A stretch of DNA of 64,000 nt from Paralichthys olivaceus (Eukaryota > Chordata > Actinopteri > Pleuronectiformes > Paralichthyidae). The stretch lies in contig NC_091107.1 of assembly GCF_024713975.1 (NCBI RefSeq), forward strand, positions 17,301,001-17,365,000, read 5' to 3'. The notes below the pieces were generated by a model, which was given only the letters and a program-made list of their open reading frames with translations, was not told the DNA's origin and did not search any database. Made by a program: the position numbers and the translations under genes. This document shows, in pieces, positions 1 to 64,000 of this stretch (the stretch's first letter is position 1; each line of letters starts with the position of its first letter).

Positions 1-553
1 CTTAAAGAAACATAGTATCCCAGAGTACTGGCAATAAACTGTTCCTGCAAACAAGGTGTTCAGCCTCCAGCAAACTGCACGTAATGAGAGCAGGGAGGTG
101 ACAACACACAACCACCGTAAATCTGGCCACCAGACGGTTGTGCATCACTCTGCCTGTGGCATTTCGACTGCTATTTGCACAGAGATCACAGGAGACCTGT
201 GCGCTTGTCCAGACTCCACAAACACTGACGCTCTGATCCCTCACCTTCAACATGGAAGCAGAAATAATGTGAAATACAAAAAAGACATCATCATGAATAT
301 ATGACTTGAAATGGCTAACGTACCAATTGACTAAGTGGGTGAGACGATGAGTCAGTGAGTGTATCTGTGTGTGATAGATACGAGGAGAAGAATGCGTCTG
401 GCTCGGCGCTCGTGTTACTGAAACGCTCATCAAACTATGATTTGTTCACCCCTTCCCCCAAGGCTGGGGGGTTCAGCACCCCTCTTCTACATGGCTCTCC
501 ACCAATCAGAATCGCTGTGTAGTAACCATGGTGCTCACTTAGGGGCTCACCAT

Positions 554-567
554 GTCGCCATGGAAAC
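554..567 (+). promoter_or_regulatory. RFX X-box-like motif
   Basis: GTCGCCATGGAAAC differs by one base from the near-palindromic RFX site GTTGCCATGGAAAC. A related half-palindrome, AGTAACCATGGTGC, lies about 30 bp upstream. Motif match only. Confidence 0.3.
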
Positions 568-1196
568 TGCATCTGTTTACAACAGAGCTAAGTGTGAAGG
601 AAGATGAGGGAGAGACGTATATACTCATATAGGGGAGATTACCAGCAGGGCTGTTTCTATATCCAACACAGAGAAGGCTACTCTCCTGTCAGTCATATGT
701 GCGATAAATCAGATGCTGATGCTCACTTATCTGCAAATAGTACCTGTTTTTTTAATGACTCTGTAATGAACCAGTGAAATGAAGCTTGCTATTTAAAAGC
801 AGAACTGATGATAAGCACAGCAGGGGGTCTATATGCCTGAATTATTGCTATTGTTCATAGAGCAATTAATCAGGGGGTCAGAGAGAAAAATTATACTCCC
901 ATAGAGAGAGCACTTATCAGTGTTGTGATCTAAGGTGTTCTCAATTCATCATATATTTACATTTTGCTAAAAAAGCCAGAGACATACATTTCTGGAGGGT
1001 TTCATATATTGTTCATTACTCCTCTCAACAAAACAAACCTTTTTAATGAATTCCTTAACTTTCAATGTGAGCCTCCTGTGTCTCCATGGGTATTCAGTTT
1101 CTATAGAGATCAGGCTCATGAAATAAAGACTGGCCAAGAGGTTTAGGGGAGATGGAAATCAGAAAATAAGGGTCAAGCCAAAAAAATCGATACTCA

Positions 1197-1480
1197 GCAG
1201 GGCGCATACTTCGGCCAAGGTCCAGCAGTCCCCTTAAATTCAATCAGGCTGCACCAAATTTCACACACTCATAGACATCACTTCCCTCAATTTCAATTTC
1301 ATCAAGATCCATGAATAATTCCCTGCATGGGAAATCACTGAAAGATAAAAAAGAAAGCAAACAAAAAAAACCCGCCCTATCTCAAGATAAATAAAAGTCT
1401 GTCTACTGATCCACACCAAAATCGAATGAGTTCTTCCTTGACCCATACTGCATACTTCCACCAAGTTTGTTGTTTCTGTG
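1197..1480 (+). repeat. Dispersed repeat family A, copy 1
   Basis: Carries the shared blocks 'cagtccccttaaattcaat', 'ctgcaccaaatttcacacac' and 'atccatgaataattccc', with the 'cataCTtccaccaagttt' block near its right end. The same blocks recur at least eight more times in this window in both orientations. It is a non-autonomous interspersed repeat typical of percomorph genomes; I cannot name its class with certainty. Confidence 0.7.
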
Positions 1481-1848
1481 TAATCGTGCTTAGGTAAGAA
1501 ACCAAGAGGAGAACTGAAATCAGAATTTCAGCTCCTCAGATAATGGAATAAAAACCATAGCTGCTCATACAGAGAATAAAGGGGGAAAGGATAGGGCTTT
1601 AATTACACATGCACACATTAACCATTTAATCACCATTTGTGTTCAAGCAAAGTGAATAGTGTGGCTGCAGCTGAGCAGGATGCACTGAGCGTGCTGCACA
1701 AGATGATTTCTTATGAGTGTGGTCTTGTAAAGATTCCAACTGTGCCTTTTATTTACACTGTACATACATTACATACAGTGTTTGCATTCATTGTGATTCT
1801 GAAGGTAACCGAATGACAACAAACTCACACAAGTGTGTTATTTTTCAG

Positions 1849-4800
1849 ATCATCGCTTTTGATGAGCTGCGCACAGACTTCAAAAACCCCATTGATCAGA
1901 GCAATCCCACCAGAGCGGTAAGAACCCTGCTGCTTTATTTCTTTCAAGAATGATCAAACCCTCCTGCTCACACAGAGAAATCCCTTCGACTCAGTTCCAA
2001 GAAGAACACGTCATTGGTTTACACAGAGTGACCCAGAACCAATCGAAGGTTTCACTATGAAATTATTGCATATGACTTTAGATTTTGAGTTTAGAAACAG
2101 AGTGGTTTTAAAAAGAAGGTTTTAAAATAAATAAAAACAGTTTCATGAGAAACCCATATAGCTGTCTCATGTAATTTTATGTCATGTTATTTAATGTAAA
2201 TTAATGATTCGTGATTTGCACATTTGGATTGACACCTTTCAGCACTCAGCCTATCCATTAATCCTACAATGTCAAATATTTGTCGTACTATGAAACCAGT
2301 TACGGCTAATCCAGGCTTCCAGGTGATTGCAGCACAGATGCTCTCGGGCTCATTTCAACGCTCATTTGCATCCTGATTGAAACAATCAACCTTCTGCAAA
2401 GATGTGACCTGTTGGCTCAGTCAATTAAAGAGATTGATGCAAATGAAGCTGCTGTTTGTACAATGAGATACTGCACAGTCGCCACACAGGGACATTCCAA
2501 CATTGCTATAAAAAAAACAAAAAAAAACAAATCTGCAGTATAATACATGAATTGTCCTAAAGTAAGTGCAGGTATTTCACTTCTCTCCTGCAGTGTTGCT
2601 TATATTTTTACATCTAATTTTCTCTTTATCTCTTATTAACATTTATTAAGGTTCAGTCAATACTAAGTGCCATTATTCATGCAGCTTGTAACAGTAGTTG
2701 CGAATGTCCCTCTCGCAAGTTAGCTAATATTCTAGCAATCATGCATCGGAACTGCAAAGTGAGAGTGATGAGGAGTGGGAGAGAAAACTGTGAAAACAGA
2801 CTGTAGGAGTGTGGAGGCAGGCCAGCTACAGGGGGGTGGACACAATAACTGCAACATCTAAAAAAGAAAAAAAGTACAATGCAATCAGATGGAGCAGCTC
2901 TGGTGTAGACACTGCTTGGAAGGTTCAGACCAAACAGGATGTTTTGTTTTTCCTCCTCAGATAAAGGTGGAGAGGGGAAATAGCATCATGGAGAAAGAAC
3001 TTTACGAGCTTACTGACGGCACCGTTTTGTATCAAGGCTGTTGTGTTGGATTGCATATCATTGTACAGGTGTTTTTAAATCGTAGCAGACAACCTAAACA
3101 TCAGAAGAAATAGTACTACCAGTCTCTCCCCAAATCAATAAACTGCAGAACAGAACGAGGACTTACATGATAACAGACTTTCCGGAAAATCAACAGATCT
3201 CTGATGTTCTCACAGCTGATACAGTCTGCAATGAAAGAGGCAGTAAATATTGTAGGGAGACAAACTGGAAGAGAGTAAACATGTGATTCCAAATCAGATG
3301 TATGTGTACAGCCACATATCACAGTCTCACAGGGATACGTATTGTGATTGTATGACAACACAAGGTGGAAAACAGAATTGTTGACTCTTGTCTTAAATGG
3401 TGAATCACCCCCATAAAGAGCAGTGTCATGTTGAGAGGATCCAGTATTGTAACTCTCAAATATTATAATAATAATATTTATTATTATTATTATTACTATT
3501 ACCATATTTATCTTATCTTATCTTATCTTAATGTTCACTATAATCTAAATAATTGTATGGTCTCAGTCTCACAATGTGAAGTGCCTTGAGATAATGTATG
3601 TTGTGTTTGGTGCCACACAAATAAAATTTAATTGAAGCATGAAAAACACATCACCAAAAGTCATGCATTTCTTTACTTTAGATTAGATCCCTAATCAAAT
3701 CTAGTTAACTAAATAATTCTTGCTCTATAATTTGATTTGCATATTGTGAACTATCTCATCTGTCTTTGATTAATGTCTTCAGTTGTGTGTCCCTTGCTGG
3801 GACAATTAAATATTCAGTGACTCAGGATGACCTGACACAAACCGAAGCACCTCAGGGAGACTCCAGGGCCAACTCCAAGCAGACCCACTGCAGAGCAACA
3901 ATGTATATGCACAATAACAAACCATACAGTGTACAGAGAACTCAGGATGTGTTTCACAAAGCAGACTTGAGAGTGGAAGATTACATAGAGCAAATCAACA
4001 CCTGCATAGAGGATGGAGAACCAGATTCTGGCTGTAGATCCAAGGCAAAGAGTTCCAGGTCACAATGGGAGTTTAATATTGTGGCCACAGATTCATGAAA
4101 GGTGCAGCATGTGGCTCCAGCTGAAGGGAATGGATTTATACAGAAAGCTGGAATCCTATCATAAGACAAATGCCTCAACTTGTCATAAAATGAGTATGAG
4201 AGCCTTTTCAGCCGTCTGCATCTAAGACCAAATCCAGTTACATGGCCCTGGACTCACAGCGTGCTGCTGACAAATGTCTCACTACTAGTACTTTTGTTTA
4301 CCTGCTCTATCAGCAGTCTGGGGGTGGAGAAGAGATAAATATAATAAGTGAATAAACTGTATGAAAACATCTCATTTCCCTTTGCTAGCCAATCAATGGA
4401 TGCCAGAATAAAACATCTCCTGGCTGCTAATTGGTAAATGCAGGAGAAGATGGATGGATTCATTTCTATAATTGATAATTGAGGCTTCCCTCATGGATCA
4501 CAGGAGACTCGAAGCTGTTAGGTTTATAAGACAAAGTGCCAGAGAAGCTGCACCATACGTCACTGTCACTGCTTCATATGTAGCTGCTGCAGTTTTCTAA
4601 TGATTAACAGATTTATTTAGTTTAGTTTCAGCAACACACCATTTCATTCTGTGCTTGTAGTTGGATGAAAAACAAACATTTTAAATATTAGATAGAAAAA
4701 CAACTTTCAACATTTCTCCCAAATTCCAGATTCAACAGACACTGGAATGAAGGGGCTGCCATACGTATAGAGATGGAAACAAACACAAATTAGTTGGTTA

Positions 4801-7081
4801 TTGAGTATTTATTATTCATGGGTTATTATTTGATACCATAAGTACGTTTATATTGTGTAATTCTGGTTCAGGGGTATGACTTGTGAACATGGATGCATCC
4901 TTACCTGCTTAATACATTTATAATCAAGCAAGACAATATTAACACGTCACTAAAATGAGTCAAACGTTGTCACCTGAATTCCTTTCAAATAGAACTTTCT
5001 AAAACCTTAAAGCACATATGTTTTCTGCCCTGATATTTATTTCAATTTATTATACAAATTGTACAAATCTATTCCACAGAGGGAGCGGATTCTCAACATC
5101 GAAAGAATCTGCAACCTGCTTCGCCGAGTGAGTAATCGCTGTTGCTCACCTGCTGCCGGCGGATGACTAAAACAGAACCCCCTCAGACAACCATGAACAT
5201 TTGTCTGTCTGACCATTGTGAGGACCATGGCGTACTCTGATTCATTTCACACGTAGCCCATCCTCACCGCCCGCCATCACTGCTCTGCACACACACACAC
5301 ACAGCAGTGGAGATCAATGGTACAGTGCACTGGGTTCTGTGCCTGTTGTGATTTGATTTCTTTTCTCATTTCGGTGATTTAACAAAAAGAACTCAAGGTC
5401 TCTACAAGTGGTCATGCTCTTTTTTCTGCTCTCCTGTGAAGCCACTGATTTGCAGATGTTTGCAAATATGGATTTATTGATTCATTATTTTCCAAGTGCA
5501 TCTGATAGTTAACCACTCCATCAAACTATAATTGAAGAAGAAATTAGATGATACATATACTTTTAATACCATTGCTGTAGTGCAATAATGGTTATAATAG
5601 CATATCTGCTGCAGAGGGGGATGATGGGCAAGGATGTTAACTGTGTAGCATGATGTTAAAAAATATATATCTGATCAGAATAGAGGGCTGATCAGTTTTC
5701 CAGCAATTCAAATCAGGCATGTTTAGGGGACTGATATCTATGAGTGTGTGAAAATTGGTGCAGATTCAGGTAGAAATCCTGTTAGGCCTTGGTGGAGGTA
5801 TACACTCTCCTCATTTTTACTCCCCATGTTAATGACATCATGTTAATGCCAACTCAGCCCTGAGGCTTATGTTGCCCTGTTTATAGAGACGCTGTACTTG
5901 TCCAGTCACTAACCTGTCATGTTAAACAAGAAAATCTGCTGGTTTAAGTGTTATTTCTTTAAAGCAGCTAAAAATCAATATTTTTCTGTTAACAATCTTT
6001 GTGTAATACAAAGGGGTCACCTCTGTGTGAACTCACAAAGGGTAATCTCCCAATTCTGCTATTTCCCTCAGCTCCACAGAACATCTGAGTGCAGTGGGCA
6101 GCTGCTCTCAGTCAATAATCTATGACAAATCCACTGTGCACTATGCTCAGGACCAAACAACAGACAGTAAATCTTGGCACATACCTGGTGAGCATGGTTA
6201 TGTTTTAAGATGCTCCAGCACCAGGTTTTATAGCCTTTAGAGTTGTGAGTAAAAGCAAAACAGAAACAGAGTTAGTGTAAGAGTTAGATTAGAGTTACAA
6301 CATGAACATCAGTCATACCCACCATTTTTCTATCACTGTTTGCCTTCCTAACGATAATCAATAACTAATAACTAATGATAACCAATAAACTCTTGAATTC
6401 ACCTCTAATTTTTGATCACTTTTAAAGTTCCATCCCGCCACCCTAAAAACCTGTCTACATCCTGTATGCTTTTTGTTGTGTTTTTGCTGCAGTGTAATTA
6501 TCTCATCACTAAATAATGTGCAGCCCTATAAAAAGACTGTGTGTGTGTGTGTGTGTGTGTGTTCTGGTTAGTTGGTGGTCCCAGAATACTCCATCCACGG
6601 ACTCTTCTGTCTGATGTTCATGTGTGCTGGAGAGTGGGTCACACTCGGCCTGAATATCCCACTGCTCTTCTACCATCTGTGGAGGTACAGTCCCAGAACA
6701 GATGTCTGACACGCTTCCATTGCTCTGGTGGCTGAATAAGCCAAACCTCACTGCTTTTTTTCAGGTTTTTTCACCGGCCAGCTGACGGGTCAGAGGTCAT
6801 GTACGATCCGGTCAGTGTGATGAACGCCGACATCCTCAACTACTGCCAGAAGGAGTCGTGGTGTAAACTGGGCTTTTATCTGCTCTCTTTCTTCTATTAT
6901 CTCTACAGGTATGTACAAAATCACAATCTTTTTATTTTTTAGTAATCCTTGCAGTTTGTTGTGATATTATGTGAACTTAAAAAGTTGTGAACTAAGCAGC
7001 ACAATACATTTTCTGTCCCTACTTCTTTTGCCATGGTCTGTTTCCTGCTGAAGTATGGTCTATGCCTTGGTGAGCTTTTAA
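1849..7081 (+). CDS. cnih2: Cornichon family AMPA receptor auxiliary protein 2 (CNIH2), 3' five coding exons
   Basis: Coding exons: 1849-1917, 5080-5127, 6572-6684, 6765-6908 and 7054-7081. Phases join perfectly and give 133 residues plus TAA. Seen: the exon 1849 product starts [17 protein letters not shown]; the 48-nt exon gives [16 protein letters not shown], the insert that marks CNIH2/CNIH3 against CNIH1/4; next come [12 protein letters not shown], then [14 protein letters not shown] and [19 protein letters not shown], and the end is [10 protein letters not shown]. The wording '[10 protein letters not shown]' and the ending fit CNIH2 better than CNIH3. Known: CNIH2 is a multi-pass ER/plasma-membrane protein that promotes AMPA receptor export and slows its gating. 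The first 27 residues (usual start MAFTFAAFCYML) are not found before 1849 and are presumably on an exon left of the window. The last coding exon is only 28 nt. It is convergent with tm7sf2. A possible poly(A) signal AATAAA lies at 7685. Confidence 0.95.
3506..3531 (+). repeat. Pentanucleotide (CTTAT)n short tandem repeat
   Basis: About four tandem 'cttat' units inside cnih2 intron 2, next to an ATT-rich run at 3465-3500. Confidence 0.7.
3562..3642 (+). repeat. LINE-type 3' tail fragment
   Basis: Contains 'aagtgccttgagataatgt', then 'gtttggtgccacacaaataaa' and 'tttaattgaa'. This resembles the 3' tail of L2/UNA-like teleost retrotransposons, usually ending '...cgctatacaaataaaattgaattg'. It lies in cnih2 intron 2. 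Confidence 0.6.
5080..5127 (+). CDS. cnih2: CNIH2/3-specific 48-nt exon
   Basis: This exon encodes [16 protein letters not shown] and is phase 0 at both ends. Acceptor 'ttccacag' and donor 'gtgagt' are good. The segment is absent from CNIH1/CNIH4 and in mammalian CNIH2/3 forms the extra luminal/extracellular loop linked to AMPA receptor contact. Skipping it would keep the frame. Confidence 0.9.
5700..5815 (-). repeat. Dispersed repeat family A, copy 2 (short, inverted)
   Basis: The reverse complement of the family block: 'ctgatatctatgagtgtgtg', 'aaattggtgcag' and 'ggccttggtggaggtata'. It lies in cnih2 intron 3. Confidence 0.65.
6538..6562 (+). repeat. (TG)12 tract at the 3' splice site of a cnih2 exon
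   Basis: A TG dinucleotide run ends 9 bases before the acceptor AG of exon 6572-6684. It replaces most of the usual polypyrimidine tract; only 'ttctggttag' separates it from the exon. Confidence 0.9.
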
Positions 7082-8739
7082 CTCACAGGAGATCTGGAGA
7101 GAAAAAAAGGGAAATATCTGTAAGAAAGACCCAGAAGAATGACCGGAGACTTCAACTTTTCCTCTCTCCATATTCCCATCCCTGGCTTGGATTTCCAACA
7201 GTCAGAACAAGGACAAACCAAGACCAAGCTGAGTGATGATGTGAATGTAAAGGCTCCGCTCGATTATGTTGCTTTATCCCAGTTTCTGCTGTCGGTCAGC
7301 CAGACGAAGTTTCGGAGGATGGAAATGAAACAGAATGAGGACGCAGCAAGTGTTTATGTTGCCTTTGATCATTATCAGATTTTAACAATATGAAGGGCTG
7401 GAGTTTTTTTCCCCCCATGCTGCTCTTACCGATACAGTCGCTCAACTCACTGTGAATCTCCAAACACTTTGGAAAAGGAAATAATACGTGTGCATTCTGT
7501 GAGTTTGAAAACCCACTCAAAGTAGGATTGTGTTGGTTTCATTCCATGTGTAAAATAATTGCTTTGATTGTGTTACAGGTTAATACAACTGTAAGAAACA
7601 GGTTAAATAGTGCAGGAGAACTCTAACACGTTGTAAGAAACACTGGAGGCCTTGCAGGGAAATAACACTTTTAACCAGGATGGAAATAAAGCATTGGCTA
7701 AGACATCGTTGTCTTGATGACAACCTCCACCAGAAGTTGAATTTCACACTGTAATTAAAGCATCAAATTAATAATCATAAGTTTGACTGTAAGAGTCAAT
7801 GCTTTGTGATGTGTATTTAAATAAGTTAAAGTCCATAGCTTTGAGGGCCTATTATTCCAGGTTCATGCTTTCTGAGGAGCTTCATGCTCAGGCATATAAC
7901 TTAAATATATAAAAAACATTGTGCCAAATTTAAAAAAGAAGTCAATTCAAAGTGAAAATAAAAATGATGAATATCTTTGTCGACATGCTGTGTTGTTACT
8001 GCCAGGCCATGACTTTTATTTTTTCACTCTTAAACAAAGATTTTGGCGCAATGTTTTTTACTTGAAAAAGTAGAAACTTAGTTCTGTTGTAATTCTTTTT
8101 GTGTGTGCAGGGAGCGCCTTATTCCTATTTCCTATTCCTAGTGACGTTTACTCTTAATCATCTGCATCTATACTATAGTCATTTTAGCACAGCAGCTCTT
8201 CTCTGATATGAGGTAGAATATAGAAAATCCCATGTACAAAAAGCAATTTAAAAACAGAAAACTATCAATGTAATAGGATTCATGAGTCGATGCAGTTTTA
8301 TTAAGTGTATGTATTAATAGAGAGTGGGACACAAGTGACACATGAGACAACAAGGACTCTATGACAGCGTCTCAGTTATTAAAGAAGTATAAGGACAGTG
8401 AAGTTGCTTCAATTCATCTAAAATCATATTATCAAGGTTTTAAGGGACGGACATTATAAAACATTGAGGTTGCTGATGACCAAGATATGTAAACAGTGAA
8501 GCCTTTTCTCAGCTGGTGCTGCCTTTGTTATCATGTGTTCCGATTTCTTCTAGATATATCCTCATTATCTCAGCTAAGCAGTGGTAGTAGTTGTAGGTTT
8601 CTAGCCCTATTTTGTACTTGACAGTGGCTGAGAATAGACACAGAATAAAAACAAATCAGTTCAATCTGGGTTTTTGTTCTGATTTGCACCAAGTTGAAAA
8701 CAGTCATAGATATTCACCTCCTAAATATGCCTGATTTAA

Positions 8740-9065
8740 AAAAGAAATCATAGCCCATGCATTATTCCCTGAGAAAATGGCAAAATAACAATAATGGCAC
8801 TCAGTGGAGTAAATACCTCCACCAAGACCAACCCAAATTTCACAAAGTAATTTACCTAAACTTAACTGAATCATGATTACTTCCTGGAAAACAAAATGTT
8901 GAAAAACACCATCAACATCTCGCAATAACCAAAAATTCTTGAATTCTTGGATGGCTTCTTCCTTGACTCATAGCACATCCCTCCAGTTTAATGGTAATCC
9001 ATCCAAACAACAACCAAACAAACCAATGGACTGGGGGTGAAAAAATAACCTCCTTAGCTCGACAA
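8740..9065 (+). repeat. Dispersed repeat family A, copy 3
   Basis: Blocks in order: 'tggcactcagtggag', 'taaatacctccaccaag', 'caaatttcacaaagta', 'cacatccctccagtttaatg', then a CAAA-rich stretch and 'gaaaaaataacctccttag'. The 3' half is well preserved. Confidence 0.7.
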
Positions 9066-9279
9066 AATTAACTAAAGTCATCTGTATTGACTTATTATTA
9101 AGGTACCTTTCATTTGCTTTACATTTCAGCAACTTTCATGTCATTTACTAAAATTTATTTCATGTTATAGTTTCCCTGTGGAGCATTTTCAAGTTGAAGC
9201 CATATTTGAACCTTAAATCACATTGTCAGTGTTTATCCTCTATCAGGTTTCTTCTTGACCACTGCAGAAACGAAAAATG

Positions 9280-9280
<1 letters not shown>

Positions 9281-9369
<89 letters not shown>
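9281..9369 (+). repeat. (CA)44 microsatellite
   Basis: An uninterrupted CA run of about 89 bases. It generates spurious His-Thr ORFs in both forward frames. Its length makes it likely polymorphic. Confidence 0.98.
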
Positions 9370-9371
<2 letters not shown>

Positions 9372-10501
9372 CTTGTGTCATTTACGATCAATTTTATACC
9401 TATTGAGAACTAATGAAGGAGCAAGATCAGTTGAAACATTTCCTTGGCTTGTCTTCAATAGTCCATCAGTGCTCACGAAGACAAAGTAGACAGTACATGT
9501 TGCACCAAATGATGTTCCCATGAGAGTAATCACAGGACACTGAGACCTCAAAACTCTGCCAACAGTGTGAACGTGTTGAGTCTGGACAATCACTACTAAA
9601 GCACATGAACATATGGGAAGGGGGAGACACGCAGCTCGGTTGAATGTCATTACGTAGTTGCTCTAAACAAAGCATTTTAGAAAATTGTATTTAAGTATAT
9701 CTATTTGTATCTGTCTTTTATACATTTATCATCAATGTACGCTACAGTCAACTTGGTGGATTACTTTATATTTATTAGGTTATACTACACTGTACAGCAA
9801 TTCACATGCTGTATTCTAATAAAACAGTGATACCAAAACCATGCTCTCTTCTTCAGTGTCTCCTTTCCTGCCCATCTGTGAGGAGTTTTGCAGACACGAT
9901 GCTCTGCCAGCACCAGAGATAGAGAAAGATGTAACTCAGAGGATGATAAGGGGGAATTTTTAAGGGAAAGACGAGTGGCTGTCGAAAAACAGCTGCACAG
10001 AGAAGTGGTTCCAGAGACATTCGCGCAGCCTCTTGAAAGGCACCGAAATAACTGAATTCAGTGAAAAAGCCTCAGCGCTGTGAAAAAAGCTGGAGAGGCA
10101 GAGAGAGATGGTGATAGCCTTTCATTAAAGTCTACACGTCCATTATGTTAACATTTCAAATTATAGGGCACTGCATGCCTGTTTTAGTAAGTTGACAGAC
10201 TTAATTTCCATAGCAAGAAATCACAAATGAAATTGTCACTGCAGCTGTGGCACATTTATAAAATGTATGTGATTTTTACTTAGCTACATATTTTTCCCCT
10301 CTGATTTCAAAAAGAGAAAAGGAGAGAAGAAGAGAAATACTGAGTGTGTCTCTGGGACACCTCCTGGGCTCACTAGTAGTGTGTGTGAGGTTTGCCAGGT
10401 TATCACTTGTCTAAATAATGATTCAGACAGAAAACAGAGCAGCAGCAAGGCTTCGAACAGGCGTTTTCCCTCTGTTTGAAAAGGACTTATCATTCCCCGC
10501 T

Positions 10502-10515
10502 GTCACCATGGAAAC
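10502..10515 (+). promoter_or_regulatory. RFX X-box-like motif
   Basis: GTCACCATGGAAAC, one base from the site at 10916. Motif match only. Confidence 0.3.
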
Positions 10516-10915
10516 TAAATTGTATTAGAGGTTCCTGCTGCCTCACTCTGAGGCGCTCACTCAAAACAGAAATATCCAGTTCAAGTCGGTGTACATGCCT
10601 GGCAGCACTGCCCGTCTGTACAAGACATTTTTTAACATCCAGAACATATATAACAGTTTCATGTATGTAGTCATGACAACCACATCCTTAATGCTTCTAT
10701 AAATGACACCTGCTAATGCCAGGACACACACATGCACGCACACATGCACTCAATTGCTCACTCAGTGCAACACATGCATCTGTCTCTAATTCTGCCTCAT
10801 CCCACAGTTCACACTGTTACACACTCATTATGCCGGGCTCTTCCTTTTTCAGCACCCTCCACCGCGATAATTGTCTCAACTCCTTTCCCCTCTCTCCTAC
10901 GTCTGTGCTCCCTAT

Positions 10916-10929
10916 GTTGCCATGGAAAC
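10916..10929 (+). promoter_or_regulatory. RFX X-box motif, full match
   Basis: GTTGCCATGGAAAC fits the classical RFX/X-box (MDBP/EF-C) consensus GTTGCCATGGMAAC. It sits 3.8 kb downstream of the cnih2 stop, before a CA-rich stretch. Confidence 0.4.
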
Positions 10930-12544
10930 TGGCTACAACTGATGGGACTGAAACGTCACGATTGGCATGTACAATTGGCAGTGCACACACACACACACAC
11001 ACACAAATACCCACACACACAAACGCACATACAAACACCGACAAACACACATTTGCTCATTCATTAATATGCAAGGCACTCTAAGTTGTTGCATGTTATT
11101 ATGGATGTACAGGTGTGCATACAGAGGAAAATCATAGGAGCAAATATTAAGGTCACACACTTAATAAGTAAACATGTAATTCAAGTTTAATGTCAAGTTT
11201 TTTTGGTAGAATAGAAGAGGCTGAGACATGCAAGGCACCACAAGCAAAACTGAACCATTTCATTCAAAAGCTCTGATTTAATTCTAAATGAAAAAGCCAA
11301 AAGAAAAAAGTTCTCAACTAAATTTCATATTTTTGTTGAAATGATGATGTTGTGATTGATGTTTTTCATCCCACAAATGAAAAGGCAGCAGATGTGCTTT
11401 CTTAAAAATGATTGTTTGTGTCCAAGATTGTGTCAAACCTGTTAACACTGGTGTTTTTATTTGTCGTCTGTCCGTGACTCATTCTAACTGTCAGCTCATC
11501 TATAAAAACATCCATCACTTTCCTTTGTAACTAAAGACCATCTCCAATTATCGAACTGATATATTTTTATATCAAACATTTTAGAAAATTGGACCCTGAA
11601 AATGCTCCAATTAAAACCAAATCAGTGCTATTATGTATTTACTGTGATGGAGAAAAACAAATAGTCTGTAGCTGTGCTGGTGTTTTTGTGAGACATGTAG
11701 TGGAAAATAAAGGTTGTTGCTATGTTATTAAATTCCTGTGGCTTTTTTAAGGCTATTTTTAAAGAAGTAGCAAGATTCAGGTGTAGTCAGACGGGTCCTT
11801 TAAAAAATAATTTAGAAATTAAATTTTAAAATGAAATCGCTCTATATATTTTATGAATGAGGCCCAGGGGATTTTGAGGTAACTGTGTCAGTGTCTGATT
11901 TTACTCCTGATCACAGAGAGCTGTAAAAGAATAGAGAATATCAAGGCCTTGTTTACAAAAACCTGCAGTTCAGTAGTATTCATTGACTTGTCATAGATAA
12001 ATATACATATATCTATATATACTTTTGACAAGAATGTAACTGGCTACTCTAATGTGTGTAAAAGCCCAGTAGTAAAAATCCTGCTTCAGTAAATTTACAG
12101 AAGTTTACTTTCCACCATTTCTGGAAGCTGGTGAAAGGAGAAGAGTATAATGTAGACTTGATGCATCAAGGAGACCAGAAGGATCCCAATTTATCTTCCT
12201 CACCTTGCGTCACCCATTCTAACAGCACACCCATGAAAGGCAAGAATTACTGTCACTCTCTATGTTACATGTAGGTTTTTCAGATCCTATTGAATAGTGA
12301 AGTCTTAATATGCATCTATGGCCTGACCTTGGGCACTGCTTGCAGACAAAGGAGTATGTGTGGAATGAGACAGGCACTATTCTCCTAAAGGTGCTGTACA
12401 GATGTAATGTGTGAGGATGGACACAAATTCCTTCAGACTGGTTTGCTTGTCACAATATGAATGGAAATACAAATGGAATGTTAAAAGGAATTGTCTTTAT
12501 TATTTACTGACTAAAGAAAATAACTGAACTCATATGAAAACTAG

Positions 12545-12865
12545 AGCGCTCAAAAGAACGGATACCTCCTCCATGTCCCAACAGTCCCCTTAAATTCAGT
12601 CAAGCTGCTTCAAATGACCCACTCTTATAATTGTGTGATCAGTTCCTGAAATGTCCCTGATCACACAATGTTAAAGACAATTCCTGCATCTGTCTCCTGA
12701 TCCAGATCCACACGAAAATGTAATGGATTCTCCCCCTACGCATAAAACATCCTTCAGTTTCATGGTAATCTATTCTGTTGTTTTCAGCTTGCAAACACAC
12801 AAGTAAACCAACTAACCAGCAAACAAGGGGACAGGATTGAAAACATAACCTTCTGTTGGTGGGAA
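12545..12865 (+). repeat. Dispersed repeat family A, copy 4
   Basis: Shares 'cagtccccttaaattcagt', 'tcaagctgct', 'tctcctgatccagatccac', 'catccttcagtttcatggta' and a terminal 'gaaaacataaccttctg' with the other copies. Confidence 0.7.
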
Positions 12866-13958
12866 CATTAATATCACAATTTACCATGTATTTTTTCAGA
12901 GAGAATTCTAATGTACATACATATACATAAAACCTGTAAGGCTTATGTATTCATTTAGCATTAATCAGTCACCAAGCAGACGGACGTGGCATTATACAAG
13001 CAGAGCCCTAATTAGCTTGTAGCATATTGAAAAACAACACAAAATAGCTGGAGCGCTGTGTGGGCGAGGCCAGAGGGCAGCTGTACTGTAAATGGGTTTC
13101 AAAGGTGGAAAATGAGGGGTTGCAACTGCACAGAGCAGTTTAGTGCATGTTCAGAGAGCAATCATTTGCAGTGTACGGTAAATGTGGGGGGAAGTATGAT
13201 TAGAAAGGTTCAGGATGGACAACGTTTTAAGACAAAACCTGCCCGTTACTAGAAAAAGGGTCAAAATGAGTTAGAAAAGGAACTCAGCATTTGAAAATAA
13301 ACCACATGAACCCACATGCAGCAGTTCATCTTGGAACCTTTTCTTCTTGAGAACCTGTTCAAAAAACTATCCTCACAGTGATGCATCCAGACGCCCCACA
13401 GCTATACACAAAGTTCAGTTTTATACTTTTAGTGCCACTCGAAATTGAATTGAAGGCCAGACTCATAATGGAAATACACACAAAAGGTGTATAAAGAATA
13501 AAGAAATATACTTGTTCCGAGTGAAAACACATTCATGTCTGTCAGACTCCACTGTCCTGATCGCCATTGTCCTACGTTTAGAAGACTGATGCAGTGCAAT
13601 TCATTCACTAATAGATCTCATGTAACCTTGTTCCTTTGGAGTCATTTATGCTGAACAGATTCAAAGCTGAAGTCTGACAGATGCTTGATGAACGTCTACT
13701 ATGTGAATGGAGAGAAGATCCATTTGAACAGGATGAGAACAAAAGGTGGAGATGGTTGTTAAATGGAAGCCTAGCTTCAGATATCTTTACAGGCTAATAG
13801 CTGTCTGTCAAACTTGCATTTTTTTTTACATATTTAGTGTAAACTCAATATTTTAAACTCCCCATATTAATGTGATATTATTCTGTCTTCTCTACAACCC
13901 TCAGACAGCTTCAAATAAAAGCAATGAAGATGCATGATGCAAGTCACTTTTGTATTTG

Positions 13959-13964
13959 TTTATT
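13959..13964 (-). other. Candidate poly(A) signal of tm7sf2
   Basis: AATAAA on the minus strand, about 565 bases after the stop. No closer canonical signal was noticed between 14060 and 14528. Confidence 0.35.
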
Positions 13965-14528
13965 TCAAATGTATTTCACAAATAACAATACACAAAAAGG
14001 AAGACAGTGTAAATAAACATGGTAAAATGAGGTGACCCAGTCATTTTGGAAAGAAAAAAAAGGCACTATTTACCTTTTTGGTTCAGTTTCATATGTTTGT
14101 TTAGTCATTGAAAGTACAAAAAGTAAATTCCAAATTATTTTCTTATTTAATTCCAGGACCTAACAAGGAAGGCATTGCAAGCCTTTTATGTTGGGATGCT
14201 TGAGCCTGAGAAAAACACAGAACAACAGAAGTGTAATGGAGACTGACTTTACCTTGTAGTGAATCACGTTGCTGTGAGGTCTCGAAGTGAAAATGCAAAG
14301 AATTAGAGGAAGTGATCTATCATTTTCTAACTGGGCCGCAGGCTTGCAGATGAGAGCAAACGAAAATTGTCAGCTCCCTGCATGTCCCCAGTAGCAGCAC
14401 CGGTTATTACTTGTGTCCATTTATATGTAAATGGATTTAAAGTTACCACTGGGTTTATGCAGCTTTGCAGAATCACGAGGATATTGTGCGGTGGTTTTGG
14501 TCCCGTTCCAGCCGTCTGCTTTCTTTTT

Positions 14529-24594
<10,066 letters not shown>

Positions 24595-25077
24595 TGGACT
24601 CCTGTGAAAAGACAGAGGCAGATGTATCTCAGTCAAAAAGAATGAGAATTAAAGACCAAATAAATACCAGTATAATGTTGAGTTGTTAAAACAGGAAAAA
24701 AGATAGTTACGTACATTTTCTACAACTAATATCAAAAATGATGCATTTGTATAATCTGCAGTAAAAAAGTGCCTATACACATCATCTTGTCTTGTGCAAC
24801 TTATGTTATATATAAGTGTAATGCTTTGTTTACATCTCCTAACTGAGTACTGGCCTCTTCATAAATTAACATCCTTGTTAACAGCAGAGCTGCAGCCCCA
24901 CAGTATTTGATCTTTAAACATTTTACTTGCAACTGTCTTCAAAATTTATTCAACAGCCATAGTTAGCAGTGACTTAGTTATAATCATCTCATATACTGAT
25001 TTCAAGTTCGCCCGCATTACAGAATGTATGGCAAATGCATGTAGTCCATGATATGGAGCGAGCCAATCTTTTATGCT

Positions 25078-25390
25078 ACTGTAAAATCCCTTTATTCCAT
25101 AATTTCTGACAAAGGTTGTCAAAAGATGTCCTCAGGACCATCCTGACTGTTCACTCACTCAGTATCAAGCATATTTACTGTATCATTTTGGAGAAATTCA
25201 GCCTCAAAGTTCATTATTTTTAGTTGAAAAAGGCATTATGCCCTTTATTTACTCTACTGTAAAATCCATTTGATCCATCATTTCTGACAAAGATTGATAC
25301 ACTTGAAATCAGGACCATCCTGACTGTTCACTCACTCAGCACAAGTATATTTACTGTATCATTTTGGAGAAATTCAGCCTCAAAGTTGTA
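25078..25390. repeat. Diverged two-copy tandem duplication
   Basis: Copies at about 25078-25211 and 25257-25390 share 'ctgacaaag', 'caggaccatcctgactgttc', 'actcactcag' and the long block ending 'gagaaattcagcctcaaagt'. The period is about 178 bp. It lies in intron 1 of tm7sf2, upstream of the coding exons. Confidence 0.8.
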
Positions 25391-25763
25391 TACGTATTGG
25401 GACTTTTACTTCTGATACAGAGTGCAGTTGCTTGCGGTACTTTTACTGTGATATAATTCATGATGAGGACTTTTCACGCATCCTTGGAAGCAGCCAAGAA
25501 AAGTCCAGAGACTTCACATGGATCAAGGACCTTCTACATGTACTGGATCACACTATGAGGAATATTACATGTGCATACTAATGTTATATCATCGCGACAG
25601 CTGTCTCAATACGTCCAAAGTTCAGAGCATTTCTGTTCAACTTCCCCCGGTGATGCAGAGCTGATCCAAGAGCAGTAAACAAACACACACTGTGCAGTAA
25701 CACGAGTGCAGAGAGGAAACTGCTGCTTACATTAAAACACAGAAAATAAATGGGACATCTTAC

Positions 25764-25960
25764 CGGTGAGTAACGTGGAGCTGCAGGTAGAAGAGTAGTA
25801 ACTCTGACATCCATCCATCCAGCAGCCTGCACATGGAAACGCCCCCGACGTACGATTTGTTTCAGCAGGAAATCGCCTTTCAGCCAATCAGATTGCTCCG
25901 TGGTCATCAGAAGAGGGTGGAGAGAAGAGGGTTCAGCCAATCAGATGAGGTGTTCAGGTG
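25764..25960 (-). promoter_or_regulatory. tm7sf2 5' UTR exon and promoter region with two CCAAT boxes
   Basis: On the minus strand a donor (CACCG followed by gtaagatg) ends at 25764, fitting a non-coding first exon that splices to the ATG exon (acceptor before 24601). The identical 13-mer CAGCCAATCAGAT occurs twice, with CCAAT cores at 25884-25888 and 25937-25941 (53 bp apart), probable NF-Y sites. No sterol response element was recognised by eye. The transcription start is not determinable from sequence alone. Confidence 0.5.
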
Positions 25961-26149
25961 GCGACAGTGCGCTGCACACTACGTTGGGAGAGGGCTGGGG
26001 CTGGTTGTGAAACACCTGAATATCATGAGTTGTTTTATTAGAAATATTAGAAATACTTGAAATTCTATTCTTACTATGTTTTCTTTTACTTTGAGACTCA
26101 TGCAGACTTGTAGAGGAACCACACAATTTGACTCATTAATTCAGACACT

Positions 26150-26155
26150 TTTATT
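26150..26155 (-). other. Candidate poly(A) signal of vps51
   Basis: AATAAA on the minus strand, about 610 bases past the vps51 stop and only a few hundred bases before the tm7sf2 first exon. This implies very closely spaced tandem genes. Confidence 0.5.
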
Positions 26156-26761
26156 GTTGACACATCAATTCAAACAGTGTTTGTCTGTGTAAGACATGCA
26201 CAGAAAAGGGGGAACAGCCTGAAGGAAAGAAACGCTGTAGTTACTTCAGTGTTAGACATAAATGGCATAATCAGACAACATTCACACCTCAAGTTATTCA
26301 GCAGAAAGATACCATAGAGAATTAATTAATACATAGCATTTCCAACAGACACAACTGTTTAATAATTCATATATGTTTTCACATTTCCTTCAATGGGAAC
26401 ATGTGGTTAAAAGCTCAGCTGGTGTCATGGATACAAGGGGCTTCCCCTCTAATATCTTATGATTATTAAATGACCACCTTGACATTTAACCAATGTACTA
26501 GAGGCTTGTCATGCTCTTTGCATGGGAAGTGCCTGGAACGCAATGTAGATTTTCCTCAAACTGTCAGTCAGTGTCGATGTATATGCCTCAAACAAAAGAT
26601 GATCACCTACAGTATAATTTAGACTCACAATCTCAATTTAGATTCTCAAAAAGGCAGCTTATGAATCAGATCAATACATTTGACATTGTGTTAACTATTT
26701 CAAATGAATGCAGTTTTCTGTCTGTTGCTTCAACTATCTTGTCCGTGCTGCGCTTTGACCC

Positions 26762-29700
26762 TCAACCTCGTTCACAGATGACTTCGATCACACTCTGCTC
26801 CATCGGGGCAGGATCCAGGCAGCGGTGAGCGGAGCTGCCCACTATCTCATCCAGAAGAAAGTGCACCAGGTTCTCGTCGGAGACAAAGCGCCACAAGTAC
26901 ATCTGCAGGTAGTGGCAGTCGACCTGGATCTGCTGCAGCCCGTAGCGTCCGAACGTGCGCAGGCGGACGCACTCCAGGAACGTCTTTAAACTGATTTTGA
27001 TGATTCCCGTCATCACAGAGACCTGAGGCGATGGAGGGCCGTGTAAAGAGAATGTTTTCAGCTGAAGAGTAAATTAAGATTCAACAGCATTGAATAAGAT
27101 TCAACAGCATAATAAACTGGACTCACCTTGTTGAACTCTACCGAACTGAAGATGTCGATCCTCTCAGAAAACAGCTTGTGGATGTTGCTCAGCAGATTGG
27201 TATCCATAGGAGCGCTGCGGACAAACAGAAGATAAATCCCTCAAGCAAATTCACAACCAAAGCAACAATTTTCTTATGTAAAGAGATTGCTCAGTGTTAA
27301 TTGCCCCCCCTGCAATACAAATGAAGGAGGTACTACAGATTGGAGCCATGTTTGCATCTTTATTCTATTCACACACAACTTTCAAACAAGCCTTCCGCTG
27401 GACTATAGGTCTACCTAATTTTGGCATTTTCAAAATGATTACATATTGGGATAAAAAGAAGAGGAGCTTAAATATTAATATAATTATCTGTACAAGAGAC
27501 AAAAGACCCACAAGTTACAAGGGTGGCCTCAATGCACACATTTGCAGCTGATTCACAATAGTGACTGGAATGCTGATTTGCAAAGATAAAGAAAAGAAGC
27601 TACAAATGACTTTGTATGTAAATTTAGTTTTTTCTGAAACACTCTTTTTCTTATTTGCTGAAATCCTCTTAATGTACAGAAAGCCATCAATGAATAAAGT
27701 CATCTGGAAAAAAAGCCAGTGTCTGTGGTCCTCGCAGGACTGTAATATACACGACCAATTCATTCAGTCTGAATGAAATGATCTAGGTCTCAGATTTTGC
27801 AAAGAGCCTCAGACTTACATACAGTATCTTGCATCTTAAATTATGCATCTCACACATCAGAGAAATTACAGTAACTCACTGTATCAGAGTCAACTCAAAG
27901 TTAGCCACATGCCAGTGAAACACTCACCAGCAACATTGCAGACTTCATCATTCTATCACAGAGAGTTTGATATGTTGTTAATACTGCATATGAAAGGTTT
28001 GTCAATAACCAAAACTAAACGGAGGCTGCTGGAGGACTCCTCTCTTTCTCAGTCAGTTTGTAGCTTATGTACCTTGGAGTGTAGCTGGCCGCATAGCGCA
28101 CTTGCTGCCTCGAGCTACTGTAAACAGAGAAAGTCCTTTTGCTGGAGTCGCTGCTGTGTGCCTTCCTCACACCTTCTTCATATAAAAGCCCCACCTACAA
28201 CAGAACACAAGGATCGTAAGAGCATGAGAGCATAACGACTGGACTGGAAGACATGTTATTCAGTTCCACAGCTTTACCTGCACATCAATTGAGGTGGTGT
28301 CCTCTACTACTCTCTTCATCACAGCGCGGACATTTCTAGGCTCGATGGTGTTCACCCAATCTCGTGTTTCAACACTCTTTCTTAGCATCTGGGAGATAAT
28401 CAGACCCTGAACCTGCACAAACAAATGACAAAATACACCATAAACACATTGGTGGGAATATCTGTAGTATTTTCCTGCTCTGATATATGATGTCCCTCAG
28501 TGAATATTGCTGGTGAAAACTGACCTTAACATAATGGTTCAGTAGTTTCTGTGCTGCCTCTCTGGCTTCTGCACATAAAGTTGTGACCTGTGTTACAGGA
28601 CTGTGATGCTGTGAAAGTACAAAACACCTGCAGGTTATTTTTTAGAAATGACCTACTTCAATTTGAGGAAAATCTTTTTAAAAATGCATAATACCGATAA
28701 TATGCTGCATTTTTAAGGTGAGTGTTAGCATGTACCTGCACAAGGAACTGTTCGTCTGTGAGCGTGAGTATGTAGGAGATGGTCGAGGTTTCATAGTCTA
28801 AGCAGAGGCGAGACAGCAGCAACAGGAGGGCCGGAGGAGTTGAACCTCCTTTGTCTCCTGCGCTCTCACAGAACTGGCGAGAAGACTGACAAATAAACTT
28901 GATAAAATTCACCACCAGACTCTCACGTACACCCCGACTACAGAATTCACCCTGTGGGGAGAAGATAGACACAAAAGTGGGGGGTTACAATTTTACAGGA
29001 TGGATGAAATTAAACCATTAGTTCATTGGTAGTTCATAGTATTCTGTCATTATTTTATCAATCATGTTTTCATAAGAAGTCTTAGCTACTAGTTAAGTTT
29101 GGGCTCCTATGGGGCAGAGAGCAATATGTTAATTTATCTGCTGATATACAGCAAAGGAACATTCACCTTGAAGTAAGGCTTGTTGGAGAACGTAATGTCC
29201 TTAGCTGTGAAGAGATGCACTGATGCCAGCACTGACTTAATCTGATTGAGAATAGAGGCTGATAAGGAGGAGAGCAGCTCCGGCAGGCTGGTTGGTGCAT
29301 CTCTACCAGATGCCGGCCCTCCATGAAGAGCTCCGCCGCCAGTCACTGAAGCACCAGCCACAGAGAGACGCGGTGTCGCCAAAGCCTGCCTCACATCTGT
29401 CAAGCTGTCCAGGTAGAAGGTCTGCAGAGCAGACAGGTACTGCTTGACTCGCTCTGTCGCCGCCCGAATCACAATCTCAGTCCCCTTGTTGGGCACAGAG
29501 GAGCCCGGGAGTAGTTTGGCCACAGCCTGAAGTCTGCGGTGGAAGCGGTCAAGTGCACGGACTAGGAGAGAGTTATCTCCAACTCCTTTCTCCTCTTGTA
29601 TCCTCCGCTCCACGAGCGAGAAATACCGAGCTGCCAGGTCATCCACAAAGGCATGCAGCTTGCCATTTGCCATCTGTGGGATATTTTTAGATGCTAGCTC

Positions 29701-32254
29701 TTCTGTCTGTGCGTGGTTGATAAAAAGTTCTTGATATGATGTAATTAACAAACATAAGCTGCTGACAAATTCATTGCAGCCTCTGTCAATGAATTCCAGG
29801 ATGTCAGTGTTTGAGGTGGGAGAAGATAGAGAGCTCGTTTTAGGTGAGTTATCATCTGGAGATCGGGCACCTGCGGTCGATGATGACCCGCGCACTGGAG
29901 CATCTTTCACAGCTGAGGCGAAAGAGTATGGTCTTATCTCTGCTTCCAGGCCCTGAAGGTCCGACTCGAGTCGAGCTCGTGCATGGCTCAGGAATTTATC
30001 ACAGAGCTCCTCAGCTGGCTCGTCCAACTGTAGCAGCAGCTCCACACACTGTGATAAATCTTTGGCGCTTGATCCACCGTCCCTATGAGCACAAATAAAC
30101 ATTTTTGACTTACAGGAATCAGGAAATAAGGATTTTTAAATCTGTTGATGACAAAAATATCTTTACCATTGCAGCATTGTACACATGTTCACATATGGAA
30201 AATTGTTTAGAAGAAAATATGATCTTATGTCCACAATATAAACCTCAAAATGTATGATTATTTGTGTTTAAATCTGAGAGAGTCTGAAAGAACTAAATAA
30301 ATACGTATTAATTATACTTAAAATGTTCTAATCATTTCATTTAATTTGATCTTTATTTCTGTGCATTCATAAACCTGCATGCACTCATATTAGTCCCATC
30401 TCTTTCCAGCAGTAAAAATTATTCTTAAATGTCATGGCTCCTCACAGTGGCATCAATTCCCACCTGAACTTCTGTCGAAGCTCCTGCGCCAGCTTGTCGA
30501 TGATGGCGTGACAGTCATCCTGAATCCCCTTAAAGGAGGGCAGGTGGCTGTACTGCTGCAACACACAGCGGGCACGGCGGTGGGAGCTCACCGCCTGAGC
30601 GTAGGCCTGCAGCTCCAGACACTTGTTCAATCGAGCCGGCAGCTCAAACAGAAACTGCAGCTTCCTCAACAGAGTGTGAACCCCTGGAAAGAAATATGCC
30701 AAGACAAAAAGAAAATAACCATTATAAAGCCTGCTGCCCCAAAGATGAATGAACAAAATGAATCCAGTGTGGGTCTCACCTGACAGTTTTGTAATCTGTG
30801 TGTGCTGGTCCTGTAGAGTACCACTGATAGAGGCACTGAACTCTGTGATTGCTGCCATGTTAGCAGACAGACAGTCCATTTCATCTTCCATCTTTTTGAA
30901 GTCATTCTTCATCTTTCTTATGGTATCTGGAAACATGAAGGGGTTGCTCAACAATCTTGCTACTCACAATTTAACAAAACTTTTTCATTTCAACAAAAGC
31001 AAAGCCGAGTTCACACTATACTACTTTCAAAGTCGTCAGGTCGCTACGGCATACATGACTTGCTGTCTTATGATTGGTAGATTGCAGCATTGTGAGTTCA
31101 AACTACATGATTAAATGGCGATGGGGGTTCACACACTACACAATGTTTCACCAGGAGAACGAAAGAAGAGACACAGGGAATCTGAGAGGAAATCCTCCTG
31201 CTCTTCTGTCATCCTGCTCAGAGCGACACAGCTGGAGGAGGTGAAACGCTGCTCTGTCTGAACCTCTTTATATACAGTCTATGGTCTGAACCCATCTGAG
31301 CCAGAGTGAAAACTAACCAAACCTGACAGGCATTTAGTTTTTTGTGTCCGAAGCCGAGTATGTAAGCTGCACTGAGTTTGCTGCCTTGTTCCTTACATGA
31401 GGGTACGTGTCTGTGAGCCTCTTTATTCTGTCTTCGAAGAGTTCACATTTAGCTATGGGCGACTGCCAGTCGGACACCTATCGGAGGCTTTTGTCTGCGA
31501 CTTGCAAAACTCATCAGCAACTGGCAAATCGAGCTGAAAATCGTGAAATGTGAACAAGTCTGAAGTGAGATGTTCACTCACCTGTAGCAGATATGAACTT
31601 GTTGTAGTTTTCATACACCAGCGTCTGCATGTCACTGTCTAAAGAGCGTATCTGCTTCACCATGCAGGTCTCCTGGTCCATCAGCTCCGCAAGAGAGCAC
31701 TCTCTTCTGAGCTGCATGCGGAGAGAAGACATGGAACGGTCAGTCACTCATAAAAAGAGTAGATGTATAATTCATAAAAAAAAGTCAAATGACAGACTTT
31801 ATTAAGTACATCTTTGTTTTCCATTAGGAAATTATCCTTATAACTGCTTTAAAGAAAGGGGTGTCAAACGCAGCCAGGAAATGGGTGTAAATTCAGCAAA
31901 TACCAGCAAATTGAATTGTTTTGCTTGACATGTATATCAAGTGAATGAGCAGCTACTGTAAGCATTGTTGATAGTGTTGTGTAGTTTAATATAACACTGG
32001 TCCTGACAGCAGCTGGAACCTCACACAGTGCAGAGGTCCTGTGTGGTCCTGTGACGGCAGAGCTCTCTCACCTTGTTCAGGTAGTGCTCCGGGTCAAAAT
32101 GAGGCCCGTTGATGTCGCAGGGATCCAGGGAGTCCGGCTCATCCGCGGACTTCCCCTCCTCGTTCAGGCCGTAGTAGAGCTTCAGCATGCCGTGCACCCT
32201 CCGCCTCCTGTCGGGGCCACAGTCCTCCGACTCCGCCGCCGTGCCGCCGTCCAT
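26762..32254 (-). CDS. vps51: VPS51, subunit of GARP and EARP tethering complexes
   Basis: Eleven coding exons in transcript order: 32254-32072, 31711-31582, 30926-30780, 30683-30464, 30082-29167, 28951-28736, 28608-28525, 28412-28278, 28194-28073, 27214-27127 and 27022-26762. 2502 nt, 833 aa (human about 782), all phases consistent. Known: VPS51 (Ang2/Fat-free) joins VPS52-VPS53 with VPS54 or VPS50 and tethers endosome-derived vesicles at the trans-Golgi or recycling endosomes. Seen: conserved N-terminal block [10 protein letters not shown] (residues 21-30) and FDPEHYLNK; coiled-coil region from [16 protein letters not shown]; then [31 protein letters not shown] and the terminus EVICERG. The 916-nt exon carries a Ser/Pro-rich insert near residues 290-320. 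The ATG at 32254 matches the family start; an in-frame upstream ATG exists at 32362. Confidence 0.96.
31000..31570. mobile_element. Possible non-autonomous DNA element in a vps51 intron
   Basis: The left end has 'gagttcacactatactact' with 'gtcgtcaggtcgctac'. The right end read in reverse has 'gttcacatttcacgatttt' and 'ttgcaagtcgcagac'. Such GTTCACA-plus-CGAC ends resemble fish hAT-like MITEs, but I could not confirm true terminal inverted repeats or a target-site duplication. Confidence 0.25.
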
Positions 32255-32570
32255 AGCGAGCTCCAGCGGCCAGCTGACAAACACACAAACAACACGACGA
32301 TAAACAAAAAGTGACACGCGTCCAGCGGCAGCAGCTAACAACCAGTGTCTGCACACAGTCACTTGTTGTTCTTCTTCTGAGAGTAGCTGGGACCCGTGCG
32401 GCTCAGCTGCCTGCTAACATTAACAAGAGCTCTCGGAATAATTCAATCACTCAACGTCTTATTTCTCCATCAGCTGGCTGCAGAGCCTGGCTGCTTCCGG
32501 GTATGTAGCCTATCCGGTGATACGTCGTCAGTGTGCAGTCACGTGACTACGTTTAGCTGACGTGGGGGAT
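32255..32570 (-). promoter_or_regulatory. vps51 promoter region with GTCACGTGAC
   Basis: GC-richer sequence just upstream of the vps51 ATG. It contains the palindrome GTCACGTGAC at 32538-32547, flanked by CRE-like TACGTCGTCA (32521-32530) and TGACGTGG (32558-32565). GTCACGTGAC is the CLEAR/TFEB-MITF core and also a USF E-box. Confidence 0.5.
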
Positions 32571-35500
32571 GTTGTGCAGTAGTTGTAGTTCTTCTCTCCA
32601 GGCATCGATCTGTCATTGGATAATATTAATCCCACGAATAATTACACTTAAATACTGTGACAGAAAATATATTAAAATAAAGTAATACACACATAAATGA
32701 ATCAATGAGTGAATGAATAAATAAAGTAAAATAGATAAATACAAATGAAAGGGACAAAAATGAATAAACCGAAAAAATTATAAATAAATAGATAAAGCCA
32801 AAGAAAAAACATTTAAGTGACACGTAAAAATTTATAAATAAATAGTTTCCCTCAATGCTCCTGAGGTCATAGAGGTCAGTCATCAAATATTTTCACTTCA
32901 TCATAAGCTCTGAGGACAGAGTTGCTCTGTCATTAGTCTTAAGGAACCGAGACCACAAAGCTGAAAGTGATGAAAGTCCACTGATAAAAACAGAGGTGAT
33001 GAAAAAAAAAAGATGGAGTGGTGAAGAGATGAATTATCAAGGGATTTGATTAATTAAAGCTGAATTGATTACAACTGTTCTGATTTAATGAAAACAAAGC
33101 AATGTTTCATCGTTTTCCATGTCTTATCATTCATTTATTGTGTACAACACAAAATTACCATCTGTCATTTGAGGAAAGTATCCTCAGGGGTGGAAGTAAC
33201 ACGTAGCTACTGAAATAAATGGAAGAGATGAGAACGCTTCCAGATGAATAATGGCAGGGATGAACATTTCAGTGAGTTGAAAAAAATATGATATATTGTC
33301 ATTCGATTTGACATTTTATTTCAAGTGTATTGTAGTAAAAGCAAACTGAATAAAAAATAAATTTACTAAACCAATATTGGTTTGTTTGCAGATTCTTATG
33401 GTTACATTTTATTCTAATGTAATTAACCAGTAAAAATTAAATAAAAAACAATAAATTATATGTATTATGTGTGTGAATTTGGAATAATGTATTGTGCTCA
33501 AATTGTAAACTTAGGGATACACATTTCAGAAATATTTACAGAAGGGTGAGCAAGAGGAGACATTTGAAGCTTGAAAGACAAGACAAGAGAAGCTGAGGAG
33601 GCACAGGCGCCATCTTCAGGGAGCAAAGTTTTTTTATTTTATTGGTCAGATTCAAAATCTGGTAAAAAGTCTATGTAGCATCAGGGAAAATACAGTAAGC
33701 ATTTAGGTCAGGCATTTGAAAATTATTTGAATTAAAAGTGAAGGTCACAAAACAACTGTCTGCATATGCATCAATGGTAAAATTAAACAATACTTTCAAA
33801 GCCTTATTAAATGCATCTAGTTCAAATTATACAGTAGGTCTGTCAAATTAGGTTGCTGCTTATAGTCATATTGTGGTAAAAATATTGATGCTGAAAATAA
33901 AATCATACATGTTAGTTAACATGAAACTGGTTTAAATTCACACTACAGTCACACTGCAAGCCTTAGTGCTCAATTCTTTTTTTTTCTCTAGATCCGTTTG
34001 TTTATGTTGCTGTTCACATTATCTGGTAAAATGTGGCCAGTATCAGACTCCAATGTGAAGTGTCATGGCCCTGATGTGACCCTGACTCGGGCGTATTGGG
34101 CCCACTGTGTGAATATGGTGTTTTGTGTAGGTAGTGAAGTAGTAAACACATTTTCACAGATATTTTGAGAAACGGCCACTTTGCATTTGTTTATTTAAAA
34201 AAAGAAAAAGAAAATACTAGACATATTTTAATGAAGGAACCACCATTCACTGTTCAACAGTAGCCCAGTGTAGTTAACCAATATATCAATACACTCACAT
34301 CAGCTAAGAAAGGTGAAATGCACAGTCTAGTTGGAAATATATTACAAAACACAAATTATTTAAAACCACAACATTAGAATTTCTGGTTTCCAAGCACCAA
34401 AAAAGAAAAAGTCATTGAGATTCCAACTTAGTACAAACAAAAAGGCACTTTATGTTTCTGCAAATTGACTGCTCGAATAGGAGAACGCTTAAAATGACCA
34501 ATTTCTTCCTTCTAGTGTACAAACACTGACCAGTATATGAAAAACAAAGTAAAAATATTCTCTCATAAAAGCCATCAAACGATACAAAACAATTTGTAGA
34601 TGTAAAAGTTTTTAAAAACAGTGTATTAGTATTAATAGTGCAGTATCACATGATGATGTGTAGTCCGTCGGAATGCCTATTCTACAATGTGACATGCATA
34701 GTGTACGTTAGCAACAATATATTGGACTGCTGTGGTTAGGCAGACTGTAGCTGATGTAAAAGTCAAAAGCATAGAGATGTAAGCACATTCTGCAGTTTGC
34801 ATGCTCAGGAGAATCAGGGAGAAGACATGAGGGCACCACATCTGAAATGAGGACATACTGCAGTGTTATAAAGACGTATAACTCGTGTAATGACTGAGCT
34901 GATAACATTTGTTATATGTAATGAAGAGAAAGAAACTGCTCAAATCAGGATCAGGATGAATTTCAGACATTCTCCTGGAGAGACTGTGATCTGCCTCTGG
35001 AGTGTTCAGGTAGCAGAATGTTTTTGCAGCATGTTCGATAGCTATGCTTTGGTGTACAGACTGAAATCTTAACAGCAAGTTCTTAGATTACCCTTAGCAA
35101 GATAACCAAAACATTGAAGTTGCAGTTTGAATGGAAGGTTTCTTTTATTTTAGCTTCTCTTATTAGAGAAGTTGCACAACTTTGACATTGCATCAGTTAT
35201 ACTGCTAATCAGGTCTGACCAAGCAAGTGAGTCAAGTCTAGACTGGTAGACAAGTGTTATTTCCATAAGTTAATACGTTCTTTATATTAACTAACTACAG
35301 AGTTTGGTTAGTTTTGAGTCTGATTTGATTCTTTACTTTACCATAGTTTTACTTAAGCTCTCCAATGAGCACCTGATACTGTGAACAAGAATTTTGGTTT
35401 CCACAACCTGATAATGTCTAATATATCCATTTACTTTACATGTTTAGAACAACATCAAATAATTCTGCTTTTGCAAATGAAAATTAATTTTGCATTTTCT

Positions 35501-36334
35501 TTCTTTCCAAGAAAACCAGCAGCAAGTATAAGCAAATTGTAATTGTGTCAAAATCTTAAATACGCGTACTTACACGAAACTTCCACAACAATTCCAATGT
35601 GCTCCCATGTGCGCTTTTTATGATCTGTAACACCAAACGTTTCTACCAGCACTTTTTATTGAGTGGTTTCATCCTTTCATGAGAACAAGGCACTGGCAGT
35701 TTAAAAAAGCAGAATAGTGGGGAACACACCCTCGGATCGGCCCCTGAAAGTGTTTGTCATGCTGTCTGTAAAGAGTTTGTGCGAACTCATACAGCTCTGA
35801 GGAGGATGTTTTAATGTTATAAGGGGATGTATTGCAATGTTCAATCCCCAAGAACAGTTAAAGTAAGAGGTAATGCAGTGGTTATACTCTTTTGAGGTTA
35901 AACATTTTTGAATAATACCAGTAAAAACGTCTCCAGAGTACTGCAAAAGGTGGAAAAGGTCACGAGATATCATACAGTCATCATCTGAGGGTTTCTCTAA
36001 GGCATGTCCCAGACTTATGAAGGAGGTCCCTCATATAATGCTCAGAGAATATTTCTATTATGTAAGGCCATCTCATTAATAGCCACTTCAGTTTAACCTC
36101 ATAAGCATAGCTGTTAATAGAGCTTTTTAGTTTTTCACATTGCTGTACTCTCTTAATATACAAAACGTCAAAAGATAAATATTGTCTCACACACTTAAAT
36201 CCCTCGCTTGGTCCTCTACATGTTCATATATTATCGCTTAAATGTCTAGAGCTCGTATCAAGTCTTTTCTTTAAATCTCAGTGTAAAATGTTCACGTTTT
36301 TGGTCTTTGAGACGAACAGGGCAGATCAGTGAGT
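32571..36334. other. Intergenic region between vps51 and frmd8, including frmd8 3' UTR
   Basis: No coding exon recognised on either strand. AT-rich. Minus-strand AATAAA signals near 35655 and 33630 could end frmd8 transcripts; the true end is not visible. Confidence 0.5.
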
Positions 36335-39300
36335 TTAACCCTGCTCCAGACTCTCTGTCACTTGCACAGCGGAGTACGTGGCTGCAGACGCCTGTCGAGT
36401 GAAGAAGGACGCAGCTCTTTTTGGCTTCAAGCGTTTGATTTCTTTTCCTGAAAGACAAACATGGACAAATATTGAATAATTCCTCCAGCTGAAGTCACCA
36501 CAGAGAGATTGTCATGGTTTAGAAGTAGAAGTAGCTACTACTAAATGCAACCATTAGACTCACCAGTGTCCACATAGCTGATAGTGTTGAGCGAATGGAC
36601 CCGACTGCACACAACACTGTTTTGCCTGTGTAGCATCCCACGCCGTCCTCCACGTCCGTTCTTGTTGCTGCCATCTTGTCCCGCTTGTTGCGGAGACTGA
36701 CTCACCTCGCCGTCCATTTCAGCTGCAGCTGCACCCTCAGACGCAGACTTCAGCTCCACGCAGAACTCGATGAAGCCGCTCATCAGCTCTGCCTGGTTCC
36801 AGACAAAAAAACAAAAACAAATCATTAAGTCTGATTCTAAGAGGTAGATGCAATACACAGCTGCACTTAGGCTTCTTGATGGTCCGTTTATGGCCTGAGC
36901 CACAGGCATACAAATGTCACATTGGCAGCCTCGGATTAGGGCCAAGTGTGATTATTTATGACTGCATCCACCATTATGTAACATCTCTTCAGCATCTGTT
37001 GGCTCAGACAGTCTTTTTCATTCATTCAATCATTGACCAGGGATTATATAGAAAAGAGAACAGAAAATTGTTTGATCTCTTTTTTGGTTTCAACCCAGTT
37101 TCAAGTGTTATGCTTCTCTAAGAACAAATGGGCACAGCAGCTGCACCTGATGCTCAAAGTCTTAAAAACACCAGGTGCAGGGTTCTCTTCAGAGATCGCT
37201 GCATATTCCCTCTACTTGTTGAAAACATTTGAAGTGAAGCACGCATAAGAGGACTGCATCTGTCCCCCTACCCAGCAGCAAGACCATTTAAAATTGATGT
37301 TTAAAATACGGCACAGAAGGTGGAGGTCAGGACAGGTGTGACCCAAAAAAGAAAAAAACAACTCCAACATGTAAATGAGCTACTGTACAGATGTTAAATA
37401 TAATCATGTCTAGGGATGAAACAGTTTCCTGTTTTATGGTACACCGTGGTTAAATTCCTGACAGTTTGTTGAACTGTTTCAATCTTAAATTACTTTAATT
37501 ACAATGGTTGGTGCTGTAAAAGCATGAGCTGCTAGTGATCTGGATGTAGCTTGCAACTGCTAGCATCCACTGTCTCCAAATTGCTTGAATTTAACGAACG
37601 CTGATATTTTGTACTATCAAACATTTGCAGTTCTGCATTTAAAAAAATGTCTTGTCCACTCTTCTAGTTTTGTGTTATTTTATCAGATTTGTTTACATGT
37701 GGTTGTATTGTTCTTACATGCACATACTTTGTTCATGAGTGTGTTTCCATTCACTTTTTGCATGTACTTATTTAAGGTGTCATTTGGGCCTTCATTCAGT
37801 TTGTATATCAGCTCATTTTAAAAATACTGCGTTAATACTGATGAATCAGTGTTAAATCCTCACTCCATTTCATATCAGATGATTTCTGAATTTCCTTTCA
37901 CTACCACTGTCTTACTTGTTTTGAATAGATCTTTAGCAGTTTGTTGACTGGAGTTCCGTCTTCCTCTCCATCAAACTCCAGCCACAGAATGTGTGAGTCC
38001 CCCTCCTCCTCTGGGTAGCTGTGGTCCCACGAGAGCTGGCTGAAACGCAGGCCGAGCAGAACATGCTACAAGAAAACATGAAGAGATATCAGCATTGGTT
38101 TCATGAGGAGAAATGTGAAATACTTTCCACATTTCTGCAGCGTGCACAATGGTTATTCAAGTTTGCATACTGCCTTTTTTTTTACCAAGCTGTTCAAAGA
38201 AAACCTCAGTGCTCACCTTCTCTTTGACATCCATCACATAAACCCCCTCCAGGCAAATCCCAACATTGACAGCTTTGCGCTTTCCCCTTTGGAGGATCCC
38301 TTGCGCTGGTTTGTCAATCTCACCAAAGAAGAAACCACACCTGTTTTTGCAGGTTGAAAAATGAGAACATATTTATCATTGCCTCTGAGTTTTGAGTAGA
38401 AAGAGCAGCAATGGCTTGTTACAAAAATTCTTACCCATAATAAGGCAGAGTGTGACATGTGCTGAGGTACTGGTGTAGGAGCTGTGTGGGCTCAGGAGGG
38501 TTTGCAGCAGATGTGCAGATCTTTTTGTACTCCTCCAACAGGTTCTGCTCCAACCCTGCCAGACGACTCGACTTCCCTCTCAGAGTGGAGAGTAAACCTC
38601 CGCTCCCCATGGTGACGTGTGCAGGCAGATAAGAGGACAGCTTCTTCTCCCTGTGGAATGTGGAAAATTTGTATTAGAAATTTCGTGCATCTTATCTGTG
38701 GAAATCTGGTCTCAATATTATATTCAATCAATAATTCATTTTCTAACATTTCCTGCTTAATGCCATGTTGTCATTTGCTTCTGTCGTGTCCTCATGATAA
38801 ACAGGAAGCAGAATGCAACACTTAGTCTTATGCCAGAGTGACTGTGCATTCCAATAGATTTCTCTATTGTCTGATTTCCTCATTCACAAGCATCGCAAAT
38901 CTTAAATGCTACAGATTCTTTCCACTCCTGAATCACCGTGTTGACATATATTAATAAGTAAACATAAATTACATACATATTTTAATTCCATGCTCCTTTC
39001 ACTTAAATGTTGTGTTTGATGTGTTTAAAGAGGAAGCCCACAATCAAACACATGTCTCACGATATTATTAACTCCTCTCCTCAGTTACTACCACACAGAT
39101 TCTGTTCTTCAGCGTGATAAAGACAGCAACTAAAAAATACCTAGAGATGCTCTGAAAGGAACTTCTGGGTCAAAATCTACAACAAGTTATTATAACACAA
39201 GGAATGATTCACTCTGTAGATGTCAAGGTTATCTGATCTGGCTCCATTTAGGGTGTTGAACATCATGTAATCTATGTGTACTTCAAAAAGTGTTCAATGT

Positions 39301-42246
39301 GCACAGGTAAATGAAAGAAAACAAGACAGAATCTTTGGATTTTAGGATAAAGCACTAATATTTCTTTTGATGCAGCTCAGACCAAATTTACCTACACCTT
39401 TTTTTCTTTAATGATGATTTAACAACAAATAACGTAATACTGTGAGAAATAAACACCACTGACACAAACTACGATGTTTGATGTTAGAACACTGCATACA
39501 CACAAGAGACTTCCTCAAAAATATCTATTCACTTATCTGTTACTAAAAGCAGGCATCCTGCGATGTGTGTTGTAAGTACCTAAAACAAGAACGGTGACTA
39601 CACTACTTTAAAATGTCTCTATTATATGTACAGAGTTTTATAATACTTGTCAAGTACCTTCTGTGTAATTCTGAATCAAGCCTTTTGAGACTTGATTCAG
39701 AATTACACAGAAGGTACTTGACAAGTATTATAAAGCAAAACAAAAAACAATGATCATCCCACTCTAATCAAAACCGTTGACCTCTTGATATTCAATGAAT
39801 GAATGTTCATCAAATACCAACAATCTGTTCTTGATTGCACTGACGCACTCAAAGCTGTGAAATCAACCAACTGCCAATTATATGTCAGTTTAAGGACATG
39901 ATTTTGTTTTGTTCTTTTTACAATGTCTTCAAATTATGAAGGAGTGTGAACAAAAAAACATGTTCAATCTGGATAAAACTAGTAAGCTTTGAGGTGGTGG
40001 TAAGTACATTTTGTTACATTTGGACAAAGCCAGACTAACAGTCATCCCTTACTTTAGTCTTTATGTGAACTAAGCTACTGTGAACTGCACATCCATCTCC
40101 AGGCTGTAGCCTTATATCGAGAAAACTAAGAGTCAACAGTTGGACCATCAATAGAAAACAAAAATTCAGGCAATTCAGAATATAATCATATTTTTCAAAC
40201 AATCTTTCTCACTCACCTTACAGTAGCAGTAAACTGTTGGCCGTCTAGACCAGTTCCCTCTTCAAGAGCAAGAGACAAGGCTCCAAGACTCATCCAGTGC
40301 TCGGGATCACAGGGGTATCTACCTGAGAGGATGTTGTTCCTGGCCTCTTCGTACAAAAGTTTCAAGACTACCTCATCATTGATCTGCTCAGGAGGGACAC
40401 ATCACGAAAATTATCCAACAGTTACTGTATCAGGACAGGCAGTTTCTTTTATCTTAAAACATTGAAATTGCCTCTAATGATCTACTCAGATGATTAAATA
40501 ATTAGTTTTATTTGCTGCCTCATGTGAAGCACTTTGTTAATTTGGGTTTTGTTGAGTACTGATAAATTATAAAACAGAACAAAACATCATTACCCTACTG
40601 AAGAAGATGAAATGGCAGTTCTAATTTACAAGAAAACCCATTCTGATTACTGCACTAATGACTCTCAGACGATTACCAATTATCTTTATTAAAGTCAACT
40701 TATAATTTTAAGAGTCAAAAGTTTTGGTAAAACTGTACTCTTCGTACAAAATGATGGAAAACGGTGTCATCTCAATTTGCTCATATCTAAGATTAATCGA
40801 TATTCAGGATTGGAGTCAGTGGTACCTGCAGCTCTCTTGGTTTAGGATAAAACACATTCCGTCTGTATTGGAGATACGGCTCATCTGAGGAAAAAGCAGA
40901 GAACAACCATGCATTATGGTTCCATGTGTTTCCATATCATGCAAATGTGTGAAATTCAGTCTCATCGCTCGGAGTGGAGGAGTGAGGGTATGGAGACAAA
41001 CACTGCAGTAAATCAGGGGCTAACATCAAATCTGGTTCTAAAGCCCCCTCCAACCCACTCTGCACTGACTAACAGTTCTGCACTGTGCGTGGGTGGTATC
41101 CCTACCTACTCCACAAAAACACATAACAGCATTTAAATGATTATGCAAGGCATTTGTTCTCTTTTTTGTTTGATTAGTGCTAAGCTGTCACTTTGTCACC
41201 AGTTCTTTGGTAACACTGGACGAAAAGCACATAACGTGGTGGGCTGTTCCGCTTTGTCTGGCAAAGTAATGAGCAACAACAACAGACTTTCACTTCACCA
41301 AAAGTCCACTGTGGGGGACAATTTTGATTATTTGAGAATTAGTGCACTAAACAACAGTTTCAGTTTGTAAAAAATAAAAATAAAACCTCAGCTCAGTCTT
41401 GTCCCAGTTAATGTGACATAACGTTGTATTCTCTACCTCATTCAGCAAATAGACTTCCATGCTTTGATTTGAGAAAACATTAAAGGTTGGTGCATTAAAC
41501 AAACATATGCTGACCATCTCTCACCTTGTGAAATGTCTTCCTGTGAGGCCTCAGTGAAGCGATACAGCAGGTCTTGCCACTGCCGACACAGCTTGTATGG
41601 TTGATGTCTCACTTTTAACTGCAATTCTTAAGAGTAAGGAAGAGATCAAATGTGATACACAGATACTTTATGCATGTTTCCCTGATTTGATTCTAGCGTG
41701 ATATTTAAACCACTTTCCATTCCAGGGAAGTTTGAATTTTGTAACCCACAGTAAATCAAACCTGTATCATTTAAGCAACTTAATAAGACAGAAGCATCCA
41801 CATACACATCAACATTCTCATAATGTCAATGCCTATAATTTGATCAGAAGAGAATTGTAGCAGTGGAGTGTGTGGGGGGGCTAAAGGTCTTACCGAGCAG
41901 TGGAGAACATAACCAGAAGGCAAAAGCATCATGTGCAGACTCAGGAATATTGAGAGCCTCATGAACACTTCGGCCCAGCTCCTGCACAGTGACACTGCCG
42001 AGCCCTTCTACAGATAAGTGGACTGCACTCTCACCAAACAGGTATATGAGCACATCTTGAGCTGTGTGAACAATCACAAATATATCAAATTAAACAAAAA
42101 ATACATAAAAACAAAGGGGTCATTGTTACATATTATATTATTTGCTCCACCGTACCCCGGGAAAGAGTTGCTGAAGAAGCAACGCTTCCTCTTTGTGACA
42201 GATCATCTGATGAATCTGGAGGAAAACTGCAGTCATCCCCTTCCAT
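36335..42246 (-). CDS. frmd8: FERM domain-containing protein 8 (iTAP)
   Basis: Ten coding exons in transcript order: 42246-42156, 42061-41894, 41626-41525, 40884-40826, 40383-40217, 38650-38435, 38340-38217, 38065-37916, 36792-36564 and 36447-36335. 1419 nt, 472 aa (human 464), phases consistent. Known: FRMD8 binds the cytoplasmic tail of iRhom1/2 and protects the iRhom-ADAM17 sheddase complex from lysosomal loss. Seen: FERM F1 start [13 protein letters not shown] at about residue 32; [77 protein letters not shown]; and the basic tail [14 protein letters not shown] ending ESLEQG, the same last residues as human. The ATG at 42246 lies in exon 2, after a clear acceptor at 42254. The middle of the C-terminal linker (Gly/Arg/Asn-rich) is poorly conserved. 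Confidence 0.96.
39637..39734. repeat. Perfect inverted repeat, 44-bp arms and 10-base spacer
   Basis: Left arm 39637-39680 (TTTATAATACTTGTCAAGTA...) is the exact reverse complement of right arm 39691-39734. The spacer is CCTTTTGAGA. It lies in the 1.57-kb frmd8 intron between exons ending 38650 and starting 40217. Transcribed from either strand it would form a fully paired hairpin of about 98 nt. Confidence 0.97.
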
Positions 42247-42384
42247 CTCTACTCTGAAACACAAAGACCAAACTCAAAATCTGTCACAACACAATATCAA
42301 CTTACAACAGGTTCTAAAACACAGCCTGAAAACGCATCTGAGCCTGGACCAGAGGGGGCATCAATGTACGAGATGGAATACAAC

Positions 42385-42690
42385 ACAAAACTTCAGGATT
42401 TCTACAGACGGTTTGAATCTCAGTTCAGCCGGGGGCTTTCTGTGTAGTTTGCTTTCTTCCTGTGTCTGCGTGGGATTTCTCCAAGTTCCTCCCACAGTCA
42501 CGCAGACTGGGGGAAGTTAATGGGAGACAAAAAATGGCCGTAGCTGTGAACTGGAGTGTGAACGGTTGTTTGTCTCTGTTGGTTTATACACTAGTGACCT
42601 TTCCAGGATGTAGTTCACCGCCTCTCGCCCATTGTCAGCTGGGATTGGCTCCAGCTCCCCCACAATCCTCGAGAGGATCCACATTAGAGA
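42385..42690 (+). repeat. Teleost interspersed repeat ('ttcctcccacagtc' type)
   Basis: Blocks in order: 'gtgggatttctccaagttcc', 'tcccacagtcacgcagactg', 'ggttgtttgtctctgttggt', 'agtgacctttccaggatgta' and 'attgtcagctgggattggct', with 'ccagctcccccac'. These match, with decay, a very common teleost element that reads '...gtttgtctctatgtgtc... gacctgtccagggtgtaccc...'. It lies between the frmd8 coding start and its upstream region. Confidence 0.7.
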
Positions 42691-43499
42691 TGATGGCTGG
42701 ACTTGATCTCTTCAAATCCAAGTCATCTGTGTACAGCTGGCCCGAGCAGTGTCTAGCCAATAAGGTGTATGTGCTTACAAGCCTCATGCTAACGTGGTTA
42801 CATGCAAATACTTCTGCTTTAGTGTCATATACTTTAAAAAGACCCTTGCCTCAGAGAGAAGACTAGACAGATATGAGCAACATGAAGGGTCGGCGTCTCT
42901 CACTGCCATACCCGACATCATCCATTTCCTGTCATTTTCAGTAAACAAGCAATCAGGCTAATGTAGGTGTCACACTGCACCAGCGCCACCATGTGGTATT
43001 AGACTTGAAAACAACCAGCGCAATCAGAACATCCCAGTCGACCTCACCCTGTTGAACTGGAGCGAGCGTTTGGCCCCAACATGTCTCTGTTGCTTTGTGT
43101 TTTATGTTAGCATGGCTCCGAGCATCGACATTACAGCCTGGGTGGTGGTAAACACAGAGAGAAGACCCCAGCGGCACGAGGCCTGAGCTGCACACATTTC
43201 TACACATTGTCCAGCACAAGTCCAAACACTGGCTGAGACATTCTGTGGATCTACTCAACGCCACTTCACTTCGTTTTGTTAGCTTTAGCTAAGTTAGCTT
43301 GAAGGCAGGGGAAGCAGCCGTGCTAGCTGTTGACGCTAAAAGACTTTACTCTGCTACTTTCAGACCTGGTGAAACATTTCAGTCCAACGTTGATAAGTCC
43401 CACAAGTAAGCTAACTTTCAGTATTTTAGCCACCGGGCTGACACACACGCTGTTATGAGCAGCTAAAGGGAGAACATGTCTCTGTTGTCCGTCCACCGA

Positions 43500-43930
43500 C
43501 CTGCCACTTCCCGTCAATTTCCCTCCACTCGCGGCTGCTTATCCTGGATACGATCCCAGCAGTTGTGTCCCCAGTGCAGCTACAGACACTAGCCACTGAC
43601 GGAGACCTCCCAGCTGACTGACACTAGCTTTCCGGGCAGCAGCGAGGGCGACGCACGAACGACCCTGTTGTTGTGAACGATTCTTCCCTGGGTGTCAGGT
43701 GACAGCCACCATGAAGGGTTGAAAACTCCTCCACTACTGAAGCACTCGAGCAGGAAGCAGCTGTGACATGATGTGAGAGCGAGGGGATCGATGGTGGCTG
43801 TTGAAAACACGTTAGTGACAGCGTGAGTCCGTCACAGCGACTTCTCACGGAGCCGGTTCAAAAAGATTCGATCCCGGAATCAGGCTGAACGTCCGGAGAG
43901 CGCGCTGACGTAGCGTCACGTGACCAAAAC
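43500..43930 (-). promoter_or_regulatory. Probable frmd8 promoter region with GTCACGTGAC
   Basis: A locally GC-rich stretch upstream of frmd8. It contains an exact GTCACGTGAC palindrome at 43915-43924 preceded by a CRE-like GCTGACGTAGC. The non-coding first exon could not be placed, so the promoter assignment is inferred from position and composition. Confidence 0.45.
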
Positions 43931-43952
43931 GTCTTCCCATGTTCAGAGAAGA

Positions 43953-44104
43953 TTAGTGTTTATCTGCTGCATATAAAAAACTATATATAATATTTTTATA
44001 TAGAGATGAATGTGTTTATCTGCTGCATATAAAAAACTATATATAATATTTATATATATATATTAATGTGTTTATCTGCTGCATATACTTTACTTTATAT
44101 AAAA

Positions 44105-44163
<59 letters not shown>

Positions 44164-44395
44164 CACATATATATTAAGGTGTTTATCTGCTGCAGATAAA
44201 ATACTATATAAATGTGTATATATATATATCTCAATGTGTTTATCTGCTGCATAGAGTACACTGGATAAAAATACTATATATAATATTCATATGTACATTA
44301 ATGGGTTTATCTGCTGCATAGACTAGACTGTTTATAAAAACCTATATACATGTATAATATTTATATATAGATTAATGTGTTTATCTGCTGCATAA
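43953..44395 (+). repeat. Minisatellite: seven units with core 'gtgtttatctgctgcat'
   Basis: The core 'tgtgtttatctgctgcat' (or one-base variants) recurs seven times at roughly 50-75-bp steps (one about 115 bp). It is separated by AT-rich arms 'aaaaaactatatataatatt' of variable length, one of which is expanded to a (TA) run at about 44111-44156. Confidence 0.92.
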
Positions 44396-44399
44396 ACAT

Positions 44400-46004
44400 A
44401 AAATGCCTAAAAAATAACATTGATCAACACCTCTCTGACAGTCTCAACAAAAACTGTACAGTGACGTTTACAAAGCTAATAACTAACGCATGCTTCTGGC
44501 ACATATAATAATGTAACATATATAACACAGGTCTGATGTTGCTTCATTTGTTATAGTGCTGACTTACGCTTGACACATCAGTATCAAACAAGGATTTCAA
44601 ATTCAACACTGTGCTTCTTTGGGCCCTTAATGCACAGGCAAAGTGTGAAGCTGATAAGATGAACAATTCATGAAATAGGCTTTCCACATACAGAAAGACA
44701 GAGCTTTGATAATTTAGGCACGTTCAACAGCAATTATAAGTCCCATCTTGAGATACTAATCAGCACTAAAAATTAGGTTTGCTTAATAAGATACACAGCC
44801 CGGCTCTTTTGCAATTAGAATACATGGGAAGCCCTTTCACCTTTGTCTGTGATTCTACACCCAAATATGTGAGCCAAATCACTGTTTTTAAAAGGGCTTT
44901 TAATAAAGCTTTTCACATGGGTTGATATTATTAATAGATTCCAGAGAAGGACCAATTGTTTGTTTCTGGAAATAAAAAGACAGCAGAATTATTTTATTTA
45001 TTGAGGCCTAATGAACCACTGGGGAAAAATAAGGGGAAAAGTGAAAAATTGAATTACATTTCTTTTCTTTTGTGTGGCAAAATCAGTTGTCTTAATGAAA
45101 CGAGCCTCAGAAACAGCCTGCACCTGCATCTTACATCCACCTGACACAGGTGTCTAACTGCAAGGGCAGCAGGCTGAGTGGACTATTAATAAACAGGATT
45201 AACAGCTTTAACAAAGGTGAGCGAACAGAGGACACACTTGATGGCTTTCATCGCATTATCGACACTGATACATCAATCCTCTTATTCTTATTCTTTTCAC
45301 AGGCCGAAGAGAGGCAGGGAGAAAGTTGCACCTTAGAGCACTGGTTAGGGAGAGGGACATATGGAATATCATATGCATGTATTTTATTTACAATAGAAAA
45401 GAGTTGGAAGAGGTGACTCTCCTGCATCAGGCAATTAGTATCTGCAAACCTTCAGAAATCATCTGTCATTATATCTGTCATTTTCCTGTCTCTACAATTT
45501 AGCTTTACATCCTTGTTTTTGTAGAACCAAAAGTCATCTTTGTACTTTGCCTTATGAATTAATATTTACCCGGAGATTGTTTGATTAGCCGACAATTGCT
45601 TTATTGATTCGATTTTGATTGATTATACATAGAAAATAATTGTAATAACGAAATATGCAATGCATATAATGACAAATACAGTGAAGGGATTTTGTGTATT
45701 TGTGAAACCAATGTAACAATAAAAGGGTTTATTATTATGAAAATAAGAAATAATAAAAGATAAAGAATGTGCTCAGTGATTTATCCTTTTAAAGGAGCAG
45801 AAGAAATCATGTTTACAATAACTTCTGCGGGTGGGTCTTCTCTGGTATTCATACACAGTGTGTGAAATATGAATGGGCAAGTATAGTGTGATAGTAAAGG
45901 TTTACCAGTGATGGTCATCTGATATTAAAAAATACTAGTCCTAAATCATTGTTTGCCCTCTCTGTGTAAAAATTATTTACATGTGTGTGTGCATCATGTG
46001 TGGT
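44400..46004. other. Intergenic region, no gene seen
   Basis: AT-rich sequence without a recognisable exon. The minus-strand AATAAA at 45728-45733 is a candidate poly(A) signal for the peripherin-like gene, about 270 bases past its stop. Confidence 0.5.
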
Positions 46005-48533
46005 TTAGGCCGTGGCCGCGGGGGTCGCTCCTTCTGCAGTAGTGCCCTCTTCCACCTGGTTTGTGAGCAGGAAGAACTTCAGCACGGGGTTCATGTACTC
46101 CATGAAGGTGTCTTTCACGCTTTTCTCCAGCAGGTAGCCTTCCGTCTCAACTTCTGTGTTTTCCTGCCCTGCCACTGCCTCCATGGCGGTCTGCAGGAAC
46201 CGCAAGCTCACCAGCACAGAAGCCTGGGAAGGAGGAAGGTGGAGAAATGTTAGATGTCGAGCATAGATATTATGGCATCCATAATATCTATGCTATCTAT
46301 AACCTCTTTGCAGCTCTACCAATCCATAAAAGATCCATTTTATGGCATCTTCGCACCACCAACCCTGCCTGGAGTCACTGTGGGACTGTGGGACCACTGT
46401 AATTGTTCTCATGCTGTACCTGTAAGATAAAGACTGACAGCACTCCAGCCCCAATGGTGTTCATCAGACCCATATAGTATTTGACCAGGGCCTCTCTGCA
46501 ACCTCGGAGGTAGATGTTGAGCTCCTCCGTCTGGTATTCGTAGTTGTAGTGAGCCGAGTTGTTGGTGAGCTGATACTGGATGCACGGCCGCGGAGAGCTG
46601 GGGTTGCAGCAACTGAATGGAACACCGTCTACCAAGTAACGGCCATCCACGTTGCTCTTAATGCGGCTAATTAACCAAAGGAAACGTGTATCAGATAAGA
46701 GATGTTTTCACCAGTAAACACAGTATTGTTACTGAATATCGATGTGAAATTCTCTCCCAACTATTTTCCACTACTTACTCTTTCACTTCCTTAGAGCTGA
46801 AATCCAGGTAGCGGTTGCTGATCCATTGAACCTCGAACCAGTCCCTGAAGTCACTGTTTCCACAACACTGAAACTCCATCTGCAGCCGATCGATGTTCTG
46901 CTTCTGGAAGCAGCGGCCCGGGGTGTCTGTGTCCTTGTAGAAACGGATGCCGTTCTTCAGGCCGACCTTCAGGGAAGACTCCAGGCTGCCCTTCATTGCG
47001 TAGCTCATGATGACGGCTAGCAGCATGAGGACAGTGAAGAAACAGGAGATGGCGAAGTAGGGCTTCAAGAAGTTCTTCCAGCGAGGGAATCGTCCGGCAT
47101 CCAGGGCATCTTGACAGATCTTTGAAGCAAAGTAGTTGATCCCCAAGGAGGCCAGACCAACTATCATCAGGGTGTTGGGCACAACATGAATGTCTGCGTT
47201 ATCCATCACCTGTAATTAAGTCACATGGAAATACATACAATACTTTCAAATGTTTTTGTATTTTTCATAGAAACGGTAAAAGTCCTAAATACACACAATG
47301 CATAATGTAATACTGTATGATAATTTGCATGAATCATTTTTTTATCACGATTACAGTCTGTCCCATATACTCATAATAAACACCACCTCAGTTTAATCAG
47401 AGTGTGTTGAGCAATAAATATACATAAACCGATAGATATGTCAACACAGTTTTCTTCTTTCTTAAATGTGCTGTTGCTCTGTCATATTATACAAGGGTAT
47501 ATGAGCTCTTATATATTGTGCAAATGTGTTTTCAGGTTTTATTTCCTCTTTTCACGATTGCGGCACTGAAAGAGACAACATGTATTTATAATATTTAACA
47601 GGAAATGTGTTAGCTCCAGGAGTAGCATCCTCTGTGTGTATTTTTGTGTGTGCGTGTGCAAGTATGTGTTTTAGGGTCACATATTTATTTAATCACATGC
47701 TGAACACAATACAAATATTTCCAATATAATATTGAAATACATAAACATAAGCTTAAACATATTTTGATAATATTGAAAAGGTATAATGAGAGTCTTCAGA
47801 ACATTGGATTAGGATGATTAAGACTGACAGAGCCTGGTTTATTAAATGATGACTCATCATGGGCTAAAGTGGGTCACAGTTGTGTCCAGTTCACAAGGAC
47901 ATTCCTTTATCTTCTCAAGAAAGTCAATTCCATTTTCAAATTTTCTTTTTAAAAGTTTGACAGTTTGTAGGACAGCTACAGTTGACTGTCCTTAGATGTA
48001 AATATTTAGTGTACAATTTCCAGTTTAGAATCTATTTCATGTGTTATCGACCCTCAGAGGGCTTGACAATTGTTTCTATATTTCGTTTTTACCCCATCGA
48101 TGGTGATATGTTGTGGTTTCTCTCTTGTGACAAATGTACTTATTGTAAGTCGCTTTGGACAAAAGCGTCTGCTTAATGCCCTAAATGTAAATGTATCAGT
48201 TTTTTTCTCAATCACAGGTATGAACACAGTTTGTCCACAAAATCCAATGTACTGTAAAGTCTCCATTACACCCATTTACAATGACACAAGTTTATAATCA
48301 TAGCAATTTAAAATTAGGAATAGCAAAACTTTGGATATATCAACAAAGCTTTAAAATCCTGGCATTTAAATTTCAAAAAGTACCTCTGCCCGTCTGCGGA
48401 GCTCCGTCTTAAGGAGGCAGCCCAGGGTGAAGGTCATGGCCCCGGCCACTGTGGCACTCCAGGAGAGGAGCCACAGTCCCTGGGCCAGCTTCACCCTTTT
48501 CTCAAAGGGGAACTTCATCTTCATCACCACCAT
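46005..48533 (-). CDS. Photoreceptor outer-segment tetraspanin, peripherin-2/ROM1 family
   Basis: Four coding exons: 48533-48384, 47209-46779, 46666-46420 and 46223-46005; 1047 nt, 348 aa (PRPH2 346). Known: PRPH2 and ROM1 oligomerise to shape rod and cone disc rims. Seen: N-terminal [14 protein letters not shown]; four hydrophobic segments; the large loop with [54 protein letters not shown] and glycosylation sequon NNS; tail GYLLEKSV and NQVEEG. All loop cysteines look present. Loop sequence and sequon resemble PRPH2, whereas mammalian ROM1 lacks the sequon. Its 11q13-type neighbourhood would favour ROM1 or an extra fish paralogue ('outer segment membrane glycoprotein 2'), so I give no symbol. 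An intron after residue 50 is additional to the mammalian three-exon structure. Three nearby Met codons precede KFPFEKR; the first is taken as start. Confidence 0.93.
46260..46294. repeat. Perfect short inverted repeat, 16-bp arms
   Basis: Arms 46260-46275 and 46279-46294 (AGCATAGATATTATGG and its complement) with a 3-base spacer. It is in the last intron of the peripherin-like gene, 37 bases below the last exon's acceptor side. Confidence 0.9.
47806..47820 (+). promoter_or_regulatory. CRX/OTX-like motif pair
   Basis: GGATTAGGATGATTA holds GGATTA plus a related GATTA. It lies in intron 1 of a photoreceptor-type gene. Short motifs of this kind also occur by chance. Confidence 0.2.
48140..48195 (+). 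repeat. Teleost SINE/LINE tail fragment
   Basis: 'gtaagtcgctttggacaaaa', 'gcgtctgcttaatgccctaa' and 'atgtaaatgta': a very common teleost retroposon tail, in intron 1 of the peripherin-like gene. A second copy is at 58610-58660. Confidence 0.7.
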
Positions 48534-50559
48534 GGTTGCAGCGAGGGGCTCCGGGTCTCACCAAGGGAATAGGGGAAGGAGAGCGACGAGGCGACGAGGG
48601 ACGATGCTGTGCTTTGTCTGTGAGAGAGGAGCAGAGGTGAGAGGCAGAACTCCAAATGCTCAGAGAGGAAGATGACCAAACTGTACTAAAACTCTGAATT
48701 CAGAAAAGTTGTGGAAACACAGCAGGCGTCATTAAAAACTAACCCTAATAACTTTTAAAAAGGTCAAGAGAAATTACGACAAAATCCTCAGAGAAAACAT
48801 TTATAAAACCTTACATCCCAATGAGAGCGGCTCCAACTAAACAAATGTTAGAGCATCTAAGTTCACCTTATTTGATTCCCCAGAAAGAGCTGAAAAAAGT
48901 CCAGTTACCTCCACCGACCACTATGTACCGTCCAGTGTGCCACACAGTGGATTTGGCACACTGGATTTGGCAAAACCTGAATGTCGGGAGTGTCTTACCT
49001 CTAATGCCTACCTATCCTATTAAAGTGGTCTGTGAATCCAGGCCATTGTCAGCTCAGCACCCATCACTCACACAGAGGGACACAGATGACAAATCTAATT
49101 GAACCTGACAGGGAGGTGGATATTATAATAATGTGTAACAGTAACACATATCCTCATGACACAACCCCATAAGCACATGTAAACTGGAATAAATAAAGAC
49201 AACAGGACAAGTAGCAGTGTTTCAATGAATCAAGAAGTTTGATAGATGCCAGAATCATTTCTTGTCTTTCATTTGTTTTGCTTCCTGTGATGATGTGACT
49301 AAAGGGAGTGTTGAAAGTTGAAAGAATATTAACGTCTACTGCCAGGGAATATTATTTACATTGAGGACATGTTTCTGCTCAACAGCAGCAGAAAGGAATG
49401 TGTAGTGGCAGCGAGAGTAAGTGTTGATTTTCTTATAATCCCCACAAGGACGTCAGAGGGTTAAATATAACTTTATCTCAACATGTTGATCATACGGTTG
49501 CCATGCAGGCAGAAAGATCCTCACACTGATTATGGTGCTGCTTTTGCTTTTGTGTTTGTTTGATACAAACCCACTTTGCATTTTCCCCAATGAAGTCAGT
49601 GGTTGTTTCTGTGCTCAGTAATTATTTATTAGACCGCTCAAGGTCTAGTGATATTGATCCACTTGGTAGTTTTATCTCTACTGTAAATGACAAAAATACA
49701 AATATCCACAGCAAAAAGTAGAAGGTGTATAAATACTTTTAAAAAAGCTTAACTAAGCAGGGAGCTGAGAAACCTGAATTAAAGCTGGTCATGACTTCTG
49801 TCTCACCCAGCTACAATCTCCATCACACTTTTTTCAGAAATTAAACAAACGTAGCAATTGTTTCTTCGTTTAGTTTATTAGCTTTTATATGGACAGAGTT
49901 ACATGGGTTACATTTACACAAGCTTTTGGAATTTGTTTATGCAAGCATTCTTTTGGCATGTTAGTTATTGCAACCAGATAAATGAATTGTTTTACACAAA
50001 GACGGGACCATAAATTAAGCTAAGACAACATTATTACTTATTTTGTGTATATATATGAAATAGTGTACAACCATACTTTTACAACTGGGAAATAGATGAA
50101 CATGAAACAAATATTTTAGAGTGTGTTTAGATTTGAATGTTCAGCATTAGACGATGCCTTCAAGGTCTAGGACCATTATACAATACATCCATGTTTCACC
50201 CAGTAAAGCAAAAACACAAACAATAACAATTGCATATATATATATGTGGATTAATACAACAAAACTACATACTAATGTTCACATTTTACCATTAAATTAG
50301 TAAATCCAAGGTGCAGAGGAAAAACAGAAAAATAGTGTTTATGTTTAAAGACATATAATATTCATGTAGCCTCCAGTACCACTTAGCAGATGTTGGTTGT
50401 ATTGTTTTTTATTAGAAACAAAACCAGGGAGTCTTAGAGTTTTGCAGTTACAGTTTCTTCAAAACACATATATTAGTGAGTCAAACTTAAGGAGCTAAAT
50501 TGAACTTTCCCTGGAAACTAACCTGACAAAATTAAGATTTCATACGCCTCATGTTACTG
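48534..50559. other. Intergenic region upstream of the peripherin-like gene
   Basis: No exon recognised. It contains the 5' flank of the peripherin-like gene and the 3' UTR of the coiled-coil gene, whose likely poly(A) signal (minus AATAAA) is at 50408-50413. Confidence 0.5.
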
Positions 50560-53500
50560 TCACAGCTTAGTACGCTCTCCTTTCAACACCTCGTCTGGAA
50601 TCCCTCCCATCCAGCCGTGCACCTCCGCCCTGCCCTGACCTTTGCCTTCACTGGCCTGTGATTCACGTATGAAGTGGTTGAGCATCTGCTCAGCCGACTG
50701 CAGGCTGGCCAGGCTACTATTTGCGTCTGACATCCTGCTCTCCGCCAGCATCCCGATAGCTGCCTCCCTGTCACTGTTGGTTCTCCAATGATGAATGATC
50801 TCATTATCTAAATCCCCGATAACTTCTTCCCCGGGGTGGTGGAGGTCCATCATGGCCTCGGTGCCCCTCAGCTCCTTTAGCATGTGGTGCCGTGCCAGAG
50901 GAATTTCCTCCAGGCTGGCTGACCGGATCAGGATGGAGGAGCCAAGGTTTGGACTTGAGGTGATCCTGTAATTGCCCTCAGCTGTCATGCTGTCAGAAAG
51001 ATTCTTGAAGCCAGAAGAGCAGACATTGCTTTGCGGTGCTGGTAAAATCTCATTATGGATTTTGAACTGCCGCAGTTGTGCAGAGTGCAGACTGACAGTT
51101 TCCTCACCCCCTGACTCGCTGTCTTTGTCCACATCTGCTTCTTGGTGTCTCCACGCATGATTTCTATTCGATCCTGTCAGTACAAATCGTGGGATCTCTT
51201 CCCCAATCTCTGACCAGTCAGACTCCTCCTCCTCTGGAACTGACCCTAGAGACTGCTCCTGCCCGCCAGCGTTAGTGTTGCCGTAGTTATGGCTGTCCAT
51301 GAACTGAGCCGGAGGGGGAGCGATGGGCAGAACCACCTGATTAATGGCATTGTCTGACTGAAAGTGAATGTTGGTTTTGTGCAGAACAGATGTTGCCTGT
51401 AAAGGTCATAAATGGGTTAAATGATGTAAAGTCCAATGAGATATTTATGAGTGATTAAAGAAAAAAGCTGATAAATGTACATTTAAGAACATTAGATAAT
51501 TTTACAGAGGAATTTTCAGTGTGTTTTTTTCTGCTTTCACCCACCACTGAATATGAATGTGTTTGTACAGTCACTGTCTGCCCAGAGCTCAAAGGTCAAG
51601 ATCTTACTTTGAATGTTTCCACACTGTTGCCAAATTTTGCATCAGTGAGCTGCTCCGTTAAAGCTGAGATACGCTGGTTCAACCTCTCACGTTCTCCTTC
51701 CATATTATGAGCCTAAGACAGGAAGTACAGCAGATGAACTTAGTCAGTGGCGAAGATTTCAATAAATCAGGGGCCATAAAGGGGCACATGTGTCAAAACG
51801 TATTTCTATATGTTCATGTTTTAATAAATAAGGAATTTATGTTTTTGTAGCTTCTGATCCAGAAAAACTAGTCTCACCACTGAGTTAAGCTTTTGCTGCA
51901 GGAGATGATTGGTCTGTTGTGTGGAGGAGCAGCTGTCATGAAGTCTAAAATAAGGCAAAGACAGAAAGAGGGAAAAAGTAAAGCAGGTTACAAGAATAGA
52001 ATATATTACAATCTAAATACAATATGTCTCACATGGTATAAGTTTAAGTATCAGTTGCAGATCATCGTCATAACTCTAAACCTGCATCCTTTACCTCTTA
52101 AACCTATCTGTGAGGCTGCTGAGCTCCATACGTGTCTTCTGAAGCTCTGCCTCCAAAATCTTTTGGCTGCTCACAAACTCCTCTCCCAAACACTCCATCC
52201 TCACTGCTGTCTTCAGCAAATTTTGATGCAGACCTTCATTCTTCTCCTGTAGTACCCTGTCAAAAACAGAAAAAGTATGACAATGTTTTGGATGTGAAAT
52301 TACACATATCAGTGTTTGCCATGGTATTTACATGCAAATTAATGGCCGAGTGGGTTTACCAGTTAATATAATCAACAGAGTTATGTCATACTTACATTAT
52401 TCTACCCAGCTCATGTGCCTTTTCCTGCATTAAAGAAAATAATAAATAATATTTATGGTGCACAACAAATAAAATGAAAAAGCATTCTTTTGACGACCAT
52501 TATTCAATAACCCTTAGTTTGTGCATGTAACTTATCTATTGTTCTGTAATAACTGAGTTAGTCACATGGTAACACGCACACTGGTGCTCAAATCAATACA
52601 CCATCAAATGAGTGGAACATAATTACATAACATGTTAATTAAGCAAGTAAAACACAGACAACTATTGACCTGTCTATAATTTCTTATTGAACATACAGTA
52701 ACAGTGGATTTCAGAAAGAGTCTTGAATATAATGCCATACCTTATGTGCTGATGAGTGAGAGAAACTTGTCCGTTCCTCCTCCAGGCTGGAGGGGCTCCG
52801 AGTGTTCCTGGCTGAGTCTGCTTTAGTTGCAAGAGACTCTGGCTTCCTGTATGAAGGGGGGCTGTCAGCAGAATGGCCCTTTAGATGAGTGTGGTGGTCG
52901 TCATGGCCATCATGGTCGTGGTCGTTGTTTTTGGAGTATGATTTGTTGGGATGTGACTCATGGGGATCTTCATGGTGATTTTGATGGGATTCAGTGTGGT
53001 GGTTTCCATGGTGATGTGAATGGGATTCAGTGAGGTGGTCTTCATGGTGATGCAGATGTGAGCCACCATGGTGGTCTCTATGGTGATGCTGATGGCCTGA
53101 ACTTTGTTGGACACCATGATGATGCTGATGGCTTGAACTGTGGTGGTCTCCATGGTGATTGTGATGGCCAGAGCTGTGTTGCTGAGTAAGGCCATGGTGA
53201 TGGTGATGTGGTGGGCTGTGGTCGTCTCCATGGTGATGTTGATGTTTTGTGCTATGGTCGTCTCCATGGTGATGTTGATGTTTTGGGCTATGGTCGTCTC
53301 CATGGTGATGTTGATGTTTTGGGCTGTGGTCGTCTCCATGGTGATGTGGATGTTTTGGGCTGTGGTCGTCTCCATGGTGATGATGATGTTTTGGGCTGTG
53401 GTCGTCTCCATGGTGATGTGGATGTTTTGGGCTGTGGTCGTCTCCATGGTGATGATGATGTTTTGGGCTGTGGTCATCTCCATGGTGATGTTGATGTTTT

Positions 53501-55657
53501 GGGCTGTGGTCGTCTCCATGGTGATGTTGATGTTTTGGGCTGTGGTCATCTCCATGTTGATGTTTTGGGCTGTGGTCGTCTCCATGGTGATGATGTTTTG
53601 GGTTGTGATGATCCCTGTGGTCATTGGATGATAGGCTGTGGTGTCTGTGTTGATGTGGTGTAGTAGGACGTTCATGATCTGGGTGGTTGCTGTGGTGGTG
53701 GTGACCTGAATTGTGGTCTCCATGGTCATGTGTTGGGGTGTGGCGACCTTCATGATGAGGACTTGTGTGGAGGGGGTCTTCATGATGATAATGATGAGTT
53801 GTATTATGGTTATCTTCATGGTGAGGAGCATGACCATGGTGGTCTCCATGGTGATGGTGTGGACCGTGGCCATGGTGCTCCCCATGGTGATAATGACTGG
53901 CCGGGCCATGATGGCCTCCATGATGATGGTGATGATGAGTTGCACTGTGGTGCTGTCCATGGTGGAGAGTTGGGCTGTAGCAATCTCCATGATGATGGTC
54001 TGCGTAGTGATGGTGATGTGATGGGCTGTGGTGGCCTCTGTGGGGCTGAAAAGTGTCATGGTGTTCATCGTGGTGATAGGTTGGGCTATGGTGATCGCTA
54101 TGGTGATCGTCATGATGATGATGATGATGACTGCGGTGTCCATGGTAATGATGATGACTTGTGTTGTGACGGTCTCTGTGGTGATGCTGAGGACTTGGGC
54201 TCCGGGATTCTTCATAGTGATGATGATGATGATGACCGGAAGTGTGGTCTCCTTGGTGACGTTGGTGGGATTTATAAGAAGAAGAGCAGACGTGATGCTG
54301 AGGAGTCTGTGAGTGAGGTTTTTTCACACAGCTAACGTTAGTGCAGCTTCTGGGCCTGTGATGCATGTGATTGGGGGAATCTGCAGAATTATAAGTGTGG
54401 TGGTGTTGGAACGACTTAGAGTTTGAGAGACGAGTGGAGTGCTGACTGTTGTGGGAGTGTCTGCTGGAGGTAACTGAGTCTGCACTGGTGGGCCGACTCC
54501 TCTGCTGCCTGTGTTTCTCAGTGCTGCCGTCTATCTTACTGGCTCTGGTGGAGGAGGCCTGCCGAGGACTGCAGGGTCTTTGAGCATCTGTGACCCCAAG
54601 GGTGGTGAGTCTCATCGGGCTGAGCACCTGTCGAGTGATCTCATTCAGAAAGGCAGAGAACTTCATTTTTTCCTTCATTAAATTCTTCTTGGCAATTTCA
54701 TCCATACTTCCATGACCCTCACTGTCTTTAGGTCCAGTGAGAGCCTCCATTGATTTGGACTTGCGGAAACTTCTGTCATTTCCAGAGCCTCTTGCAGCCT
54801 TCTGTGTTTTGCTGTGGGTAGATCTGATGCGGGAGGACTTGCCTTTCTCCCGTTTCTGTTTAGCTGATTTCCTCTTTTGATCACCCCGTCCATCTATCAA
54901 CGGGGCTGTGTCGTCTCCTTCTTCAGAATACCTGCGTTTCCCTGAAATGTCAGTACAGGACTGTGAGTGCTGAGGCTTCGTCTGTGGATCTTTGTCCCAA
55001 CGCTCACTGCTGGTGTCAGAGGACAGGCTGGAGGAAGATGCTGAGGAGGAGGAAGAGAGGGAAGAAGAGGAGAAGGAGGAAGGGGAGGACGATGTTGATG
55101 AAGAGGAAGAGGAGGAGGAGTTTGAGGAGGAGCTAGTGGAGGAACTCAGGGAGGTTTCTGTGAGAGAAACACGGTGGTGGTTTTGCTTGTGATGGTTATG
55201 GTGAGAGGGAGGACGATGAGTCTGGTCATTGACACTTGGACGTCGATTGTCGGGGGCGTGATCGCTGAAAATGCTGTCCTCTGCTGTTGAATGGCTGCTA
55301 GTTCAGACAGAAAGCAAGGGCGTTAATGTCACACAGGATTCTCTGCTACTTTAAACACAGGATTGTTACACCTCTTTCTCTACTGAAACACTTAGATGCA
55401 GACTTTTTACAAATGTAAGTAGAGTAGTAATATTGCCTGACTTACTCTTGGCTATTGGTGTCATCTGACTGGTGTGACTTTTGCTCGTAGTGGTGCTGAT
55501 GGTGGCCTCGATTTTGGTGATGGTTCTTCGTTGGTTGAGATTTTGAGTTTGCAGTCTTTCCACGCTTGTGGTCTTTTTCTTTATGGTCGCACATTTCTGT
55601 CAGCTGAGAGTCGTCCTCAGAAACTGGTACAATATTGATCCCTGGTGAAATATTTCC
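50560..55657 (-). CDS. Histidine-rich coiled-coil protein related to TJAP1/BEGAIN (5' end unresolved)
   Basis: Exons, transcript order: 55657-55446, 55297-52741 (2557 nt), 52424-52396, 52256-52095, 51944-51878, 51712-51608 and 51396-50560; 3969 nt in one frame, 1322 residues to TGA. No start codon is assigned: the first exon opens at an acceptor in phase 0; an ATG just inside the intron (55663) is a fallback. Seen, numbering from GNISPG: poly-Ser tract about 125-170; basic stretch and KFSAFLNEITRQVLSP at 283-298; His-rich region about 350-900; coiled coil 924-1045 (VLQEKNEGLHQNLL, FKRLHDSCSSTQQTNHLLQQ, ERERLNQRISALTEQLTDAK); acidic PEEEESDWSEIGEE in the 278-residue tail. The coiled coil aligns gaplessly to what I recall of TJAP1 (LLQEENEELRRR... 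FRRLQNSYTASQRTNQELED ... LLDAK). TJAP1 acts at tight junctions/Golgi and BEGAIN at synapses; the role here is unknown. Confidence 0.85.
53180..53622 (-). repeat. 36-bp coding minisatellite (GDDHSPKHxHHH)
   Basis: About eleven units of 36 bp (one of 30) inside the giant exon of the coiled-coil gene. Each encodes GDDHSPKH plus Q/H/P and three His. Unit sequence 'ccatggtgatgttgatgttt' followed by 'tgggctgtggtcgtct' on the plus strand. The variable residue runs Q,Q,Q,H,P,H,P,Q,Q,Q, then a divergent unit, so an H/P pair has itself been duplicated. Confidence 0.95.
55020..55160 (-). repeat. Coding poly-Ser low-complexity tract (GGA/GAA-rich on plus strand)
   Basis: The plus strand is a purine-rich GAGGA repeat. 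The minus strand reads as nearly continuous Ser codons in frame with the coiled-coil gene, so it is coding low complexity rather than an intron. Confidence 0.85.
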
Positions 55658-57736
55658 CTGCATTAAAACATTACATAATAATTCACAGTCACGACCATTA
55701 TGCTCTTTCCACAGAATAAATCCAGAAAAAAGAAACGTAAGAATATTTCAATGTAATGTTGAAATGTAAACTAGATAAAAACAATTGTAATTTCATACTA
55801 AATGATAAATAATAACTTATTCATAAAACTATACTACAGCAGCTACATGGTACTACTGCATAATTTGTACAAAAAAGTACAACTAAAAAAACATTATTCA
55901 TTTGAAATGAATGGAGAGCTACATGCTGTAAATATTTGAAAAAGGACTTATTTGTGCAAAATGCACAACTATAACACATTCAATTTGTAAAACAAAAAAA
56001 GTTGTATCATTCCAACATTATCAAGTTATTTCTATTTCAGACATTATATCAAATATTGAACTTTTCTTGATACATCTAAAAACATCTGTACTTACGTTCT
56101 CAAGAAGCTCCAGGGAAGACACAAGCAGAGATGTTCATTTGTATCAGCCTGTCTGTGATGACCCCAGTAATAGAAGTGGGAAGTACATGTGAACGCCTCA
56201 CAATCACACATCAATATATATACTCCTGTGCTGTCCAATGACAGAGGAGACAGTTTTGACAGCTTTAAACTCTATTAACTCTATTTTAGACTGTATGCAT
56301 TTGATAGATACCAATATGAATGATTAAAACACTGTTCTAATGTACAATTCTCTCTGTAGCTTTCTTGTTACATACAATTAATTTATTTAAATTAAATAAT
56401 AGTACATAGTAAATTAAGAAATGAGAAAATACTTTGGACAATGCCACTAGGACTCACTCTACCAAAACGTCAGAGGTTAATTATAAACCCAGAGGGATGG
56501 TATTGTGTGTGGGAATCAGATATCACCTTGTGCTTGTATGTTTTTAGAATTTTGGAATATTCACAGAACACTCTGCTTTTTGTGTTATCTGTGGTGATGC
56601 TGGATTAAGAACCAGAAAGCTTTGACGTGAGGGTAAATGTCAAACATTCAACCTTGACTGTGCAGAGCAGATGAACAGAAAAACAGTGCAGCCTACAGTA
56701 CACACGTTATCTACAAAGTGACAAGTTATTGATCGGGATGTCCCTATTATGTCACTGCAATGGGCAATGTAATAACTCAGAGCTACTGAGAAATAATTGA
56801 ACTCCAATAGAGTGACAAAAACAATTGCACTCCATAAGACAACATGATGTTTTAATAAACCACTCATGACAAATGTGTTCTGTGCTCTGAATTACATGAG
56901 ACAACCAAAATCAAAGGGTCGGGTTGTAATGTGTCATCCTCATTGTAAAGTGGCATCATGTATAATAATCATAGCCTCAGGCAACTTTCCCTCCATCAAT
57001 GCAATGTGACTCAGAACCTCTGTCGATCAATGACAAACCTACGCAGCTCTAACTGTTTGCCCGACACAGTGGAAAGTCAGAGGAGAACATGTGATGTATC
57101 TGTGACTTTCTACTGATACCACTCGCCAGGGGTTATTAAGAGAGTTCTCAAGGACAGTGTGTGACAACGTTACATCACACGAGATCAAGACCATCAGGAG
57201 CCCACTGATGATAACAGCTGCCACTGCCGATTATGCTGTGGTGTTTCTGACTCATTTTTCTCATGTAACTTATTACCTTACTACCCATTATAAGGATCCA
57301 GGGATAATTGATCACTTTCTTGAACACTGAGATAGGTCTGGGTTTTTTTTATTTATTTTTTATATTTTCCTTCTAATGATGCCATTACCGTTATTACAGC
57401 GTTTAGTAAAATGACTTAAAATGTGTGAGAAGGAAATGAGATGTCCACATGTGCTTGTTGACATCAGCTCTGTTACAGGTAAATGAACATTATGGAAAGA
57501 GCTCAACAACCCACACCACCTCTCAGGGTGACTCAGTGACCAACTGTATGGTCTGTTTGTAAAAGCATATACAGTGTATATATCAGGACGATATGTTGTG
57601 TAGGTCAACATGCAGCCATCCCCTGCTGTAGCTCATCAAACATGCAGTGCAGATTCAATAAGCTTTAAATTGACTGAGATGGTTTAAGGTTGGACAATGC
57701 TTTTAATTAATTGACCTGTGAGAATTAAAATACCAG

Positions 57737-57780
57737 TACTATGACATATGTACATATACATATATACATATGTCATAGTA
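57737..57780. repeat. Inverted repeat, 16-bp arms
   Basis: TACTATGACATATGTA at 57737-57752 and its exact complement at 57765-57780. The 12-base spacer is AT-rich and itself partly palindromic. Confidence 0.9.
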
Positions 57781-57861
57781 ATGCTAGATTATAAAATCAT
57801 GAGAGGAAAAAAAACATATGGGCAATGGGGTTAAGTTTAAACTCCTTATGAATAAAAACAC

Positions 57862-57985
57862 AATTAAATGGCACTCAGAAGAGCACATACTCCACCGTCA
57901 TGCATAATCCTAACAACAAACAAACAAACCAGCTTACACACAAACCGACAGGGGTGAAACCATAACCTCTATGGCAGGTAACTAT
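57862..57985 (+). repeat. Dispersed repeat family A, copy 9
   Basis: 'atggcactcagaagagcaca', 'aacaaacaaacaaaccagct', 'accgacaggggtgaaacc' and 'cataacctctatggcaggta'. The middle of the element is deleted. Confidence 0.65.
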
Positions 57986-58217
57986 CTGTAACTCATTAGA
58001 AAACATACAAAAATGCAACAAAGGTTGTTTCTCCAGAGAGGAGGCTCCTTATTCTAAGCCAAGGCTGAAATAATGATCCCATGAGAGTGCACACAGCCAG
58101 TGTACAGACACAAAGTGTGTATTACAGAGTGTATTGTCACTGGCCCTGTGCTCTGACCAGTCAGCCACTTCACTGACTTACAAAGGACATTGCTGAGGCA
58201 GTCCTGAGTCGGTCACA

Positions 58218-58231
58218 CCACTAGGGGGAGC
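58218..58231 (+). promoter_or_regulatory. CTCF core-like motif
   Basis: CCACTAGGGGGAGC fits 13 of 14 positions of the CTCF core CCASYAGRKGGCRS. It lies between the coiled-coil gene and zfpl1. Confidence 0.25.
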
Positions 58232-58607
58232 AATAAGCTAGATTTAAATTCTATATATATAAATTATAATATAATATATAAAAAAGCTGAGGCCTCTACA
58301 GTATCAGTCACAAACACACACAAACCCTTCAACTCTATGTGAGCTTGTATTTACTGCAGGTGAAATAAGCTCCAAACATGATCTTTGAAGGTAAATGTTT
58401 ATTAAGAGAGCAACTGAGTAGTTAGTTGCCATTACCATGCTTTTACGTATTGTGTGAAAAATGATTAATTCATAAATAAATTCATAAATCTTTCTTTGAA
58501 TAATTTACAATTTACTTTACCTGTGCACAGCAGATGATTCATTGACTGAAAAATATTGTTGTTGTTGTTGTTGTTGTTCTGGGTTTGGTTCCTCATGGTT
58601 GATGCAC

Positions 58608-58662
58608 TAATTGTAAGTCACTTTGGATAAAAGCGTCAACTAAATGAAATGTAATGTAAAAT
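58608..58662 (+). repeat. Teleost SINE/LINE tail fragment, second copy
   Basis: 'ttgtaagtcactttggataa', 'aagcgtcaactaaatgaaat' and 'gtaatgta', preceded by a (GTT)n run at 58558-58577. Confidence 0.7.
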
Positions 58663-59377
58663 TATGCAGTTCTGTTGTATTCCCATTTAATAGACAGTCA
58701 AAAAAACATCAGGGAAATGTACATACAGTATGTATGGCAACTCTAAAAGCAATGCACTCAATTTCAGAAATAAAGCAGACACCCATAAATAGTTATGTGT
58801 TAATAATTTGAGGGGGTATTCAATTCCAGTTCTAACCTCTTCTGAAAGGCCACTCAATTCAAATCCACATGTGGAATCCTTTTATAACCGTGTGAACGTT
58901 ACGTAACGTTTCATAGCTGAATATATACATTCTGACATTTCAACCAGCAAAGAATGTTCTCTCAACATCAAAAGTGTTTTAATTAGTTTCTACTGAACTT
59001 AAAAAAAGGTCAGTGACGAATGTTAGTTGGAACTGTAAATATAAATACTCTTTGTCAACAGATATTCAAAGCAACACCTACTGGACCCTTTATCTACTGT
59101 TCACTGTTTCAGGCCTTGGTCCAAGGTTAAACTTTCAGGTTGCTTTGCTGGGATCACAGAACACCTCCTGATTGTTGTGACATATTTTCATGGTCAGAGG
59201 GGACATGGCATGTTTCTAATGCCGGATGTAAATGAATGGATCCAGTGATTCCATTCTAAAGAGATGCAGCATCTCTTTTCCACTCAAGTTGGGGAAACAG
59301 CTCTCTCTATTGGGCTGACCGTGTATTGGAAAGTCCCAAGGTAACACAGAAGGAAGAGAATGAATCGATGCTCGTAT

Positions 59378-63030
<3,653 letters not shown>

Positions 63031-64000
63031 ATGTGCCACGTCTCTTCCGCTTCGTGTCTCTCTGTGGTAAAACGGGAATCTGCACACTGCCACCTGCTGA
63101 CCGGAGTGTGTAGCGTTCTTCTTCTTTGCACTTCTATAAAAGTGCTCTTGCTGGTTGGCACACAAGCTTATGGATGCAACACTGACCCCCGCTGGACTGG
63201 AGTATGGAACACATTGGCAATATATATATATATATATATTATATATATTATTTGATACTCATTTTTTTTTACGTATCCCCTGAAGTAAAATTGTGCTTTC
63301 TGCTATTTTGCATTGATAATAATTAACAGTTTCTTCATCATACCTGTCACAATTTAGGTAATTGTTTATTATCACACAGATCAAGAATATAGTCTCCTTC
63401 AAAATGTCACGAAAATAATAATCACATAATTCATAATTTTTCTATGATCAGTTATATTGCTTTATGGTGTATTATTATTATTATTGTTTGATTTCAAATA
63501 TGTTTATTTTTTGGTCTTAGATTGTTAAATGTTTTTAGGGTGCAGCTAATGGGGATGTTAACAAATAAACATCAAGTGTTTTGTAGTTTACAGTTTATTA
63601 CAATTAGTGTATATTCCAGTCGTATGTCCTCTAGGTCCTTGTTTTCAGGAGGGTTACAACCATCTTTTTGTTTGGGTTCCTGCCCCACATTCCATTAGTG
63701 GCCTCATGTTTTTGAAACTTCTAGCAATGTCCTCCTGTGTAAATACTCCTGCAATGCTTTCCTTAAAAAAACAGCACTTGTAGGTAAATGAATGTTTGAA
63801 TGTTCGTTGAGCATCATGCCAACATGCCGACCTTCTCATTTCCTTCAACTTCTAGGGACCTAAAGAAGGAAGACGTCCAGAATTTTCATATATGTACTGT
63901 GGACATGGTGACATTTTGATTTAGTGTTTGAAAGTGGTGACAAGCTCTCAGAGGATATTATTACACGTCGGTTAATATGATTTTCATTGGGGTTAATTTA
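63031..64000. other. Right flank, nothing coding recognised
   Basis: AT-rich with a TA microsatellite at about 63220-63249. The short ORF over 63654-63848 has no recognisable similarity and no splice-supported extension. Confidence 0.45.

Follow-up and report, generated by a model that had tools for sequence, protein, structure and literature searches.

The gene described here lies on the minus strand of the window, by which we mean the whole stretch of 64,000 nucleotides that was analysed; it belongs to contig C15 of the genome that was also used for all genome searches (588 Mb, 25 contigs, a fish judging by the genes it contains). Its seven exons run from 55657 to 50560 and hold a single frame of 1322 codons plus stop, with AG before all seven exons and GT after the first six. 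Re-reading the borders and the frame upheld what the earlier note had claimed, namely seven exons in one frame of 1322 residues and a coiled coil at residues 924–1045. The splicing is predicted from the sequence, and the protein is probably 1301 amino acids long if counted from the first in-frame Met (residue 22, +55594, MCDHKEKD...). The parts of the gene and its neighbours are as follows:

55446-55657, minus strand: first exon seen in frame, 212 nt, AG/GT borders, holding the likely start Met
52741-55297, minus strand: giant exon, 2557 nt, acceptor phase 2, donor phase 0
55006..55152, minus strand: serine-rich tract
54739..54765, minus strand: RKSKSMEAL motif (RKAKSMEVL on C9, RKSKSVELL in tjap1)
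54595..54675, minus strand: amphipathic segment KEKMKFSAFLNEITRQVLSPMRLTTLG with the KFSAFLNEITRQVLSP stretch, conserved in tjap1 on C14 and on C9
52936..54417, minus strand: His-rich region (residues 365-858), with His at 196 of 494 positions
53191..53586, minus strand: tandem array of 11 units HGDDHSPKHxHH
52396-52424, minus strand: 29-nt exon, phase 0 to 2, EKAHELGRI
52095-52256, minus strand: coiled-coil exon, 162 nt, phase 2 to 2
51878-51944, minus strand: coiled-coil exon with the QxTNxxL hinge, 67 nt, phase 2 to 0
51608-51712, minus strand: coiled-coil exon, 105 nt, phase 0 to 0
50560-51396, minus strand: last exon, 837 nt with stop, coding for a 278-residue tail
46008..48557, minus strand: tetraspanin of PRPH2/ROM1 type (Pfam Tetraspanin), with a counterpart beside the C9 sister gene
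38434..40401, minus strand: FERM-domain gene read as FRMD8, FERM_M in two exons, named by eye

That the giant exon is open by chance was ruled out, as any of the six frames stayed open in none of 500 dinucleotide shuffles of the 2557 nt and in none of 2000 shuffles of its first 997 nt, which lie outside the His array. The gene is read as intact and protein-coding. Rfam gave no match in the whole window at gathering scores; at loose scores 13 rows were obtained for 30000-64000, the best two being UnaL2 LINE ends below the cut-off and the rest taken as chance, and a tRNA scan of the window found none.

Three genes served for comparison: a sister gene at about 13558291-13566013 of C9, tjap1 at about 24.713-24.722 Mb of C14, and begain at about 12705-12717 kb of C12. 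The C14 gene was named tjap1 because its giant exon begins with MTSSAPARKPYRKAPPQHRE, which corresponds to residues 9-22 of human TJAP1, published as KPYRKAPPEHRELR (PMC10820826). Besides the donor after 414 codons (24721191), a phase-0 donor lies inside this exon after 40 codons (24722313). Use of the internal donor would give a short form that presumably fits the human N-terminus. A search with a TJAP1 sequence also gave a place on C11 (E 0.181), and for BEGAIN a further partial match was seen on C19.

The exon lengths of the C15 gene (29/162/67/105 nt) resemble those of tjap1 (29/162/67/108/84), the C9 sister (29/129/67/108) and begain (162/67/108/84): the 67-nt exon is common to all four genes, the 162-nt exon is found in all but the C9 sister, where it is 33 nt shorter, and the third coiled-coil exon has 105 nt in the C15 gene and 108 nt in the other three. 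The exon phases match those of tjap1, begain has its 162/67/108/84-nt exons in the same phases, and the 29-nt exon, of the same length and phase, codes for EALTDADRI in tjap1 and DTMCDADHL on C9. The family hinge Q-x-TN-x-x-L of the earlier note is indeed present as QQTNHLL in the 67-nt exon, the other three genes having QRANQDL, QRINQDL and KQANNLL. Coiled coils can score alike by chance, and with no Pfam Pilt match one could argue that heptad convergence makes an unrelated gene look like TJAP1. This is hardly credible, however, and convergence was ruled out: against tjap1 the coiled coil scores 194 (z 19.8), whereas heptad-preserving shuffles average 42.6 and none of 1000 scored as high, exon lengths and phases match, and a module outside the coiled coil is shared. 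Thus, from coiled-coil sequence, exon lengths and phases, and hinge, homology to TJAP1/BEGAIN follows, and the C15 gene is very probably a third gene of this type, which bears out the paralogue claimed before.

The C15 gene differs from TJAP1 by its added His-rich expansion, and three features of TJAP1 were not found in it: the Mint-binding peptide KPYRKAPPEHRE, the exon of 84 nt, and the Pilt domain at the C-terminus. The peptide KPYRKAPPEHRELR is present on C14 and absent from the 1322-residue frame, and an upstream exon could still hold it. The 84-nt exon of tjap1 and begain (YRxDCNLAxQLLxCxKSxxRxHK; YRKDCNLAAQLLQC...) was found neither at the C15 gene (window 49001-51700, best E 0.15) nor in C9:13557001-13561000 (best E 0.059), with weak matches from databases of a few kb. 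Pilt (PF15453) is not listed up to E 10 in the 399-residue C-part or the 201-residue module region, while a TJAP1 sequence serving as positive control matches it at 3.4e-77. Pfam gave 21 and 1 sub-threshold families for C-part and module, of which the best, DUF7867 (E 0.0011, below cut-off), is taken as coiled-coil noise, and a PDB search with the C-part gave no match. The 278-residue tail, which carries RSASLEEI at 50902-50925, has no genome match at E <= 1 other than itself; its likeness to the C9 tail is modest (1 of 2000 shuffles as high) and includes the C-terminal end SAEQMLNHFI...GWMGGI.

The N-terminal module is not peculiar to the C15 gene, as it is also present in the C9 sister and in tjap1, where it shares a giant exon with the TJAP1 N-terminus. 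Searched against the genome, the C15 module finds matches on C9 at E 7.8e-7 and on C14 at E 3.3e-5, and in shuffle tests it reaches z values of 16.1 against C9 and 16.8 against C14 with none of 2000 shuffles as high; in the local C15–C14 alignment the RKSKS motifs are out of register. The RKSKSMEAL motif or its variant is present in the three genes, and tjap1 has RKSKSxExL together with KxxFSxFLDEITxQVLSP in its giant exon, next to the 29-nt and 162/67-nt exons and the hinge. At E <= 1 this genome search gave no module match near begain. The earlier view that no family member has this architecture did not hold, since the tjap1 giant exon has the module and the C9 giant exon has His runs, a Ser tract and the module; the refuting case set in the earlier note, a named family with the same His-rich exon, applies only in part, as tjap1 has the module but lacks the His array. 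The only PDB matches of the module were four SNW1/Skip sequences with E values from 0.33 to 0.89, regarded as chance hits, and Pfam gave no family for the C9 giant frame, the C9 last exon or the C14 giant exon.

In the Ser- and His-rich arm TRF reports a 36-bp repeat at the His array, in which the first unit lies 10 residues from the next and the following nine are 12 apart. One could take the His-rich region for the working part, for nuclear-speckle targeting or metal binding, with the coiled coil merely dimerising it: the His content of the region includes three runs of six His, the C9 sister has His runs too, its first coding exon holding a run of eight, and His repeats were reported to direct human proteins to nuclear speckles (PMC2644819). 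We consider this unlikely, as the tandem array was seen in the C15 copy only, being absent from the C9 frame and from the tjap1 exon, which has the module without it. The array is also young, judging from its nearly uniform units; among nine full units the synonymous to non-synonymous pairwise differences are 28:28 in the coding frame (8:48 and 14:50 in the other two frames), which is too few to show selection.

On C15 and C9 a PRPH2/ROM1-type gene and a TJAP1/BEGAIN-type gene are kept in the same order and orientation, and because of this the two places are regarded as duplicate segments, for which the genome duplication of teleosts is the simplest origin. The C9 giant exon has the same phases as that of C15 (acceptor 2, donor 0). 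Beyond the tetraspanin on C15 follows the FRMD8-like gene, one exon of which matches a single genome place; further FRMD8-like exons at 41445-42089 were seen by eye only, with no Pfam match. The other C15 neighbours were read as 11q12-13 genes, FRMD8 and a TM7SF2-type gene as well as, by eye, VPS51 and ZFPL1; the VPS51-like exon gave Pfam Dor1 (COG8-type) just above cut-off, the ZFPL1-like exons had no Pfam match, and a PDB search with one FERM exon and the VPS51-like exon gave none. The tjap1 neighbours on C14 are of 6p21 type, with an EGF-repeat gene by Pfam, a weak MEA1 match below cut-off, and LRRC73 and YIPF3 by eye only, without Pfam match. The human map positions of TJAP1, PRPH2, MEA1, LRRC73, YIPF3, VPS51, TM7SF2, ZFPL1, ROM1, BEGAIN, INTS5, GANAB, PLAAT, CCDC88B and DLK2 were taken as background.

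These neighbours bear on whether the C15 gene is instead a teleost duplicate of tjap1 ('tjap1b') and no separate ancient paralogue. Among PDB chains the C15 tetraspanin is nearer to Peripherin-2 (7zw1, 193.5 bits) than to ROM1 (93.5 bits), which together with PRPH2 and TJAP1 both lying at human 6p21.1 counts for such an origin; in the tree (FastTree, 100 resamplings) the C15 and C9 genes group in 100 of 100, and the joining point of their branch to the tjap1 and begain sequences is split 37, 35 and 28. Nevertheless, we regard a tjap1 duplicate as improbable, as the coiled coil of the C15 gene is 33.9% identical to tjap1 and 39.4% to C9, whereas fish tjap1 and human TJAP1 share 61.5%, and as the other neighbours are of 11q12-13 type on C15 and of 6p21 type at tjap1. 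We prefer, with a probability of about three in four, a reading in which vertebrates have a third TJAP1/BEGAIN-type gene with an adaptor role in the broad sense, and the C15 and C9 genes are its two duplicates. In the open-licence PMC literature nothing was found on a TJAP1/BEGAIN paralogue or a TJAP1 duplication in zebrafish, which cannot show that the gene is undescribed.

As is known, TJAP1 and BEGAIN serve as adaptors in Golgi/tight-junction and postsynaptic complexes, and binding to the PSD-95 guanylate-kinase domain marks BEGAIN proper. The C15 protein would likewise be an adaptor, its long disordered arms being joined by a short coiled coil that dimerises. RKSKSMEAL is a candidate phospho-ligand of a DLG guanylate-kinase domain and may resemble the LGN ligand RRHSMENM; ligands of this kind, like LGN, have basic residues before a phospho-Ser that is followed by hydrophobic-Glu-x-hydrophobic. 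RKSKS-M/V-E-x-L might be phosphorylated by a basic-directed kinase and then bound by MAGUK scaffolds of the DLG type through their guanylate-kinase domain, the coiled coil would render this ligand bivalent, the amphipathic helix KFSAFLNEITRQVLSP after the motif could bind a second partner or membrane, and the Ser/His-rich arm may add weak self-association tuned by pH or metal. This DLG mechanism is put forward only tentatively. As to the role of the family, binding of a TJAP1 peptide to the Mint1 PTB domain and of TJAP1 to ARF6 and Dlg-2/PSD93 has been reported (PMC10820826), and a list of proteins that partner with DLG guanylate-kinase domains includes BEGAIN (PMC6989407).

Past the sister gene C9 has two mascRNA elements, the only mascRNA matches genome-wide, followed by SCYL1, and the site looks like the MALAT1 locus of this fish, whereas the C15 gene is near FRMD8 and ZFPL1. 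According to a published claim, FRMD8 joined MALAT1 only in lobe-finned vertebrates. A possible alternative, which we rate at somewhat under even odds, is reciprocal loss: a block ordered FRMD8, PRPH2/ROM1-type gene, C15-type gene, MALAT1 and SCYL1 before the duplication would have been split, C15 retaining FRMD8, C9 retaining MALAT1-SCYL1 and both the tetraspanin and the TJAP1/BEGAIN-type gene, so that FRMD8 is missing from teleost MALAT1 loci without a translocation confined to lobe-fins. No such protein gene is known between FRMD8 and MALAT1 in mammals. NEAT1 would occupy that slot, so that its rise may be connected with the loss of the TJAP1/BEGAIN-type gene. For human chromosome 11 the order FRMD8-NEAT1-MALAT1-SCYL1 (PMC12941219) and the adjacency of FRMD8 and SCYL1 at 11q13 (PMC2883590) are reported.

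In summary, a third member and a module also present in fish tjap1 are an overlooked, testable part of TJAP1/BEGAIN biology. The arrangement with FRMD8 on C15 and MALAT1-SCYL1 on C9 bears on the claimed lobe-finned-only arrival of FRMD8 at MALAT1, and the position of the gene, between the tetraspanin and MALAT1-SCYL1 on C9 and near FRMD8 on C15, means that gar, bowfin and other fish lacking the teleost duplication offer a direct test of how FRMD8-NEAT1-MALAT1-SCYL1 arose.

The earlier note had proposed a TJAP1/BEGAIN-type gene at window 50560..55657 on the minus strand, and its seven exons are indeed present, with AG/GT at all intron borders and a single frame of 1322 residues. Translation probably begins at +55594, where the frame has its first Met (residue 22). 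A chance opening of the 2557-nt giant exon (52741..55297) was rejected, as none of 500 dinucleotide shuffles had any of the six frames open, and the same holds for its first 997 nt (0/2000 shuffles, six frames). The His part of the protein contains 196 His in 494 residues, including an array of 11 units of ~12 residues each that was also found by TRF. This arm was added late and may serve avidity. Two UnaL2 LINE 3' ends flank the gene on the plus strand (window 48133-48185 and 58600-58653; 53.9 and 43.4 bits, below the Rfam cut-off of 55).

To place the gene within its family we searched the genome (588 Mb, 25 contigs), in which the window is C15:17301001-17365000 and whose gene content suggests a ray-finned fish. 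The coiled coil found itself and one place on C14 (35%, E 7.6e-6), and a human TJAP1 query hit ten places, of which four lie on C14, three on C12 and the remaining three on C15 (E 0.019), C11 (E 0.18) and C19 (E 0.19). Judged by its sequence the C14 gene is tjap1, because its exon with the TJAP1 N-terminus begins MTSSAPARKPYRKAPPQHRE and residues 9-22 of the human protein are printed as KPYRKAPPEHRELR (PMC10820826). The C12 gene groups with human BEGAIN (73.2% identity, 112 positions), and a single begain-like exon on C19 is tentatively a second begain copy. A sister of the window gene lies on C9.

Exon lengths (nt) of the family members and position of the C19 exon
C15, window gene: 29/162/67/105
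C9, sister copy: 29/129/67/108
C14, tjap1: 29/162/67/108/84
C12, begain: 162/67/108/84, listed from the 162-nt exon onward
C19:14047038-14047097, minus strand: begain-like single exon (YRKDCNLAAQLLQCNKSLYR), 75% of 20 residues

Exon phases are identical among the C15, C14, C9 and C12 genes, and against heptad-preserving shuffles the coiled coil of the window gene scored z 19.8 with C14, 14.3 with C9 and 13.0 with C12 (0/1000 shuffles as high for each). In the tree C15 and C9 fall together in 100 of 100 resamplings, as do the two begain sequences, and the attachment of the C15-C9 branch is split 37, 35 and 28. The 84-nt exon, present in both tjap1 and begain, was not found in the C15 and C9 stretches searched; the Pilt domain of TJAP1 was likewise not found by Pfam in the scanned pieces of the window gene (the 399-residue C-terminal part and the module region), while a TJAP1 positive control hit it at 3.4e-77. 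At E <= 1 the tail encoded by the last exon has itself as sole genome match, and its likeness to the C9 tail is modest (z 5.7, 1/2000 shuffles as high).

The N-terminal module within the giant exon is old. The KFSAFLNEITRQVLSP region matched itself, C9 (47%, E 7.8e-7), C14 (41%, E 3.3e-5) and C2 (E 0.82), the last taken as chance. Module alignments reached z 16.1 (C15-C9), 16.8 (C15-C14) and 16.5 (C9-C14), with 0/2000 shuffles as high, and they show two recurrent blocks, [IF]RKxKS[MV]E[AVL]L and K[MLV]xFS[AN]FL[ND]EITxQV[LI]SPxxLTxLG; spacer lengths are unequal and the first block is out of register in the C15-C14 local alignment. An open frame of 552 codons on C9 combines the module with His runs and a Ser tract, and on C14 the module and the TJAP1 N-terminus share one open frame.

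C14:24721191-24722432, minus strand: giant coding exon of tjap1; of its two phase-0 donors in frame, one follows codon 40 at 24722313, ahead of the module, and the other follows codon 414 at 24721191, beyond it

The two donors are predicted to yield a short N-terminus, which we take to match the known human TJAP1 form, and a long form carrying the module.

The module, with its putative likeness to the LGN peptide, would be a candidate phospho-regulated ligand of DLG-type guanylate-kinase domains; since this proposal is based on that likeness and on conservation, we put its odds at roughly one in three. Such domains bind phospho-peptides, with BEGAIN among the listed partners (PMC6989407), and these ligands have their own ELM class, LIG_DLG_GKlike_1 (PMC8728146). 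The Mint1 PTB domain recognises a TJAP1 peptide (Kd 20.9 uM), and TJAP1 has been reported to bind ARF6 and Dlg-2 (PMC10820826) and to be Golgi-associated (PMC13305319).

When 961 window ORFs (>=35 codons; plus-strand ORFs starting within the giant exon excluded) were compared with 118 kb of C9, 23 rows were obtained at E <= 1e-3, headed by five PRPH2/ROM1-type tetraspanin exon matches (53-81% identity), the module and the coiled coil; the others were antisense shadows or weak repeat-like matches. Against 68 kb around tjap1 the same ORFs gave 7 rows, coiled coil and module foremost.

Genes of the two segments
Window 46008-48557, minus strand: tetraspanin, PRPH2/ROM1-type (ORF comparison with C9)
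Window 38434-40401: FERM gene, read as FRMD8 (Pfam)
C15: ERG4/ERG24 gene, TM7SF2-type (Pfam)
C15: VPS51 and ZFPL1 (by eye)
C9 ~13550026-13554917, minus strand: tetraspanin, PRPH2/ROM1-type (ORF comparison)
C9 ~13558291-13566013, minus strand: sister copy, adjoining the tetraspanin
C9:13586637-13592125: SCYL1-like gene, read as SCYL1 (fragments of it hit Cytoplasmic export protein 1, E 9.7e-8)
C9: INTS5 gene; GH31 gene, read as GANAB; LRAT-type gene, read as PLAAT (all Pfam)
C9: CCDC88-like coiled coil (by eye)

Neither the SCYL1-like kinase part nor the CCDC88-like pieces of C9 had a Pfam match. The arrangement of tetraspanin followed by the TJAP1/BEGAIN-type gene is common to C15 (46.0-48.6 kb, then 50.6-55.7 kb, both minus) and C9, and we take the named neighbours on both to be genes of human 11q12-13. 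Most simply, the segments stem from the genome duplication of teleosts, with a more recent segmental duplication as another possibility. By position the window tetraspanin suggests rom1, yet among PDB chains it is nearer to Peripherin-2 than to ROM1.

From this synteny a MALAT1 locus was expected between the C9 sister copy and SCYL1, as noted together with the Rfam search, which found two mascRNA-menRNA elements there (cut-off 42.5 bits).

C9:13573777-13573834, plus strand: mascRNA-menRNA element, 73.6 bits
C9:13585189-13585246, plus strand: mascRNA-menRNA element, 70.6 bits

Genome-wide there are at least two matches, these C9 elements alone among the 68 of 63921 first-look candidates scored. 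Upstream of both lie U-rich and A-rich tracts of the MALAT1-like triple-helix type (by eye), and because elements and tracts are near-identical, they seem to have arisen by recent tandem duplication. Tandem repeats of ~1.93 kb separate the two elements.

FRMD8 and SCYL1 are neighbours in tetrapods. Here FRMD8 lies on one duplicate segment and SCYL1 on the other, both of them close to a copy of the TJAP1/BEGAIN-type gene, and an FRMD8 exon has a single matching place in the genome, inside the window. The ray-finned fish MALAT1 locus has been described as lacking FRMD8, whose translocation to it is placed in the lobe-finned lineage (PMC10869381); the main text of that paper names no gar (as a whole word), bowfin, sturgeon, zebrafish, teleost or 'whole genome duplication', and its supplements may name species. 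Given FRMD8 by one copy and MALAT1-SCYL1 adjoining the other, an alternative to this translocation is that the duplicates underwent reciprocal loss, although FRMD8 is oriented opposite to the expectation from tetrapod order and a later move to C15 is possible. Human ROM1 is not known to lie close to FRMD8 either, which also speaks against reciprocal loss. The placement of FRMD8 and SCYL1 on two segments bears on the published model of FRMD8 translocation.
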